Assembly (NCBI GenBank): GCA_021775595.1
Contig: JAJFHN010000041.1
Coordinates: 62,001-126,000, forward strand
Length of the DNA stretch: 64,000 bases
Origin: Hyphomicrobiales bacterium
Lineage (GTDB): Bacteria > Pseudomonadota > Alphaproteobacteria > Rhizobiales > Methyloligellaceae
Direction of reading: 5' to 3'
The notes under the pieces were generated by a model. That model worked only from the letters and a program-made list of their open reading frames with translations, made no database searches and was not told the origin of the DNA. Both the position numbers and the translations under genes were made by a program. Below are positions 1 through 64,000 of this stretch, one piece after another. Within the stretch, counting starts at the first letter, position 1; each line of letters opens with the position of its first letter.

Positions 1-391
1 GGATGAATTCGCCCCGCACATAGATGTAGGCGACATGGGCATTCATCGCCAAGCCGGCATAAAGGCAGCCCTCGATGAGAAGGTGGGGATCGTGCCGCAT
101 GATCTCCCGGTCCTTGCAGGTGCCGGGCTCGGATTCATCGGCGTTGACGACCAAATAATGTGGTCGCGGGCCGCCAGGCTTGGGCATAAACGACCATTTG
201 AGACCCGTCGGAAAGCCCGCGCCGCCGCGCCCGCGAAGACCTGACGCCTTGACCTCGTCGATGATCCATTCGGGACCTTTTTCGACGAGTTTCTTGGTGC
301 CGTCCCACGCGCCGCGCGCCTTGGCGCCCTCCAGCCGCCAGTCCTCCAATCCGTAGAGATTGCGGAAGATGCGATCTTTGTCGTCGAGCAT
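1..391 (-). CDS. nuoF: NADH-quinone oxidoreductase subunit F, N-terminal part
   Basis: This is the 51-kDa FMN and NADH-binding subunit of complex I, which accepts hydride from NADH. Reading the minus strand from the ATG at 391 gives about 130 residues without a stop, and the gene continues past base 1. The glycine-rich stretch [17 protein letters not shown] (about residues 50-66) and [16 protein letters not shown] are the NuoF FMN/NADH-binding signatures. Its ATG shares one base with the nuoE stop (TGATG), so the two are translationally coupled. The remaining part, including the N3 [4Fe-4S] cysteines, lies outside the window. Confidence 0.95.
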
Positions 392-1284
392 CAGGACGCA
401 CCCCCTGCGTTTTTGGCCAAGACCTTGGCTTGAGCAATCCAGCCTTCGCGCTCGATGCGCCCCTTGAAGCGAAGTTGTTCATTGATCCAAGCGACATCGG
501 CCTTCGTCCAAGCCGCCACTTGGTCGAAGTGAAAAATTCCGAGTTCGTACAGCTGATTTTCTATTTTCGGGCCGATGCCGCTGATTTCGATCAAGCGGTC
601 GGGCCCTCCTTTGCGCGCCTTACGCAGTGTTTTGATTTTTGCCTTGGCGGGGGCCCGTGTTGGCGTGGATCGGGTTTGACGCTGCGCGCCGCCATTGAGC
701 AACGTCGTCGGCCCGCCCATCGGACACGCATTGGTGCGCTCGACCTGCGGACCTGTTGCCACTTCGCGGCCTTCAGCCAAATCTTCCAGCAGCGCTTCCA
801 GGCTTTCGGGCGTCAAATCCTCATAATAATCGGCATTGATCTGGACCATCGGTGCGTTGACGCATGCGCCCAGGCACTCGACTTCGATCCAGGAAAACTG
901 CCCGTCTTCCCGCACTTGACCTGGTTCGCCGATGACGCGCCGGCACACCTCTTTCAAGTCTTCAGCGCCGCGCAACCAGCAGGGCGTCGTGCCGCAAAGT
1001 TGGACGAAATGACGCCCCACCGGCGAGAGATTGAACATGGTGTAAAACGTCGCGATCTCCAGCACGCGAATTTGCGGCATGGCCAACAGGTCGGCCACGT
1101 ATCGGATGGCCGGCTCGGGCAGCCAACCGTCTGCTTGTTCTTGGGCGCGCCAAAGCAGCGGAATGACGGCAGAGGCCTGCTTGTCCTTTGGGTATTTTTT
1201 GAGCTGATCGGCCGCCCAACGTTCGTTTTCCTTGGAAAAACTGAATTCGTCGGGCTGGTTGATATCGAGGCGGCGCACACTCAT
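391..1284 (-). CDS. nuoE: NADH-quinone oxidoreductase subunit E with C-terminal extension
   Basis: The 24-kDa subunit of the complex I peripheral arm, carrying the N1a [2Fe-2S] cluster beside NuoF. Four cluster ligands are visible: C97 and C102 (CGTTPC), and C137 and C141 (CLGAC). The thioredoxin-like core ends near residue 165. The protein is 297 residues, longer than the roughly 165-220 of compact NuoE. The extra C-terminus has a basic Pro/Ala/Lys linker, then a helix-hairpin-helix-like segment ([20 protein letters not shown]) of about 60 residues. Such tails are common in alphaproteobacterial NuoE; their role is not known to me. The start overlaps the nuoD stop by four bases (ATGA). Confidence 0.95.
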
Positions 1285-2465
1285 CGGTCGACCTCGCCAA
1301 AGACAATATCGAGTGAGCCCAAGATTGCCGAGACATCTGCCAGCATGTGACCGCGGCAGAGAAAATCCATGGCCTGCAAATGCGCAAAACCCGGCGCGCG
1401 AATCTTACAGCGATAGGGCTTGTTGGTGCCGTCTGAAACCAGAAAGACGCCGAACTCACCCTTGGGCGCCTCGACGGCCGCGTAAACCTCGCCCTCCGGC
1501 ACATGATAGCCCTCGGTATAGAGCTTGAAGTGATGGATCAGCGCTTCCATCGAACGCTTCATTTCCGCCCGTTTGGGCGGCACGATCTTCTGGTTGTCGA
1601 CCGAGATCGGGCCTTGCTCCAGTTTCAATCGCTCACAGCATTGCTTCATCAAGCTGACCGACTGGCGCATCTCCTCCACGCGGATCAAATAGCGGTCGTA
1701 GCTGTCGCCGTTCTTGCCCACCGGGATATCGAATTCGAGTTCCTCATAGCATTCATAGGGCTGGGATTTGCGAAGATCCCAGGCCGCGCCCGATCCCCGC
1801 ACCATGACGCCGGAAAATCCCCAGGCGAACGCGTCGTCGAGGTCGACCACGCCGATATCGACATTGCGCTGTTTGAAAATGCGGTTGTTGGTGAGCAAAC
1901 CCTCGATATCGTCCAAAACACCCAAGAATGGATCGCAGAAGGCGTAAATATCGTCGATCAGCTCCGGCGGGAGATCTTGATGCACGCCACCCGGGCGCAC
2001 ATAAGCGGCATGGAGACGGCTGCCCGATGCCCGCTCATAGAAAATCATCATTTTCTCGCGCTCTTCGAAGCCCCACAGGGGCGGCGTTAGCGCGCCGACA
2101 TCCAGCGCTTGGGTGGTGATGTTGAGCAGATGGGAGAGCAGGCGACCGATCTCGCTGTAGAGCACACGAATGAGTTGTCCGCGTATCGGCACGGTTATGT
2201 CCAAGAGCTTTTCGACAGCCAGCGCGAAGGCGTGCTCCTGGTTCATCGGCGCGACATAATCCAACCGGTCGAAATAGGGCACGGCCTGGAGGTACGTCTT
2301 ATGCTCGATCAGTTTTTCGGTTCCCCGATGCAGCAGCCCGATATGGGGATCGACGCGCTCGACAACCTCGCCGTCGAGCTCGAGCACGAGGCGCAGCACA
2401 CCGTGGGCGGCCGGGTGCTGGGGCCCAAAATTGATCGTGAAATTGCGTGATTGCGTTTCGGCCAT
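1281..2465 (-). CDS. nuoD: NADH-quinone oxidoreductase subunit D
   Basis: The 49-kDa subunit of complex I, which with NuoB forms the quinone-binding cavity at the base of the peripheral arm. It is 394 residues, the normal length for the separate (not NuoCD-fused) form. The N-terminus [20 protein letters not shown] and the segment [17 protein letters not shown] are family hallmarks; the conserved His of QHPAAHG and Tyr of FDRLDY line the quinone site in known structures. The C-terminus ends [12 protein letters not shown], the usual NuoD terminus. It overlaps nuoE by four bases. Nine bases separate it from the upstream thioesterase gene. Confidence 0.97.
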
Positions 2466-2474
2466 GCCGTCGAT

Positions 2475-2903
2475 CTACTCCGCCGCCGCTCTTGAGCGCT
2501 TTGCTTCAAGGCCCCGATCAAACCGATCCCACGCCACCACAAAGCGTTCGATCTCACCCTTGCCGATGACGTCAACGCCGTCGTGCGCGCTAACCGCAAA
2601 ACACACGCGTCGGCCCTTTACCGATACGCATTCAGCGTCGACCGAAACGGTGAAACCGGGCGGCGTGGCGGCAGAGTGCGAGACGTTCACATGGACGCCT
2701 AAACTGCCCTCGCCTTCCTCCAAATGCGGTTCCAGGACCTTCATGCAGGCCCACTCCATGAGCCCAACCATGAAGCCGGTGGCAAACACCTTTGGCATGG
2801 TCTCGAACTCAACAGCCTCGGGATAGAGATGGGGAACGGTCTTATTCTCGGGCACCAAAAATTCGAGATGGTGGACAAGACCGGGCGTCAGCGTGTCTTT
2901 CAT
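2475..2903 (-). CDS. FlK-type hot-dog thioesterase inside the nuo operon
   Basis: A 142-residue hot-dog-fold acyl-CoA thioesterase of the FlK (fluoroacetyl-CoA thioesterase) family. The ATG at 2903 overlaps the nuoC stop by four bases (ATGA), which fixes the start; longer frames would extend into nuoC. From memory of Streptomyces cattleya FlK, the catalytic residues are Thr42, Glu50 and His76, with Gly69 and Arg120 also important. All occur here at the same numbers: T42 and E50 in [13 protein letters not shown]69 in EGSLG, H76 in [11 protein letters not shown]120 in GEIERFVV. The gate residue Phe36 is Met36 here, so fluoroacetyl specificity is doubtful. The natural substrate is unknown. Sitting between nuoC and nuoD with overlapping or near-touching junctions, it must be cotranscribed with complex I genes. 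Confidence 0.88.
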
Positions 2904-3523
2904 TGTCCGCCTGCCTCGTCGCCATCTTCGGCTTTTTCGTCGCCTGGCAACCCGTAGTGCGCGCCCTCCCACGGACTCATAAAGTCAAACGACCGGTATT
3001 CTTGATTGAGTTTGACCGGCTCGTAGACCACGCGTTTTTGCTCGTCATCGTAGCGCACCTCCACAAAGCCCGTCAGCGGAAAGTCCTTGCGTAACGGATG
3101 TCCCTGGAAACCGTAATCCGTCAGAATGCGCCGCAAGTCTGGGTGGTCCGAAAACAGAATGCCGTAAAGATCGAAAGCTTCCCGTTCAAACCAATTGGCG
3201 GCGGGAAAGACATTGATGACGCTCGGCACCGTTTGCTCTTCGTCGGTCTCGATTTTGACGCGAATTCGCGTGTTTTGGCGGGGTGAAAGCAGGTGATAGA
3301 CGACTTCGAAGCGGTATTCCCGCTCGGGATAATCGACGCCGGCGATATCGATCAAGCATGAAAACTGACACTGCACATCGTCGCGCAGCACCCTCAAGAC
3401 CTTTGGTATTTCGTGGCGCTCGACGCGCAAGGTGAGCTCGTGGCGCTCAACGCCCCAATCGAGCATTGCCCGGCCAAGCTTTTCGGCGAGATAGTCGCCG
3501 AGCTCGTTTAGCGCCGCGTCCAT
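2900..3523 (-). CDS. nuoC: NADH-quinone oxidoreductase subunit C
   Basis: The 30-kDa subunit of complex I, a structural component of the peripheral arm that packs on NuoD. It has 207 residues, standard for the unfused form. The signature [10 protein letters not shown] followed by [15 protein letters not shown] and [12 protein letters not shown] (about residues 113-152) is the complex1_30kDa motif. The C-terminus contains the usual [10 protein letters not shown] segment, then a short acidic tail. The stop overlaps the start of the downstream thioesterase gene by four bases. The start lies 30 bases after the nuoB stop. Confidence 0.96.
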
Positions 3524-3553
3524 GAATTCTCCGCATTCATTCGCCCGAAATCC

Positions 3554-4114
3554 TCAGCGCTCAATCGTGCCGGTGCGGCGTATTTTTTTCTGCAGCAGCA
3601 GAATCCCATACACGAGAGCTTCAGCCGTGGGCGGGCACCCCGGGACATAAATATCCACGGGCACGATTCGGTCGCATCCCCTCACGACGGAATAGGAATA
3701 GTGGTAATAGCCGCCGCCATTGGCGCAGCTGCCCATTGAGATCACATAGCGGGGTTCGGGCATTTGGTCGTAGACCTTGCGCAATGCGGGCGCCATCTTG
3801 TTGGTCAATGTGCCGGCCACGATCATGACATCCGATTGACGCGGGCTGGCGCGCGGCGCGAAGCCGAACCGCTCGAGGTCGTAGCGCGGCATCGAGGCCT
3901 GCATCATTTCGACCGCGCAACAGGCAAGGCCAAAGGTCATCCACATCAGCGAGCCCGTGCGGGCCCAATTGATCAGGTCGTCCGTGGTCGTGACGATGAA
4001 ACCCTTATCGGCCAAATCGTCCGAGATGCTGCTGTAGAAGACGTCTTCTGGACGCTCCGGCGCGCCAGCGCCCTCGCGGCGCTGGTCGTAAACCGGCCCT
4101 AGAATCAATCCCAT
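3554..4114 (-). CDS. nuoB: NADH-quinone oxidoreductase subunit B
   Basis: The 20-kDa (PSST) subunit of complex I, which binds the N2 [4Fe-4S] cluster that hands electrons to quinone. Four cluster cysteines are visible in 186 residues: the adjacent pair C65-C66 in [11 protein letters not shown]130 in GSCANGGG and C160 in [11 protein letters not shown]. The tandem cysteines are diagnostic for N2. Its start overlaps the end of nuoA by ten bases, so the two genes are translationally coupled. The 30-base gap to nuoC holds the nuoC ribosome-binding site. Confidence 0.97.
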
Positions 4115-4470
4115 TCCAGTGCCCCCTTACGCCACTCGTAAATGAACCCGATGGTGAGCACGGCCAGGAACACCATGACCGACCAAAATCCGAGTGCTCC
4201 GACTTCTTTAAAGGCGACTGCCCATGGAAATAGGAAGGCGACCTCGAGGTCGAAAATGATGAAAAGAATCGCGACGAGATAGAAGCGCACGTCGAATTTC
4301 ATGCGCGCATCGTCAAATGCAGCAAACCCGCACTCGTAGGCGGAGACCTTTTCGGAGTCCGGGTTTTTGACGGCGATCAAAAACGGCGCCAGCATCAGCG
4401 CGCCGGCGATGATGGCCGATACTGCGATGAATATGACCACTGGCAAATAATCCAGGAGTAGCTCGTTCAT
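4105..4470 (-). CDS. nuoA: NADH-quinone oxidoreductase subunit A
   Basis: A small membrane subunit of complex I (121 residues) at the junction of the membrane and peripheral arms. Three hydrophobic helices are visible: near the N-terminus ([20 protein letters not shown]), a central one ([19 protein letters not shown]) and one near the C-terminus ([19 protein letters not shown]). The loop [20 protein letters not shown] is the NuoA hallmark. The start [10 protein letters not shown] at 4470 matches family length; a longer frame from 4521 adds a basic, unlikely leader. First gene of the nuo operon; the promoter should lie between it and tRNA-Asp, but I see no convincing -35/-10 pair. Confidence 0.95.
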
Positions 4471-4744
4471 TGCGTTCCATGGCCGAACAGAACGGCCCCT
4501 CCTCGATCGGGACACGCACAACGCTACAAATACTCAGATATCGGCCACAAAATCATGAACGGATGCCGCGTACCCCGCGTCAAACACCCGCCGATGCGAC
4601 CGGAAAACAGCTCAACGGCTTCGCACGTTATTCGAGCCGCCGCGGCGAGGCTTAGCGCACATGATCGGGCAAGGCAAGGGGCGATCTGGGCGGCGCTGTC
4701 CGGGTGTTTAAGTCACCGACATTGGCACATAAAATCGGCGCAAA

Positions 4745-4821
4745 TGGCGGGAGTGACGGGACTCGAACCCGCGGCCTCTGGCGTGACAGGCCAGCGCTCT
4801 AACCAACTGAGCTACACCCCC
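4745..4821 (-). tRNA. tRNA-Asp (GTC)
   Basis: On the minus strand a 77-nt cloverleaf begins GGGGGTGTAGCTCAG and ends with CACTCCCG then encoded CCA. The acceptor stem has one G-U pair. The anticodon arm CTGGC-CTGTCAC-GCCAG gives anticodon GTC (Asp). The T arm has GGTTCGAGTCC. It lies upstream of nuoA on the same strand. Confidence 0.97.
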
Positions 4822-4856
4822 GAAACGGGGCAAAATCATCGCCCCTCAGCCGTTCC

Positions 4857-4885
4857 CGTGTATGGTACACGCCCGGCCAAGTCAA
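4857..4885 (-). promoter_or_regulatory. Candidate sigma-70 promoter of tRNA-Asp
   Basis: On the minus strand TTGACT (4880-4885) and TACACG (4857-4862) are separated by 17 bases. Initiation would fall about 30 bases before the tRNA 5' end. The -35 is strong and the -10 weak. Inference from sequence only. Confidence 0.45.
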
Positions 4886-5261
4886 GAAAACCCGGCCAGA
4901 ACGCGCGGGCGGCGTTTTCGCGGCATTTGTCTGCATACGGACACCGCAGGATTCCGCACCTTACGGCGGGTTCTCACGCACAAAAAAAACACATCTACAC
5001 CACAATTCGATGGAAATTTAGCGCTGTTGTGATCGTTGGGCCACATTGGGTGAGGAATCGGCAACAATCGAGCCGTATTTGCTTGCGCCACAGTGGCTTG
5101 GCAATGGAGCATCGCGTCATACCGGCGTGAGGGGCTACAGCGAACCTATGCAATGCTCGTTGCTGGCTGAATTGCCGCCAAATGGCTCGCGCCGGGAGCA
5201 AGTCAAAGCAATCCTGCCTGAAGAGGCAAAACGGACGGAAGCAGAGAAAGCGCCCTTTGTC
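4886..5261. other. Non-coding stretch before the barrel/FecR pair
   Basis: No gene is supported here. An open frame runs in from 5046 into the next gene but has no signal peptide or family features before 5262, so I treat it as leader. The region must hold the promoter of the plus-strand pair, which I could not place with confidence. An A-rich run lies at about 4981-4990. Confidence 0.4.
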
Positions 5262-6401
5262 ATGAAGCGTATCGCGGGTCGCATGTTCGGACTGGCGCTA
5301 TCGGCAGCGATAGCACTGATGTCTGGCACCGCTTGGGCGAGCGAATACGATTCCGTGTTCGAACGGCTGCTGTTCAACCCGTCTGATCCCGCGCTTAATA
5401 TTCGTTACGCCGAACTCGCCGAATCCAACGGGGAAATGCGAAAAGCGCTCGGCGCCTACGAGCGGGTGCTGGCCGCAGACCCTAGCAACAGGCACGCCAG
5501 ACGCGAATACAATCGCGTCAGACGCTTGTTGCAGCCGACCGTAACCGAAGTCACGGTCGATCTGGGTGTGCGCTACGAGACAAATCCGCGCCAACTTCCC
5601 GACATCCCTGCCCGCAAAGGCGATGTCGGATTTGATGGCGGCGTTCAGCTCTTCGACGAGCGCACGGCGCTTGGCCACCGTTGGCGCACGCAGGCGCTGG
5701 CGCGCACCGATGTTCAAGGCGATATCTCAGACTTGAATGACGGCTGGCTTTCGGCTTGGACGGGACCGGTGTTCAATCTCGGCACCAAGACGCGGCTGCA
5801 CATCGCGCCAGGCACCGAAATCGCATTTCTCGATGGTGATCACCTCTATACCGACGCGCAGGGCCGCGCGACGTTCGAGCGGGTCATGGGCGGTGCGACA
5901 CAGACGCTCAGCGCGCTCATCGCCTACCGCGACAGCAATGGCTTCGACGCGGCCAGTGGCTGGATCTACGAGATCAACGCGCGGCTATCGAAATATCAGG
6001 TCGTGTTACCGGGCGATGCGTTCTACCTGCTTCCACGCCTGCGTTACAACGAGCCGACGGGGACTGGCGACGGGCGCGTGTTTTCCCGGCCGCTGTTTCT
6101 TGGCGACTTCTTTGAGGTCGGAAATCGGGGCGAATATTTCGTACCGGCCTTCAACAACGCGATTTATCTCGGCGCTGGATTCGGCGCCTATTATCGCGAC
6201 TACGACACAACGGTCGCCTTCGGCACCAAACAACGAGAAGATTGGTTCTTGGAGCCGACCGCCCATCTCATCATTCCAAATGTTCTGGGGCGCAATGGCG
6301 ACCTTCGCTTCGACTACCGCTACCAGAAGAACGACTCCAACGATCCGACACAGGACTTCGAAAACCACGTGATCGGCGCCCGGACGGTGAAGAGGTTCTG
6401 A
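5262..6401 (+). CDS. TPR-containing outer-membrane beta-barrel protein
   Basis: Predicted 379-residue exported protein. Residues 1-26 form a signal peptide (MKRIAGRMFGLALSAAIAL, cleavage near AWA-S). Residues about 36-90 read as TPR-like helices (NIRYAELAESNGEMRKALGA, then YERVLAADPSNRHARREYNR). The rest is rich in alternating Tyr/Phe/Arg strands and ends in a terminal Phe (TVKRF), as expected for a BAM-assembled barrel. The layout resembles DUF560/SLAM-like proteins (periplasmic TPR plus barrel), but this is weak architecture-level similarity. I start at ATG 5262 because it gives the signal peptide. The stop overlaps the ATG of the FecR gene (TGATG), implying joint production. Function unknown; secretion or surface display is an inference. 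Confidence 0.7.
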   Translation: MKRIAGRMFGLALSAAIALMSGTAWASEYDSVFERLLFNPSDPALNIRYAELAESNGEMRKALGAYERVLAADPSNRHARREYNRVRRLLQPTVTEVTVDLGVRYETNPRQLPDIPARKGDVGFDGGVQLFDERTALGHRWRTQALARTDVQGDISDLNDGWLSAWTGPVFNLGTKTRLHIAPGTEIAFLDGDHLYTDAQGRATFERVMGGATQTLSALIAYRDSNGFDAASGWIYEINARLSKYQVVLPGDAFYLLPRLRYNEPTGTGDGRVFSRPLFLGDFFEVGNRGEYFVPAFNNAIYLGAGFGAYYRDYDTTVAFGTKQREDWFLEPTAHLIIPNVLGRNGDLRFDYRYQKNDSNDPTQDFENHVIGARTVKRF

Positions 6402-7213
6402 TGAATTGGTCCCGCATGATATGCGCCGCGCTGGTTCTTGTGCTCGGTTTCGGCTCAAGCGCTCTGGCACAAGGGCGCATCGGCGTCGTCTCCGTGGCCA
6501 AAAATCAGGTTTCGGGCATCCTTGGGGGTCAAACCAGGGTGATTGGCACGGGTGCGCAGGTGTTTCAGAACGAAGTTGTCACAACCGGCACCAATTCTTC
6601 GGCGCAATTGATGTTTCGCGATCAAACGACACTGACGATCGGCGCTGATGCGCGCGTTGCGCTCGATCGCTTCGTTTATGATCCGCAATCACGTACCGGC
6701 GACATCGTCGTCAACATCGCCGAGGGCGCCTTCCGTTTCGTCTCGGGCAACGCTCAATCGAACAGTTACAAGATCAGCACGCCGTCGGCCACGATCGGGG
6801 TGCGCGGCACCATCGTGATCGGCGCGGTCAATTCATCCACTGGTGCGGTCATGGTCGGCTGCGTCGAGGGCTCGGTCATCGTCACGACCGCGACCGGCAG
6901 CATCACGCTGACGCCCGGCACCTATGTAACAATCAGCGCTTCGGGCGTGATCTCGGGCCCCTTCACGATCACCACCGACGGCCTGGGCGATCCCATTCAG
7001 TTCGATCACACCGGACAGCTGCTCAATCCGCAGCTGGGCGATCCGGGCAAACAGCAAGACTTCAACGATGCGCTCGACAATCGCGGCATCGATCTGCAGT
7101 TTCCGCCCTCGACCGGCGGCGGATCGCATCCGCCGGTCATGCTGCCGCCCAAGGGTTGCGAATATGGTTGCGATACGATCCAACCACCTCAGAGCCTTCA
7201 ACTCGACCGTTGA
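6401..7213 (+). CDS. FecR-domain secreted protein
   Basis: A 270-residue exported protein. Residues 1-23 are a signal peptide (cleavage near ALA-Q). Residues about 25-150 match the FecR periplasmic domain: GIGxQVFQNE-like start, TGTNSSAQLMFRDQTTLTIG, then the hallmark KISTPSATIGVRGTIV. No transmembrane helix or sigma-factor partner is present, so this is not a classical FecI/FecR regulator but the stand-alone secreted type found beside barrel proteins. The tail is Pro/Gly-rich and contains a CEYGC pair. The start ATG 6401 overlaps the upstream stop. Likely partner of the upstream barrel; the role is unknown. Confidence 0.75.
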   Translation: MNWSRMICAALVLVLGFGSSALAQGRIGVVSVAKNQVSGILGGQTRVIGTGAQVFQNEVVTTGTNSSAQLMFRDQTTLTIGADARVALDRFVYDPQSRTGDIVVNIAEGAFRFVSGNAQSNSYKISTPSATIGVRGTIVIGAVNSSTGAVMVGCVEGSVIVTTATGSITLTPGTYVTISASGVISGPFTITTDGLGDPIQFDHTGQLLNPQLGDPGKQQDFNDALDNRGIDLQFPPSTGGGSHPPVMLPPKGCEYGCDTIQPPQSLQLDR

Positions 7214-7264
7214 ACACGATAATTCGGCTCGATCAGGCGGAAAACCGCGAATTTTAAGGGTTTA

Positions 7265-7340
7265 TGGTGGGCGGTGACAGGTTCGAACTGCCGACCTCCT
7301 GGGTGTAAACCAGGCGCTCTTCCAGCTGAGCTAACCGCCC
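7265..7340 (-). tRNA. tRNA-Val (TAC)
   Basis: On the minus strand a 76-nt cloverleaf starts GGGCGGTTAGCTCAG and ends CACCGCCCA plus encoded CCA. The anticodon arm CCTGG-TTTACAC-CCAGG gives TAC (Val). It follows hupB on the same strand, as is common in rhizobial lon-hupB regions. Confidence 0.97.
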
Positions 7341-7363
7341 TTACCCGCGATCGCGGGGAATTT

Positions 7364-7392
7364 CATCTAAAGCCTCACCGTCCGCGGCGCAA
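7364..7392 (-). promoter_or_regulatory. Candidate promoter of tRNA-Val
   Basis: On the minus strand TTGCGC (7387-7392) and TAGATG (7364-7369) are 17 bases apart, placed about 24 bases before the tRNA 5' end and just after the hupB terminator. A palindrome CCGCGATCGCGG lies between promoter and tRNA. Inference from sequence only. Confidence 0.45.
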
Positions 7393-7410
7393 GATGGACC
7401 CCACAAACAA

Positions 7411-7437
7411 AAGCCCCGCCTGAAGCAGGCGGGGCTT
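7411..7437 (-). terminator. Rho-independent terminator of hupB
   Basis: A 12-bp perfect GC-rich stem (AAGCCCCGCCTG / CAGGCGGGGCTT) closes a 3-base loop. On the minus strand it is followed by TTTTGTTTG. It sits about 30 bases after the hupB stop and is the clearest intrinsic terminator in the window. Confidence 0.92.
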
Positions 7438-7464
7438 TCATTTTAGAGTCCCTTGGTGGGAACG

Positions 7465-7740
7465 CTAGACGTTCACCGTGTCCTTGAGCGCCTTGCCGGC
7501 CCGAAACTTGGGAACGCGCGAGGCCGGAATACGGATCGGCTCGCCAGTCCGCGGGTTGCGGCCCATGGACTCTTTGCGCTGCGATACTTGGAAATTGCCG
7601 AAGCCGACGATACGTACTTCGTCGCCTGAACGAAGAGTAGAGGCAATAGTCGCAAATGTTGCGTCAACTGCTTCAGCTGCAGCGTCCTTAGTCAGGTTTG
7701 CCTCTTTGGCAACGTGGGCAATCAAATCTGTTTTGTTCAC
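7465..7740 (-). CDS. hupB: DNA-binding protein HU
   Basis: A 91-residue histone-like nucleoid protein that bends and compacts DNA as a dimer. The frame is open to an ATG at 7770, but the family starts with (M)NK-x-(D/E)L. A GTG at 7740 gives exactly VNKTDLIAHVAKEANLT, with ribosome-binding site AAGGATAA a few bases before it, so I choose the GTG. The HU signature GFGNFQVSQRKESMGRNPRT, with the DNA-intercalating Pro of GRNPRTGEPI, is present at residues about 45-65. It lies downstream of lon on the same strand and ends at a strong terminator. Confidence 0.95.
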   Translation of the reverse strand: MNKTDLIAHVAKEANLTKDAAAEAVDATFATIASTLRSGDEVRIVGFGNFQVSQRKESMGRNPRTGEPIRIPASRVPKFRAGKALKDTVNV

Positions 7741-7952
7741 GGGGTTATCCTTTCCCTTGCTGCTATTCATTCGTCGCTTACTTCACTCGCAATTACTTTT
7801 TCAAAATGCGTGTCGAAGACGAATCAGTCACTTGCGACAGAGTATAGCGTCAAAAAACGCAGAAAACCGGCAAAAAAAAGGTGGGGTTAACGGCCGGCAA
7901 CTTCGCCGAACCGCGTGCCCCTAAATTGGGACATACTTGGAGCCCGCAATTA

Positions 7953-10388
7953 TTAGTGTGCAATGACGCCAGTCGAGGCCTCGTCATCACCCGACGCGGC
8001 CGGCGTCTTGGCGTTTTCGGCCTCTTCGTCCCACTTAATGGGCTTGGGCATCTTGGTCAGTGCGACCTTCAACACCTCATCCATTTGTGAGACCGGAATA
8101 ATCTCCAGCTGGTTCTTCACGTCATCCGAGATTTCGGCCAAATCCTTGGCATTTTCCTCAGGAATCACGACGACTTTGACGCCACCGCGCAGCGCCGCGA
8201 GCAGCTTCTCTTTCAAGCCGCCGATCGGCAACACACGACCACGCAGCGTAATCTCGCCGGTCATCGCGACATCCTTGCGCACCGGAATTCCGGTCATAAC
8301 GGATATAATCGCCGTGGCCATAGCGACGCCTGCTGAGGGGCCGTCCTTGGGTGTTGCGCCCTCGGGCACGTGAACATGGAATTCGTGGCTTTCGAATAAT
8401 GGCGGCTTTATGCCGAAATCGGCCGAACGCGAACGCACATAGGCGTTGGCGGCTTGAATCGATTCCTTCATCACATCGCGCAAATTGCCGGTGACGGTCA
8501 TCTTGCCCTTGCCCGGCATCATCACGCCTTCGATGGTGAGCAATTCGCCGCCCACTTCGGTCCAAGCAAGACCCGTCACGAGGCCGACGAGATCCTCGCC
8601 CTCGGTCATGCCGTAACGATATTTCGGCACACCCAGAAAATCCTGGATGTTGTCGAAGGTGATGGCGACCGACTTGTTGTCCGAAGTCAGAAGCTCTTTG
8701 ACGGACTTGCGTGCAAGCTTCGCGATCTCCCGCTCCAGATTACGAACGCCGGCCTCCCGCGTGTAGCGCCGGATCAATTCCTTGAGTCCGTCGTCGTCCA
8801 GGCTCCATTCACCGTCTTCAAGACCATGAGCCTTGACCTGATCGGGGATCAGATGACGGCGCGCAATTTCGATCTTCTCATCTTCGGTGTAACCGGCGAT
8901 GCGAATGATCTCCATGCGGTCCATCAGGGCCGGAGGGATGTTGAGCGTATTGGCCGTGGTCACGAACAAGACGTTGGAGAGATCGTAATCGACCTCGAGA
9001 TAGTGGTCGTTGAACGTGTGATTCTGCTCAGGATCGAGCACTTCCAACAAAGCTGACGCCGGGTCGCCACGAAAATCGGCGCCCATCTTGTCAATCTCGT
9101 CCAGCAGGAACAGCGGATTGGTCTTTTTGGCCTTGCGCATCGACTGGATAACCTTGCCCGGCATGGAGCCGATATAGGTCCGCCGATGGCCACGGATTTC
9201 CGCTTCGTCACGCACGCCGCCAAGCGACATGCGAACAAATTCACGTCCCGTCGCTCGCGCGATGGATTTTCCAAGCGACGTTTTACCGACGCCAGGGGGA
9301 CCCACCAGGCACAGAATCGGGCCTTTCAATTTATTGGTTCGCGATTGCACCGCGAGATACTCGATGATCCTGTCTTTGACCTTCTCAAGACCGTAATGGT
9401 CCTTATCAAGGGTCTTCTGGGCGTCATCCAGATCCTTTTTGACCTTGCCCTTGACGCCCCAAGGGATCGACAGCAACCAATCGAGATAGTTGCGCACGAC
9501 CGTCGCTTCGGCCGACATCGGGCTCATTTGGCGCAGCTTTTTCAGCTCGCCAAGCGCCTTTTCCTTGGCCTCCTTGGAGAGCTTGGTGTTTTCGACCTTC
9601 TCTTCCAATTCGGAAATATCATCCCGGCCGTCCTCGGCATCGCCGAGCTCTTTTTGAATGGCCTTCATTTGCTCATTCAAATAGTACTCGCGCTGGGTCT
9701 TCTCCATCTGCCGCTTGACGCGCGACCGGATTTTCTTCTCGACCTGCAGCACCGATATTTCGCTCTCCATCAGCGCGAAGACGCGCTCCAGCCGCTCGGC
9801 GACCGATGTGATCTCCAAGATTTCCTGCTTGTCGGAAATCTTGATGCCGAGATGGGATGCGATCGTGTCGGCGAGCTTTGCGTAATCCTCGATCTGCGTG
9901 ATCGTGCCGAGCACTTCAGGTGAAATTTTCTTGTTCAGCTTGACGTAGCTTTCGAACTGGCTGACGGCAGATCGCGCCATGGCTTCGATCTCATCGTCTT
10001 CGCCAACACTCTCTTCGACGCGCTCGATCTCCGCCTCGAAATAAGCGTCGTTATCGGTGTAGCCCTTGATTTTGGCGCGCACGGTTCCCTCGACGAGCAC
10101 CTTTACGGTGCCGTCGGGCAATTTCAGCAGCTGAAGGACGGTCGCGAGCGTACCGAGGTCATAGATGGCATCGGTCGAGGGCTCGTCGTCGCCGGCATTT
10201 TTCTGGGCGACAAGCAAGATTTGCTTGTCCAGGCGCATCACCTCTTCGAGCGCATTGATCGACTTTTCGCGTCCCACGAACAGCGGAACGATCATATAGG
10301 GAAAGACAACGATGTCCCTCAGCGGCAGAACCGGAAAGCTTTCTGGCTTATCGGAGGGTGCGTCGGGAAGTGTCTTGTCTTCGCTCAT
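7953..10388 (-). CDS. lon: ATP-dependent protease Lon
   Basis: An 811-residue hexameric AAA+ serine protease that degrades misfolded and regulatory proteins in the cytoplasm. Domains in order: N-terminal LAN substrate domain ([20 protein letters not shown]), coiled middle, AAA+ module with Walker [14 protein letters not shown] and Walker [12 protein letters not shown], and the C-terminal protease with the Ser/Lys dyad S685 in PKDGPSAG and K728 in [10 protein letters not shown]. Full length with the usual acidic C-terminal tail. It lies between clpX and hupB, all on the minus strand, but has its own 308-base upstream gap. Confidence 0.98.
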
Positions 10389-10696
10389 TTATCTTCACCT
10401 TAAGGTCGATCGTCGAACACGGTCGCAATTTCGGTTGCTGCGTCATGGCGCAGCGTCCCCTAGACACCCTGCCTCCCAAATGACGTACGATTGTGTCAGC
10501 TTAGTGCTCAATTGTAGCGCAATTGCATATCCCTGCACTGCGCGCGGCACTTTGCTTCTGGAACGTCACTTAGGTGGCAACGCAATACCCACAAGTCAAG
10601 ATCTTGAATCGCAGCACAATAGACCATGTGACTTGAATGGGATTCGTCGCTCAACACAAGCGATTCGAGGCATTTCGAGCTTTACCCGGGTCGAAC
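10389..10696. other. Intergenic region upstream of lon
   Basis: A 308-base gap without a gene. A perfect 12-bp palindrome TCAAGATCTTGA lies at 10596-10607. Reading minus, CTTGAC (10595-10600) and CCACCT (10572-10577) are 17 bases apart, a possible heat-shock-like promoter for lon, but the match is only fair. Nothing else stands out. Confidence 0.3.
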
Positions 10697-11962
10697 TCAG
10701 GCGCTCGACTCGATTTCCTCGGCGCGATCGGAATAGATGCGCAGCGGCCGGGCGCTGCCCTCCACCACTTCCTGAGAAATCACGACCTCTTCGACACCCT
10801 TCAAACCCGGCAGATCGAACATGGTATCGAGCAAAATGCCCTCCATGATCGAGCGCAGTCCGCGCGCGCCGGTTTTGCGATCTATTGCCCTGCGCGAAAT
10901 GCCGGCAAGAGCGTCTTCGGCGAACGTCAGATTGACGTCCTCCATCTCGAACAAACGCTGGTACTGCTTCACGAGCGCATTTTTTGGCTCGGTCAGAATG
11001 CGCACCAACGCCTCTTCGTCGAGGTCTTCCAGGGTCGCTAGAACCGGGACACGGCCGATGAATTCCGGGATCAAACCGAATTTCAGCAGATCTTCCGGCT
11101 CGATTCCCTTCAGGATGTCGCCCATCCTCCGGTCATCGTCGTCTGAGACTTCAGCTCCAAAGCCGATCGACGTGTTGCGACCGCGTTGGCCGATAATTTT
11201 CTCAAGGCCGGCAAAGGCTCCGCCACACAGAAACAGAATATTTGTGGTGTCGACTTGCAGAAATTCTTGCTGGGGATGCTTGCGGCCGCCTTGTGGCGGG
11301 ACGCTGGCAACGGTGCCTTCCATGATTTTCAGCAGCGCCTGCTGCACGCCCTCGCCCGAGACATCGCGGGTGATCGAGGGGTTATCTGATTTGCGGCTGA
11401 TCTTGTCGACCTCGTCGATATAGACGATGCCACGCTGAGCACGCTCAACATTGTAGTCGGCCGACTGCAGCAATTTGAGAATGATGTTTTCGACGTCCTC
11501 ACCGACATAGCCTGCCTCGGTCAGCGTCGTCGCATCGGCCATGGTGAAGGGCACGTCGAGAATGCGCGCGAGCGTTTGCGCCAACAGCGTTTTACCGCAG
11601 CCGGTCGGTCCGATCAGCAGGATGTTCGATTTGGCCAATTCGACGTCACCGTTCTTGGTGGCGTGGTTGAGGCGCTTGTAATGATTGTGCACGGCGACAG
11701 AAAGCACGCGTTTGGCGTGGTCCTGGCCGATGACATAATCATCGAGCACGTTGCATATTTCGATGGGCGTCGGCACGCCGTCGCGGGACTTGACGAGTGA
11801 GCTCTTATTCTCTTCGCGGATGATGTCCATGCAAAGTTCGACGCATTCATCGCAAATGAACACCGTCGGACCCGCAATGAGCTTACGAACCTCGTGTTGG
11901 CTTTTTCCGCAGAAAGAACAGTAGAGGGTGTTCTTGGAGTCGCTTCCGCTCACTTCGCTCAT
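10697..11962 (-). CDS. clpX: ClpX ATPase, specificity subunit of ClpXP
   Basis: A 421-residue AAA+ unfoldase that recognises substrates and feeds them to ClpP. The N-terminal zinc-binding domain has C15, C18, C37 and C40 (CSFC and CDEC). Walker A is GPTGCGKT (residues 118-125), Walker [10 protein letters not shown], and the pore loop and the GFGAEV segment contacting ClpP are present. Length and domain order are normal. Upstream and downstream gaps of over 300 bases suggest separate promoters, although clpP, clpX and lon share a strand. Confidence 0.98.
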
Positions 11963-12307
11963 CCTGTTATCCCGGCTCTAATTCCGTTTCAATTTCGTGC
12001 GCCGTAACGAGGCCTGCAAGGCCCATGCCGTATTCGAAACGCTCTAGCAAGCCCACCTGGGAAACGCGCTGTTGCTGGAGATTCGATTCATGCGGCCGCT
12101 CATTCAAACTAGAGCAATCTGACCATGCTAGGCCAGCATTGATCAAGAATTGATTAATCCACATAGGTCTCATCACCTATCTGTCACGCCACAATCACAG
12201 CCGTTTCCGGCAATTTGGCTCAGTTGCCACATGCTTAATCTAGTGTCTCAATCGGCTGTTGCGTAGACCCGCAGTCAACACGCTTTCTCACAAGCGCGGG
12301 ATCGGTG
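11963..12307. other. Intergenic region between clpP and clpX
   Basis: A 345-base gap. A 69-codon open frame on the minus strand (11967-12176) has no recognisable features, so I do not call it. The region must hold the clpX promoter. AT-rich segments around 12140-12180 are candidates, but I see no convincing hexamer pair. Confidence 0.3.
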
Positions 12308-12961
12308 CTATTTGTCGCCAGAGCCTTTCTTGCCGTCCTCGTCCTTGGGCACCTTACGCTCGGCGATCACCTCATCGATGATGCCGAAATCTTTCGCTTC
12401 GGTCGCCGTCATGAAGAAATCACGGTCAAGCGTGTTCTCGATAGACTTGGTGCTTTGGCCCGTGTGGCTCACATAAATCTGGTTCAGCCGATTCTTCAGC
12501 TTGATGATATCTTCCGCGTGACGCTCGATGTCGCTCGCCTGCCCCTGAAACCCACCGGACGGCTGATGCACCATGATGCGCGCATTGGGCAGAGAATAGC
12601 GCATTCCCTTTTCGCCCGCCGAAAGCAGAAGCGATCCCATGGAGGCGGCTTGACCGATGCACAGGGTCGCCACGGGCGGGCGAATAAACTGCATCGTGTC
12701 ATAAATCGCCAGACCCGATGTCACCACGCCACCCGGCGAGTTGATGTACATCGATATTTCCTTTTTCGGATTCTCGGACTCCAGATAGAGCAATTGCGCG
12801 ATCGCCAGCGATGCGACGTGATCCTCGATCGGACCGGTCACAAAAATAATATTCTCCTTCAACATTCGAGAATAAATGTCGTAGGCGCGCTCGCCCCGGT
12901 TGGTCTGTTCGACGACCATGGGTACGAGGGTATTCATATGGGTCTCTAGCGGATCATGCAT
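12308..12961 (-). CDS. clpP: ClpP protease subunit
   Basis: A 217-residue serine peptidase forming the tetradecameric barrel that degrades proteins unfolded by ClpX or ClpA. The catalytic triad is S107 (GQAASMGS), H132 (MVHQPSGG) and D181 (TLDRDFF); the 25- and 49-residue spacings equal those of E. coli ClpP. The N-terminal [20 protein letters not shown] is characteristic. The ATG at 12961 is preceded by GAGGACCGCC, a good ribosome-binding site. The lysine-rich C-terminal tail is normal for the class. Confidence 0.98.
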
Positions 12962-13051
12962 GGCGGTCCTCGTCGCCTGACTTGCAGGCGGGCTTGTTGT
13001 GCGGCTGTGTGCGCTAACGACAATTGGCAGGTGTTAGCCGATTCGCGCCTC

Positions 13052-13085
13052 TAGGCCGAGCATACGATAGCAATTGCTCGGGCTA
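13052..13085. repeat. Imperfect hairpin between tig and clpP
   Basis: TAGGCCGAGCA and TGCTCGGGCTA pair over 10 of 11 positions around a 12-base loop. No T run follows on the minus strand, so it is not a standard terminator. It could attenuate tig-to-clpP read-through or protect mRNA ends; this is inference. Confidence 0.5.
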
Positions 13086-13125
13086 AATGTGGCGAGCCAC
13101 GGCTTCACTTTAAAGCCGGGCGCGA

Positions 13126-14478
13126 TCAGGCTTCGTCGTCCTCGTCGGGATTTTCGAACAGCTTTTCGCCGCTGACCTTCTTCTCGCTCACCTTCGCCAG
13201 CTCGAGAATATAATCGACGACTTTGTCTTCGAAAATTGGCGCGCGCAGCTCAGCCAGCGCTTGCGGATTTTGCTTGTAGAAGTCGAAAACCTCGCGCTCG
13301 CGTCCGGGAAATTGACGAATGCGCTCCATCAGCGCGTTGTTGACCTCTTCGTCCACCACCTTGATATCGTTTGTGTCGCCAATTTCCGAGAGAACCAGCG
13401 CCAGGCGTACGCGGCGCCCGGCGATTTCGCGGTAGCGTTTGCGCGCGTCTTCCTCGCTCGTGTCTTCGTCTTCAAAGCTGCTGCCCGAACGCTCCATGTC
13501 CGACTTGATTTGATTCCAGATGGTCTCAAATTCGTTTTCGACGAGCTTGTCCGGCAGCTCGAAGGAGTGGGCCTCGTCGAGCTTATCCAGCAGGCTGCGT
13601 TTTAATTTCGTCCGCGAAGCAGCAGCCAAGTCGTCGGCCAATTTTTTCTCGATCGCATCGCGCACGTCGCTCAACTTCTCCATGCCCATCAGCTTGGCGA
13701 AGTCATCATTGGCTTCCGGCTTCACCGGCGACCCAACCTGTTTGACGGTCACGTCGAACACCGCGTCCTTACCGGCCAATTGCTCGGCCGGATAATCTTC
13801 CGGGAATGCGGTTTCGATCGTGCGCTTGTCGCCCGCCTTGGCTGCTGCCAGCCCCGCTTCGAATCCGGGAATGAACCGGCCTTGACCAAGCACGACCGGC
13901 GCATCTTCGGCTGATCCGCCCTCGAATGCCTCGCCATCAATCTTGCCAACGAAATCGATGATGACCTGGTCGCCTTCCTCGGCGTCTCCGTCTTTGGGTT
14001 GATAGCTGAGATTGCCCTCAAGCAGCTGTTCAACGCCCTTGTCGATTTCTTCCGGCTGGACCTCGGCGACAAGTTTCTCGAGCTTGAATTTGCCGAAATC
14101 GGCCACCTTGATTTCCGGCAGGACCTCGAACGACATGGTGTATGACAGATCCGCCTTACCCGACATGACGTTTTCAATCTCGCTCTCGTCTTCGGAGAGA
14201 GCGATATCGGGCTGGAAGGCGGCGCGTTCGGCGCGGTCGCTCAGCACTTTCTGGCTTGTCTCGGCGACGGCCTGCTGGAGCACCTCGGCCATCACCGAGC
14301 GACCATAGACCTTGCGAATATGATCGACGGGCACTTTTCCAGGGCGAAATCCCTTTAAACGGACCTCGCCCTTGAGCTCGTCGAGACGCTTGGACACACG
14401 CTGGTCCAGCTCCTTGGCGTCGATCACCACCTTGAGCTCGCGCTTCAGTCCCTCATTTGCCGTTTCGGTTACTTGCAT
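13126..14478 (-). CDS. tig: Trigger factor
   Basis: A 450-residue ribosome-associated chaperone with peptidyl-prolyl isomerase activity. The N-terminal ribosome-binding domain has the loop signature GFRPGKVP (about residue 44). The FKBP-type domain follows (GDQVIIDFVGKIDGEAFEGG, about residues 160-245), then the helical substrate-binding C-terminal domain and an acidic tail. The start MQVTETANEG at 14478 is the family start; the open frame extends to 14598 only because it reads into tRNA-Leu, so the longer start is impossible. First gene of the tig-clpP-clpX-lon series. Confidence 0.97.
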   Translation of the reverse strand: MQVTETANEGLKRELKVVIDAKELDQRVSKRLDELKGEVRLKGFRPGKVPVDHIRKVYGRSVMAEVLQQAVAETSQKVLSDRAERAAFQPDIALSEDESEIENVMSGKADLSYTMSFEVLPEIKVADFGKFKLEKLVAEVQPEEIDKGVEQLLEGNLSYQPKDGDAEEGDQVIIDFVGKIDGEAFEGGSAEDAPVVLGQGRFIPGFEAGLAAAKAGDKRTIETAFPEDYPAEQLAGKDAVFDVTVKQVGSPVKPEANDDFAKLMGMEKLSDVRDAIEKKLADDLAAASRTKLKRSLLDKLDEAHSFELPDKLVENEFETIWNQIKSDMERSGSSFEDEDTSEEDARKRYREIAGRRVRLALVLSEIGDTNDIKVVDEEVNNALMERIRQFPGREREVFDFYKQNPQALAELRAPIFEDKVVDYILELAKVSEKKVSGEKLFENPDEDDEA

Positions 14479-14556
14479 GACACCCCTGAATGACGAAACG
14501 TCGCCTCGTCTAATTATCGCTGACCCATCGAAAGCCGCTAAGGCGTTCTGCGGTGT

Positions 14557-14641
14557 TGGTGCGGGCGGAGGGACTTGAACCCCCACGGCCGAAGCCACCA
14601 GATCCTAAATCTGGCGTGTCTACCAATTCCACCACGCCCGC
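14557..14641 (-). tRNA. tRNA-Leu (TAG)
   Basis: On the minus strand an 85-nt cloverleaf with a long variable arm starts GCGGGCGTGGTGGAATTGG and ends CCGCCCGCA plus encoded CCA. The anticodon arm CCAGA-TTTAGGA-TCTGG gives TAG (Leu). Upstream of tig. Confidence 0.97.
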
Positions 14642-14746
14642 GAGAGGTCGGCCCATGCCGAAATCCCCCCGTGCCGCAGACCTCCTATATCACAGGGGAT
14701 TCTGGGCTCGCTAGTGACTTTCGAATGGCGGTTCGATGAAGTCGTC

Positions 14747-15736
14747 TCAGATATTCCATTCCCAGGCCGCAGGCACCCACTGGTAGCCCTGGCCCTTGCG
14801 CGCGATGCGGCCAATACCCGGAAACGGCATGTGATAACCCGCAACGATCATTTTGTCCGTTGCCGCCATATCCATCAACCGCTTTCGCGTCACAATCGCC
14901 TTCTCAGCGTCCATATCGACGATGGGCTGCCAGTCGGGATGGTCGAAGGTGATCGGCCAATGATGGATGGCATCGCCGGTGATCAGCAATTTCTTACCGC
15001 CGCGCTCGACGACGACCGACTGATGCGCCAGCGTGTGTCCGGGCGTGTCGATCACGCGGATGCCTGGTGCAATTTCGGTCCCGTCCTTGGTCCGTGTGGT
15101 CTTGTCCTTGACAGGTTTGAGATTGCGCATGGCGCCAGTCGCGAAGCTTCGGAACATCTCCGGCACCTTGTTGACCGCATCCTCATCGGTCCAAAAATCG
15201 AACTCCTCGGCATTCATCGCGTAACTTGCGTTTGGAAAGCGCGGCGATTCCTCAAAGTCGTCAATGACCCCCCAAACATGATCTGGATGACCGTGGGTCA
15301 GAATGATCTTGTCGATTTGCTCGGGCTCGATACCGGCAACAGCCAAGTTGTCGACGAGCTTGCCGGCGGAATCGAGAAAATACTGGCCAGCACCTGTGTC
15401 GACCATGATGAGTTCATCACCGGTGTTGATCAGACAAACATTCACCTGCGATGTATGGGTGTCGGGGTCGAGATAATATGACTGCAAAAACGCTTTGAGC
15501 TCGGCTTCATCGACATTCTTGGCCTCAAACGATGTCGGCAACACGATATTGCCGTCGCTCACCATGGTGATCTCGTAGTCGTCCAGATTGAACCGGAAAT
15601 GCGCCGGTGCTTGTTTGCCAATTTTGGGCGCTTTGGCGCTCAACGGGCCAGACAAAAGCGGCGCGCCCATAGCCAGCAGCGCGGCGGCACCGCCGCCCTT
15701 CAAAACATCACGTCGGCTGAATGGAGATATCGTCAT
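14747..15736 (-). CDS. Tat-exported metallo-beta-lactamase-fold hydrolase
   Basis: A 329-residue predicted zinc hydrolase. The N-terminus has a twin-arginine signal (FSRRDVLKG, R8-R9) followed by an Ala/Gly-rich hydrophobic stretch to about residue 34, so it should be exported folded to the periplasm. The metal-binding motif THGHPDH is at residues 147-153, with further ligands in DTPGHTLAHQS and ITGDAIHHW. Closest to the MBL-fold hydrolases annotated near quorum-quenching lactonases, but the substrate cannot be told from sequence. Divergently arranged from the copper operon with about 145 bases to its promoter; no evidence ties it to copper. Confidence 0.85.
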   Translation of the reverse strand: MTISPFSRRDVLKGGGAAALLAMGAPLLSGPLSAKAPKIGKQAPAHFRFNLDDYEITMVSDGNIVLPTSFEAKNVDEAELKAFLQSYYLDPDTHTSQVNVCLINTGDELIMVDTGAGQYFLDSAGKLVDNLAVAGIEPEQIDKIILTHGHPDHVWGVIDDFEESPRFPNASYAMNAEEFDFWTDEDAVNKVPEMFRSFATGAMRNLKPVKDKTTRTKDGTEIAPGIRVIDTPGHTLAHQSVVVERGGKKLLITGDAIHHWPITFDHPDWQPIVDMDAEKAIVTRKRLMDMAATDKMIVAGYHMPFPGIGRIARKGQGYQWVPAAWEWNI

Positions 15737-15880
15737 ACGTTGATCTCGTTCTTATGCAAAACCCTTGATCTTCATGCGCTTGAAAATGGGGCGCTGGCAA
15801 GCCTCGCCACATCCAAACAGCTCAAAGTCGTCCTAAAGACTTAGGAACGACACCTCGAAATTGGTATTCCCAATATCCAT

Positions 15881-15911
15881 TTGACATTCTAGCTACTGGA
15901 ACCTTTAGATT
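15881..15911 (+). promoter_or_regulatory. CueR-type promoter of the copper operon
   Basis: TTGACA (15881-15886) and TAGATT (15906-15911) are separated by 19 bases, the overlong spacer typical of MerR-family promoters. The spacer holds an imperfect dyad (ATTCTAG / CTGGAAC, five of seven pairs) at the expected operator place. CueR is encoded in the operon. Transcription would start near 15918, which excludes the TTG start at 15910 for the ATPase. Confidence 0.75.
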
Positions 15912-15984
15912 GGGTGCCGGTTCCGATCAATCAAGTCTCAAAGACGTGGAGAACGCCTTGGCGCATCACCAAAGCCAGTCAAAA

Positions 15985-18318
15985 ATGGCGCACGAGCAGA
16001 GCGCGCCCGGCGCCGATGCCGCAATCGATCCGGTTTGCGGTATGACCGTCGTGCGCGAGGGCGCGCAACACGTTTTCGAGCACTCGGGCGAAACCTATTA
16101 TTTCTGTCACGCCGGCTGCAGATCCAAATTCGAAAGCGATCCGCAACATTATCTGGACGGCGAATCCGATAAGACGATCGAGGAAGCCCCGCCCGGCACG
16201 CTCTACACCTGCCCGATGGACCCGGAGATTATCCAAGAAGGTCCAGGCACCTGCCCGATATGCGGCATGGCGCTGGAGCCAATGGGAATTCCTGATCCCG
16301 ATGCCGGCCCCAATCCCGAATTGGTGGATTTTAGGCAACGGCTGGTTCTGGGACTCATATGCACACTTCCGCTGCTGGTCGTCTCGATGGGACCGATGGT
16401 CGGCTTGCCGGTGCGCCAATGGCTTGGCGAGCAGCTGGCGAGCTATGTGGAGCTTGCACTGGCCACGCCCGTCGTCCTTTGGTCGGGCTGGCCGTTTTTC
16501 GAGCGCTGCTGGAATTCATTCGTGAACCGTGCGCCGAACATGTGGACGCTGATCGGCATCGGCGTTGGCGCGGCCTATTCGTTCAGCCTTGTCGCCACGC
16601 TCGCACCGGGGCTCTTTCCAGCCGCTTTTCAGGGCGCCGAGGGCGCGGTCGACGTTTATTTCGAGTCGGCGGCGGTGATCATCCTGCTCGTTCTGCTCGG
16701 TCAGGTGCTCGAATTGCGCGCGCGGGAGAGAACGGGCGATGCCATTCGCGCCCTGCTCGACCTGGCGCCGAAGACGGCAATCCGTATCGCGGCCGACGGC
16801 AGCGAAAGCAAAGTTCCGATCGATGAGGTCATGGTCGGCGACCGCTTGCGCGTGCGGCCTGGTGACAGCATTCCCGTCGACGGCGTCGTGCTTGAGGGAT
16901 CCTCTACGATAGACGAATCCATGCTCACCGGCGAAGCCCTGCCCGTCGAAAAAGCCACTGGCGACGACGTCACCGGCGGCACGCTGAACGGCAAGGGCAG
17001 CATTATTATGGAAGTGCGACGGGTGGGCGATGAAACCCTGTTGTCGAAGATTGTCGCCATGGTTGCCGATGCCCAGAGAAGCCGCGCGCCGATCCAAAGC
17101 ATGGCCGATCGGATCGCCTCTTTTTTCGTGCCTATGGTCGTCACGGTTGCGCTGATTTCTTTCGTCGCCTGGGCGATATTCGGGCCGCCGCCATCGCTCG
17201 CCTACGGACTGATCGCGGCCATATCGGTGCTGATCATCGCCTGTCCTTGCGCTCTTGGATTGGCAACGCCGATCTCGATCATGGTCGCGACGGGGCGCGG
17301 CGCGGAAGCAGGTGTGTTGATCAAGACCGCCGAAGCGCTTGAGCGGTTGGCCGATGTCGATACGTTGATCGTCGACAAGACGGGCACGCTAACAAAGGGC
17401 GCGCCGGCGCTCACCGACGCGGAGAGTTTTTCTCGCATGGCGCCCGACACTGTCTTGGCCCATGCCGCAGCGCTTGATCGCGGCAGCGGGCATCCGCTGG
17501 CTGAAGCGATTGTCGAGGGCGCGCTGGAACGGGGTCTCGAACTCGCCAAAGCGCAAGATTTCGAATCCATCGCAGGTCACGGCGTAACGGGCCGCGTTGC
17601 CGGCAAACAAGTCGCGCTGGGCAACGCGAAACTGATGAAAAAACACGGACTCGATGTGAGCGCGCACGAAAAACGTGCCGATCTACTGCGCGCAGATGGC
17701 AAGACGGTCATGTTCGTCGCCATCGCCGGCAAACTCGCAGGCCTCGTCGCTGTCGCCGATCCCATCAAGGAGACCACAAACGCGGCGCTCCAAGCGCTGC
17801 GCGAGCAAGGCTTGCAGATTGTGATGGCGACTGGAGATGATGATGTGACGGCGCAAGCCATTGGCCATGTGCTCGGCCTTGATGACGTGCACGCCAATGT
17901 GCTGCCGCAAGACAAAGCCGAAATCGTCAAGAGCCTGCAAGCGAGCGGCGCCGTTGTTGCCATGGCGGGCGATGGCATCAATGACGCTCCGGCACTTGCT
18001 CAGGCCGATGTGGGGATCGCCATGGGTACGGGCGCAGATGTGGCCATCGAAAGCGCCGGAATCACGCTGGTCAAAGGTGACCTGCTCGGCATTGTGCGCG
18101 CCCGCAAACTCGCCCAAGCCACCATCGCCAATATCAAACAAAATCTGTTTTTTGCCTTTGCCTATAACGGACTGGGCGTGCCGATAGCTGCAGGCGTGCT
18201 GTTTCCGCTGCTTGGCGTGCTGCTTTCGCCGATGATAGCGGCCGCGGCCATGAGCATGTCGTCGCTCTCGGTCGTGGGCAATGCGCTGCGCCTGCGGCGG
18301 TTGAAATTATCTGCCTGA
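15985..18318 (+). CDS. copA: Copper-exporting P1B-type ATPase with YHS and heavy-metal-binding domains
   Basis: Inner-membrane ATPase that pumps Cu(I) out of the cytoplasm. From ATG 15985 it has 777 residues: a YHS domain (about 14-57, DPVCGMTV), a small metal-binding domain with paired cysteines (about 74-97, YTCPMDPEI to CPICGM), then transmembrane helices. The copper-site motif is CPC (C420, C422) in [11 protein letters not shown], the phosphorylated Asp is D464 (DKTGTLT), and the hinge is [10 protein letters not shown]. It lacks the usual N-terminal HMA domain; the YHS domain replaces it. The start is uncertain: GTG 15946 is also in frame, and no clear ribosome-binding site favours either. 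First gene behind the CueR-type promoter. Confidence 0.95.
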
Positions 18319-18349
18319 TCGCACCGCGACGACACCGAAGGACATGCGC

Positions 18350-18790
18350 ATGAACATATCCGACGCCGCCGAGCAATCCGGCCTGCCGGCCAAGACCATC
18401 CGGTATTACGAGGAAATCGGTCTCGTCTGTCCCGCGCGCGCGTCCAATGGCTATCGCGCCTACCAGGAGAGCGATATCCACAAATTAAAATTCTTGCAGC
18501 GCTCGCGCAGCCTCGGCTTTTCCGTACAGGATTGCCGGCAGCTCCTCTCGCTCTATGAAAACCGCAACCGGGCAAGCGCCGACGTCAAGCAGTTGGCCCA
18601 AGCGCGGCTCGATGACATCGACCGGAAATTGGGCGAACTCAACAGTTTGCGCGATGCGCTGGCGGCCCTTATCGTCGCTTGCCGCGGCGATGCGCGGCCC
18701 GATTGCCCAATTCTCAACGATTTGGCGGCAGATGATGCCCAAATCCGCGACGGTGAGTCGCCAAGTGACCGACTCGAAGGCAATGTGTAG
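18350..18790 (+). CDS. cueR: CueR-type copper-responsive MerR regulator
   Basis: A 146-residue MerR-family activator sensing Cu(I). The N-terminal winged helix has the recognition segment AKTIRYYEEIGLV. A dimerisation helix follows, then the metal-binding loop with two cysteines spaced by seven residues (CRGDARPDC, then PI), the CueR signature for monovalent metals. A downstream ATG (18350) is chosen over 18344 because GAAGGA lies seven bases before it and the product begins MNISD as in E. coli CueR. It follows copA by 31 bases, so the regulator is made from the operon it controls. Confidence 0.92.
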   Translation: MNISDAAEQSGLPAKTIRYYEEIGLVCPARASNGYRAYQESDIHKLKFLQRSRSLGFSVQDCRQLLSLYENRNRASADVKQLAQARLDDIDRKLGELNSLRDALAALIVACRGDARPDCPILNDLAADDAQIRDGESPSDRLEGNV

Positions 18791-18795
18791 AATGC

Positions 18796-19248
18796 ATGAT
18801 GGCCGCTAATCACGACGATATCGATATGACGGTGCAATCTGCCCCTGGCATCTGGCGCCGATTGGCGGCGAGCCTGTTGGCAATCGTATTGATCGTTTCA
18901 TCGCTGACGATGATCACCGCCGCCAACGCCTCGGCGATTGCGCCAGTCCTTACGGATGCGCTTTCGGGGGGCGAGCTTGAGCATTGCGGGCCCGCGCCGA
19001 GCAAAAAGCAAAAGGGCTGCACGATCCATTGTCTCAGCTGGCACGTATCGTCGCCGCCGGCGATCGCCTCAGGTCCAAAATCGGTCCGATTGTCCGACGG
19101 TCTGAACGCCTCGTCGAACGCGCTGATAGCGGTGACGCAGCCCATCTTCGATCTTGACGTTTGCAGCAAGCGCACGAGACCGAGCGGCCAACCGCTCTAT
19201 CGCGACGGCGATCCCCTCTACGCAAAGACGCAGCGACTGCGACTCTAA
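18796..19248 (+). CDS. Small secreted Cys/His protein of the copper operon
   Basis: I do not recognise a family with confidence; it may be near the DUF2946-type small copper-operon proteins. The 150-residue product has a basic N-terminus and a hydrophobic segment at about residues 22-45 ending NASA, a likely signal peptide or anchor. After it come H63-C64, C75, H78-C79 and H83 (GCTIHCLSWH) and a later C123, a plausible metal-binding set. It starts five bases after the cueR stop and is followed by the TolC-type gene, so it belongs to the copper operon. Periplasmic copper binding is inferred from context and residues. Confidence 0.65.
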   Translation: MMAANHDDIDMTVQSAPGIWRRLAASLLAIVLIVSSLTMITAANASAIAPVLTDALSGGELEHCGPAPSKKQKGCTIHCLSWHVSSPPAIASGPKSVRLSDGLNASSNALIAVTQPIFDLDVCSKRTRPSGQPLYRDGDPLYAKTQRLRL

Positions 19249-19320
19249 CTCCTCAGACCGAGATCGAACCGCGCGCCAATTGGCTTTGGTGCGCATTTTC
19301 TTGTGTCCGAGGGGATAGGA

Positions 19321-20727
19321 ATGCGGACCTATTTTTCAATTTGGCCATTCTGCGCCTGCCTGCCGTTATTGGCGGGATGTGCGTCGCTTTCGCCGGAAGG
19401 CTCATTCAGCGACGTGGCCGCATCGGTCGAAGAGCGCACTGGCCGGCAAATTTATTGGGCTGGGCAAGACGATGGCAGCGCCGACGTGGCTGCAGCCACC
19501 GCCGATATTCTATCGCGCCCGCTTACTCCGTCTGGAGCGGTCAATGTAGCGCTTTTGAACAATCGGTCGCTTCGAGCCGAATACGCCAAATTGGGGATCG
19601 CGCAGGCGGATCTGGTTCAGGCCGCGTTGCCACCCAATCCAGTGGCTGCAGGTACGATCACATTCGCCGACAGCGGCGCCACAAATTTGGTCTTTGGCGG
19701 CGCGCTGCAGGTGATAGAAATGCTGCGCATACCGCTCAAAAAACGCGTGGCGGAATCCCAGCTCGAACAGGCAAAAATTGAAGTGGCCTCGAGTGTCCTG
19801 CGCGTGGTGGCCGCCGCTCAAATCGCATTCATCAAGTATCAGGCGGCAGAGCACTCGCTCGCGCATTTGAACGGCACGCTCAAAACCACCCGCGCCGCGG
19901 TAACGGCGGCTGCGGGATTGCGCGAGGCCGGCAACATTACGGCCCTGGATTTCGAAACCCAAAACGCGGAACTGATTTCCCAAGAATTGGGCCTTACGCG
20001 CGCCAAGACACAGGCGGTGATTACGCGCGAAGCGCTCAACGTTTTAATGGGGCTGGGCCGGAACCATACCCGATGGCTAGTGCAGCGCCGCCTGCCAGAC
20101 GTACCCAAGCGCGAAATCGGCATCAATAACGCCGAGGCACGCGCCATACGCGCAAACCTGGAACTGGCGAGTGCGCGGCAGACCCTCTTTACCCTGGCTC
20201 AAAAATACAGGCTCACCAAAACACAAGCGCTGGCACCTGAAAGCTCCGTAGGGGGCGAATGGGAACAGGACAGCGGCGACGAGGAAGCCGGCCCGATATT
20301 CGAAGCGACACTTCCCCTCTTCGATTGGGGACAGGCGCGAAAAGCGAAGGCGAAAATGGAGATTGCCAGAGCTCGCGACATCGAGCGCGCGCTCGCCGTC
20401 AAAGTTGCCGCGCGCGCGCGTAGCGCTACGCAAACGCTGCGGGCCGCCCGCAAATCAGCCCTCTATCACCGATCGATGGCCCTGCCGCAAGCTGAGCGTT
20501 TGATGCGCGAGAGCCAGCGTCAGTACAACGCAATGCAGCTCAACGTTTTCCAGCTCATTCGCGCCAAACAAAGCCAGCTGCAAGCAACACAACGGCACAC
20601 GGAAGCCCTCGCGGCCTACTGGATTGCGCGCGCCAGCTTCCTGCAATTGATGAAGGGCACGCTGCCAATTGAGTCCGAAACGCTTACGAGCAGCGCGCCC
20701 GATGGCGCCGTCGCCGAGGCCAATTGA
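19321..20727 (+). CDS. TolC-family outer-membrane efflux lipoprotein
   Basis: A 468-residue outer-membrane factor. The N-terminus carries a lipobox (LLAGC, C20), and two long alpha-helical repeats rich in Ala, Gln and Arg follow, the TolC/CusC pattern (LNNRSLRAEYAKLGIAQADL). I start at ATG 19321, preceded by GAGGGGATAGGA; a GTG at 19303 would spoil the signal peptide. No RND pump or membrane-fusion gene lies in the cluster, so its inner-membrane partner is encoded elsewhere or absent. By context it handles copper or a periplasmic copper protein. Eleven bases separate it from the oxidase gene. Confidence 0.88.
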   Translation: MRTYFSIWPFCACLPLLAGCASLSPEGSFSDVAASVEERTGRQIYWAGQDDGSADVAAATADILSRPLTPSGAVNVALLNNRSLRAEYAKLGIAQADLVQAALPPNPVAAGTITFADSGATNLVFGGALQVIEMLRIPLKKRVAESQLEQAKIEVASSVLRVVAAAQIAFIKYQAAEHSLAHLNGTLKTTRAAVTAAAGLREAGNITALDFETQNAELISQELGLTRAKTQAVITREALNVLMGLGRNHTRWLVQRRLPDVPKREIGINNAEARAIRANLELASARQTLFTLAQKYRLTKTQALAPESSVGGEWEQDSGDEEAGPIFEATLPLFDWGQARKAKAKMEIARARDIERALAVKVAARARSATQTLRAARKSALYHRSMALPQAERLMRESQRQYNAMQLNVFQLIRAKQSQLQATQRHTEALAAYWIARASFLQLMKGTLPIESETLTSSAPDGAVAEAN

Positions 20728-20738
20728 GGAGACGCGAG

Positions 20739-22148
20739 ATGAAATTCACACGCAGACAGATGCTTGCATATTCGTCGGCTGCGCTGGCTGGGGCCGCGCT
20801 CACCCGCGGCAACGCGCTCGCGCAAAGCACAGGCGACGCAGGCCATGGCCAACACGGGGCGCCTGGCGTCAGCCAGCACGTTTCAGAATCGAACGCAGCC
20901 TACAGCCATCCAAGGGCAAACACCTGGTATGCCCGAACAATCGACCCAGACGACACCTACGATCCCGGCCAACCCGGCAGCGATTACACGCCGGTTGTTA
21001 TTCCAAATGGCGCGGCCCTGCCCTTCAGAATTGTTGATGGCGCCAAGGTCTTTCACCTCACCGCCGAGAAGGTGTTTCATGAATTCGCACCGGGATTGAA
21101 GGCTCATTGCTGGGGATACAATGGACGCACACCCGGACCTGTGATCGAGGCGGTCGAAGGCGATCTGATCCGCGTTTATCTAACGAACAAATTGCCCGTT
21201 CCAACCACGGTCCATTGGCACGCGCTAATTATTCCATGCAACATGGATGGCGTATCGGGGCTGGCGCAGAGGCCCATCGCGCCGGGCGAGACCTTCAAAT
21301 ACGAGTTCAAGGCGGTCCATCACGGAACTTTCATGTACCACTCCCACAAGGACACAATGACCCAAGAGGGCATGGGGATGGTCGGCATGGTCGTTATTCA
21401 CCCACGCAAGCCCCGACGCCCGCGGCCCGAACGCGACTTCGCCCTGATGCTGCATGAATGGGACATCGAGCCTGGCACCTACCGGCCCGACACATCCGTC
21501 TTCAGCGGCTTCAACACATTGACGATCAACGCCAAGGTGTTTCCCGCAACAGAGCCATTGGTGGTCAAGAGTGGTCAGCGGGTGCGCTTGCGGATCGGTA
21601 ATCTCTCGGCGATGAACCATCATCCGATCCATCTGCACGGCCATGCCTTTCGCGTCACCGAGACCGATGGCGGCGAAGTTCCCGAGGCCGCCCAATGGCC
21701 TGAAACAACCGTACTGGTCTCGGTCGGTCAGACCAGAACGCTGGAATTTATCGCAGACAATCCCGGCGATTGGGCCGTGCATTGTCATATGACCCACCAT
21801 GTGATGAACCAAATGGGGCACGAACTGCCCAATATGGTGGGCGTCGATCCAAAGCCCCTCAACAAGGACATCGGGGCATCGGTGCCTGGCTATATGGCAA
21901 TGGGGACCGGCGGAATGGCGGATATGGCAACACATGCAACGCATCTGGACATGCCCGAGAATTCCATTTCTATGCGCAGCTCGCCTGGACCCCACAGTCC
22001 TATTGGCATGGGCGGCATGTTCACGATCATGAAGGTGCGCGACGAGTTGGCGGACTACACTGATCCCGGCTGGTATCGGCCGCCCAAGGGCACTCTGGCC
22101 CGACCTGCAACGCGCGCGGAGCTCGCGCGCGACGATATCAAAACCTGA
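20739..22148 (+). CDS. Periplasmic multicopper oxidase
   Basis: A 469-residue enzyme expected to oxidise Cu(I) in the periplasm. A Tat signal is at the N-terminus (FTRRQMLAYSS). The four copper-binding motifs are complete: HWH (159-161), HSH (201-203), HPIHLH (295-300) and HCHMTHHVMNQM (348-359), giving the type 1 Cys349 with axial M359. A Met-rich stretch (about residues 391-440; nine Met) follows the last motif, as in copper-tolerance oxidases such as CueO and CopA. I start at ATG 20739 after GAGGAGACGCGAG; the upstream TTG would add a basic leader. It lies in the CueR-controlled operon, next to two cytochromes that could take its electrons. Confidence 0.93.
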   Translation: MKFTRRQMLAYSSAALAGAALTRGNALAQSTGDAGHGQHGAPGVSQHVSESNAAYSHPRANTWYARTIDPDDTYDPGQPGSDYTPVVIPNGAALPFRIVDGAKVFHLTAEKVFHEFAPGLKAHCWGYNGRTPGPVIEAVEGDLIRVYLTNKLPVPTTVHWHALIIPCNMDGVSGLAQRPIAPGETFKYEFKAVHHGTFMYHSHKDTMTQEGMGMVGMVVIHPRKPRRPRPERDFALMLHEWDIEPGTYRPDTSVFSGFNTLTINAKVFPATEPLVVKSGQRVRLRIGNLSAMNHHPIHLHGHAFRVTETDGGEVPEAAQWPETTVLVSVGQTRTLEFIADNPGDWAVHCHMTHHVMNQMGHELPNMVGVDPKPLNKDIGASVPGYMAMGTGGMADMATHATHLDMPENSISMRSSPGPHSPIGMGGMFTIMKVRDELADYTDPGWYRPPKGTLARPATRAELARDDIKT

Positions 22149-22171
22149 CGAATAGGGACGACAGACCGATC

Positions 22172-22576
22172 ATGAACAAAACATCGCTCATTGTGCTCGC
22201 TGCCGCATTCGCCCTGGGTCTGACCATCACCTATTACTCGCGCGGTGGCGGGGGACCGGTTGCGCCGCAGGTCGTAAAGCTGCCGGAGGCATTTTCACCC
22301 CAAGCCCAGGCCGGACAGGCGTTGTATGAAAAGAATTGCCAGACGTGTCACGGCGCCAATGCATCTGGCACGACGAACGGGCCGCCGCTCGTTCATAAGA
22401 TCTACGAACCGAGCCACCATTCCGACAAATCCTTTCATCGCGCGGTCCGCAATGGGGTCAAGCCGCACCATTGGCAATTTGGCCAAATGCCGCCGATTGA
22501 CCATGTTCAACCAAAGCAGGTGGATTCGATCATTCGATATGTGCGAGAACTCCAGCAAGCCAACGGCATCTTCTGA
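22172..22576 (+). CDS. Class I cytochrome c, membrane-anchored or secreted
   Basis: A 134-residue monohaem cytochrome c. A hydrophobic segment (residues 4-22) is an anchor or signal. The haem motif is CQTCH (C56, C59, H60), and M106 in FGQMPPI is the probable axial ligand. The fold looks like cytochrome cbb3-type short c domains. It starts 23 bases after the oxidase stop. Histidine-rich patches (SHHSDKSFHR, KPHHW) might bind copper, which is an inference. Likely electron partner of the multicopper oxidase. Confidence 0.9.
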   Translation: MNKTSLIVLAAAFALGLTITYYSRGGGGPVAPQVVKLPEAFSPQAQAGQALYEKNCQTCHGANASGTTNGPPLVHKIYEPSHHSDKSFHRAVRNGVKPHHWQFGQMPPIDHVQPKQVDSIIRYVRELQQANGIF

Positions 22577-22632
22577 TTTTCGCCTCAGTCCCCATATTTG
22601 AGGAGCACTGAGATTTGTCCTGACGAGGTTCT

Positions 22633-23229
22633 ATGCGATTGCGATCTAAATTTCTTCTGGTGGCGCCCGTTCTCGGAGCATTGGCGATTTTGAGCGCACA
22701 AACGCCCGACGCCATTGCCCATAAGGGTGCGAAAGGCATCGTGAAAGAGCGCATGGATGCGATGAAATCCATCGGCGACAACATGAAAGCCATCAAAAAA
22801 ATGCTCGATGGCGAGCAGCCCTTTAACGCCGACAAAGTGAAGAAGGCGGCCGGTGTTATCAAAAGCCATGCGGGCACGACGCTGACCAAGCTGTTCCCCG
22901 AAGGAAGCATGGACAAGCCGACCGAGGCGACGCCGAAAATTTGGGAGGATTGGGAAGATTTCCAGGCTAGTGCCATGCGATTGCAGGCCTATGCCGAAGT
23001 GCTCGAAATGACGGCTGGAAATCCGCAAGGCGCTGCTGAAGCCTCAGGTCTCGGCGCGGCGATCAAAGCCAGTGACATCACAGAGGACGGCTGGCCAACG
23101 GTAGCCGAACTCAATCAATTGCCGCCGCAAGCCGTCTTCATGGCGATGGGCAAGACGTGCAAGTCTTGTCACGAATCCTTCCGGGTGAAGAAAGACGAAG
23201 AAGGCCATGACGGCCACAAGGGGCATTGA
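22633..23229 (+). CDS. Cytochrome c' family protein
   Basis: A 198-residue exported cytochrome of the four-helix c' type. A signal peptide ends near DAIA-H. Helices follow, and the haem motif CKSCH (C176, C179, H180) lies near the C-terminus, the placement that defines cytochromes c'. The tail is charged and His-rich (EEGHDGHKGH). It lacks the Met distal ligand context of class I. Last gene of the copper operon, 56 bases after the previous gene. In other bacteria c' proteins bind NO or transfer electrons; its role here is open. Confidence 0.88.
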   Translation: MRLRSKFLLVAPVLGALAILSAQTPDAIAHKGAKGIVKERMDAMKSIGDNMKAIKKMLDGEQPFNADKVKKAAGVIKSHAGTTLTKLFPEGSMDKPTEATPKIWEDWEDFQASAMRLQAYAEVLEMTAGNPQGAAEASGLGAAIKASDITEDGWPTVAELNQLPPQAVFMAMGKTCKSCHESFRVKKDEEGHDGHKGH

Positions 23230-23286
23230 ACCCGCCTGCCCCGCGCCATCTGCACGTATTGGCGACCATTTGACCCATTTAAGTGT

Positions 23287-23313
23287 CCCAAATGGACATT
23301 TTGTCCATTTTGG
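23287..23313. repeat. Inverted repeat upstream of cysK
   Basis: AAATGGACA and TGTCCATTT form a perfect 9-bp stem around TTT, extendable by two pairs past one mismatch. Further CCATTT copies lie just upstream (23268-23280). No T run follows, so I read it as a possible operator or a weak end of the copper operon transcript. Confidence 0.55.
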
Positions 23314-23506
23314 CTAGCGTTCTCCTGACGCTGCCCGACGGCGCGATGGGCCGACCGTGCGGCCGCTCGCGGGCCCACTCCTGCAGACCATTGCATCACT
23401 GACACGCGGAAATTTGGCCGTGCATTCAAGTTCTTGCGGTTGAGCTGCGGCGTTTGTACGCTGAGACTGACGCGATATGCGGTTTCACGGACGAAAGGTA
23501 GTGATC

Positions 23507-24544
23507 GTGCAGTTCAAGGACGGCCTCACGGAGGCCATCGGCAATACGCCGCTGATCAAACTCAAAAAAGCCTCTGAAGAAACCGGCTGCACGATCTTGG
23601 GCAAGGCGGAATTCGCCAATCCGGGGCAATCGGTCAAAGACCGGCCCGCGCGGCAAATGGTTCTCGAGGCCGAGACGCGCGGCGAGTTGCAGCCAGGCGG
23701 CCTCATCGTGGAGGGAACCGCCGGCAATACGGGCATTGGATTGGCGCTCGTTGCAAATGCGCGCGGCTACCGCTCTTTGATTGTCATTCCCGAAACCCAG
23801 AGTCAGGAAAAGAAGGACACTCTGCGTCTGTGCGGCGCCGAATTGATCGAAGTACCAGCCCTTCCCTACAAGAACCCAAACAATTATCAGCACATCGCCA
23901 AACGCATGGCCGAGCAGCTCGCCGAAAGCGAACCCAACGGTGTTCTGTTCGCCGATCAATGGAACAATATGGACAATCGCAAGGCCCATTTCGTTAGTAC
24001 GGGTCCAGAAATCTGGGAGCAGACGGACGGTCAGGTCGACGGCTTCATTTGCGCCGTTGGAACCGGCGGCACGTTGGCCGGCACCTCGACATTCCTGCGG
24101 GACAAGAAGCCCGATGTGGTGATCGGATGCGCCGACCCGCGGGGCGCCGCCATGTACAATCTGTTCACCAGCGGCGAAGCAACCGCAACCGATGGCGGCT
24201 CCATCACGGAGGGCATTGGCTTGGGACGGGTGACCTGCATCGTCGAAGACGTCAAAGTCGACAACGCCTATGTGATTCCCGACGAAGAGGCGGTGCCGGT
24301 CATTTTCGATTTGCTGAAGCACGAGGGTCTGGTTCTTGGCGGCTCAAGCGGTATCAATGTGGCTGGCGCGATACGGTTGGCCAAAGATATGGGACCAGGC
24401 CATACGATCGTCACCGTGCTGTGCGATTTTGGAAACCGTTATCAAAGCAAACTGTTCAATCCGGACTTTTTGGACTCAAAGGGCCTCGAAGTACCCGATT
24501 GGCTCAGGGCCGGGAAATCGGCGCGGCCAATTGCTTTCGTCTGA
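23507..24544 (+). CDS. cysK: Cysteine synthase (O-acetylserine sulfhydrylase)
   Basis: A 345-residue PLP enzyme making cysteine from O-acetylserine and sulfide. The PLP lysine is K44 in NPGQSVKDRPA. The phosphate loop is GTGGTLAGT, and the substrate loop reads EGTAGNTGIG in place of the usual TSGNTG. I choose GTG 23507, since AAAGGTAG precedes it at good spacing; ATG 23477 in frame would add ten residues. The C-terminal half is longer than E. coli CysK, matching the alphaproteobacterial subgroup. Followed by a sulfurtransferase gene on the same strand, forming a sulfur-metabolism pair. Confidence 0.92.
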   Translation: MQFKDGLTEAIGNTPLIKLKKASEETGCTILGKAEFANPGQSVKDRPARQMVLEAETRGELQPGGLIVEGTAGNTGIGLALVANARGYRSLIVIPETQSQEKKDTLRLCGAELIEVPALPYKNPNNYQHIAKRMAEQLAESEPNGVLFADQWNNMDNRKAHFVSTGPEIWEQTDGQVDGFICAVGTGGTLAGTSTFLRDKKPDVVIGCADPRGAAMYNLFTSGEATATDGGSITEGIGLGRVTCIVEDVKVDNAYVIPDEEAVPVIFDLLKHEGLVLGGSSGINVAGAIRLAKDMGPGHTIVTVLCDFGNRYQSKLFNPDFLDSKGLEVPDWLRAGKSARPIAFV

Positions 24545-24632
24545 CGCTTCACGACCAGGCATAACGTAGTCACGATTGCGCCCGCTGGGTGCAGGGCGCA
24601 CGATGAGTGCGCCGGCATGAGGAGAACAAACG

Positions 24633-25490
24633 ATGGTGGGCGATGCGTCCAAATGGCTTGTTGAAACGGAATGGTTGGCTGAGCGCTTGGAGGCGCCCGA
24701 CTTGGTGGTGATCGACGCGACCTGGCATTTTCCGGGCAGCAAACGCGACGCGCGCCAGGAGTATTTGGATGAGCGCATTCCCGGCGCGCTCTACTTTGAT
24801 ATCGCTGATATCGCCGATACCGATTCGCCACTGCCGCACATGCTGCCGAGTCCGGAGAAATTCTCATCCCGGATGCGTAAAATGGGCATTGGCGATGGCA
24901 TGCGGATCATCGTCTATGACACGTACGGCATGTTTTCAGCCGCCCGCGTTTGGTGGATGTTCCGGGTCATGGGCGTTGCAGACGCGGCGGTGCTGAATGG
25001 CGGACTTCCAAAGTGGAAATCCGAAGGCTTGCCCTTGGAGGACGGCCCACCCAGACACCGAAGCGAGCGTCACTTTACGGCGCGGCGCAATGTCGAGCTG
25101 GTGCGCGAGCGCGCCGACATCGAAAAAAATCTGAAGACATCCACCGAGCAGCTCATCGACGCGCGCGCGGCAGATCGATTTTCCGGCAGCGCCCCTGAAC
25201 CGCGCGAAGGCATGCGGTCGGGACATATTCCGGGCTCGCTCAACGTCCATTACCAGGCGCTGCTGAATGAGGACGGTACCGTCAAATCAGAACCCCAACT
25301 ACGCGCCATTTTCGAAACGGCAGGCGTCAATTTAAGCCAACCGCTCGTGACCACATGCGGGTCCGGCGTCACCGCAGGCATTTTGGCGCTGACGCTGGCC
25401 ATTCTGGGGCACAAACGCACCGCCGTTTATGACGGGTCGTGGAGTGAATGGGGCCGCGATGCCTCGTTGCCGATCGAAACCGGCTCATAG
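24633..25490 (+). CDS. sseA: 3-mercaptopyruvate sulfurtransferase
   Basis: A 285-residue two-domain rhodanese-family enzyme transferring sulfur from 3-mercaptopyruvate to thiols or cyanide. The inactive N-terminal rhodanese domain spans about 8-135 (VVIDATWHFPG). The catalytic C-terminal domain has C242 in the loop CGSGVTA, the mercaptopyruvate-type active-site loop rather than the thiosulfate type (CRKGVT). Preceded by GGAGAACAAACG. It lies 88 bases after cysK on the same strand; together they handle cysteine formation and breakdown. Confidence 0.94.
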   Translation: MVGDASKWLVETEWLAERLEAPDLVVIDATWHFPGSKRDARQEYLDERIPGALYFDIADIADTDSPLPHMLPSPEKFSSRMRKMGIGDGMRIIVYDTYGMFSAARVWWMFRVMGVADAAVLNGGLPKWKSEGLPLEDGPPRHRSERHFTARRNVELVRERADIEKNLKTSTEQLIDARAADRFSGSAPEPREGMRSGHIPGSLNVHYQALLNEDGTVKSEPQLRAIFETAGVNLSQPLVTTCGSGVTAGILALTLAILGHKRTAVYDGSWSEWGRDASLPIETGS

Positions 25491-25517
25491 TCTCATCCGC
25501 CGTTACGCGTCGCACGG

Positions 25518-26291
25518 CTATTGCAAAATCTGGCTCAAGAACAGTTTGGTCCGCGCCTCGCGCGGCCGGGAGAAGAAAGCTTCGGGCTCGTTCTCCTCGA
25601 CAATCTCGCCTTCGTCCATGAAAACCACGCGATTGGCGACTTCACGCGCAAAGCCCATTTCGTGAGTCACCACGAGCATGGTCATACCTTCACGCGCCAG
25701 ATCGACCATGACGTCCAGAACTTCTTTGATCATCTCGGGATCGAGCGCGGATGTCGGCTCATCGAACAGCATCACCTTGGGGCTCATACACAGCGCCCGG
25801 GCAATGGCGACGCGCTGCTGCTGGCCGCCTGACAGCTGTCCCGGATATTTGTTCGCCTGTTCGGCGATCCTGACGCGCTCAAGATAAGCCATCGCAATTT
25901 TGTTCGCTTCATCGCTCGCCATTCCGCGCGCCCAAACCGGGCCGAGGGTGCAGTTTTCGAGAATGGTCAAATGGGCAAACAAATTGAAATGCTGAAACAC
26001 CATGCCGACTTCGCGCCGGACTTCGTCGACGCGGGCCAGATCGTCCGTCAATTCCACGCCATCGACGATGACACTGCCCCGCTGGTGGCTTTCCAGACGA
26101 TTGATGCAACGTATCAGCGTCGATTTGCCCGAACCCGAGGGTCCGCAAATGACGATCCGCTCGCCGGGCGCGACCGTGAGATTGATATCGTTGAGCACAT
26201 GGAATGTGCCAAACCATTTGTGCAAATGGCTAATTTCAATGATGGGTGGACCGCTTGCCGCTTGGCGCTTTTTACGAGTCGTTTTCGCCAT
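25518..26291 (-). CDS. aapP: Amino-acid ABC transporter ATP-binding protein
   Basis: A 257-residue ATPase of the polar amino-acid (PAAT) importer class, close to AapP/GlnQ. Walker A GPSGSGKS is at residues 50-57, with Q-loop [12 protein letters not shown], signature LSGGQQQR, Walker [14 protein letters not shown] and H-loop VVTHEMGFA. The start [10 protein letters not shown] at 26291 is preferred over a frame start at 26321. It follows the substrate-binding protein gene on the minus strand, but the two permease genes expected between them are absent (88-base gap). The energy subunit must therefore pair with permeases from elsewhere, or the system is reduced. Confidence 0.93.
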
Positions 26292-26379
26292 TACGCGGTC
26301 CCCGTTGCCAACCCATCTCATCGTTCAGCGTCAATTCGCTGATAAGCATCGTGTTTTGCGCGATTGCGCTGACCATGCC

Positions 26380-27423
26380 CTAGCGGACCGGCGGGGCATA
26401 ATGAAGTCCGCCCTCAGTCCACAGCCCATTCATGCCGCGCGTGATGTTGAGCGGCGAGCCCTTGCCAAAATTGGCGTCGTAGATTTCGCCGTAATTGCCG
26501 ACCTGTTTGACGATACGCAGCGCCCAGTCATTATCCAGGCCGAGTTGTTGACCCAACGCCCCCTCCGCTCCCAGAAAACGGCGAACCCTCGGATCGTCAG
26601 TTTGCGCCATTTGGTCGACATTGGCCCGAGTCAGGCCGAGCTCCTCCCCGGTTAACAGGGCAAACAGCGTCCATTTGGCGACATCGAGCCATTGATCGTC
26701 ACCGTGGCGGACAGCCGGACCCAAGGGCTCCTTAGAGATCACCTCAGGCAAAATAATGTGAGACTCGGGATTGGACAATTTGAGGCGCAAGGCATGGAGT
26801 TTGGTGGTGTCTGATGAGAGGACATTGCAGCGGCCCATTTCGAATGTCCGCAACATCTCAACATCATCCCCAACCGTAACAATTGTGAATGGCAGGCTCT
26901 TCGAATGGAAGAAATCCGGGAGATTGGCCAGCGATGTCGTGTTTTCTTGCACGCATATCGAGGCCCCCGAGAGCTCAAGCGCGCTGGAAATACCGAGGTT
27001 TCGCGGCACCAGAAATCCTTGGCCATCGAAAAACAGAACGCCGACGAAATTGATCCCCTCGGTCGCATCACGAGCAAGAGTCCAAGTCGAATTGCGGGCC
27101 AAAATGTCGATTTTGCCGGTGCGCAACGCCTCGAAGCGATCTTCGGCGCCGACAGCAACAAATTCGACGTTGAGCGGTTTGGGCGAAATCGCGGCCGCGA
27201 CGGCGCGGCAGAAATCGACGTCGAACCCCTGCCAGGCGCCGCCTGCGTCGCGGCTGGAAAAACCCGCCAAACCGGCATTCACGCCACAGCGCAATTCGCC
27301 GTTGCCGCGCACGTCATCCAATGTCGCCGAAGCGGCATGGGGTGCCGCCAGGCCAATGAACGCGGCGGCGAACGTCAAACCAAGCAATAGCGACCTTGCG
27401 ATGCTACATACATCGCACTTCAT
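26380..27423 (-). CDS. aapJ: Amino-acid ABC transporter substrate-binding protein
   Basis: A 347-residue periplasmic binding protein of the AapJ/YhdW group for general L-amino acids. A signal peptide (residues 1-33) ends near ASA-T. The mature part begins LDDVRGNGELRCGVNAGLAG and has GFDVDFCRAVAAA, both typical of family 3 solute-binding proteins. ATG 27423 is chosen because it begins the signal peptide. Specificity cannot be read precisely. It is divergent from metC across about 236 bases, with the ATPase gene downstream and no permease genes between. Confidence 0.93.
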   Translation of the reverse strand: MKCDVCSIARSLLLGLTFAAAFIGLAAPHAASATLDDVRGNGELRCGVNAGLAGFSSRDAGGAWQGFDVDFCRAVAAAISPKPLNVEFVAVGAEDRFEALRTGKIDILARNSTWTLARDATEGINFVGVLFFDGQGFLVPRNLGISSALELSGASICVQENTTSLANLPDFFHSKSLPFTIVTVGDDVEMLRTFEMGRCNVLSSDTTKLHALRLKLSNPESHIILPEVISKEPLGPAVRHGDDQWLDVAKWTLFALLTGEELGLTRANVDQMAQTDDPRVRRFLGAEGALGQQLGLDNDWALRIVKQVGNYGEIYDANFGKGSPLNITRGMNGLWTEGGLHYAPPVR

Positions 27424-27468
27424 CAGTCGGCCCACATGTGCGTCCAATTCTGTATCGAGCGGGTCGCT

Positions 27469-27488
27469 CAAAATGAGATCCCATTTTG
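27469..27488. promoter_or_regulatory. Inverted repeat in the aapJ-metC divergent region
   Basis: CAAAATG and CATTTTG pair perfectly around six bases. The right arm contains CCATTTTG, also found in the cysK upstream hairpin (23305-23312). It may be an operator; this is an inference. Confidence 0.4.
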
Positions 27489-27659
27489 TGCCATGTTCGC
27501 ATGGAAGTCGGCGGAGTTGCAGCTGATGGGCGTGGTCGCCGCAATCGCCCTGCCCCATCACATTAAATTCGCGGCATCGGGTCAAGCGAATGATGTCAAC
27601 GATCTCGGGGACTTGACGGCGCTGCGGCTATTGGTCAAACCGGCTGAAAAGGACCGCCC

Positions 27660-28847
27660 ATGAAAGAGCCGCAGAAACCTCCAAAGCAATCCCGCAGACC
27701 TGACACGGAAGTGGTTGAGCTTGGCCGCAATCCAGCTGAGCAGTTCGGCTTTGTCAACACACCCGTCTATCGCGGTTCGACGGTGTTGTTCCCAACCATG
27801 GAGTCCCTCGAAGCGTTGGATCAGCAATATGTCTACGGCCGCCGCGGAACACCGACCCAGCAAGCGCTGCAGGATGCCATCTGCGCGCTCGAAGGCGGCT
27901 CGCTGACGCTTCTGACGCCATCTGGTCTTTCGGCAATTACGGCATCGCTTCTGGCCTTTACCAAGACGGGCGCCCACGTCCTGGTGAGCGACAGCGTCTA
28001 CGGTCCGACGCGGCGGTTCTGCGACAACGTGCTGACGCAATTTGGCGTGGAAACGACGTATTATGATCCCTTGATTGGCGGCGATATAGCCCAGTTGATG
28101 CGTGCGGAAACGACTGCTGTTTTCACGGAGTCGCCGGGCTCGCTGACCTTCGAGGTGCAAGACCTTCCTGCAATCGGGGAAGCCGCACACGCCAATGGCG
28201 CCGTCGTTATCTTAGACAACACTTGGGCCACGCCGCTCTACTTCAAGCCGTTCTCGCATGGCGTCGACGTTTCCATCCAATCGGCAACAAAATATATCGG
28301 CGGCCACGCAGACGCGTTGCTTGGCACGATCACGGCCGTGGGTTCGGCGGCCGAGCAGGTGCACGCCTGCCATGGCGACTTAGGGCTTTGCCCGGGTTCG
28401 GAGGACGTCTTTCTATCGCTGCGGGGCCTGCGCACGCTTGGCGCGCGCCTCGAGCGGCACGCGCGCTCGGCACTGGAGCTGGCCCATTGGTTGAAGGGGC
28501 GCGAAGAAGTGATCGACATCATCTATCCCGCGCTCGAGGGCGATGCAGGCCACGCGATATGGTCGCGCGATTTCAGCGGCGCGCCGGGACTGTTTTCAAT
28601 CGTCTTGAAACCTGTTCCCAAGAAAGCACTCGCGGCGATGTTGGATGGGCTGGAGGTGTTTGGTATGGGATATTCGTGGGGCGGTTACGAAAGCCTGATT
28701 CTGCCATTCGATGCCGCACCCGTGCGCAGCGCCACAACGTGGGCGACCGAGGGACCCGCTCTGCGGTTGCATGTCGGGCTGGAGGACATTCGTGACATGC
28801 AGCAGGATTTGCATCTCGGCTTTGAGCGCATGGCGGCAAGCAGCTGA
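27660..28847 (+). CDS. metC: Cystathionine beta-lyase
   Basis: A 395-residue PLP enzyme of the Cys/Met-metabolism family, cleaving cystathionine to homocysteine, pyruvate and ammonia. The PLP lysine is K211 in QSATKYIGGHADA, and the phosphate-side motif YGRRGTPT is at about 59-66. The segment LTFEVQDLPAIGEAAHA and the C-terminal YSWGGYESL favour the MetC-type beta-lyase over gamma-synthases. It is preceded by AAAAGGACCGCCC. Divergent from the amino-acid transporter pair; with cysK, metY and hom in this window it makes up much of the sulfur amino-acid pathway. Confidence 0.93.
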   Translation: MKEPQKPPKQSRRPDTEVVELGRNPAEQFGFVNTPVYRGSTVLFPTMESLEALDQQYVYGRRGTPTQQALQDAICALEGGSLTLLTPSGLSAITASLLAFTKTGAHVLVSDSVYGPTRRFCDNVLTQFGVETTYYDPLIGGDIAQLMRAETTAVFTESPGSLTFEVQDLPAIGEAAHANGAVVILDNTWATPLYFKPFSHGVDVSIQSATKYIGGHADALLGTITAVGSAAEQVHACHGDLGLCPGSEDVFLSLRGLRTLGARLERHARSALELAHWLKGREEVIDIIYPALEGDAGHAIWSRDFSGAPGLFSIVLKPVPKKALAAMLDGLEVFGMGYSWGGYESLILPFDAAPVRSATTWATEGPALRLHVGLEDIRDMQQDLHLGFERMAASS

Positions 28848-28940
28848 GCGGCGAATCGATCAATAGATCCGTTTGGCGCGCCAGCAAAACGGTGTATGAC
28901 AATCTTCGCCCAACACCAAAAAACATGACAGGACGCGGCA

Positions 28941-29402
28941 ATGAAATTTGAAAGTCTGGACAAAGTGGCATTTGCAATATGCGGCGGCGCTATTCTTTTC
29001 GTCGCTATCATCGTCTACAGCGTGTTTATTCCCGAGAGCAGCGAGAAGCTTGCGCGCGAAGCCGCAGACGCCGAGCGGCTCGGATACATTTGGGGCGAGT
29101 CTGAGATAGCAGAAGCCAACTGTCCGAATCTGATCATCAATAGCGTTATGGCGCGACAGCTGCTGTTGGGTGACGGCAGCCATGGCGACAGCGGGTTGGC
29201 CGCGATGACCTACTTGTCGCAGAAGATGGAGTGGTTCGAGGCTTACAAAAAAGGGTCGGCCCATGCCAAGTCGGTATTAGAGAGCTCGACAGGCGACGCC
29301 TTTTGCGAGTCGATGATGGAATCCTACGGGCCTGAAGGATCGCGCGCGCCGAAACTATTGAAAGTGCGCGCCAACGGTGAAGTACGGCCCAAATTCCTTT
29401 AG
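28941..29402 (+). CDS. Hypothetical membrane-anchored protein
   Basis: No family recognised. The 153-residue product has one hydrophobic helix near the N-terminus (residues about 9-30, FAICGGAILFVAIIVYSVFI), so most of it should face the periplasm. The soluble part is mixed helical, with two cysteines (C61 in EANCPNL and one in DAFCESMM). The start is well supported by AGGACGCGGCA before the ATG. It stands alone between metC and tRNA-Arg on the opposite strand, so context says little. Confidence 0.7.
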   Translation: MKFESLDKVAFAICGGAILFVAIIVYSVFIPESSEKLAREAADAERLGYIWGESEIAEANCPNLIINSVMARQLLLGDGSHGDSGLAAMTYLSQKMEWFEAYKKGSAHAKSVLESSTGDAFCESMMESYGPEGSRAPKLLKVRANGEVRPKFL

Positions 29403-29449
29403 CTAATGGAATAATCCGTAGCTTGCTTGGCGACGTTCGCGCACGCAGA

Positions 29450-29526
<77 letters not shown>

Positions 29527-29554
29527 GATCAAGACGCAGGCGGAGCGTCAGTCA

Positions 29555-29881
29555 TCAATGGGTCCAAACGCCCACCCGGCCATACATGAAATTATCAGAA
29601 TAAGACTTACGCACCAGCTGGCGGGGGCGCGGCTCTTGCAGCTTGTATGGAATCCGGTTTCTCTTGGCGTAGGCGATCGCCTCTTCCCGGGTCGCGAATG
29701 TCAGGCGCACCTGTGATGTCATGTCGCGCGAGCTTGTCCAACCCATCAGCGGCTCGACTTCACGCGGCGAGGCCGGCTCATAGTCCAATACCCATCGCTT
29801 GGTGCGCGCCGTCCCAGACTGCATTGCCGTTTTCGTCGGGCGATATATCCGTGCCACCATCGCGTCTGCGGTCCTTCCCAT
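29555..29881 (-). CDS. NDUFS4-type complex I accessory subunit
   Basis: A 108-residue homologue of the 18-kDa mitochondrial accessory subunit (ETC_C1_NDUFS4 family), a peripheral-arm component of alphaproteobacterial complex I. The core [20 protein letters not shown], then WVLDYEP, the segment [11 protein letters not shown] and the terminal [14 protein letters not shown] are family hallmarks. ATG 29881 has AAGG eight bases before it; ATG 29860 (101 residues) also fits family length. The longer frame to 29944 reads into tRNA-Pro and is rejected. It sits between tRNA-Pro and tRNA-Arg on one strand, far from the nuo operon. Confidence 0.92.
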
Positions 29882-29900
29882 TTGCAAGGCCTTGGTAAAT

Positions 29901-29977
29901 TGGTCGGGGCAGCAAGATTCGAACTTGCGACCCCCTGCTCCCAAAGCAGGTGCGCTACCAGGCTGCGCTATGCCCCG
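29901..29977 (-). tRNA. tRNA-Pro (TGG)
   Basis: On the minus strand a 77-nt cloverleaf starts CGGGGCATAGCGCAGCC and ends TGCCCCGA plus encoded CCA. The anticodon arm CCTGC-TTTGGGA-GCAGG gives TGG (Pro). The next gene starts only 19 bases after its CCA end. Confidence 0.97.
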
Positions 29978-30096
29978 ACAGAATAATTTTACACGTAAGG
30001 CTTAAACAATTTCACGCCTGCATCTCACGGCGTCTGGCCGTATGCATTAAACCCTTTTTGACCGGCTCGGCAAGTTGAAGGGTGACAGCAATTGCA

Positions 30097-30585
30097 TCAA
30101 GGCGCGTTGCCGAAATGGCTGTGGCGCACCTGGTCACCTGCTTTCAGGCCATAGCGCTTCGCCTCGCCCGCGGCAATTTCCAAGACGGCCGAAACCGGTC
30201 CGCTGGATGAGATGATGCTCTCGGAGAAAGGCTCGGTGTTACGGGCGATGTTTTGGATACGGCCGTCGGAGCGGATGAACACCATATCGAGGGGAATATA
30301 GGTGTTGCGCATCCACATGCTGATCGGCTGCTCACCCTCGTAGAGAAATAACATGCCACGGTCGGCTTCCAACGCGCGCCGGAACATCAGCCCGCGCGCG
30401 CGCGTGGCGTCGGTATCGGCAATCTCAACGTCGATCTTCCGCTCACCGGCAGCGCTGATCAGCACGATGGGCTCGCGGGCAAGCGCCTCGCCGGCCTTAA
30501 GTGGTGAGGCCGGCATAGCGATCATTTGAATAACGGCAAGCCAGGTAATGGCGCGCAAGCAATGGCCGCACCACGTCTTCAACAC
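30097..30585 (-). CDS. DUF192 family exported protein
   Basis: A roughly 162-residue protein of the DUF192 (UPF0127) family, small beta-rich proteins of unclear function. The core shows RGLMFRRALEADRGMLFLY, then MWMRNTYIPLDMVFI and AVLEIAAGEAKRYGLKAGD, all diagnostic. The N-terminus from GTG 30585 gives a plausible signal peptide with CGHC near the start. No ribosome-binding site is obvious, so the start is uncertain; the longer frame to 30804 overlaps the cold-shock gene and is not credible. It follows the cold-shock gene by 43 bases, a pairing common in this class. Confidence 0.85.
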   Translation of the reverse strand: MLKTWCGHCLRAITWLAVIQMIAMPASPLKAGEALAREPIVLISAAGERKIDVEIADTDATRARGLMFRRALEADRGMLFLYEGEQPISMWMRNTYIPLDMVFIRSDGRIQNIARNTEPFSESIISSSGPVSAVLEIAAGEAKRYGLKAGDQVRHSHFGNAP

Positions 30586-30628
30586 GATTGAGATTGCAGG
30601 TAAACGCCGACGTGGTCTCGCGTCCCAC

Positions 30629-31225
30629 TCAATGGGCGGGCGGTAATGTCGAGGGCGCGCCGACAGGCTTGAGTTCGGCGGCCATGAGACCCTTTGGCCC
30701 ATTGCCAAAGCGGACCATGACCTCTTGGCCTGGACGCAGCTCGGCAAAGCCGAAGCGCCGAAGCGTCTCCATATGGACGAAGATGTCTGGAGTGCCATCG
30801 CCACGCGTTAAAAATCCAAAGCCCCTCAAGCGATTGAACCACTTTACAATGGCGGGCTCAAATTCGCTTTCAGCCACGACCGTCACATGCGTGCGCTGGG
30901 GCAGCTGTGAGGGATGCACCGCGGTGGTCTCATCCATCGAAATGATGCGAAACGCTTGTAATCCCCTGGGGCGCTGAAGAACCTCGCAAACAACGCGGGC
31001 ACCTTCATAGGCTGTTTGAAAACCATCGCGGCGCAAAACGGTGACGTGCAGAAGTATATCCGCAAGACCATTGTCCGGAATGATAAAGCCGTAGCCCTTA
31101 GAAGCATCAAACCACTTAATCGAGCCCGCGATCTCTAGGACGTCTACAGTGGCATCATCGACGTCTACAGCGGCGTCATCGCTGGGCGTAAGATTTTCGA
31201 TTTCTGGCGACGCTTTGGCCCCCAT
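30629..31225 (-). CDS. Tandem cold-shock-domain protein
   Basis: A 198-residue single-stranded nucleic-acid-binding protein with two cold-shock domains. The first has [12 protein letters not shown] with ILLHV (about residues 35-100). The second has [12 protein letters not shown] with IFVHM (about 125-190). These RNP1 and RNP2 motifs bind RNA. Single-domain CspA is about 70 residues; the double form is typical of alphaproteobacteria. ATG 31225 is preceded by GGGGGAG at good spacing; the frame open to 31375 has no support. The long upstream gap is compatible with a regulated cold-shock leader. Confidence 0.93.
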
Positions 31226-31680
31226 ACCGCACTCCCCCGCTAGACTCCCAAGCGCTCCACCCGCACTAACACGCTCACAAAGTGCCGGGAGCAGGCCCGT
31301 TTTGCGAACATACCAAACAGGCCCCGGGAGACCAGTACAATTTTGCTGTGATCGATTGTCTCCACATCTTATCACCTCATTTCCCGTGCGAAAGACGCAC
31401 CTCTAAGCCGCTGTTATAGAATTGTAATAGCGATCTGCTGGGGATAAGGCGCGATTCGTCAGAAACTCAAAAGCAACAGACTATTGGGGAAAATTGTTGC
31501 AAAGCCGCCACGGTCTGGCGTCCCAATTTTCGCTAAACCAGCGAATCAATTTGCATGCAATTCGACCTGCACGCGGCCAAGTATTCGGCTAGTGTCGCTT
31601 AAACTTCGGTCTATTGCGTGCGCTGCGAGCACGCAATAGCAATCAGTACTGGGACAAGAACATTAAGTTGGAACCGACAA
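31226..31680. other. Divergent intergenic region, cold-shock gene and gloA
   Basis: A 455-base gap without a gene. It should hold both promoters. The outstanding element is the perfect hairpin at 31611-31639. On the minus strand the 300-plus bases before the cold-shock gene could be a long 5' leader, as in other csp genes; I cannot place the start site. Confidence 0.4.
31611..31639. repeat. Perfect 11-bp inverted repeat upstream of gloA
   Basis: CTATTGCGTGC and GCACGCAATAG pair without mismatch around GCTGCGA, 41 bases before the gloA ATG. No T run follows in either direction, so it is not an intrinsic terminator. It could be an operator or an RNA structure in the gloA leader. Confidence 0.7.
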
Positions 31681-32100
31681 ATGAAGTTTCTCCATACCAT
31701 GGTGCGCGTAAGCGACCTCGATGCTTCGCTCGATTTCTATTGCAATAAGCTGGGACTCGAGGAGGTGGACCGGGTCGACGTGCCACAAGGACGTTTCACG
31801 CTTGTTTTCCTGTCGGCGCCCGGCGACCAGGGCGGCCAGGTCGAGCTCACGCACAATTGGGACCCGGAAGACTATGACGAGGGCCGCAATTTTGGCCACC
31901 TCGCCTATCAGGTCGACGACATATACGAGGTCTGTGAGCGGTTGCAAAAAAACGGCGTGACCATCAACCGGCCGCCCCGCGACGGACGCATGGCGTTTAT
32001 CCGATCGCCTGACAACATTTCCATCGAGCTGCTGCAAAAGGGAACTTCGCTGGCTAAGCAGGAACCGTGGGTGTCGATGGAGAATGTCGGGATCTGGTAG
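31681..32100 (+). CDS. gloA: Lactoylglutathione lyase (glyoxalase I)
   Basis: A 139-residue metalloenzyme converting the methylglyoxal-glutathione hemithioacetal to S-lactoylglutathione. The metal ligands align with E. coli GloA: H5 (MKFLHTMVRV), E55 (GGQVELTHNW), H73 (FGHLAYQVDD) and E116 (NISIELLQK). The start at 31681 gives the standard N-terminus; the longer frame from 31618 runs through the hairpin. Single gene, convergent with tRNA-Glu. Confidence 0.95.
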   Translation: MKFLHTMVRVSDLDASLDFYCNKLGLEEVDRVDVPQGRFTLVFLSAPGDQGGQVELTHNWDPEDYDEGRNFGHLAYQVDDIYEVCERLQKNGVTINRPPRDGRMAFIRSPDNISIELLQKGTSLAKQEPWVSMENVGIW

Positions 32101-32130
32101 CCGGCGAGAAAACGCCGCGCGGCGGGTAGA

Positions 32131-32205
32131 TGGCACCCCCTAGGAGAATTGAACTCCTGTTTCCAGGTTGAAAACCTGGCGTCCTAACCACTAGACGAAG
32201 GGGGC
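32131..32205 (-). tRNA. tRNA-Glu (TTC)
   Basis: On the minus strand a 75-nt cloverleaf starts GCCCCCTTCGTCTAGTGG and ends TAGGGGGTG plus encoded CCA. The anticodon arm CCAGG-TTTTCAA-CCTGG gives TTC (Glu). Confidence 0.97.
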
Positions 32206-32218
32206 CCGAGCCAGGGCT

Positions 32219-32247
32219 CATATAAAAAAGAACGCCGATGCTGGCAA
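32219..32247 (-). promoter_or_regulatory. Candidate promoter of tRNA-Glu
   Basis: On the minus strand TTGCCA (32242-32247) and TATATG (32219-32224) are exactly 17 bases apart, about 14 bases before the tRNA 5' end. It lies in the gap after recJ. The best-looking tRNA promoter in the window; inference from sequence. Confidence 0.55.
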
Positions 32248-32263
32248 GCCCGGCTTGCATCAA

Positions 32264-34102
32264 TCATAGACGGGTTTGTCTTGGATCGGCCGCGTCATCG
32301 ATGATGATCTGCACACGGCCCTTCCCCGCCCAGTCGTCGCGGCGCAAATGTCCGACCAGATGAACGGGCTCGCCGGCGCGGTTTTCGAGAAAATCTCCCA
32401 ACGGCCCATCGCAAGCGCGAAAGGCGATGGCTTTGACCCGTCCGCCGCTCGAGGCTTGAATGGTCGTGCGCAAATGATTGGCGCCAACCCGTTTTAGGTC
32501 AAGGCAGCGGTGGGATGGAAATACGAATTTGGGTTCCGGGTTGCCATTGCCAAATGGACCGGCGCGCTCCAGCAGGTCCATCAGCTCCACATTCGCACTG
32601 GCTGCCATCAAGGCGCCATCGACTGAAAGGGAGTTGCGCGTTGCAGCTTCTGCTGCCGGCGCCGCTAACCATTCAAACATCGCGGCCAAAAACGCATCCA
32701 GCTCGTGGCGCTTGATGGTCAATCCAGCAGCCATTGCATGTCCACCTCCCCTGACCAACAATCCTTGTTCGAGCGCCCGCTTAACGGCTGAGCCTATATC
32801 CACTCCCGGAAGCGACCGGGCCGAGCCCGTGCCTATCTCGCCCCCTTCCCAAGTCAGCACCAAGGATGGCTTGTTGAACCGCTCCACCAGACGGCTTGCG
32901 ATCAGGCCGACGAGACCACGGTGCCAATGATCGGCGGCGATCACCAACAACGGCCGTTCGGGATCATTTTCAATCAAGCGTTCGCCCTGGCTCATCGCCT
33001 CGTCCAACATGTCGGCTTCGGCCGATTTTCGTTCTGTGTTGAGACGCTCAAGAACGGTGGCGATCTCGGCCGTCTCGGTTGGGTCGACGCTCGAAAGGAG
33101 TCGCGCACCCAGCGCCGCGTCGCCTATGCGGCCGCCTGCATTGATGCGCGGACCCAAAATGAATCCGAGCGCGTATGGCGTCGGCGCTTCGGTGAGCGCA
33201 GCCACATCGCACAGGGCGTTCAAGCCAAGGTTCTCGCGGAAGCGCATGACGGCAAGGCCCTTGGCGACAAAGGCGCGGTTGAGACCTTGCAGCGGAACAA
33301 CGTCACACACTGTCGCCAATGCAACGAGATCGAGCCATGCGCGAAGGTCGGGCTCGATACGCTGCTCGCTGTACCACCCCAAACGGCGCAATTCGCGGGC
33401 GACCGCAACCAGTGTCATGAAAGCGACGCCAGCCGCCGAGAGGGTGCCTAGATCACTCAAATCGTCTTGTCGATTGGGGTTCACGATGGCCGTTGCAGGC
33501 GGCAGATCCTCATCGGCCAAATGGTGATCGATCACGATCACGTCTGCGCCGAGCTCGCGCGCACGCGCGATGGGCTCATGGCTGGTCGTGCCGCAATCAA
33601 CCGTGACGATCAGGCTCGCTCCCTGGGTGCCAACAAGTTCCTCAAAGGCCGCCACATTGGGCCCATAGCCTTCGGTCAAGCGGTCGGGAATATATATGAT
33701 CGCATCGAGGCCATGCGCCGCAAAGAAGCGTTGCAGGAGCGCCGAACTGGCGGCGCCATCGACGTCGTAATCGCCGAAAATCGCGATGGTTTCCTGGGTG
33801 CAAACCGCCTCTGCTATGCGGGCGCTGGCCGGCGCCATATCGCGCAGCAGGTCGGGATCGGGCAACAGCGCCTTTAGGGTGGGGTTCAAATAGGTTTCGA
33901 CCGTATCTGGCGTGGCGCCACGCGCGGCGACAACGCGAGCGAGCAGTTCGGGCACACCATTGGACTGAGCGATCGCCGAGGCAATCTGAACATGGTCGGC
34001 ACTCAACCGTTCGACCCACCGCTTCTCCCGGGCGGAACGTTCGACTCCCAAAAACGCAACGGGCTCGGCCTCAGTTGCAATTCTGGGCTTGGCTGCCGTC
34101 AT
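32264..34102 (-). CDS. recJ: Single-stranded-DNA-specific exonuclease RecJ
   Basis: A 612-residue 5'-3' exonuclease of recombination and mismatch repair. The DHH-family motifs are present: DYDVDG (111-116), the DCGTT segment near residue 170, and the DHH triad D192-H193-H194 in VIDHHLAD. The DHHA1 domain has the glycine motif RGGGHAMAAG. The C-terminal OB domain is also present. The ATG at 34102 gives a normal length. A short gap separates it from glpX upstream on the same strand. Confidence 0.96.
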   Translation of the reverse strand: MTAAKPRIATEAEPVAFLGVERSAREKRWVERLSADHVQIASAIAQSNGVPELLARVVAARGATPDTVETYLNPTLKALLPDPDLLRDMAPASARIAEAVCTQETIAIFGDYDVDGAASSALLQRFFAAHGLDAIIYIPDRLTEGYGPNVAAFEELVGTQGASLIVTVDCGTTSHEPIARARELGADVIVIDHHLADEDLPPATAIVNPNRQDDLSDLGTLSAAGVAFMTLVAVARELRRLGWYSEQRIEPDLRAWLDLVALATVCDVVPLQGLNRAFVAKGLAVMRFRENLGLNALCDVAALTEAPTPYALGFILGPRINAGGRIGDAALGARLLSSVDPTETAEIATVLERLNTERKSAEADMLDEAMSQGERLIENDPERPLLVIAADHWHRGLVGLIASRLVERFNKPSLVLTWEGGEIGTGSARSLPGVDIGSAVKRALEQGLLVRGGGHAMAAGLTIKRHELDAFLAAMFEWLAAPAAEAATRNSLSVDGALMAASANVELMDLLERAGPFGNGNPEPKFVFPSHRCLDLKRVGANHLRTTIQASSGGRVKAIAFRACDGPLGDFLENRAGEPVHLVGHLRRDDWAGKGRVQIIIDDAADPRQTRL

Positions 34103-34177
34103 GCTTTGACATGCTCCAGGCGGGCGCCAACAGATTTGCAGAAGGCACGACGCTCTCGGTTTGGCTCGGTCGCGCGC

Positions 34178-35161
34178 TCAGTCGAATTTATCAGGTGTGC
34201 GATGTTCGGTGCGGATCCAACGTACCGTTTGGGTCGCTGCGCGCATCACCACCGTCTCGGTTTCGATGGCGCGCGGACTGAATTTCACGCCATCCAGCAT
34301 CGAGCCGTCAGTCACACCCGTTGCGGAGAAAATGACATCGCCCGAAGCGAGCTCCTCCATGACGTATTTTCGATCGATATCTTCTACGCCAACCGCAACG
34401 GCGCGCTCACGATGTTGATCGTTCATCGGATAGAGCCGCGCTTGCATCTGACCGCCAATGCAGCGCAAAGCCGCAGCCGCCAGCACGCCCTCTGGCGCGC
34501 CGCCGATTCCCATATAGATATCGATGCCCGTTTCATCGGGCTCGGTCGTATGAATGACACCTGCGATATCGCCATCGCCGATCAGACGGATGGCAGCGCC
34601 TGTGGCGCGCACGTCTTCGATCAATTTGCCGTGTCGCGGTCGATCAAGAATACAGGCGGTTATTTCCGCCAAAGGCACGCCCTTGGCCTTTGCCAGCGCG
34701 TTCAGATTGTCCGTCGCGCTCGCGTCGAGATCGACAAGGCCATCTGGATAACCAGGGCCGATGGCAATTTTGTCCATGTAGATGTCGGGCGCGTGCAGCA
34801 GCGTGCCATCCTCGGCCATAGCGATAACCGCCAACGCGTTGGGCAGCGACTTGGCGCAAATGGTCGTGCCCTCGAGAGGATCGACGGCGATATCGACTTT
34901 GGGGCCCTCGCGCGTGCCGACCTCCTCGCCGATAAAGAGCATCGGTGCCTCGTCGCGCTCGCCTTCGCCGATCACCACGCGTCCCGTCACCGGCAAGCGG
35001 TTCAACTCGCGCCGCATGGCATCGACCGCCGTTTGATCTGCAGCGACCTCGTCACCGCGGCCGCGCATACGCGCCGCCGCGACAGCGGCTGCCTCCGTGA
35101 CGCGCGCAATCTCAAGCGTGAGAATGCGGCTCAGACCCGATTTTCCATTGTCTTTCGCCAT
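34178..35161 (-). CDS. glpX: Fructose-1,6-bisphosphatase, class II
   Basis: A 327-residue metal-dependent sugar phosphatase for gluconeogenesis or the Calvin cycle. It shows the family segments VVIGEGERDEAPMLFIGE, then VDPLEGTTICA and GIGGAPEGVLAAAALRCIGG. The start MAKDNGKSGLSRILTLEIAR is the usual one. In alphaproteobacteria glpX commonly follows hom, as here, on the same strand with a 47-base gap and recJ downstream. No Calvin-cycle genes are nearby, so gluconeogenesis is the likelier role. Confidence 0.95.
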   Translation of the reverse strand: MAKDNGKSGLSRILTLEIARVTEAAAVAAARMRGRGDEVAADQTAVDAMRRELNRLPVTGRVVIGEGERDEAPMLFIGEEVGTREGPKVDIAVDPLEGTTICAKSLPNALAVIAMAEDGTLLHAPDIYMDKIAIGPGYPDGLVDLDASATDNLNALAKAKGVPLAEITACILDRPRHGKLIEDVRATGAAIRLIGDGDIAGVIHTTEPDETGIDIYMGIGGAPEGVLAAAALRCIGGQMQARLYPMNDQHRERAVAVGVEDIDRKYVMEELASGDVIFSATGVTDGSMLDGVKFSPRAIETETVVMRAATQTVRWIRTEHRTPDKFD

Positions 35162-35208
35162 TGACGCCCTCCCGGCCTCGCAATTTCTGGCTTGTTTCTA
35201 ATCCCTCG

Positions 35209-36534
35209 TCAGAGGTTTTCAATACGTATCATTTGCGGTTTCTCGTCGACATGCCCATCAGCCTCGATTGCTTCCAAGGCTTTGCGTATGGATGCTTCGC
35301 TTGTCTGATGGGTGATCATAACAACGGGCGCGGGCGCGCCGGCTTGGCCGCGCGCTGAGATTCCCGGGAGTTCGGCCCCCGGCCGCCGCTGCACAATGCT
35401 TTCCAGTGAAATCTCCTGATCGGCCATGCGCTGTGCAATGGCGGCAAAGGCGCCGCTGCGGTCATAGACCGACAGACGAATATAATAGCCGCCCTCATGC
35501 GATCGCATCGCCGCCTGTTTATAAGGCAGCAGGTCTTTCGACGCGTGGATGAAGGGCGGCAAAATGGTTCCGCGTGCGATGTCGATGATATCACCAACCA
35601 CTGACGATGCAGTTGGATTGGCGCCGGCGCCGCTGCCGACCAGCATTACCGTTCCAATAAAATCGCCGTCGACTGCGACACAATTCGAAACGCCGTTGAT
35701 CTCCGCCAATGGTGACTTTTTCGGCACCATGGTCGGGTGAACGCGCTGCTCGATGCCGCTTTCGGTCTGGACGGCGACTCCAAGCAATTTGATCCGGTAC
35801 CCCAGATTGTCGGCCGCCTCGATGTCTGTGGGCGTGATTTGCTCGATGCCCTCGATATAAACGGAGTCGAACGAGGCCTCGGTGCCGAACGCCAGGCTGG
35901 TCAACAAGGCAAGCTTGTGGGCTGTGTCTTGGCCGCCAATGTCGTAAGCCGGGTCGGCTTCGGCAAAGCCGGCGGCCTGCGCCTCGTCCAGAACCTCGCC
36001 AAAATAGCTGCCCTTCTCCTCCATCTGGGTAAGGATGTAATTGCAGGTGCCGTTCATGATGCCGTAGACCCGCGAAACCCTGTTTCCAAGCAAGCTCTCG
36101 CGCATCACTTTGACGATCGGGATGCCGCCAGCCACGGCCGCCTCGAAATTCAATGCGACGCCGCTTTTTTCTGCAATCGCGGCCAGCGACAGTCCGTGGT
36201 GGGCGAGCATTGCTTTGTTGGCGGTGACGACGTGTTTGCCCGCGCGGAGCGCACGCTCGACGGCGTCTCTCGCCATGCCCTCTTCGCCACCGATCAGTTC
36301 GACGAAGATGTCGATCTCGTCGCTTTCGGCGAGCTTGATTGGATCATCGAACCAGGTATAGGCGTCCAAGTTCGCGCCGCGGTCCAGATCGCGATCTCGG
36401 GCGCAAACTCCGGCAATCTCGATGGCGCTGCCAGCGCGTTTGGTCACGTCACCACGGTTTTGCTCGAGCAAGCGCACCAGGCCCATGCCCACCGTACCGA
36501 GGCCGGCTATTCCAAGTCTCACCGTGTCAGCCAT
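35209..36534 (-). CDS. hom: Homoserine dehydrogenase
   Basis: A 441-residue NAD(P)-dependent enzyme reducing aspartate semialdehyde to homoserine, the branch to threonine and methionine. The nucleotide fold has AGLGTVGMG (residues 10-18), and the catalytic domain has NGTCNYILTQM, then AAGFAEADPAYDIGGQD with the catalytic Lys region KLALLTSLAFG. A C-terminal ACT domain (from about residue 352, YYIRLSVYDRSGAFAAIA) suggests feedback control by threonine. It lies 16 bases downstream of the aminotransferase gene on the same strand. Confidence 0.96.
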   Translation of the reverse strand: MADTVRLGIAGLGTVGMGLVRLLEQNRGDVTKRAGSAIEIAGVCARDRDLDRGANLDAYTWFDDPIKLAESDEIDIFVELIGGEEGMARDAVERALRAGKHVVTANKAMLAHHGLSLAAIAEKSGVALNFEAAVAGGIPIVKVMRESLLGNRVSRVYGIMNGTCNYILTQMEEKGSYFGEVLDEAQAAGFAEADPAYDIGGQDTAHKLALLTSLAFGTEASFDSVYIEGIEQITPTDIEAADNLGYRIKLLGVAVQTESGIEQRVHPTMVPKKSPLAEINGVSNCVAVDGDFIGTVMLVGSGAGANPTASSVVGDIIDIARGTILPPFIHASKDLLPYKQAAMRSHEGGYYIRLSVYDRSGAFAAIAQRMADQEISLESIVQRRPGAELPGISARGQAGAPAPVVMITHQTSEASIRKALEAIEADGHVDEKPQMIRIENL

Positions 36535-36550
36535 AAGCGGGTTCGCGCGA

Positions 36551-37780
36551 TCAGTTGCGGGTTGATGCGATTGGAATGACGTTGTGCATCAACTCGCCCG
36601 CTTCTCCCAAGAATTTCTTGATATTGCGCGCGGCCTGGCGCGTGCGCTGCTCGTTCTCGACAAGGGCAATGCGAACAAAGCCTTCGCCAAGTTCGCCAAA
36701 ACCGATACCAGGAGACACAGCCACGTGCGCCCTCTCTAGCAGCATCTTTGAGAATTCGAGTGAGCCGACGGCTTCGAATTCCTTGGGGATCGGCGCCCAG
36801 GCAAACATGGTCGCCGGGGGCGAGGGAATTTCCCAGCCAGCGCGTCCCAAGCACTCAACGAGGCAGTCACGCCGCGCGCGATAAATCGCACGAATGTCGT
36901 CGACGCAATCCTGCTCGCCGTTCAGCGCGGCCGCAGCAGCGACCTGGATGGGCGTGAAGGCGCCATAATCGAGATAGGATTTGACGCGCGCCAGCGCTGC
37001 AATCAGCCGGTCATTGCCAACCGCAAATCCCATGCGCCAGCCCGGCATGGCGTAGGTTTTTGAGAGCGACGTGAATTCGACCGCCACATCCATCGCGCCA
37101 GGCACCTGCAAAATTGACGGCGGCGGATCGATGTCGAAATAGATCTCCGAATAGGCCAGATCCGACAGTACGATCAGATCGTGCTTTTTCGCGTAGCTAA
37201 CGATTTCCGAATAAAAATCGAGGTCGGCGACGATGGCGGTTGGATTGGACGGAAAATTGAGCACCAGCGCGATCGGTTTGGGGACCGAATGCACCATGGC
37301 GCGATCAAGACGAGTGAGGAAGTCGGAATCCACGCTGACGGGCAAATGGCGGATTGCGCCGCCTGAAATGATGAAGCCAAACTCGTGAATCGGATAGGTC
37401 GGATTGGGCACCAACACCACATCGCCCGGCGCGGTAATGGCCTGAGCCATATTGGCGAAGCCCTCCTTAGAGCCCAGCGTCGCAACGACTTGGGTATCGG
37501 GGTCGAGCTTGACGCCAAACCGGCGCGCATAATATCCCGCCTGAGCTTTGCGCAATCCTTGGATGCCGCGGGACGCCGAATACCGGTTGGTGCGCGGGTT
37601 TTTGACGGTTTCGATCAGCTTGTCGACGATGTGTTGGGGTGTCGGCATGTCTGGATTGCCCATGCCGAAATCGATGATGTCCTCGCCGCGCGCACGCGCT
37701 TCGGCTTTGAGGCGATTGACTTCCTCAAAGACGTATGGCGGCAACCGCTTAATTCTGTGAAAGTCATGCACTGCGCGCAT
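36551..37780 (-). CDS. alaC: AlaC/DapL-type aminotransferase
   Basis: A 409-residue class I/II PLP aminotransferase, often annotated as LL-diaminopimelate aminotransferase but as close to alanine-pyruvate AlaC. The PLP lysine is in SLSKTYAMPGWRMGFA; other hallmarks are FGMGNPDMPTPQHI, then NPTYPIHEFGFI and LNFPSNPTA. The frame begins with TTG-GTG-ATG; I take the ATG (37780), product MRAVHDFHRIK. It precedes hom on the same strand, a conserved pairing in alphaproteobacteria suggesting amino-acid supply. The exact substrate is not decidable from sequence. Confidence 0.9.
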   Translation of the reverse strand: MRAVHDFHRIKRLPPYVFEEVNRLKAEARARGEDIIDFGMGNPDMPTPQHIVDKLIETVKNPRTNRYSASRGIQGLRKAQAGYYARRFGVKLDPDTQVVATLGSKEGFANMAQAITAPGDVVLVPNPTYPIHEFGFIISGGAIRHLPVSVDSDFLTRLDRAMVHSVPKPIALVLNFPSNPTAIVADLDFYSEIVSYAKKHDLIVLSDLAYSEIYFDIDPPPSILQVPGAMDVAVEFTSLSKTYAMPGWRMGFAVGNDRLIAALARVKSYLDYGAFTPIQVAAAAALNGEQDCVDDIRAIYRARRDCLVECLGRAGWEIPSPPATMFAWAPIPKEFEAVGSLEFSKMLLERAHVAVSPGIGFGELGEGFVRIALVENEQRTRQAARNIKKFLGEAGELMHNVIPIASTRN

Positions 37781-37923
37781 CACCAAACACGTCCCGAATA
37801 AGACATCTGAATCCGAATTGAGTGTGGTTCACGAACTATAGCCAATGGCGCGCAAAAGGCGAAAAATTTATGGCAGGGCGTTAATTCGGGCGACAGACCG
37901 CCAGTTTGCCGGTCTGATGCCTC

Positions 37924-38160
37924 TTAGCGTTTTTCTATGGCCTCGATGGCTTTGCCGCGGTGATTTTCCTGCTCCAGCGAAAGATCCTGTATCGCTGCAT
38001 CCTGCTCTTCCTTTGAGAGCACTTTGTCCTTGAGGCGTTTGATTGTCGCTAGGTTCGGATAGGGTGCGCCCTCACCCGTCGTGTCGGCACAGCCCGCAAT
38101 GCCGGCGGCGACCATCAGTGCGATGGAAAGCCCGAGCATTTTTCGTAGAACAGCCGCCAT
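37924..38160 (-). CDS. Small lipoprotein
   Basis: A 78-residue predicted lipoprotein. The signal peptide ends in the lipobox IAGC (C24), after MAAVLRKMLGLSIALMVAAG. The mature part is short, charged and helical, with no cysteine. Its role is unknown. It lies alone, divergent from phaC. It resembles the many small envelope lipoproteins of unknown function in this class. Confidence 0.75.
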   Translation of the reverse strand: MAAVLRKMLGLSIALMVAAGIAGCADTTGEGAPYPNLATIKRLKDKVLSKEEQDAAIQDLSLEQENHRGKAIEAIEKR

Positions 38161-38264
38161 TTTCCCTCACTGCAATCAAGCCCGGCACCAAACATGGCGC
38201 CATTTCACAGGCCTAGGCGCAATCGCCATCGGGGCCAATTATCACAAAGCCCATGGCCATCCAA

Positions 38265-38295
38265 CGCATATCACGCACGTCATTAATGATATGCG
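38265..38295. promoter_or_regulatory. Inverted repeat upstream of phaC
   Basis: CGCATATCA and TGATATGCG pair perfectly (9 bp) around 13 bases. It covers the place where the -35 of the putative phaC promoter would lie, suggesting a repressor site. The regulator is not identified. Confidence 0.55.
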
Positions 38296-38306
38296 CGAGG
38301 ATCGGC

Positions 38307-38312
38307 TATAAT
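38307..38312 (+). promoter_or_regulatory. Candidate -10 element of phaC
   Basis: A consensus TATAAT in GGCTATAATG, about 50 bases before the phaC ATG. No good -35 lies 16-18 bases upstream (best TTAATG), and the palindrome occupies that site, compatible with an activated or repressed promoter. Confidence 0.5.
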
Positions 38313-38362
38313 GTGAAGATGGTGTGTTAAATGAGTAACAATTCCCGCCTAGGTTCGACACG

Positions 38363-40174
38363 ATGACAGATACCAGCGACCATGACGGCAAGGCCGAACC
38401 GGAGCGTACCGATCCACGGGAACTTGCGCGCAATTTTGCACGCCTTGTCGATCAAGGCGGCAAGGTTGCGGTAAGCGCGCTGCAAAAAGCATCCGCCCAA
38501 GGCGGCCCTTACAGCGCACTGAACGAACTGGGCGAAGCAACCAAAATCCTGGGTTCGGTTGTGCGTCAGTGGAGCCGCGATCCCGCAAAAATCGTCGAAG
38601 CCAACTCCAAGCTGGCCCGAAGTTATGCGGACCTTTGGGGTCATACGGTGCGCAGAGCGCTGGGCGAAGACGTTGATCCGGTGGTTGAGCCCGAGAATAG
38701 CGATGGCCGTTTTAAAGACGACGACTGGACGCAGCGGCAATATTTCGATTTCCTGAAACAAGCCTATCTGCTCACCGCCAATTGGCTTGAGGACGTCGTC
38801 GAGCAGACCGAGGGGCTGGATGAGCGCACCCAGCACAAGGCCGAATTCTTTACCAAGCTGGCGACCGAGGCCCTGTCGCCCTCAAATTTCCCGTTTTCCA
38901 ATCCCGAGGTGGTTCGCGAAACGCTGGCATCGAGCGGCTCAAATCTTGTGCGCGGCATGGAGCATCTGGCCGAAGACATGGAGCGCTCCGACAATCTGTT
39001 GCAAATCTCGCAGACCGACGCCGAGGCGTTCGAAGTCGGCAGAGACCTCGCGATAACGCCAGGCAAAGTCGTTTTCCAGAACGACATCCTGCAACTCATC
39101 GAATATGCGCCAACGACGCCCAAGCAGCACAAAACACCACTGCTGATCGTCCCGCCCTGGATCAACAAGTTCTATATTCTCGACCTGACGGCACAGAAAT
39201 CCTTCGTCAAATATATCGTGGACCAGGGCTTTACGACCTTCATCGTCTCGTGGGTCAATCCTGACGAGCGCCTCTCGCACAAGACCTTCGAAGACTATAT
39301 GCGCGAAGGAATTCTTGAGGCGGTCGATGCGGTGATACGGGAAACCGGCGTAGAGAAAATCAACGCGCTTGGGTATTGCGTCGGCGGTACGTTGCTTGCC
39401 ACCGCCTTGGCCTACATGGCGGAGTTGGACGACGATCGCATTGAGTCGGCCACGTTCCTCACCGCGCAGGTGGATTTCACCAAGGCGGGTGATCTTTTGG
39501 TCTTCATCGACGATGCGCAGCTGCGCTCGCTCGAAGAGATGATGACCGAAGTCGGCTATCTCGACAGTTCTCGCATGTCGGCCGTTTTCAACATGATGCG
39601 GGCGCGTGATCTGATTTGGCCTTATGTCGTCAACAATTACATGTTGGGGAAAAAACCCCCGCCATTCGATCTGCTGTTTTGGAACGCCGATTCGACGCGC
39701 ATGGCCGCCGCCAATCACGCGTTTTACCTGCGAGAATTTTATAAAGCGAACAAGCTCTCCAAAGGCGAGTTGGTGCTCGGCGGCGTCAAACTCGACCTTT
39801 CGAAAATCACGATCCCGGTCTTCCAGATGGCGGCGCGCGAAGACCACATCGCGCCCGCGGCCTCCGTGTTCAAAGGTTCACAGCTGTTTGGCGAAAATGT
39901 CCGCTTCGTGCTGGCTGGCTCGGGCCACATCGCCGGTGTCGTGAACCCGCCGGCAAAGCCCAAATATCAACACTGGACGGGGCCCAAAAAGGCCAAGAAC
40001 CTTGACGATTGGCTGGCGCAGGCCGAGGAGCATCCAGGTTCATGGTGGCCGCTTTGGATCAAATGGTTGGCCAAGCGCTCGGGCGACGAAGTCTCAGCCC
40101 GGCAACCGGGCCAAGGCGCGCTTGAAGCGATTGAAGATGCACCAGGCAGCTACGTCAAAGCGAAGCAAGCCTAG
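38363..40174 (+). CDS. phaC: Class I polyhydroxyalkanoate synthase
   Basis: A 603-residue enzyme polymerising 3-hydroxyacyl-CoA into PHA granules. The lipase-like box GYCVGG holds the catalytic C339. The N-terminal PhaC domain precedes the alpha/beta-hydrolase core (PPWINKFYILDL, then FIVSWVNP), and the catalytic Asp/His region lies in MAAREDHIAPAASVF and GSGHIAGVVNPP. The length is typical of class I (no PhaE or PhaR subunit needed). A consensus -10 and a palindrome lie upstream. No phaAB or phasin gene is in the window. Confidence 0.97.
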   Translation: MTDTSDHDGKAEPERTDPRELARNFARLVDQGGKVAVSALQKASAQGGPYSALNELGEATKILGSVVRQWSRDPAKIVEANSKLARSYADLWGHTVRRALGEDVDPVVEPENSDGRFKDDDWTQRQYFDFLKQAYLLTANWLEDVVEQTEGLDERTQHKAEFFTKLATEALSPSNFPFSNPEVVRETLASSGSNLVRGMEHLAEDMERSDNLLQISQTDAEAFEVGRDLAITPGKVVFQNDILQLIEYAPTTPKQHKTPLLIVPPWINKFYILDLTAQKSFVKYIVDQGFTTFIVSWVNPDERLSHKTFEDYMREGILEAVDAVIRETGVEKINALGYCVGGTLLATALAYMAELDDDRIESATFLTAQVDFTKAGDLLVFIDDAQLRSLEEMMTEVGYLDSSRMSAVFNMMRARDLIWPYVVNNYMLGKKPPPFDLLFWNADSTRMAAANHAFYLREFYKANKLSKGELVLGGVKLDLSKITIPVFQMAAREDHIAPAASVFKGSQLFGENVRFVLAGSGHIAGVVNPPAKPKYQHWTGPKKAKNLDDWLAQAEEHPGSWWPLWIKWLAKRSGDEVSARQPGQGALEAIEDAPGSYVKAKQA

Positions 40175-40184
40175 GCCGCAGGTC

Positions 40185-41234
40185 CTAGGGGAATAGCGGC
40201 AGCTGCTCCAAGCCCGTTTCTTCGGCAAAGCCGAACATCAAATTGAAGTTTTGCAGCGCCTGTCCGGCTGAACCTTTCACAAGATTGTCGATCGCCGCGA
40301 TGACGATGGCCCGGCCTGGCAGGCGGTCGGCGAAAACCGCGATGACACATCCATTCGATCCGCGAACGTGCTGGGTGGCTGGCATTTTGCCCTCCGCCGC
40401 CACTTGCACAAAGGGGCTGCTGCGATAGCTGGCGGTGAGTGCGGCGCGCAAATCGTCCGCCGATGTCTTTACCGCCAGCCGCACATAACACGTCACCAAT
40501 TCGCCCCGGCTCATGGGCACGAGATGGGGCGTGAAATTGACGACGATTTGACTGCCAATAGCGCGCGAGAGCTCTTGCTCGATTTCAGGCGCATGCCGGT
40601 GCGCCGCAACCGCGTAGGGCGCCACACCCTCACCCACCTCAGCAAACAACGTGCCTTGTTTGACCGATCGACCCGCGCCCGACACGCCCGATTTGGCGTC
40701 GATGATAATATCGGTCGCATCGATCAGACCATCGGATGCGAGCGGTAAAAGCGCCAGCAGCGTGGCCGTGGGATAACAGCCTGGACACGCCACCAAGCGG
40801 GCGCCGGCAATCTCCCTGGCGTAATGTTCGCTCAAACCATAGACGGCCTCGCCCAACAGCTCGGGCGCGCCATGGGCGCCACCGTACCAAGATGCGTAAA
40901 CGGCAGCGTCGCGCAGGCGGAAGTCGGCCGACATATCGATCACCCGCAAGTCCTTCGGCAAGCCCGCGATGATTTCGTGAGCAGCGCCATGAGGCAGACC
41001 GCAAATGACGGCATCAAGGGCGTCGAAATCGCAATCGGCCACATCGATCAGTTTCAGGTTTCCGAGCTGACCCAGATGAGGAAACACGTCGCTCAAGGCT
41101 TGGCCCGCATGGGCCTTGGCCACCAGCGTCGACAATTCGATTCCGGGATGGCGCGCGGCAAGACGGATCACGTCGGCGCCCGTGTATCCGGACGCGCCGA
41201 TGATGCCAACGCGTATCGTCTTGTCAGCCGTCAT
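40185..41234 (-). CDS. argC: N-acetyl-gamma-glutamyl-phosphate reductase
   Basis: A 349-residue NADPH enzyme of arginine biosynthesis, reducing N-acetylglutamyl phosphate to the semialdehyde. The nucleotide motif GASGYTGADV is at residues 13-22, and the catalytic C153 lies in the signature ACPGCYPTA. The length matches the larger (type 1) ArgC. It is convergent with phaC and follows an acetyltransferase gene, with rpsI-rplM upstream on the same strand, an arrangement seen in related genomes. Confidence 0.96.
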   Translation of the reverse strand: MTADKTIRVGIIGASGYTGADVIRLAARHPGIELSTLVAKAHAGQALSDVFPHLGQLGNLKLIDVADCDFDALDAVICGLPHGAAHEIIAGLPKDLRVIDMSADFRLRDAAVYASWYGGAHGAPELLGEAVYGLSEHYAREIAGARLVACPGCYPTATLLALLPLASDGLIDATDIIIDAKSGVSGAGRSVKQGTLFAEVGEGVAPYAVAAHRHAPEIEQELSRAIGSQIVVNFTPHLVPMSRGELVTCYVRLAVKTSADDLRAALTASYRSSPFVQVAAEGKMPATQHVRGSNGCVIAVFADRLPGRAIVIAAIDNLVKGSAGQALQNFNLMFGFAEETGLEQLPLFP

Positions 41235-41310
41235 GGAAACTTGCGCTTTCTTGGTGTGCTGGGCTCGGATTTATCGGAATTTGGGGCGCGTGTAAAACCG
41301 CCCATTGGCC

Positions 41311-41949
41311 TCATGTGCCGCGCGCTATGGCTTTGGCCGGTACGCCGGCAACGCTCATCCCATCGGGCACGTCGGTTGTTACGACCGCGCCCGCAGCCAC
41401 GATGGCGCGCGCGCCGATGCTGATATTGGGAATGATCGAGGCGCCCGTTCCAACGAACGCCCGTGCGCCAAAGGTAACGCCGCCGGCGGCATGAGCGCCG
41501 GGGCAAATCTGCACGCCGTCATTCAGAATATTGTCGTGATCGAGAGAACAGGCGGTGTTGAGAATACAACCCCGGCCTATGCGTGCGTTGGCGTTCACAA
41601 CCGCACCGGCGACCACGACCGTGCCTTCGCCTATTTCGCAGCTGGGAGAAAGAATTGCGCTTGGATGAATGAGCTTAGCGCACGCAAATCCAAGCTTCTG
41701 GCTTTGGTCGAGCAATTCCAAGCGGCGCTCATTGTCTCCGACAGCAACGAAAATCTGAGGCGTCTCGGCGGCACCCAACGCTGCGGCGTCCGCAGCCTCG
41801 GCGCCGATGACGGTGATGCCGTTGATCTTCTGGCCTTTGGTCATGGCGGAATCGCAAAAACCGACCACCTCGAAACCCGCAGCCTGGGCGACATCTGCAC
41901 AGACGCGCCCTTGGCCGCCGGCGCCAACGATTACCAGTGTGCCCGCCAT
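41311..41949 (-). CDS. NeuD/PglD-like acyltransferase with left-handed beta-helix
   Basis: A 212-residue sugar O- or N-acetyltransferase. The N-terminal PglD-type nucleotide-binding-like domain has GAGGQGRVCADVAQAAGF. The rest is hexapeptide repeats (for example IGEGTVVVAGAVVNANARIG and IGARAIVAAGAVVTTDVPDG), ending in the VAGVPAKAIA cap. These enzymes use acetyl-CoA to modify UDP-sugars or sialic-acid-like sugars. ATG 41949 is taken rather than the TTG six bases upstream. It stands between rpsI and argC; a link to the polysaccharide locus is possible but not shown. Confidence 0.85.
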   Translation of the reverse strand: MAGTLVIVGAGGQGRVCADVAQAAGFEVVGFCDSAMTKGQKINGITVIGAEAADAAALGAAETPQIFVAVGDNERRLELLDQSQKLGFACAKLIHPSAILSPSCEIGEGTVVVAGAVVNANARIGRGCILNTACSLDHDNILNDGVQICPGAHAAGGVTFGARAFVGTGASIIPNISIGARAIVAAGAVVTTDVPDGMSVAGVPAKAIARGT

Positions 41950-42075
41950 GCTCAAATCCTAAACTTGCGGTCGTCCGAAATCCGGCCGTGCGGCCAGCTA
42001 TATCGCGGTTGCGGCGGATGGTAGCACGGGCTGCGCGCGGCGCATGCGCCACGGCGAAAAAGCGTAAATGTCGCT

Positions 42076-42570
42076 CTAGCGCTTTGAGAATTGGAAGCTT
42101 TTGCGCGCCTTTGCCCGGCCGTATTTTTTACGCTCGACAACACGCGCGTCACGCGTGAGGTACCCGCCCTTTTTGAGGACCGATCGCAATTCAGGCTCGA
42201 AATTGGTCAGGGCCTTTGAGAGGCCATGGCGCACGGCGCCCGCCTGACCCGACAGTCCACCGCCGCGAACCGTGCAATTGACGTCGTATTGATCGCTTCG
42301 GCTGACGGCCACAAGCGGCTGCATCAAGATCATTTGCAGCACCGGGCGCGCAAAGTACTTGGTGTGCTCGCGGCCATTGATCATGATCTTGCCGGCGCCG
42401 GGCTTAATCCACACGCGCGCCACCGCATCCTTGCGTTTGCCGGTCGCATAGGCGCGGCCTTGAGCATCAATTTTCTGCTCATATACCGGCGCCTCAACAG
42501 GAGCAACCGGAGCCGCCTCGCCTCCGAGCTCAGCCAAATCCTCGAGCGTTTTGGTCTCTTGATCAGCCAT
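42076..42570 (-). CDS. rpsI: 30S ribosomal protein S9
   Basis: A 164-residue small-subunit protein contacting the P-site tRNA through its basic tail. The core begins [21 protein letters not shown] and has [19 protein letters not shown]; the C-terminus ends [17 protein letters not shown], the universal S9 tail. The N-terminal extension of about 35 acidic residues is normal in alphaproteobacteria. Its ATG overlaps the end of rplM by eight bases. Confidence 0.98.
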
Positions 42571-43039
42571 TTATCTGGACCCTTGCCGTGTTCTTCGCGC
42601 TCATCGCCGCCACATCAAGCGGTTGGGGCTCTTGGGCCTCGTGGGGATGGTCTGGACCCGCATAGACGCGCAGTTTCTTCAATTGCTGGCGGCCAAGCGC
42701 GCCGCCCGGCATCATGCGTTGGACCGCCATGTGCAGAACGCGCTCGGGCCTGTCGCCGTCCAAAATCTGATGCGCCTTGGTTTCCTTGATACCGCCCGGA
42801 TAGCCGGTGTGACGGTAATAGGTCTTGTCTTTGCGCTTGTTGCCGGTGAGCTGCACCTTGTCGGCATTGACGACGACGATATGGTCGCCACAGTCGATAT
42901 GTGGCGTAAAGGTCGGTTTGTGCTTGCCCCTTAAATGGTTCGCAATTACCACCGCCAGCCTGCCAACCACGAGGCCGGAGGCGTCGATCAACAGCCACTT
43001 CTTCTCAACTTCACCGGGTTTTGCCGAATACGTGCTCAT
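42563..43039 (-). CDS. rplM: 50S ribosomal protein L13
   Basis: A 158-residue early-assembly large-subunit protein. It shows [17 protein letters not shown], then [17 protein letters not shown] and [21 protein letters not shown]-like segments. I start at ATG 43039 ([15 protein letters not shown]) by family length. A GTG at 43051 in frame, with GGAG just before it, is an alternative that adds four residues. It is the first gene of the rplM-rpsI operon. Confidence 0.97.
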
Positions 43040-43373
43040 TGCCGCAACCACTGTTTCTCCGCGCGACCAATGATTTGCGCACCAAATTCGCGGGTGCGGC
43101 CATGATCAAGGGACCGGCGTCCAAAGCTGCGCCGTTCTAGACGCGGCGATGGCGCAAGTCAAGCGCGCAATGCACGAATAAAGCCATGATTTCATAAGCT
43201 TAAATATACGGTATTATAATACCACAATCGTGGATTGCCGCAATTTTGTTCGCTGCGCCCAGCAGGAACAGGCGCCATCCCGGCAGCCTGCCAAATCGTT
43301 GCATCACCCGATTTCTTGACAGCATTCCTCTATCGGGCACAAAGGGGGCAATGGTGAATGGGGAGGGATTGCG
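43040..43373. other. Divergent intergenic region, rplM and a secreted protein gene
   Basis: A 334-base gap without a gene. A perfect 14-bp AT-rich palindrome GGTATTATAATACC lies at 43210-43223. TTGACA at 43316-43321 could be a -35 for the plus-strand gene, with a poor -10. The rplM promoter was not placed. Confidence 0.4.
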
Positions 43374-43928
43374 ATGATCATATTTGCACGCATCGGCTTT
43401 GTCGCGGTCGCGGCACTCATGTTGGCGACCTGGGGCTCCCATGCGCAGAACGCGCCGCAAATGGGATTTCAGCAGGTGACGCTGACCAAAGAGATGGTGA
43501 AGCAATTTCTTAGCTCGTATCCGCAACTTCAGTCATTGCGGAAGAAATATGAATCCAATGCGCCAAGCACCCCAGGCGGTGCGACGGCGGCGCCCTCTTA
43601 TGCGACCAGCCCCGCAGCACAGGCGGAATTGCAGAACCTACTGACGTCCAGCGGGTTCAGCGATCTCTCTGAGTGGAGCAAAGTGGCTACCAGTTTTTCG
43701 CTGGCATACGCCTTCGTAAAGTCGGGTAAAAACATCGATGAAATGAACGCGCAGACCAACAGCGCAATCGAAAAAATACAAAACAATCCAAAGATGCCGG
43801 ATGCGCAAAAGCAGCAGGTGATTGCCATGATGCGCAAACAAATGGGCCAGTTTTCACCGCTGCCTGCCAATTTAGAGCTGGTGAGTTCGATGATGGACGA
43901 AATCAAACCGGTGATGGAAAGAGACTGA
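43374..43928 (+). CDS. Hypothetical secreted protein
   Basis: No family recognised. The 184-residue product has a signal peptide ending near SHA-Q. The mature part is helical and Gln/Met-rich, with a Pro/Ala/Ser linker at about residues 62-80 and no cysteine. A strong ribosome-binding site (GGGGAGGGATTGCG) precedes the ATG. It is a stand-alone gene before the enoyl-CoA hydratase gene, 46 bases away on the same strand. Similar proteins occur in related bacteria by my memory of their style, but no function is known to me. Confidence 0.7.
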   Translation: MIIFARIGFVAVAALMLATWGSHAQNAPQMGFQQVTLTKEMVKQFLSSYPQLQSLRKKYESNAPSTPGGATAAPSYATSPAAQAELQNLLTSSGFSDLSEWSKVATSFSLAYAFVKSGKNIDEMNAQTNSAIEKIQNNPKMPDAQKQQVIAMMRKQMGQFSPLPANLELVSSMMDEIKPVMERD

Positions 43929-43974
43929 ACCTGGGTTAGGCTAACCGCAGGCGATTGGCGCTGGGAACGAAACG

Positions 43975-44802
43975 ATGTCTCAAACCCTCCAAACTCCCGA
44001 TAGCGACGACCTCGCGCCGCCATTGCTGCGCGAAGCAAGGGGCGCGGCAGCCGTTTTGACGCTGAACCGCCCGGACAAGCGAAACGCCTTGAGCGAAGAC
44101 CTGCTGGATGGGCTGCAAGCCGCGCTGGATCAACTCTCCGGCGATGACGACGTCAAAGCGATCGTCATCACCGGCAATGGTCCGGTGTTTTGCGCCGGGC
44201 ACGACTTAGGTCAGCTGACCGCGCGCCGTGGCGATACCGATGGCGGTAAGGCCTATTTCAGCGAGATCATGGAGCGCTGCTCGGCCGTGATGCAGACGGT
44301 TCTGCGTTGCCCCAAACCAATCATCGCAGCCGTTCAGGGGGCCGCAACGGCGGCGGGCTGCCAGCTGGTGGCAAGCTGCGACCTGGCGATTGCGAGCCAG
44401 GATGCGACCTTCTGCACGCCGGGGGTTCATATCGGGCTGTTTTGTTCGACGCCTATGATTGCGCTTTCGCGCAACGTATCGCGCAAACATGCCATGGAAA
44501 TGCTGCTGTTGGGCGATCCGATCGAAGCAGAGCGCGCCAGCGACATGGGGCTGATCAACCGCGTGGTTCCACCGGCGGAGTTGTTGGACGCAAGCCTGCA
44601 AATGGCCGAGCAAATCGCCTCAAAGTCGCCGGCGGTGGTGAAAATCGGCAAGGAAGCCTTCTACAAGCAGATCGAAATGCCGCTCTCGCAGGCCTATGAC
44701 TACGCCTCGCAGGTGATGGTCGAAAACATGCTCCACCGCGACGCGGAAGAAGGCATTGGCGCATTCCTGGAAAAACGGCCGCCCATATGGGGCAAATCGT
44801 GA
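43975..44802 (+). CDS. Enoyl-CoA hydratase/isomerase family protein
   Basis: A 275-residue crotonase-fold enzyme, probably of the ECHDC3-like subgroup. It contains LNRPDKRNALS, the oxyanion-hole motif FCAGHDLGQL, and GAATAAGCQLVASCDLAIAS followed by FCTPGVHIGLFCSTP. The usual catalytic Glu pair of hydratase 1 is not complete: a Cys occupies one place in AGCQLV, so the reaction is uncertain. The stop overlaps the start of the CoA-binding gene, suggesting coupled expression. Confidence 0.88.
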   Translation: MSQTLQTPDSDDLAPPLLREARGAAAVLTLNRPDKRNALSEDLLDGLQAALDQLSGDDDVKAIVITGNGPVFCAGHDLGQLTARRGDTDGGKAYFSEIMERCSAVMQTVLRCPKPIIAAVQGAATAAGCQLVASCDLAIASQDATFCTPGVHIGLFCSTPMIALSRNVSRKHAMEMLLLGDPIEAERASDMGLINRVVPPAELLDASLQMAEQIASKSPAVVKIGKEAFYKQIEMPLSQAYDYASQVMVENMLHRDAEEGIGAFLEKRPPIWGKS

Positions 44803-45338
44803 CGAACACACCAACAGACCAGCCGATCAGCCACGACCGTTACAACGACAGCTACATTCGCGGCATTTTGAACGACCACAAGACCATTGCGATGGTCGGC
44901 GCCAGCCCAAACCCCGTCCGGCCGAGTTATTTCGCGATGAAATATCTGATGGACAAGGGATTTCAGGTTATCCCGGTCAATCCGGGGCACGCTGGCAAGG
45001 ACCTGCTAAGTCAGACCATCTACAGCAGTCTCACCGACATTAAAAAAACGGTGGAGATCGTTGATATATTTCGCAATTCAGAAGCCGCTATGGCCATAAC
45101 CCAAGACGCGATCGCGATAGGCGCCAAGGTCGTGTGGATGCAAATCGGCGTGCGTAATGACGAAGCGGCCGCGCTGGCCGAGAAAGCCGGGCTCAAAGTG
45201 GTCATGAACCGCTGCCCCAAGATCGAATATGGCAGGCTGTCGGGGGAAATCGCCTGGGCGGGCGTCAACACCCGCACGATAAACAACAAGCGCCCCACGC
45301 TTGCCGGTGGTTTTCAGCATAGACTGATCGGAGCCTAA
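44799..45338 (+). CDS. CoA-binding (YccU-type) domain protein
   Basis: A roughly 179-residue protein with a Rossmann-like CoA-binding fold. It shows TIAMVGASPNPVRPSYFAMKYL, then GFQVIPVNPGHAGKD and VVMNRCPKIEYGRL, characteristic of the YccU family. GTG 44799 overlaps the upstream stop (GTGA), and ATG 44787 is an alternative in the same frame. Context with an enoyl-CoA hydratase and metY recurs in alphaproteobacteria. Function is unknown; CoA binding is inferred from family. Confidence 0.85.
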   Translation: MTNTPTDQPISHDRYNDSYIRGILNDHKTIAMVGASPNPVRPSYFAMKYLMDKGFQVIPVNPGHAGKDLLSQTIYSSLTDIKKTVEIVDIFRNSEAAMAITQDAIAIGAKVVWMQIGVRNDEAAALAEKAGLKVVMNRCPKIEYGRLSGEIAWAGVNTRTINNKRPTLAGGFQHRLIGA

Positions 45339-45423
45339 CGCGAGCCGACGCCCGCGTCCTGACCATTTTCGGGCCAAAAGAACCGCCAAGGTTTCATCCG
45401 CTCAACATCAGCGAGGGAATTCG

Positions 45424-46710
45424 ATGACACAAGACCGCGAGCCGGGATTCGATACGCTTGCCGTTCACGCTGGCGCCGCCCCAGATCCGGCCACCGGCGC
45501 GCGCGCCACGCCGATCTATCAAACCGCCGCTTACGTGTTCGATAACGTCGATCACGCCGCCGCGCTCTTCAATCTCGAGACGTTTGGCAATATTTACACC
45601 CGCATCATGAACCCGACCGAGGCGGTGCTGGAAGAACGCGTCGCGGCGCTCGAGGGCGGGACGGCCGGGCTCGCGGTCGCCTCCGGGCACGCGGCACAAT
45701 ACGTCACGTTCCACACGCTGATGAGCCCAGGAGACGAATTTATCGCCGCACGTCAGCTCTATGGCGGTTCGATCAACCAATTCAATCAGTCCTTCAAGAA
45801 GAGCGATTGGCGCGTTGTCTGGGCCGACGCCGACGATCCATCCAGCTTCGAGGCCGCCGTCACCGACAAGACAAAAGCGATCTTTATTGAGTCGCTGGCC
45901 AATCCGGGCGGCGTTGTTACAGATATCGAGGCCATCGGAAAAATTGCCAAGAGCGCCGGTGTTCCGCTCATCGTCGACAACACCCTCGCCACCCCCTATC
46001 TCTGCCGGCCTATCGAGCATGGCGCCGATATCATCATCCATTCGCTGACCAAATTTCTCGGCGGTCACGGCACGTCACTCGGTGGCATCCTCATCGATTG
46101 CGGCACGTTCGATTGGCTGGCGAGCGGCCGGTTTCCAACGCTTTCTGAGCCGTGCGAGAGCTATCACGGCATCCGCATGGCCGAGACATTCGGGGATTTC
46201 GGCTTTGCCATCGCCGCCCGGGTGCTGGCGTTGCGCGATCTGGGGCCATGCATTTCGCCGTTCAACGCGTTCTTGCTGCTGACCGGTATCGAGACCCTGA
46301 GCTTGCGCATGCGGCGCCATTGCGACAATGCGTTGGCCGTAGCGCAATGGCTCGAGGGCCATGACAAAATCGCCTGGGTGAATTACGCCGGTCTCGAGGG
46401 CAGCCGCTACCGAGAGCTGGCGAAAAAATACTGCCCCAAAGGGGCTGGCGCTGTTTTCACATTCGGCCTTAAGGGCGGATTTGATGCCGGCGTGAAGCTC
46501 GTCGAGTCGGTCCAGATCTTCTCCCACCTGGCGAACATCGGCGATACAAAAAGCCTTATCATTCATCCGGCATCCACCACCCACCGCCAACTCACCGACG
46601 AGCAACGCGCAGCAGCCGGCGCGGGCGACGATGTGGTCCGTCTCTCGATTGGAATCGAAGACAAAGACGACATCATCGGTGATCTCGAACAGGCGTTTGC
46701 GCAATTATAG
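45424..46710 (+). CDS. metY: O-acetylhomoserine sulfhydrylase
   Basis: A 428-residue PLP enzyme making homocysteine (or methionine) from O-acetylhomoserine and sulfide. The PLP lysine is K210 in IIHSLTKFLGGHG, with YTRIMNPTEAVLEERVAALE at 58-77 and LFNLETFGNIYTR, all typical of the MetY group. The length (about 430) separates it from MetB/MetC (about 390). GAGGGAATTCG precedes the ATG. The 85-base gap upstream shows no SAM-II riboswitch by eye. Converges with ctaA. Confidence 0.94.
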   Translation: MTQDREPGFDTLAVHAGAAPDPATGARATPIYQTAAYVFDNVDHAAALFNLETFGNIYTRIMNPTEAVLEERVAALEGGTAGLAVASGHAAQYVTFHTLMSPGDEFIAARQLYGGSINQFNQSFKKSDWRVVWADADDPSSFEAAVTDKTKAIFIESLANPGGVVTDIEAIGKIAKSAGVPLIVDNTLATPYLCRPIEHGADIIIHSLTKFLGGHGTSLGGILIDCGTFDWLASGRFPTLSEPCESYHGIRMAETFGDFGFAIAARVLALRDLGPCISPFNAFLLLTGIETLSLRMRRHCDNALAVAQWLEGHDKIAWVNYAGLEGSRYRELAKKYCPKGAGAVFTFGLKGGFDAGVKLVESVQIFSHLANIGDTKSLIIHPASTTHRQLTDEQRAAAGAGDDVVRLSIGIEDKDDIIGDLEQAFAQL

Positions 46711-46717
46711 AGCTGCT

Positions 46718-47791
46718 TCAGGACGGTTGTGTGAGCACGGTGTGAAGGTGAATGAGAACAAGGGCGAAGACGACGAAGGCGCCCGCCTGATGCGTCATAG
46801 CGCGCTCGAGCGGGACGGCTCCCAACAGCGTCCAGATGCCAGAGATTGCCTGAGCGACGATCGCGGCCGCCAGAACAGCAGCGCCCCAGGTCACTGATCC
46901 CTGCCCCGTTTTGACCGCCGCGGCCGCATAGTGAAGAATTGCCCAAAGCACAATCAGATACGCGATTATGCGGTGGTCAAATTGCACGGTCAGGGCATTT
47001 TCGAAGAGATTGATGTACCAGGGCGCCATGGCGTTGAGCCCCGTGGGAATGATCCGCCCGTCCATCAAAGGCCAAGTGTTGTTGACAAGGCCGGCGTCGA
47101 GTCCGGCCACAAAGGCGCCGGCGACGATTTGCAGAAATATCAGCCCAACCAGCGCGGCAGCCGAGACCACAAGACCGTTGCCAGCGCGTGAGCTTGCATT
47201 AACCCGGTCCCCCTCGCCCAGCCTCAGCACGGTCCAGATGAGGGCGGCGAAAATAACCGCCGCCAACGCCAAATGAGCTGCGAGGCGATACTGGCTGACA
47301 TCAACACGGTCAACCAAACCGCTCATCACCATATACCAGCCCATCACACCCTGAAGGGCGCCAAGCAACAGAATGCCTGCGAGCCGCCAAGTCAGCCCGC
47401 GGCTGAGCCAACCGCTGAGCCAGAAGCCCAAGAAGGGCACAAAGAAGACGACGCCAATGGCGCGGCCCATAAAGCGATGACTCCACTCCCACCAGAATAT
47501 GGTCTTGAATTCATCGAGACTCATGCCCGCATTGACGCGCTGATATTCTGGAATTTGCCGATACTTTGCGAACGCATCGGACCAATCGGCTTCGTTGAGC
47601 GGCGGGATGGCGCCCATGATCGGCTGCCATTCGGTTATCGAAAGGCCCGAGTCGGTGAGACGCGTGGCGCCGCCCAGCAAGACCATGGCAAAGACCAAGA
47701 GCCCAACGGCGATCAGCCACCAGCGGATAGCGGCCAGGCGGCCACTTCGAACCGCTGCCTCGGGTATCGGCTGTGAAGCTGGCTGCACCAT
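46718..47791 (-). CDS. ctaA: Haem A synthase
   Basis: A 357-residue integral membrane protein of the Cox15/CtaA family, converting haem O to haem A for cytochrome oxidase. About eight hydrophobic helices. The haem-ligating histidines appear in WEWSHRFMGRAIG, YRLAAHLALAA, VQFDHRIIAYL and THQAGAFVVFA; the N-terminal GGATRLTDSGLSITEWQP is a family hallmark. I take ATG 47791; the TTG six bases upstream is in frame. It converges with metY and is divergent from the DUF2842 gene. Confidence 0.94.
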   Translation of the reverse strand: MVQPASQPIPEAAVRSGRLAAIRWWLIAVGLLVFAMVLLGGATRLTDSGLSITEWQPIMGAIPPLNEADWSDAFAKYRQIPEYQRVNAGMSLDEFKTIFWWEWSHRFMGRAIGVVFFVPFLGFWLSGWLSRGLTWRLAGILLLGALQGVMGWYMVMSGLVDRVDVSQYRLAAHLALAAVIFAALIWTVLRLGEGDRVNASSRAGNGLVVSAAALVGLIFLQIVAGAFVAGLDAGLVNNTWPLMDGRIIPTGLNAMAPWYINLFENALTVQFDHRIIAYLIVLWAILHYAAAAVKTGQGSVTWGAAVLAAAIVAQAISGIWTLLGAVPLERAMTHQAGAFVVFALVLIHLHTVLTQPS

Positions 47792-47898
47792 GATCAAGGC
47801 CAGTGATAGCGGCCAGCCCGGCGTTGATCAACGTGAAGTATCGTGTGATACACGCGGCATGCGCTGCGGCGCGCGCGCAATTGGCTCAATCGGTAAGA

Positions 47899-48108
47899 AT
47901 GACCGTCCGTGCTCGAAAATTTGTCGGCATGATCGCGCTGGTGACCTTCATCTTCGCCTACGCCCTTATCGCCATGGAAATTGGTGCGGCGCGCTTTGCC
48001 GAAGCAAATCCGATTGCGCAAGCAGTCTATTTTTTGATTGCCGGTCTGGCGTGGGTTGTGCCTGCGGGGCTATTGGTGCGCTGGTCGCAAAAGCCAGATA
48101 AGGACTAG
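47899..48108 (+). CDS. DUF2842 membrane protein
   Basis: A 69-residue protein with two transmembrane helices (VGMIALVTFIFAYALIAMEI and AVYFLIAGLAWVVPAGLLVR) and short basic ends. It matches the style of DUF2842, a small alphaproteobacterial family often next to ctaA. ATG 47899 is chosen over a frame start at 47803, whose extra 32 residues have no features. Function unknown; cytochrome oxidase assembly is only a context guess. Confidence 0.78.
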   Translation: MTVRARKFVGMIALVTFIFAYALIAMEIGAARFAEANPIAQAVYFLIAGLAWVVPAGLLVRWSQKPDKD

Positions 48109-48131
48109 CCAGAGACGCCCGCTGAGGGTCG

Positions 48132-49187
48132 TCAAGCAACGTTGAGCCGGGCGAATCCGTTCCAGAGCGCAAAGGGTGCGCCGGTCAGATACAGGTCGAT
48201 ATATTTGAGCGCCTGATAGTCGCCATTCAGCGATACGCGCGGCAGAGCCGTAAGGTGATCCTTGTGCTCTGGGAAAATCATGCCCTTGCGCGTTGTCACG
48301 GCGGTTTTGAAACCCAACTCGCTGGCCATCTGAAAATCACGCGGGCCAGCGCTGCGTTCATCGCCATAGGGATAGCTCAAATGCAAGGGCCGGGCGCCGA
48401 GCTCGCGCTCAAGGCGCGCGGCGCCCTTCGCCATCTCTTCTAACGCGTCCTCGTCGCTCAGTTTCGCCACGGCAAAATGACCCTGCGTGTGGGCGCCGAT
48501 CGTCGCCAGCGGATCAGTCGCCAAGCCACGGAGCTCCTTCCAGCTCATAATCAGTGAACGGCAGTGGCTCGCTAGATCATAATCGTAGCGCGCGCAAAGA
48601 TCGCGAATGATTGTGCGCTGACGAACCTCGGACATGGACCGCAAGCGCCAATAGATCCAATCGTATGTCGACCATTTCTCTGCCGTCGTCTTGGTGGCAA
48701 ATTTCTCGTCTCCAGCGCCCAGATCAACATTTATCGCGCCGCGTTTGGCAATGATCGCTTCAAGTGCGAGCCACCACAGCTCGCCCCTGCCACCTGGGAA
48801 GTCGCCGGGTACATAGACGGTGAACGGCACGTTGTGGCGCTTGAAGACGGGATAAGCTTGCGTCAGCGTATCGCGGTATCCATCATCGAGTGTGAACACG
48901 GCAAACCTGCGATCGCATTGGCCCGACACAAGTCGCCGATGCATTTCATCGATGGTGATGATATCGAGACCCGCCGCCCGGACCTTAAGGATTACGGATT
49001 CCAAAAATCCTGGATCCAGGGTCAAAATGCGGTTCGGCGCGAAGGATTTGCGTCGCACACGGCAAACTTGGTGGAGCACAAAAACCAGGCCAGCGCCCCG
49101 TGCATACGGCTCGATCAGCCTGTGCGCCCTGGTGAAGTGAAGCGTGTCGAGACCTGCTCGCAAAATATCGGACCTAATTCCGCTCAT
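48132..49187 (-). CDS. Polysaccharide deacetylase (CE4 family)
   Basis: A 351-residue NodB-fold deacetylase. Its motif 1 is TLDDG (D101-D102), and motif 2 is HTQGH (H233 and H237, metal ligands). SYPYGD (about 271-276) follows. No signal peptide is visible. ATG 49187 has AGGTGG before it; the frame open to 49766 has no support. It probably removes N-acetyl groups from a lipid-linked or nascent polysaccharide, as HfsH does for Caulobacter holdfast. It is divergent from the acyltransferase gene and opens the polysaccharide locus. Confidence 0.88.
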   Translation of the reverse strand: MSGIRSDILRAGLDTLHFTRAHRLIEPYARGAGLVFVLHQVCRVRRKSFAPNRILTLDPGFLESVILKVRAAGLDIITIDEMHRRLVSGQCDRRFAVFTLDDGYRDTLTQAYPVFKRHNVPFTVYVPGDFPGGRGELWWLALEAIIAKRGAINVDLGAGDEKFATKTTAEKWSTYDWIYWRLRSMSEVRQRTIIRDLCARYDYDLASHCRSLIMSWKELRGLATDPLATIGAHTQGHFAVAKLSDEDALEEMAKGAARLERELGARPLHLSYPYGDERSAGPRDFQMASELGFKTAVTTRKGMIFPEHKDHLTALPRVSLNGDYQALKYIDLYLTGAPFALWNGFARLNVA

Positions 49188-49398
49188 TGCACCACCTGAA
49201 TCCAGCCGCTGCGAACAACGGCAATTTAACTTTTGCGACCCATGATCACGGGCCGAGTGACCGTTTATCGAACGGCCCCGTCTACGGTTGTGACAAAGTT
49301 TTCTTGAGAAAGCCTTGATGACGGTATGTCGGAGATAGCCGCTCTTGGTCGCCGAAGGCGCACAGTGCCTGCATCGTGACGTGGAGACGGGAACAAAA

Positions 49399-50655
49399 AT
49401 GGCAATCAACACATTGCCGCAAGACGGTGCGCTGACGATATCCAAGCGCTCGAACGCGCAGGACGCATCGCGTGAAAACTCAGTCGTGGCAACAGCCTTC
49501 GGCCAGGTTGCGCTCTCCCATTTCTCAACGATCGAAGGTGCCCGCGCGTCTTGGCTCGACTTGCAGTCGCGCGCGCCCTGCACCTGTTCGCAAAGCCTGC
49601 GTTGGATCGAAGCATGGCACCGGCATGTCGCCATGCCAAAAGGCGCTGAGCTGGCGATTGTCATCGGCAGCGACGAGACCGGCAAGCCACTCTTCGTTTG
49701 GCCGTTCGAAGTCGTTACGATCTGCGGCATGCGCGTGCTGCGTTGGATGGGCGCAGCCCACTCCAACTACAATTTCGCTCCTATAGATCCGAAGTTCGCT
49801 GGCACCATATCGAGCAACGATATCAGCGCCCTGCTTGAGGCAGCGGCAGCCCAGGTTGGCGATATTAGCGCAGCTATCCTGATCAACCAGCCCATGGAAT
49901 GGGAAGGAATCCGCAATCCGTTCGCGAATCTGCCGCGCCGCGCTGCGCCCGACTCAGGCTATGCGGCGACGCTGAGCGATGACTATGGCGCGCTTGTCGA
50001 AGACAGGCTCGGCAACCGCACACGCAGCTCTCTCCGCCGCAAAGAAAAGCGCATCAAGTCTCTTGGCGAGCTCAAATTTGGCCATTGCGAAGGCGCAGAC
50101 GAAAGCGATCGGGTGCTGCAGGTCTATTTTGATCAGAAAGCCAAACGCTTCGCGGAAATGGGCATCGAAGACACCTTCGCTGATCCTTGCCACCAGAGCT
50201 TCTACCGCGATTTGGCGACAGGCAATAACGAGGACGGCAGGCTCGAGTTGGTCTACCTCAAAGTTGGCGATGATATCGCCGCGACGCTCGGCGCCGTGCG
50301 CCATCAGAACATCTACAATCTGTTTTTGCTGTCTATGACCGATGGCGAGGCTATGCGCTGGTCGCCTGGCCTGCTCTTGATCTGCGAAGAAATTAAGCGC
50401 GCCTGCGGTCAGTCGTCGGTCGAGCTGTATGACTTTGGTGTAGGCAGCGGCCCCCACAAGGCAATGTGGTGCGATCAAATAATTGCGTTGTTTGACAGCT
50501 TCGTCGCTTTTCGCGGGCGCGGGCTTTTGGTGACGCTGCCCTTGATGTTCAAAGCGAGCCTCAAGCGCTACATCAAATCAAACGCCCGTCTTTGGTCGTT
50601 CGCGATGACGATCCGCCGCCTGCTAAAGGGCCGCGCCCCGAGCACTCGGGCCTAG
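49399..50655 (+). CDS. GNAT-type acyltransferase (CelD/BcsL-like)
   Basis: A 418-residue protein of the GNAT-like acetyltransferase group annotated as CelD/BcsL or FemAB-like. The C-terminal half has RKEKRIKSLGELKFGH, then YNLFLLSMTDGEAMRWSPG and VELYDFGVGSGPHKAMW, which fits this group. HfsK of Caulobacter, which acylates holdfast, is such an enzyme. ATG 49399 (MAINTLPQDG) follows GGGAACAAAA. Its stop overlaps the converging stop of the copolymerase gene by three bases. Acylation of the polysaccharide is inferred. Confidence 0.82.
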   Translation: MAINTLPQDGALTISKRSNAQDASRENSVVATAFGQVALSHFSTIEGARASWLDLQSRAPCTCSQSLRWIEAWHRHVAMPKGAELAIVIGSDETGKPLFVWPFEVVTICGMRVLRWMGAAHSNYNFAPIDPKFAGTISSNDISALLEAAAAQVGDISAAILINQPMEWEGIRNPFANLPRRAAPDSGYAATLSDDYGALVEDRLGNRTRSSLRRKEKRIKSLGELKFGHCEGADESDRVLQVYFDQKAKRFAEMGIEDTFADPCHQSFYRDLATGNNEDGRLELVYLKVGDDIAATLGAVRHQNIYNLFLLSMTDGEAMRWSPGLLLICEEIKRACGQSSVELYDFGVGSGPHKAMWCDQIIALFDSFVAFRGRGLLVTLPLMFKASLKRYIKSNARLWSFAMTIRRLLKGRAPSTRA

Positions 50656-52805
50656 CTAGCCACCACCGACGGCGCGATGCCCGCGCGGGCGAATACGCTG
50701 CGTGCGCTCTGGCCTGTTGGAAGGGAAAGTATTTCGCCGTGGTATTGCCCGGCGGAGAGCCATTGTCTCATCGCATGCTCGCCCGGTTGGGCAACCGCAT
50801 TCGGATCGGCGACGACGACGGTGGCCGCGACGCCATCGCGGTATTCGATCACATGGGCCTGGGCCGCTGCGCCATTGGCGTAGACGAGAACGAAATCGTA
50901 TATCTCGCTAAGGGCGCCAAAAATGCGCAATCCGTTGCCGTTGGCCGCCGGCAGTCCCGGCTGGGAACCGCGCGTGATTACTTGCACTGCACTTTTTGCA
51001 TCCCGCTGGACTGCGCCCTCAAACGTCGCGCTGCCATTCATTAGATCGCTCAGGCCCGCCGAATTGCCTATGGCTAGGGCATCGGCAAGACCGATTTTTC
51101 CATCCGACGCGTCGACCAGGACAACGCTCTTGCCCAAATTGGCGAGCGAACGGGCAAGCGCAAGGGCCTCAGACGTTGCGTCATAGCGCGCATATTCAGG
51201 GGCGATCATTACTCTGCAACCCTTAACGCCCTGGCTTGTTGCCAACAAATGGTTGGCGATGGTTTCGCTGGACGTCGTTTGCCGCGGCGCCGCTTGAATC
51301 GCGCGGCGCTCGTGCATCGGGTTTACAACGTCGCTATGGCGACGCTGGGGATAAGGCGCACCCTGTTGGAGTGCCTGAGGCACCGGCGCGGCAGGCGCGG
51401 CGGGGCTCGACAGCAGTTCGATCGTCACCACCAATGCAAGCAAGACGATGGCCGCTCCCGTGGCCGCCAGCGCTGCGACGGCAGGCGGTTTCGGCGTGGA
51501 GGGCATATCCGACAGACGCGCCGTGGAGATGATGCTGGCGTGGGCCGGCACCGAGAGTGCGTCGTGGCGTGTGTTCGAGTCGCGCAGCCGGGCCAAATAC
51601 GATTCGAGCAGATCCCGATTGGCTTTTGCTTCGCGTTCTAACGAACGTAATTTGATTTCGTTTTCGCTGGCATGCGAGCTCCGTTCCTTGATTTCGTCGA
51701 GCGACGTTCGTAACGAAGCCTCCCTGGCGCCGGCGATCTGAGCTTCGTTCTGCAAGCCCTTCATCACCTTGCGCGCCTCGCCCAAGATTTGCTGCCGGAC
51801 GCTGGAGAGTTCCGATTTGAGTTCCTTGACGCGCGGATGAGACGACATCAGCGTGGCTGAAAGCTCGGATACCTGCCGCTGAACACGGACGCGCTGCTCG
51901 GCCAATCGCTGGATTAGCGTCGAGCGCAATACATCGGACGCGCCGTCGACATCACCCTTCTCCTTGAGCATCTTCGTGATCAAGGACGCCCGGGCCTCAG
52001 CTTCGGTGCGTTGGGCCTTGGCGAGGATCAATTGGCTGTTGAGCTCGGAGAGTTGCTGCGAATTGAGGGTGATGTTGTTGGAACCGGAAAACAATCCCGT
52101 TTTGCTGCGAAAGCGCTCCACGGCGGCTTCCGATGTCTCGACCTTCTTGCGCAATTTGCCGACCTGCTCGCCCAACCATTTGCTGGCGTTGCGGTTCTCG
52201 GTCAGCTTTTCGCCTTGCTGCCATTTCAGGTAATTCTCCGCCATGCGATTGGCGACCTGGGCGGCGATGCGCGGATCGGCTGAGCTAAACTGCACGTTGA
52301 TGACGCGCGAATTGGAAATCGGAAACACATCGAGACGCTTGACGAAGGCGTCGAGGACGCGCTCCTCGAGCACTTCCTTGGATGGACCCTTGGCCAATCC
52401 AAATATTCCCAGCAGCGCCCGAACCGGGCTCTGACTGTTTGAAATTTTCGTGAACTCGGGTTGGGCGTCGAGTTTCAGGTCGCGAATTACTTTGAGTGCC
52501 AAATCGTGCGACAGCAAAACTTGAACCTGGCTGGCAACGGCTTCCTCATCCACCAGAGCATTGTTCGAGCTTCGATTCGTTTCTCCGGACGCCGGCCGCC
52601 TAAAGTCGTTATTGCCGTTGTCGATCAAGATGTGCGCTTCGGAAGTGAACATCGGCGTCATTTGCGCCATCGCCATGTAAGCGGCCAGCCCGACGCACAA
52701 AACCACAGCCGTCATCCAGCCACGGCCGCGCCAAAGCGCCTGCAAGATTGCGCCTACATCCACATCCGGCTGGGATGGCAATGTCGAGGTCTGATAACTG
52801 CTCAT
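50652..52805 (-). CDS. Wzc-like polysaccharide copolymerase with degenerate kinase domain
   Basis: A 717-residue inner-membrane protein of the Wzz/GumC family controlling chain length and export. A first helix near residue 30 (WMTAVVLCVGLAAYMAMAQM) begins the periplasmic Wzz domain, which has long coiled-coil helices (about 180-420), and a second helix lies near 475-500 (AALAATGAAIVLLALVVTIE). The cytoplasmic C-terminus (about 525-717) resembles a BY-kinase: Walker A'-like VVLVDASDG is kept, but the Walker A GKST loop is lost (MIAPEYARYDATSEALALA), and no Tyr cluster ends it. Probably enzymatically dead. ATG 52805 is chosen by family start (MSSYQTSTLP). Divergent from the OPX gene. Confidence 0.88.
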   Translation of the reverse strand: MSSYQTSTLPSQPDVDVGAILQALWRGRGWMTAVVLCVGLAAYMAMAQMTPMFTSEAHILIDNGNNDFRRPASGETNRSSNNALVDEEAVASQVQVLLSHDLALKVIRDLKLDAQPEFTKISNSQSPVRALLGIFGLAKGPSKEVLEERVLDAFVKRLDVFPISNSRVINVQFSSADPRIAAQVANRMAENYLKWQQGEKLTENRNASKWLGEQVGKLRKKVETSEAAVERFRSKTGLFSGSNNITLNSQQLSELNSQLILAKAQRTEAEARASLITKMLKEKGDVDGASDVLRSTLIQRLAEQRVRVQRQVSELSATLMSSHPRVKELKSELSSVRQQILGEARKVMKGLQNEAQIAGAREASLRTSLDEIKERSSHASENEIKLRSLEREAKANRDLLESYLARLRDSNTRHDALSVPAHASIISTARLSDMPSTPKPPAVAALAATGAAIVLLALVVTIELLSSPAAPAAPVPQALQQGAPYPQRRHSDVVNPMHERRAIQAAPRQTTSSETIANHLLATSQGVKGCRVMIAPEYARYDATSEALALARSLANLGKSVVLVDASDGKIGLADALAIGNSAGLSDLMNGSATFEGAVQRDAKSAVQVITRGSQPGLPAANGNGLRIFGALSEIYDFVLVYANGAAAQAHVIEYRDGVAATVVVADPNAVAQPGEHAMRQWLSAGQYHGEILSLPTGQSARSVFARAGIAPSVVAS

Positions 52806-52921
52806 ACTCAACCAATCCTCATTAGTTATTCGATCGATTTGAACGGAATCGCGTAACCAAAGCCTTAAAAGCCGTGTCGAAATATTACGCTTGCTCAACT
52901 TTTCTTAACCATCAGCGATGC

Positions 52922-52937
52922 AATCTGACGTCAGATT
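52922..52937. promoter_or_regulatory. Perfect 16-bp palindrome in the copolymerase-OPX gap
   Basis: AATCTGACGTCAGATT is fully self-complementary. A further half-site ATCTGACG lies at 52954-52961, just before the OPX ATG. Candidate operator for a dimeric regulator controlling the polysaccharide genes. Regulator unknown. Confidence 0.65.
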
Positions 52938-52964
52938 CGGATCCAACCGGGACATCTGACGGCC

Positions 52965-53576
52965 ATGCACTTGCGCATAATCCTGATACTCATCGCCGCG
53001 ACGGCGCTTTCGGGATGCAATCTCCGCACCAAGTTCAATGACGTCATGCGTCAAACGTCGAGCGCTATGCGTTTGACGCCCAGCGCGCCACGCCAAGCCC
53101 CGATGGCGCAGGCTGCCGGGCCCTACACGCTCGACAGCGGCGATGTGCTGCGCGTTAATGTGTTCGGCCAAGAAAATCTGTCCCGCCAATACTCGGTCGA
53201 TGGCAGCGGATACATCTCAATGCCGCTGATCGGTGCCGTCCGCGCCAGCGGTTCGACGAGCTTCCAGCTCGAGAAGAAGATCGCCGCCCAGCTGAAGAAA
53301 AATTACGTCAAAGACCCGAAGGTGACCGTCGAAGTCGCTACGTACCGGCCATTTTTCATCCTGGGAGAGGTTCGCCAACCCGGCCAATTCCCCTACGTCA
53401 ATGGCATGACGGTGCAAAACGCCGTGGCGATCGCGCGCGGCTATACCGAGCGAGCGCGTGAACGCAAAGTACAGCTGACACGCAGAATTCAAGGCCGCGA
53501 CGTCAAGATGACGGTGCCGCGCGACTACCCGATCAGACCCGGCGATACCATCTATGTGATGGAGCGGTTTTTATAA
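52965..53576 (+). CDS. OPX/Wza-type polysaccharide export lipoprotein
   Basis: A 203-residue outer-membrane polysaccharide export protein. The lipobox LSGC puts the lipidated cysteine at C18. The poly-export domain starts YTLDSGDVLRVNVFGQENLS, then SYxxDGxGYISMPLIG-like (SVDGSGYISMPLIGAV). A SLBB domain follows (FFILGEVRQPGQFPYVNGMT). It is short compared with Wza (about 380) and lacks a clear C-terminal helix, like HfsD-type or GumB-type proteins. It starts the plus-strand part of the locus, with the palindrome upstream. Confidence 0.92.
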   Translation: MHLRIILILIAATALSGCNLRTKFNDVMRQTSSAMRLTPSAPRQAPMAQAAGPYTLDSGDVLRVNVFGQENLSRQYSVDGSGYISMPLIGAVRASGSTSFQLEKKIAAQLKKNYVKDPKVTVEVATYRPFFILGEVRQPGQFPYVNGMTVQNAVAIARGYTERARERKVQLTRRIQGRDVKMTVPRDYPIRPGDTIYVMERFL

Positions 53577-53603
53577 TCATCAAAAGACGCTATTGCTTCG
53601 CGC

Positions 53604-54737
53604 GTGGCTGATACCCTTACCATTCTGCATTGCCTGAGGGCCCCTGTCGGCGGCCTGTTTCGGCACGTTTGCGATCTCACCGCCGAGCAAGCGCGGATGG
53701 GCCACAGGGTTGGCATCCTCTGCGATTCGAATTCCGGCGGATCGGCAGCCGATTCGGCACTTGCGAAAATCAAGACGAAATGCGCGCTTGGCGTGCATCG
53801 TGTGGCGATGTCGCGCGGTGTTGGCCCGCGGGACTATTTGGCCTATCGCGCTGTGCGCACGACCGCGCAACAGCTTGGAAACGTTGACATTTTACATGGT
53901 CACGGCGCAAAGGGCGGCGCTTATGCGAGGCTTGCCGCGCGCACGTTCAAGCGCAAAGGATTGGCTGGCCGGGCGATCTACACCCCCCATGGCGGCGCGC
54001 TGCATTACTCGCCGACAAGCCTGAAGGGGCGCATCTATCTTGGGCTCGAGCGCTGGCTGGGCCCCTTGAGCGACGGGATCGTGTTCGAAAGCGCTTACAG
54101 CCAAACGCTCTATGAAGATAAAGTCGGTCCGATCCCGTGTCTTCACCGGGTCGTGCCGAATGGCCTGCGCGGTGAAGACTTTTACGACATCATCCTGACC
54201 GACGACGCGACTGACTTTCTGTTCGTTGGAGAATTGCGCGAACTCAAGGGCGTGGACGTCCTGTTGCAGGCTCTATCGCGCGTTCGCCAGAAAAGGCCTG
54301 CCACGGCCACTATTGTCGGCTCGGGCCCGGATGAGCGCGCATTCAAGGATCTGGCGAAAAACCTAGGGCTCGACACGAGCGTGAGCTTTTCAGGCTATGC
54401 CCCGGCGGCCTTTGCATTCGTCCGCGGGCGATGCCTCGTTGTGCCCTCGCGCGCGGAATCTTTTCCCTACATCGTGCTCGAGGCGGCGGCTCGCAAAATT
54501 CCGATCATCGCCACGGATGTGGGCGGTGTGCCCGAGATGTGCCAAGACAGCGGTATGGTGTTGTTGCCGCCTGGAGATGTGGCGGCCCTCACCGAACGGA
54601 TGAACGTATTCCTCGATGATACCCTGCAATTCATGGAAACGGCTCAGACATTCCGTGAAATCGTGTCAAATCGGTACACAACACAAAAAATGGCGCAAGC
54701 CATCATCGAGCTCTATCGCGAAGTGCTGATCACCTGA
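53604..54737 (+). CDS. Glycosyltransferase family 4 (GT-B)
   Basis: A 377-residue GT4 glycosyltransferase. The N-terminal domain begins LTILHCLRAPVGGLFRHVCD; the C-terminal nucleotide-sugar domain has FLFVGELRELKGVDVLLQAL, the E-x7-E motif ESFPYIVLE, and TDVGGVPEM. No membrane segment is seen. It probably adds a sugar to the lipid-linked repeat unit. The GTG start (53604) is not backed by a clear ribosome-binding site. It follows the OPX gene by 27 bases, so it belongs to the same operon. Confidence 0.9.
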   Translation: MADTLTILHCLRAPVGGLFRHVCDLTAEQARMGHRVGILCDSNSGGSAADSALAKIKTKCALGVHRVAMSRGVGPRDYLAYRAVRTTAQQLGNVDILHGHGAKGGAYARLAARTFKRKGLAGRAIYTPHGGALHYSPTSLKGRIYLGLERWLGPLSDGIVFESAYSQTLYEDKVGPIPCLHRVVPNGLRGEDFYDIILTDDATDFLFVGELRELKGVDVLLQALSRVRQKRPATATIVGSGPDERAFKDLAKNLGLDTSVSFSGYAPAAFAFVRGRCLVVPSRAESFPYIVLEAAARKIPIIATDVGGVPEMCQDSGMVLLPPGDVAALTERMNVFLDDTLQFMETAQTFREIVSNRYTTQKMAQAIIELYREVLIT

Positions 54738-54770
54738 GCGTCCGCCCGTGCTCCACACAGGCAGCCGAAT

Positions 54771-54799
54771 CCGACAGCTAAGCCCACATTAACTATAAA
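54771..54799 (+). promoter_or_regulatory. Candidate promoter of the hexose-1-phosphate transferase operon
   Basis: CCGACA (54771-54776) and TATAAA (54794-54799) are 17 bases apart, giving a leader of about 140 bases before the ATG at 54946. The leader holds GGTTCA-ATC-TGAACC at 54909-54923. Confidence 0.45.
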
Positions 54800-54945
54800 A
54801 CACCTCGCCTGCGGGCCTTAAATCTTCGCTGACATGGCCATGACATAACGGAACCTCTGGGGGAGACCGGCGGTTCGCGCGCAATTGGCACGGCCAATGC
54901 AGTGCGCAGGTTCAATCTGAACCGTCGAGAGTTGGTGTACGAGGC

Positions 54946-56487
54946 ATGTCCAAGGGGCTCGAAAAGGGCGGCTTATTTCGCAAGACAGCCGCTGCAGCCG
55001 AATTGCTCGATACGCGCTTGGCAAAGCGCGGCCGCCTGCTGCCGCGCATTCCAGAACTCGACCTCAAAAACGAACCCAATCTGATTTCGCCAATCGTCTT
55101 CACCGGGATCGTCCGAGCGGTCGAATTCCTTCTGGTCAGCGTGCTCGGCATCGCAATCTTCTGGCTGTATGTGGGTCCTGGAGTTTACGGCTTCACGATG
55201 ATGTACGTAGCCGCCTCACTGCTGGCGGGCGGCCTCACGACCCTCATTTTTCAAGGCCTCAGCCTTTACAATCTGCAAGCCTTCGCCGGTTTGGCGCGCC
55301 AATTGCCGCGCCTGGGCATGGGCTGGACAATCGTGTTCACGTCATTGGTCGTGTTGGCCTTTTTCCTCAAACTCGGCGGCGAGTATTCCCGGGTGTGGCT
55401 GGCGACTTGGTTCTTGACCGGCGCGGCGGCACTGGCGGGCGGGCGCATCGTCGTGGCGGCGCTGGTTAAATATTGGGGTCACACGGGACGGCTGGAGCGG
55501 CGCGCCGTCATCGTCGGCGCCGGCGCTGATGGCGAGAAGCTGATCAAAGCGCTCGAAGCCACGCCCTACACCGACATCCGCATTTGCGGCGTCTTCGATG
55601 ATCGCTCCGACGAACGCGTTTCACCCGTCTGCGCGGGCTATCCCAAGCTTGGAAACGTCGATGAATTGGTGGAATTCGGACGCAAGACCCGCCTCGATAT
55701 GCTGATCATGACGCTTCCGTTGACGGCGGAAAACAGGCTTTTGCAAGTGCTCAAAAAGCTTTGGGTGCTGCCCGTCGATATCCGTCTTTCAGCCCATACC
55801 AACAAGCTGCGATTTCGGCCGCGCGCCTATTCCTATATCGGCAACGTTCCCTTTATCGACGTTCAAGACAAAGCCATCGCCGACTGGGATCATGTCGTCA
55901 AATGGTTGTTCGACAAGATCGTTGGCGCTCTGCTGATCGTGCTCACCGCGCCGATAATGGCGCTGGTTGCGCTCGCGGTCCGTCTGGACAGTCCGGGACC
56001 AATTTTGTTCAAGCAACGCCGCCACGGCTTCAACAACGAGCTGATCGAAATTTACAAATTCCGCTCGATGTACACCGACGACACCGATCACAAGGCATCC
56101 AAGCTCGTCACCAAGGATGATCCCCGCGTGACGCGTGTCGGGCGCTTCATCCGCAAGACCAGCCTCGACGAGCTGCCGCAGTTTTTCAACGTCATCATGG
56201 GCACGCTGTCGCTCGTCGGACCGCGGCCGCACGCCACCCAAGCCAAAGCCGCCAACGCGCTCTATTCGGACGTTGTCGATGGTTATTTCGCGCGCCACCG
56301 CGTCAAACCCGGTGTGACGGGCTGGGCCCAGATCAATGGTTGGCGGGGTGAAACCGATACCGAAGAAAAAATCCAGCACCGCGTCGAACACGATCTCTAC
56401 TATATCGAGAACTGGTCGGTTCTGTTCGATCTCTACATTCTTCTCAAGACACCCTTCGCGCTCATCAACACGCGGAACGCCTATTGA
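54946..56487 (+). CDS. Polyprenyl-phosphate hexose-1-phosphate transferase
   Basis: A 513-residue enzyme of the WcaJ/HfsE type that starts repeat-unit synthesis by transferring a hexose-1-phosphate to undecaprenyl phosphate. N-terminal transmembrane helices (about 50-170) are followed by a CoA-binding-like domain ([20 protein letters not shown]) and the bacterial sugar-transferase domain (about 315-513: [20 protein letters not shown], then [35 protein letters not shown]). Very typical C-terminus. The donor sugar is not decidable. Stop overlaps the next ATG (TGATG). Confidence 0.94.
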
Positions 56488-57746
56488 TGGCGTTCGTATC
56501 GACGATGCATGGCGGTGCTCGGGCGGGTGTGCTCGACTCGCGCATACTCCGCCTGTTTCTCGCCCTCACCGTATTCGCCGGCGGCTTCGTCTTTGTTGAA
56601 CCCGCACCGTACGAAATCGTCTTTCTGGCATTCTTTCTGCTCACGCTAATCGCGGGCCTCAAGTTCACGCCGCTTATCGCCATCCAGATCCTCTGCCTCG
56701 TCGGATTCAACATCGGCGGATTGATCGCGGCGACGCTTCTCGGTTTCGATACGAAAATTGCGACATATGTCGCCGTTTCATTCTATTTGGCGCTCACCGC
56801 AATCGTCTTCGCCGCCATCGTTGGCGAAGATCCAGAGCGCGCCACGACGATCATCGGACGCGCTTGGATCGCGGCAGCGGCGCTCGCCGCCCTATTGGGC
56901 ATCATCGGCTATTTTCATTTGTTGCCAGGCGCAGACTTCTTCACGCTCTATGGCCGCGCCCGCGGGACGTTCGAAGATCCAAATGTCTATGGCCCATTTC
57001 TGATCCTTCCGGCGTTGCTGCTCGTACAAACCGTATTGAGCCCGGTGGGCGGGCGAACACTCGTCGCCTTGCCGCTGCTGGCGGTGATCGTGACCGGATT
57101 GCTGCTCAGCTTTTCCAGGGCGGCATGGGTGCATCTGTTTTTGTCGGGCCTCTGTCTCACCTACCTGATGTTCATCACATCGACCTCGAACCGATTCCGT
57201 TTCCGCATCGCCGCTGTGACGGCGCTGGGATTCCTGGCGTCTCTCGCCTTGCTCGCGGGCCTTTTGAGCATCCCGAGCGTGTGGGAGTTTTTCCAAATGC
57301 GGGCGACGTTGGTTCAAGACTATGATGGCGGCGCCACCGGACGCTTCGGAACGCAGCTTATGGCCCTGCCCGACCTGTTCTCGACGCCGCTGGGTTTGGG
57401 ACCCCATGAGTTCGGCGTGCGCTTTGGGCAAGACCCCCACAACGTCTTTATCAACGCCTTCGCCGCATATGGCTGGCTTGGCGGCATCGCATACTTCACC
57501 TATGTGATTCTGACGCTGATGCTCGGGCTGCGCTTCGTCTTCGGCACTGTTCCATGGCAGCGTTTTTTCATAGCGACACTCTCAGCCTTTGTGGGGCTGG
57601 TGCTGATCGGCTTGGTTGTCGATACGGACCATTGGCGTCATTTCTATCTGCTGTCGGGCTTGATTTGGGGCATGTCGGCCGCGAACCTGGCGCATGCCCG
57701 TTTTCAGCAGGCACAACCGCTTGCGGCGCGCCACGTCGCGGCTTGA
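56487..57746 (+). CDS. O-antigen ligase/polymerase-like membrane protein
   Basis: A 419-residue protein with about ten transmembrane helices. It contains the Wzy_C/O-antigen-ligase hallmark of a periplasmic loop ending GLGPHEFGVRFGQDPHNVFI, with the conserved HN (PHNVFINAFAAYGWLGG). In this context it is the likely polymerase joining repeat units, comparable to HfsC. ATG 56487 overlaps the upstream stop. No flippase gene (Wzx) is in view. Confidence 0.88.
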   Translation: MAFVSTMHGGARAGVLDSRILRLFLALTVFAGGFVFVEPAPYEIVFLAFFLLTLIAGLKFTPLIAIQILCLVGFNIGGLIAATLLGFDTKIATYVAVSFYLALTAIVFAAIVGEDPERATTIIGRAWIAAAALAALLGIIGYFHLLPGADFFTLYGRARGTFEDPNVYGPFLILPALLLVQTVLSPVGGRTLVALPLLAVIVTGLLLSFSRAAWVHLFLSGLCLTYLMFITSTSNRFRFRIAAVTALGFLASLALLAGLLSIPSVWEFFQMRATLVQDYDGGATGRFGTQLMALPDLFSTPLGLGPHEFGVRFGQDPHNVFINAFAAYGWLGGIAYFTYVILTLMLGLRFVFGTVPWQRFFIATLSAFVGLVLIGLVVDTDHWRHFYLLSGLIWGMSAANLAHARFQQAQPLAARHVAA

Positions 57747-57797
57747 GCTGCCCACTCGTTCATTGACGGTTCATAATAGCGCGCCTAAGCAGACGTC

Positions 57798-58526
57798 ATG
57801 CGTCCGCTCAGCCTGATATCAGCTTCCGCTATCCTGGCCGTCGGCCTCGCGCTCGCGGGGTGGCTTTCAGGTCAAGGTCTCGTGCAAAGCCGCCTCGGCC
57901 ATCGCACGGTCACGGTCAAGGGGTTTTCCGAACGCGTCGTGACGTCAGATATCGGCTTTATGCCGGTCCGCTTCATGGCATCGGGTCCCGATTTGGAGAG
58001 CGCACGCGGCCGGCTCGATACGGCCGAAACCGCGGTGTTTGATTTTTTCAAATCCGCTGGCTTCAAATCCGACGATTACGACGTACAAAACATCCGCGTC
58101 GAAGACCGCATCACCTCCTACAATTCGCAAAACCTGCCCTCGGAAAGCCGGTTTGTGCTGACCGAGGACGTGATTTTGCGCGCAAACGATGTGAGACGGT
58201 TGGAATCGGCCGGTCGAAGAATTGGCGATCTGGTGCGAGCGGGCGTCGTGCTGACATCCGACCAATATAATTCAGGGCCGTCTTTTCTGTTCACCAAGCT
58301 CAATGAGCTAAAACCGGAGATGCTGACCGAAGCCACCAAACGGGCGCGCGAATCTGCAGAACAATTCGCCCGCGAATCCGACTCCCAAGTCGGCGCCATC
58401 TTCACGGCAAATCAGGGCCTCTTCACCATCGGACCGGCGCTCGAGATACCTGGCGAGCGTTGGGAAAAACAGGTGGAGAAAAAGGTTCGCGTCGTCACCA
58501 CGATCACCTACTTCCTCACACAATAA
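57798..58526 (+). CDS. SIMPL-domain (DUF541) protein
   Basis: A 242-residue exported or anchored protein of the SIMPL family. A signal/anchor is at residues 7-26. The domain opens VTVKGFSERVVTSDIGFMPV and contains the family pattern of VLTEDVILRANDVRRLE and TKRARESAEQFARESDSQVG. In E. coli the homologue YggE affects oxidative stress tolerance. It follows the polymerase by 51 bases on the same strand and is convergent with the penicillin-binding gene. Confidence 0.88.
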   Translation: MRPLSLISASAILAVGLALAGWLSGQGLVQSRLGHRTVTVKGFSERVVTSDIGFMPVRFMASGPDLESARGRLDTAETAVFDFFKSAGFKSDDYDVQNIRVEDRITSYNSQNLPSESRFVLTEDVILRANDVRRLESAGRRIGDLVRAGVVLTSDQYNSGPSFLFTKLNELKPEMLTEATKRARESAEQFARESDSQVGAIFTANQGLFTIGPALEIPGERWEKQVEKKVRVVTTITYFLTQ

Positions 58527-58552
58527 TTGCTGCCGAAATCGAGGCGCCGGGC

Positions 58553-60619
58553 TTAGCGCCAGGAGCGGTTGCGGTAGCGTGGCGCCCTGCGACGTGGCTG
58601 GGGCCATTCGCGGCGCGACCATCTGCGGCCCGGCGGATCGCCAAATACCGTGATACGGCGCGAGGCGCGCGGGGTCATGTATCTAAAGAAATCGAATGCG
58701 GTCGTGGGATAAGACATGAATTCGTTGTGAGCAATTTTCATGCTCATGCGATCGCGCCGCATGCGCGACTGGAAGGCCGCGACGCGGGGCAATTTTGATT
58801 TGAACTGAGGATCCTGGCGGCGGGCATCGCTCATGAATTTGCGCCAGATTTGCGCCGGCATATTACCGCCCGTCACACGCCGCATCGACGAGTTGTTGTC
58901 GTTGCCAACCCACACACCAACGACAAGGTTTCCGGCGAAGCCGATGAACCATGCGTCCCTGAAATCCTGGCTGGTGCCGGTCTTGCCATAAGCCCGAATG
59001 GGCAGCCGGGCGGCGCGGGCCGTGCCGTAATCAACCGTTCCGGCAAGCAATTCGCGCATTTGCGGACCCACCAGCAAGCGCCACTGACCCGACCCGCGCG
59101 GCGGTTTGCCGGCGCCCTCACCCTCGCCCAGAGCCGCAACACCCCATGGCAGTATCGGATATGCGTTTGCGGCGTTGGCGGCGTAGGCCGATGTCAATTG
59201 CAGTAAATTTACTTCAGAGGCGCCAAGCGCAATGCTGGGCGTCGACGTCAGAGGCGTCGTTATCCCGAGATCGCGGGCCGCCGTGATGACGTCCTGGCGG
59301 CCAACTGCCTCTGAGACGCGTACAGCCACGGTGTTGATCGAGGAGGTAAATGCCTGCCGGAGCGTGACAGAGCCACGATAGTTTCGGCCGTAATTTTGCG
59401 GACTCCAATCGCCGATCGTGATCGGTTCGTCGGAGGCATACATGTCGGGGCTGGCGCCGGCCCTAAGCGCCGCCAAATAAACAAACATCTTGAAGGATGA
59501 CCCAGGCTGACGAAGCGCCTGAACCGCCCGATTGAACTGGCTATCGCGGTAATTCCGCCCGCCCACCATGGCGACGACCCGTCCATCGGTCCGCATGGCG
59601 ACCAAGGCCACCTGGCTTGCCCTCCTGCCCTTGGCGGAGCGCTTCATGACGTGCTCCACGGCGCCGTCGGCCAATTGCTGCAATTTCGGATTGAAACTGG
59701 TGCGGACTTTAAGCGGCTTGGAAATATCGCCATGGGTCTTATCGACCGTTTGCGCGACCCAATCGGCGTAATAGGCGCCAAATCTGCCGGAACTGTCGAC
59801 GATTTTGGCCCGCTCGATCGATTTCAATGCCTCGGCATCAAGACTGCCCGTCTCGACCATGGCTTCCAGCACCAATTGATGGCGTTTCCAGGCCGCTTCG
59901 TGCTGCCGGGCAAGCCGCGTCGGTGCGCGCAAATAGGCAACCAAAAGCGCGGCTTCGGAAATCGTCAGCGCGTCCACTTGTTTCTTGAAATAATGCCGCG
60001 CTGCGGCGCGCAATCCGTGACAGCCTTCGCCGAAATACGCGACGCTCAAATAGCGCTCCAGTATCTGATCCTTGCTCAGCAGCATCTCAAGACGCAGAAC
60101 CAAGAGCGCCTCTTTCAGTTTTCGGGAAAAGGTCTTCTCACTCGTCAAATAGGAGACCTTGGCGAGCTGTTGGGTGATGGTGCTACCGCCCTCGACGATC
60201 CTCTCGGCCTGATAGTTGTTGAGCGCGGCGCGCAGAATGCCTTGGGGATCAATTCCGAAATGGTAGTAGAAGCGGCGGTCTTCCATCGCCAGAACGGCAT
60301 CGATGACGTGTTGCGGCAGCTCCTTGATGCGAACCGGCGCATCGACGCAACTGCCTCTGCGGGCAAAGATTTTACCGTCATCGCCGTGCAGAACGAGCTG
60401 TCGCTCGACTCTGGGCGCCAATGTCGCATCGAGGGGAAAAGTGGTTCCAGGGGGTGGATATGTGCCGACACACAGAACAACGAGAATGCCAAAGACCACA
60501 ACGATCTGGTTCAAGGCGGCAGAGGCGTACGGGATGCGCAATTTGCCATCGGCAATCCGGGCACTCAATTGGCGCAGATCGGAGCCGATGCGCTTTTTAA
60601 GCTCGTCGAGCTCTAACAT
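58553..60619 (-). CDS. Class A penicillin-binding protein (PBP1A-type)
   Basis: A 688-residue bifunctional peptidoglycan synthase. A transmembrane helix (about residues 38-58) is followed by the GT51 glycosyltransferase (EDRRFYYHFGID, then EGGSTITQQLAK). The transpeptidase domain shows QPGSSFKMFVYL (catalytic Ser of SSFK), SSIN (SxN) and KTGTSQDF (KTG). It ends in a strongly basic Arg/Trp/Pro tail. ATG 60619 (MLELDELKK), preceded by GGGAG, is preferred to a start at 60655. It lies downstream of the giant Cys-rich protein gene on the same strand, both of the cell envelope. Confidence 0.94.
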   Translation of the reverse strand: MLELDELKKRIGSDLRQLSARIADGKLRIPYASAALNQIVVVFGILVVLCVGTYPPPGTTFPLDATLAPRVERQLVLHGDDGKIFARRGSCVDAPVRIKELPQHVIDAVLAMEDRRFYYHFGIDPQGILRAALNNYQAERIVEGGSTITQQLAKVSYLTSEKTFSRKLKEALLVLRLEMLLSKDQILERYLSVAYFGEGCHGLRAAARHYFKKQVDALTISEAALLVAYLRAPTRLARQHEAAWKRHQLVLEAMVETGSLDAEALKSIERAKIVDSSGRFGAYYADWVAQTVDKTHGDISKPLKVRTSFNPKLQQLADGAVEHVMKRSAKGRRASQVALVAMRTDGRVVAMVGGRNYRDSQFNRAVQALRQPGSSFKMFVYLAALRAGASPDMYASDEPITIGDWSPQNYGRNYRGSVTLRQAFTSSINTVAVRVSEAVGRQDVITAARDLGITTPLTSTPSIALGASEVNLLQLTSAYAANAANAYPILPWGVAALGEGEGAGKPPRGSGQWRLLVGPQMRELLAGTVDYGTARAARLPIRAYGKTGTSQDFRDAWFIGFAGNLVVGVWVGNDNNSSMRRVTGGNMPAQIWRKFMSDARRQDPQFKSKLPRVAAFQSRMRRDRMSMKIAHNEFMSYPTTAFDFFRYMTPRASRRITVFGDPPGRRWSRREWPQPRRRAPRYRNRSWR

Positions 60620-60754
60620 GGGACTCCCAACCGCCCCCGCTGGACGGCACATCAACTCTTACGATCAGTCTAGCAGGCAGGCCAGTCAACCGGTGTAAAA
60701 TCGGCAACCGCCTGCCTCGACTGAAGCTACATATGATATCATGGCATCCAGACC

Positions 60755-63700
60755 TCAACGGGGCTTTACCAGATTTGGATTAATCGTCATCGACGGGCCG
60801 CCGTTTGGCTGAATTTGCACAAACACGCAGTTTCCACGGATTTCAACGCGTCCTGCCGGGCATACGCAGCTCCTGCGCTTGGCGTCGTAGACCTTGCCGC
60901 CAGAGCAGCGGATCGGTTGGGTCGTAGATGTACCGGGTGATGTGGTTTGGCCACCGGGTGCCGTCTGCAGACGCAGGCATCTACCGCGAACTTCCGTTTG
61001 GCCCGAGGGACATACGCAGCGGTTGCGCTTGGCGTCGAACACCTTGCCGCCAGTGCACGAACTGACACACTGCCTGCCCGTCCAGCGCTGACCCGCTGAA
61101 CAGCGGTTGACGCACTGCTTGCCATCCCAGCGTTGACTTGACTGACACCGGTTGACGCAGCGATTTCTACGGCTGCTCCAAAGCTGGCCGGCAGCACAAC
61201 GATTGACGCATTGTTTGCCGTTCCAGCGTTCGGCCTCCGGGCAACGCGTGACGCATTGCTTGCCGTCAAACACCGTGCCCGATGCGCAGCGAACGCGGCA
61301 GCGGTTCAATTTGCGGTCGAACACTTGCCCCGATGGGCAGACGCATTTACCGCGCACCAAGCTCTGCCCGCCGCCGCAAATCGGGACGCATCGGCCATTC
61401 ACGCGTTGCTGGCCACGCGGACACGGCCGCGGCGTGACGACAGGTCCTGGATCAGTGGGAACCGGATCGCTCGTTTGCGGCGCGCGGATAAATGCAGCCG
61501 TGACACATGAACTGTCGTCGGCGGCGTTTTGATCGCCAACGCCCCACGACCGGATCAGCGCATTCATCACCGCAGGATTGATGGTGCCGGTGATGCGCAT
61601 GTTTTGCTGGCGCTGAAAGCGTCGGATTGCGCGCTGGGTCTGGCTCGTGATCGTGGCGTTCGGCGCACCAGGCTTGAAGCCATGCGCCCGCAGAGCCTGT
61701 TTTGCTGCCGCCGTACGGCCATTAAACGTGGGGCCGCGCCAGACGAAATTCGCGCAGTTGCGGATGTCTGCGCCCGCACGGGCCGGCATGCGGAAAGTGA
61801 GCCGCACCTTCTTCGTTTCGCCAATTCCAAGCGAGAGGTTGGGATGGCGGCAAGTAAAGCGGCCATTGCTGCCCTTGCAATTCCATGGCGAGGGTGTGGT
61901 GCGCAGCAAACGCGCATTTTGCGGCGTCATCTGCTCGGAGATCACCAGCGGACCCTGATACGGGACGACGCCATTGTTGGCGACCGTGATCGCAAACGAA
62001 CACTCCTTGCCCCCCTCACAGCGCCGCGAGCCGGCGACCTTGCTAACCGAAAGCTGGGGACCGAAACGGCCTGCGATCGGATCGCGCGGCCCATCGGGCG
62101 CTTCGTCCTGGGGCTGTTCGACCTGCTCCTGAACCGGCGCCTCTGGCGGGATCGGCTGTGGCGCGGGCAGGACGGGCTGATCCGCTATATCATCGGTCGG
62201 CTCCGCTATAGCAACATGCACGCAAGATGACTTGGCTTGATTGCCCTGCGGGACTGTGAAGCAATTCCTCAACCAGACTTTGTCTTGTTCCCCCCTGTTT
62301 TCCGCGATTCTGGGATCGTATTTCGGGTTATCGATGCGAAGCGTGATTGCGTAGGTTTGGGATGCGCCCGCATCTAGATTAAGTTCGGCGATACAACGCG
62401 ATCCGTCTCCCGCCGCAGCGCCTGCTGCGAAGGTGACATTGAGTTCCGGGTCGCAAAGTTGCGGCTCGATTGACGTGATCGGCAGCGCATAAGGGCTGAA
62501 TGTTCCGTTTGGACCACTGGCTCTGGCGGCATAGTCCCAAAGATCAACTCCTTGGATTCTTTGAGCAGACCGATTGCGGAACGTCACATTGAACGTGCAT
62601 TCGCTCATATATGTGCAGCTTGCGGGGCCTTTTTTGGCGAATTCGACATCGCCGGAAGCGATCCAGTCGTCGTCTTCGGGTTCTGGAACTTCTGGAGCAG
62701 CTTCCTCAGGCGCCTCGCCGCCTGGCGCTGCGACGACGCCCTCGGGCACGACAAAACTATGACAGTCGCGATCGAATTCACGTCCAAAAATCCAGCCAAG
62801 CCAGCTTAGATCTTCGACGGCAAAACAAGCGCGCGCGCGGACGACACCATCGGGCGCACGGTTTGCGGCGTCTGCCGGATCAAGCAACGGGCTTTGAATG
62901 GTCAAGCGCAGCGGATAGGAGCGCGCCTGATTTGGCGCGAGCTGCAAGCGGAAGCGGCAATCGATATCCATTTGCGCGATGGGTCCGGCGCAAAAGCCCG
63001 GCGTTTGAGCAATCTGCTCGGGAACGTCGACGCCCAGACGTTTGAGATCGACGACGCCATCGACCGTCTGATCAAACGGAACGGCCAAAGTGTTGCGGAT
63101 TGTCAGCCCCAGGGAGCACTCCTGGCCAAAGGGGCACTCGGCCTGCCCACCGATGCTGACATCAAGTGCGGCAATCTCGGGCAATGGATCTGGCCCAGGA
63201 CCGGGAAGCGGTCCGGCGATAAACGCGATATCGGCGCAATCACGGTCGTTGAGCGGGTTGGCATCGCCAAGACGGTGGGCGCCTGGGCCAAACAGCAGCT
63301 CCAAAACTTCCGGCGTCACTTCACCTGTCGCAGGCAGCCCCGCGGCCACTTGAAAATCGCCAATGGCTGTGCGCGTTGCTGGCGTCAGAGCGCCATCAAC
63401 CGGTCCGGCATAAAATCCCAGATCTGACAGCTCCATCTGCACCGCGCGGACCGTCGGCTCGCTGTTGCGGTTGCCGGCCCAGGTGATGGCCGCGCAATTG
63501 CGCCAGCCCGGTATCAATATCTTGGCCTTGAGCTGAAAATCGACCCACAGATTGACCTGGCGGCCCGGCCACAAAAGAACTTCAGGGCGTTTGCACGAGA
63601 CTTCCTTACCCACCTGACCGCAGGTCCAGGGCAAAGCGCCATAGCCAACCAGGGCCATGCCGGCTTGCGATATCTCATCGCGGATGAGCAACGGGCCACG

Positions 63701-64000
63701 ATAGGCGGCCGAGTTCACATTGCGCACGCTGATGCGGAAACGGCAGATGCCACCGATTGTGCACGCACCGATCTGTTGCTTGTCGATCGCCAGATCGAGC
63801 ACGTTTTGCGCTGGCGGCAGGGGCGGCAGCGCCGGCGGCGGAACGTAGGGATCTTGCGGCTGGCAGAGAACGGGGATCGCGATATCTCCAATCCAACCCC
63901 GCGTTCGCTCAGCACTGTAGGCGCCGCTGAAATCGACAAAACGCGCCAATTTGGGCGGCGCGTTTTCTGGACGTACCAGCGTCACCGCGTTGCCTTGCAG
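60755..64000 (-). CDS. Giant modular Cys-rich envelope protein, 5' end outside window
   Basis: At least 1,081 codons remain open to the window edge; a GTG at 63985 is only the first internal start, and five more in-frame codons precede it, so the true N-terminus is missing. Modules visible (numbering from that GTG): a DUF11-like beta-sandwich with Cys pairs (about 63-172), a peptidoglycan-binding domain (about 176-233: LGFYAGPVDGALTPATRTAI), two more sandwich-like units, then a fourth sandwich plus second peptidoglycan-binding domain nearly repeating the first pair (PWNCKGSNGRFTCRHPNLSL; FNGRTAAAKQALRAHGF), and a tail of twelve Cys units. Acidic Pro-rich linkers join modules. Envelope attachment is inferred; the enzymatic role is unknown. 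Confidence 0.9.
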   Translation of the reverse strand: MQGNAVTLVRPENAPPKLARFVDFSGAYSAERTRGWIGDIAIPVLCQPQDPYVPPPALPPLPPAQNVLDLAIDKQQIGACTIGGICRFRISVRNVNSAAYRGPLLIRDEISQAGMALVGYGALPWTCGQVGKEVSCKRPEVLLWPGRQVNLWVDFQLKAKILIPGWRNCAAITWAGNRNSEPTVRAVQMELSDLGFYAGPVDGALTPATRTAIGDFQVAAGLPATGEVTPEVLELLFGPGAHRLGDANPLNDRDCADIAFIAGPLPGPGPDPLPEIAALDVSIGGQAECPFGQECSLGLTIRNTLAVPFDQTVDGVVDLKRLGVDVPEQIAQTPGFCAGPIAQMDIDCRFRLQLAPNQARSYPLRLTIQSPLLDPADAANRAPDGVVRARACFAVEDLSWLGWIFGREFDRDCHSFVVPEGVVAAPGGEAPEEAAPEVPEPEDDDWIASGDVEFAKKGPASCTYMSECTFNVTFRNRSAQRIQGVDLWDYAARASGPNGTFSPYALPITSIEPQLCDPELNVTFAAGAAAGDGSRCIAELNLDAGASQTYAITLRIDNPKYDPRIAENRGEQDKVWLRNCFTVPQGNQAKSSCVHVAIAEPTDDIADQPVLPAPQPIPPEAPVQEQVEQPQDEAPDGPRDPIAGRFGPQLSVSKVAGSRRCEGGKECSFAITVANNGVVPYQGPLVISEQMTPQNARLLRTTPSPWNCKGSNGRFTCRHPNLSLGIGETKKVRLTFRMPARAGADIRNCANFVWRGPTFNGRTAAAKQALRAHGFKPGAPNATITSQTQRAIRRFQRQQNMRITGTINPAVMNALIRSWGVGDQNAADDSSCVTAAFIRAPQTSDPVPTDPGPVVTPRPCPRGQQRVNGRCVPICGGGQSLVRGKCVCPSGQVFDRKLNRCRVRCASGTVFDGKQCVTRCPEAERWNGKQCVNRCAAGQLWSSRRNRCVNRCQSSQRWDGKQCVNRCSAGQRWTGRQCVSSCTGGKVFDAKRNRCVCPSGQTEVRGRCLRLQTAPGGQTTSPGTSTTQPIRCSGGKVYDAKRRSCVCPAGRVEIRGNCVFVQIQPNGGPSMTINPNLVKPR
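60827..61423 (-). repeat. Twelve tandem Cys-rich protein units
   Basis: The C-terminus of the giant protein carries twelve units of about 13-17 residues, each of the form C-x3-G/Q-x(4-8)-C (for example CSAGQRWTGRQC and CASGTVFDGKQC). The DNA is only partly alike between units, so they are old protein repeats rather than a fresh DNA satellite. A Thr/Gly/Pro linker separates the last two units from the rest. Confidence 0.85.

Follow-up and report, generated by a model that had tools for sequence, protein, structure and literature searches.

The large open reading frame at the edge of the analysed DNA (a stretch of 64,000 nt from a soil and water bacterium, hereafter the window) encodes, in our reading, the one-chain form of a two-part envelope tether found mainly in Hyphomicrobiales, in which a propeller head would sit on a wall-held rod; we put the probability of this reading at about 0.55. 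The ORF occupies positions 60755-64000 of the reverse strand and is open to the window edge. The initial annotation had placed its 5' part outside the window, and the full gene, which was obtained from the source genome (G000:C39:122758-127425, reverse strand), indeed extends beyond it. The gene encodes 1556 aa, of which residues 479-1556, i.e., the 3' two thirds of the gene, are covered by 60755..64000. It starts at a well-placed ATG with GGAGGA upstream, such that the protein begins with MAKPRLTF and shows a signal-peptide-like segment at its N-terminus that ends in ..PLFAQ. We are highly confident of the overall anatomy. Like fibrillar adhesins, the protein is exported and long (1556 aa) and repeats its stalk domain, here as four sandwiches.

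Among the sandwiches, unit 2 (residues 1122-1316, 61478..62062, on the reverse strand like all protein features below) is assigned to the CLIPPER fold by Pfam as well as by a structure model. Pfam DUF11 (PF01345) matches in its region with 27.0 bits (cut-off 24.6). For the model of residues 1100-1556 (me5430a64485a; pLDDT 77 overall, about 90 or more across most of the sandwich), structure 9IFR is the first-ranked Foldseek match of unit 2 (E = 2.3e-8) and again the best match in a second alignment (Z 14.2, 2.6 Å, 121/123 residues). 9IFR was solved in a 2025 survey that renamed DUF11 to CLIPPER; its isopeptide bond connects Lys715 and Asn806 with participation of Asp748 (PMC12617251). Unit 1 (residues 542-740, 63206..63802) belongs to DUF11/CLIPPER as well, given its homology to unit 2 and to units of relatives, and a model of a relative's unit 1 also matches 9IFR. 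Between the two units lie the sandwiches S2 (residues ~752-896, 62738..63172) and S3 (residues ~925-1076, 62198..62653). Comparisons against shuffled sequences (z = 12.9 for S2-S3, z = 7.5 for S2-unit 2) bear out that these are two further sandwich units, as had been proposed.

The Lys-Asp-Asn isopeptide triad is a stiffening feature that was absent from the initial annotation and that we add here. In unit 1 (K549, D583, N643), the triad spacing is 34/94, compared with 33/91 in 9IFR. Unit 2 uses E instead of D (K1129/E1164/N1223), S3 has K931/D964/N1054 with longer spacing, and in S2 these residues have been lost. Over 264 distinct family sandwiches, the isopeptide positions hold K in 87%, D in 76% (E in 18%) and N in 89%; K and N are both kept in 214, both lost in 7 and mixed in 8 sandwiches. 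The Cys columns are likewise gained and lost pairwise, i.e., the first pair shows both residues in 220 sandwiches, neither in 17 and no mixed case, while the second column pair gives 255/1/1/1. A third disulfide likely connects the Cys of the NCA strand with the Cys of the last strand. Taken together, triad conservation and paired Cys columns point to a rod that is probably doubly cross-linked by isopeptide bonds and disulfides. The disulfide-stiffened rod suggested earlier is thus supported, and so are the twelve Cys units reported at the protein's end: the Cys-rich tail (residues 1335-1533, 60827..61423) contains 24 Cys in about 12 paired units that form short hairpins. Matches of CBM_14 and EGF_TEN in such Cys tails stayed below the cut-offs and were discarded.

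Both PG_binding_1 domains (PF01471) exceed the Pfam cut-off of 23, with 59.2 bits for the copy in unit 1 (residues 656-711, 63293..63460) and 43.9 bits for the copy in unit 2 (61556..61711), in which several consensus residues are lost. That is, DUF11 and PG_binding_1, for which the initial annotation had proposed a domain search, are both found above their cut-offs. It had also placed a PG-binding domain after each of the two sandwiches; two such domains are present, but their position is inside the sandwich. In the SAND-PG units examined, the order is NCA strand, PG-binding domain and closing strand with its Cys (C730 in the last strand of unit 1); in sandwich units without PG-binding domain, a spacing of about 21 residues separates the same two Cys. 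In the unit 2 model, three helices (138-193) follow strand 121-128 and precede strand 206-214, and the alignment with 9IFR covers 21-214, i.e., it spans the insert. Since the alignment runs across the helices and the closing strand follows them, the PG-binding domain sits in the CLIPPER loop before the last strand and is not appended. The likeness to PG_binding_1 thus concerns the scores above the curated cut-off and the three-helix domain of the model, while the location in a sandwich loop differs from the attachment at an enzyme's end. Within the family sample, only the window protein has two PG-binding domains. A wall tether at two points, as proposed before, is in line with its domain content but does not hold as a family trait. 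Most family members have no PG-binding domain and, since only about one in five has one, wall binding cannot be the core job of the family.

Unit 1 and unit 2 share 30% identity over 185 residues (E = 2e-23), and their alignment score of 200 compares with a maximum of 51 for shuffled sequences (z = 33), such that the alignment first made by eye is above chance. Unit 1 is 43% identical to a unit of another species' protein (L043) and unit 2 is 36% identical to another (L058), compared with the 30% between the sister units. In the unit tree, the two lie apart: unit 1 clusters with first units (95/89) from other species, unit 2 with the L058 unit and last units. Because each unit thus falls with its counterparts from other species, the duplication is old; a recent internal duplication is ruled out by the tree together with the higher identity to the units of other species. 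The claim that the protein was built by module duplication thus holds in the deep sense of homologous units but not for a recent event.

The head (residues ~40-521) reaches into the window with its C-terminal end only (63860..64000), as placed by family alignment and a relative's structure model. In this region, neither Pfam (with propeller families checked to E values up to 1) nor NCBIfam gave a match. A von Willebrand A domain, which the initial annotation had considered for the missing 5' part, was dropped given the lack of a Pfam match, and a propeller is predicted there instead. We base this on the head of a relative (L066, ~49% identical), which was modelled as a six-bladed propeller with pLDDT >90 over most of its length and which matches nidogen with Z 25.3 (2.6 Å over 257 residues) and the LRP and LDLR propellers with Z of about 24. 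From this model, the head of the window protein is predicted to be a six-bladed propeller as well.

We compared head and rod genes over 80 related loci. In 38 of them, head and rod form one fused protein, and in 37 the head gene is followed by a separate rod gene, while 5 loci (3 at contig ends) were counted in neither class; with L128 reassigned to split on inspection and the window added, the counts are 38 fused and 38 split. Separate rod genes are located at -223 to +11 bp from the head in 36/37 cases and at +381 in the remaining one. A Cys module of ~110 aa is found at the end of separate heads and within separate rods, and the two versions are homologous (hhalign E 8e-16). It is present on 36/42 lone heads and 37/42 lone rods but on 0 fused proteins; most of the lone heads and rods without it are truncated, masked or other ORFs. 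Along the head tree, the fused/split state changes at least 9 times, and the module tracks the state in 6/7 independent pairs and never in the opposite direction (sign test, p = 0.03). For instance, the heads of L084 (split) and L075 (fused) are 84% identical, and modules are found only in the split pair; in the fused L075, the head runs directly into the CLIPPERs. Our reading of these sequence patterns is that the module pair would dock the head to the rod and that fusion would make the module dispensable. The switch between fused and split genes with a matched module represents a natural experiment, which points to a head-rod complex and offers a candidate docking pair.

Many separate rods that follow a propeller gene start with DUF7929 (PF25551), which the CLIPPER survey (PMC12617251) predicted to be an isopeptide domain as well. 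It is found, e.g., in the separate rods of L054, L060, L062, L074 and L109 and is absent from the window protein (Pfam). In the separate rod of a Pseudolabrys MAG (L084:3074-6940), residues ~50-210 look by eye like a carbohydrate-binding sandwich in place of DUF7929. In two Nitratireductor loci, the gene for another large DUF11-type protein, poor in Cys, is convergent with the rod gene (L109:13606-17466, L115:13596-17465).

The computations show domain content, insertion topology, the co-conservation of residues and Cys, gene pairing and module swap; bonds, wall binding, head ligand and place in the envelope are predicted as follows. The protein would be exported via Sec, with disulfides forming in the periplasm and isopeptide bonds closing upon folding. 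The six-bladed propeller would sit on a rod made of CLIPPER domains. In each intact CLIPPER, a Lys-Asn isopeptide bond that forms by itself and as many as three disulfides are predicted to lock the fold. Two of the CLIPPERs would grip the wall through the PG-binding domain inserted ahead of their final strand; given the insertion in a loop, the rod could do so sideways and yet stay continuous. Such PG-binding domains may anchor the protein, while the Cys-rich tail would prolong the chain. A glycan, a protein or a surface is the presumed ligand of the head, which the rod would keep on the wall under load. For split relatives, the Cys module on both partners would stand in for the covalent link. 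Against the tether reading stand the scarcity of PG-binding domains in the family, the eroded PG-binding domain of unit 2 and the missing isopeptide residues of S2. Furthermore, no known domain for outer-membrane export or anchoring was found in the 1556-aa protein (Pfam, NCBIfam), such that the tether is only a candidate for a surface role. At somewhat less than even odds, we also consider a wider picture, namely a conserved Hyphomicrobiales machine of propeller head and locked rod that are joined either by homologous docking modules or by repeated fusion, and that some lineages would clamp sideways to the wall.

The lack of such an export or anchoring domain, together with the Sec signal, the many disulfides and PG-binding domains that face the periplasm, would also suit a periplasmic spacer or mechanosensor. 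Here, the rod would lie in the gap that separates the wall from the outer membrane, and the head would dock an outer-membrane or periplasmic partner, with nothing at the surface. At several loci from several genera (L056:3501-6483, L096, L109, L111, L115, L131, L134), a divergent set of ECF sigma factor, putative anti-sigma factor (labelled by position, without Pfam match) and secreted S8 subtilase is found beside the propeller gene. This suggests envelope-responsive control in those relatives, as in envelope-stress circuits, and the set is possibly a regulatory module for the family; however, it is not adjacent to the window gene. Since, in addition, most members have no PG-binding domain and the rods with 6-7 sandwiches in some of them seem longer than needed, we consider a spacer less likely than the tether.

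Less probable still is that the head is an enzyme of the SMP-30/lactonase/DFPase type and that the rod only keeps it fixed to the wall. The L066 propeller is indeed close in fold to a beta-propeller lactonase (RPA3624; Z 21.8, 17% identity) and to DFPase (also Z 21.8), and the head alignment shows many invariant polar residues (NSGPGLGN, DHGxxGR), but nidogen and LRP, whose YWTD propellers are not enzymes, give the nearest folds (Z 24-25). With the YWTD propellers (nidogen, LDLR/LRP) and RPA3624, the head shares the six-bladed fold (Z 21.8-25.3); in contrast to them, it is bacterial, 10-17% identical, carries long loop insertions and has no Pfam or NCBIfam model.

We least expect a released protein whose rod and head build a biofilm matrix and whose PG-binding domains are vestigial, since no secretion system is linked to the gene and both domains still score above the curated cut-off, even though such domains are rare in the family, one is eroded here and an exopolysaccharide gene set is found ~3-12 kb away in the window. 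This exopolysaccharide-type set (48132-57746, identified by eye from ORF translations) comprises polysaccharide deacetylase-like, Wzc-like, Wza-like, glycosyltransferase and ligase-like genes.

The direct neighbours of the window gene are a transglycosylase/transpeptidase (class A PBP; 58553..60655, ~100 bp downstream on the same, reverse strand) and a flavocytochrome-like gene with a small cytochrome-like ORF (by eye). An operon with the PBP gene was discarded, as class A PBPs are not among the recurrent neighbours of the relatives; promoter and terminator scans gave nothing usable.

Among the closest known systems are the DUF11/CLIPPER stalks of fibrillar adhesins (9IFR; PMC12617251), which share the fold, the positions and spacing of Lys, Asp and Asn, the tandem stalk and added disulfides. 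In contrast to them, the family described here shows six near-invariant Cys per domain, a propeller head, no known sorting signal and, in some sandwiches, the PG-binding domain inserted before the last strand. One stretch of the grappling-hook protein GhpA of Aureispira (9FLP) matches the family sandwich profile (E 8e-4), while organism, size and overall design differ; in residues 983-1102, K and N are aligned, such that an isopeptide bond may be present in this GhpA domain as well. Literature searches on DUF11 in rhizobia, DUF7929, YWTD and ECF-subtilase contexts returned no description of the family. The initial annotation's view that the combination is undescribed thus stands within the searchable literature for the combination and the propeller family, but its parts are known (DUF11 = CLIPPER, PMC12617251). 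A wall-binding domain inside an isopeptide domain would be an unusual clamp for a load-bearing rod. For an alphaproteobacterial envelope protein that is widespread but undescribed, our results propose a partner, an anchor and a stiffening chemistry that can be tested.

The head profile is found in 88/297 sampled genomes of the order (about a third), i.e., in 51/122 genera, and in 5/289 genomes of the class sample, source genome included; in the phylum sample, every match belongs to the same order. Among the named relatives are Mesorhizobium, Aminobacter, Nitratireductor, Devosia, Methylocystis, Xanthobacter and Hyphomicrobium as well as a few genomes labelled Rhodobacteraceae. A plasmid search gave no informative annotated relative. 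The source genome itself encodes a paralogue without propeller (L011:1033-3027; G000:C81:17926-18756 region), which combines a sandwich, a PG-binding domain and a Cys tail and ends in a Peptidase_S74-like domain (22.3 bits, cut-off 22).

Finally, the window protein ends with SMTINPNLVKPR (60758..60793), a weak motif that recurs in the family. An INPxL-like form of it is found at 17/70 rod C-termini compared with a mean of 1.3 for shuffled sequences, for a pattern that was picked after viewing the ends. The recurring motif is possibly a sorting or docking signal. Other C-termini of the family are GIRIPGLQIR-like strands.
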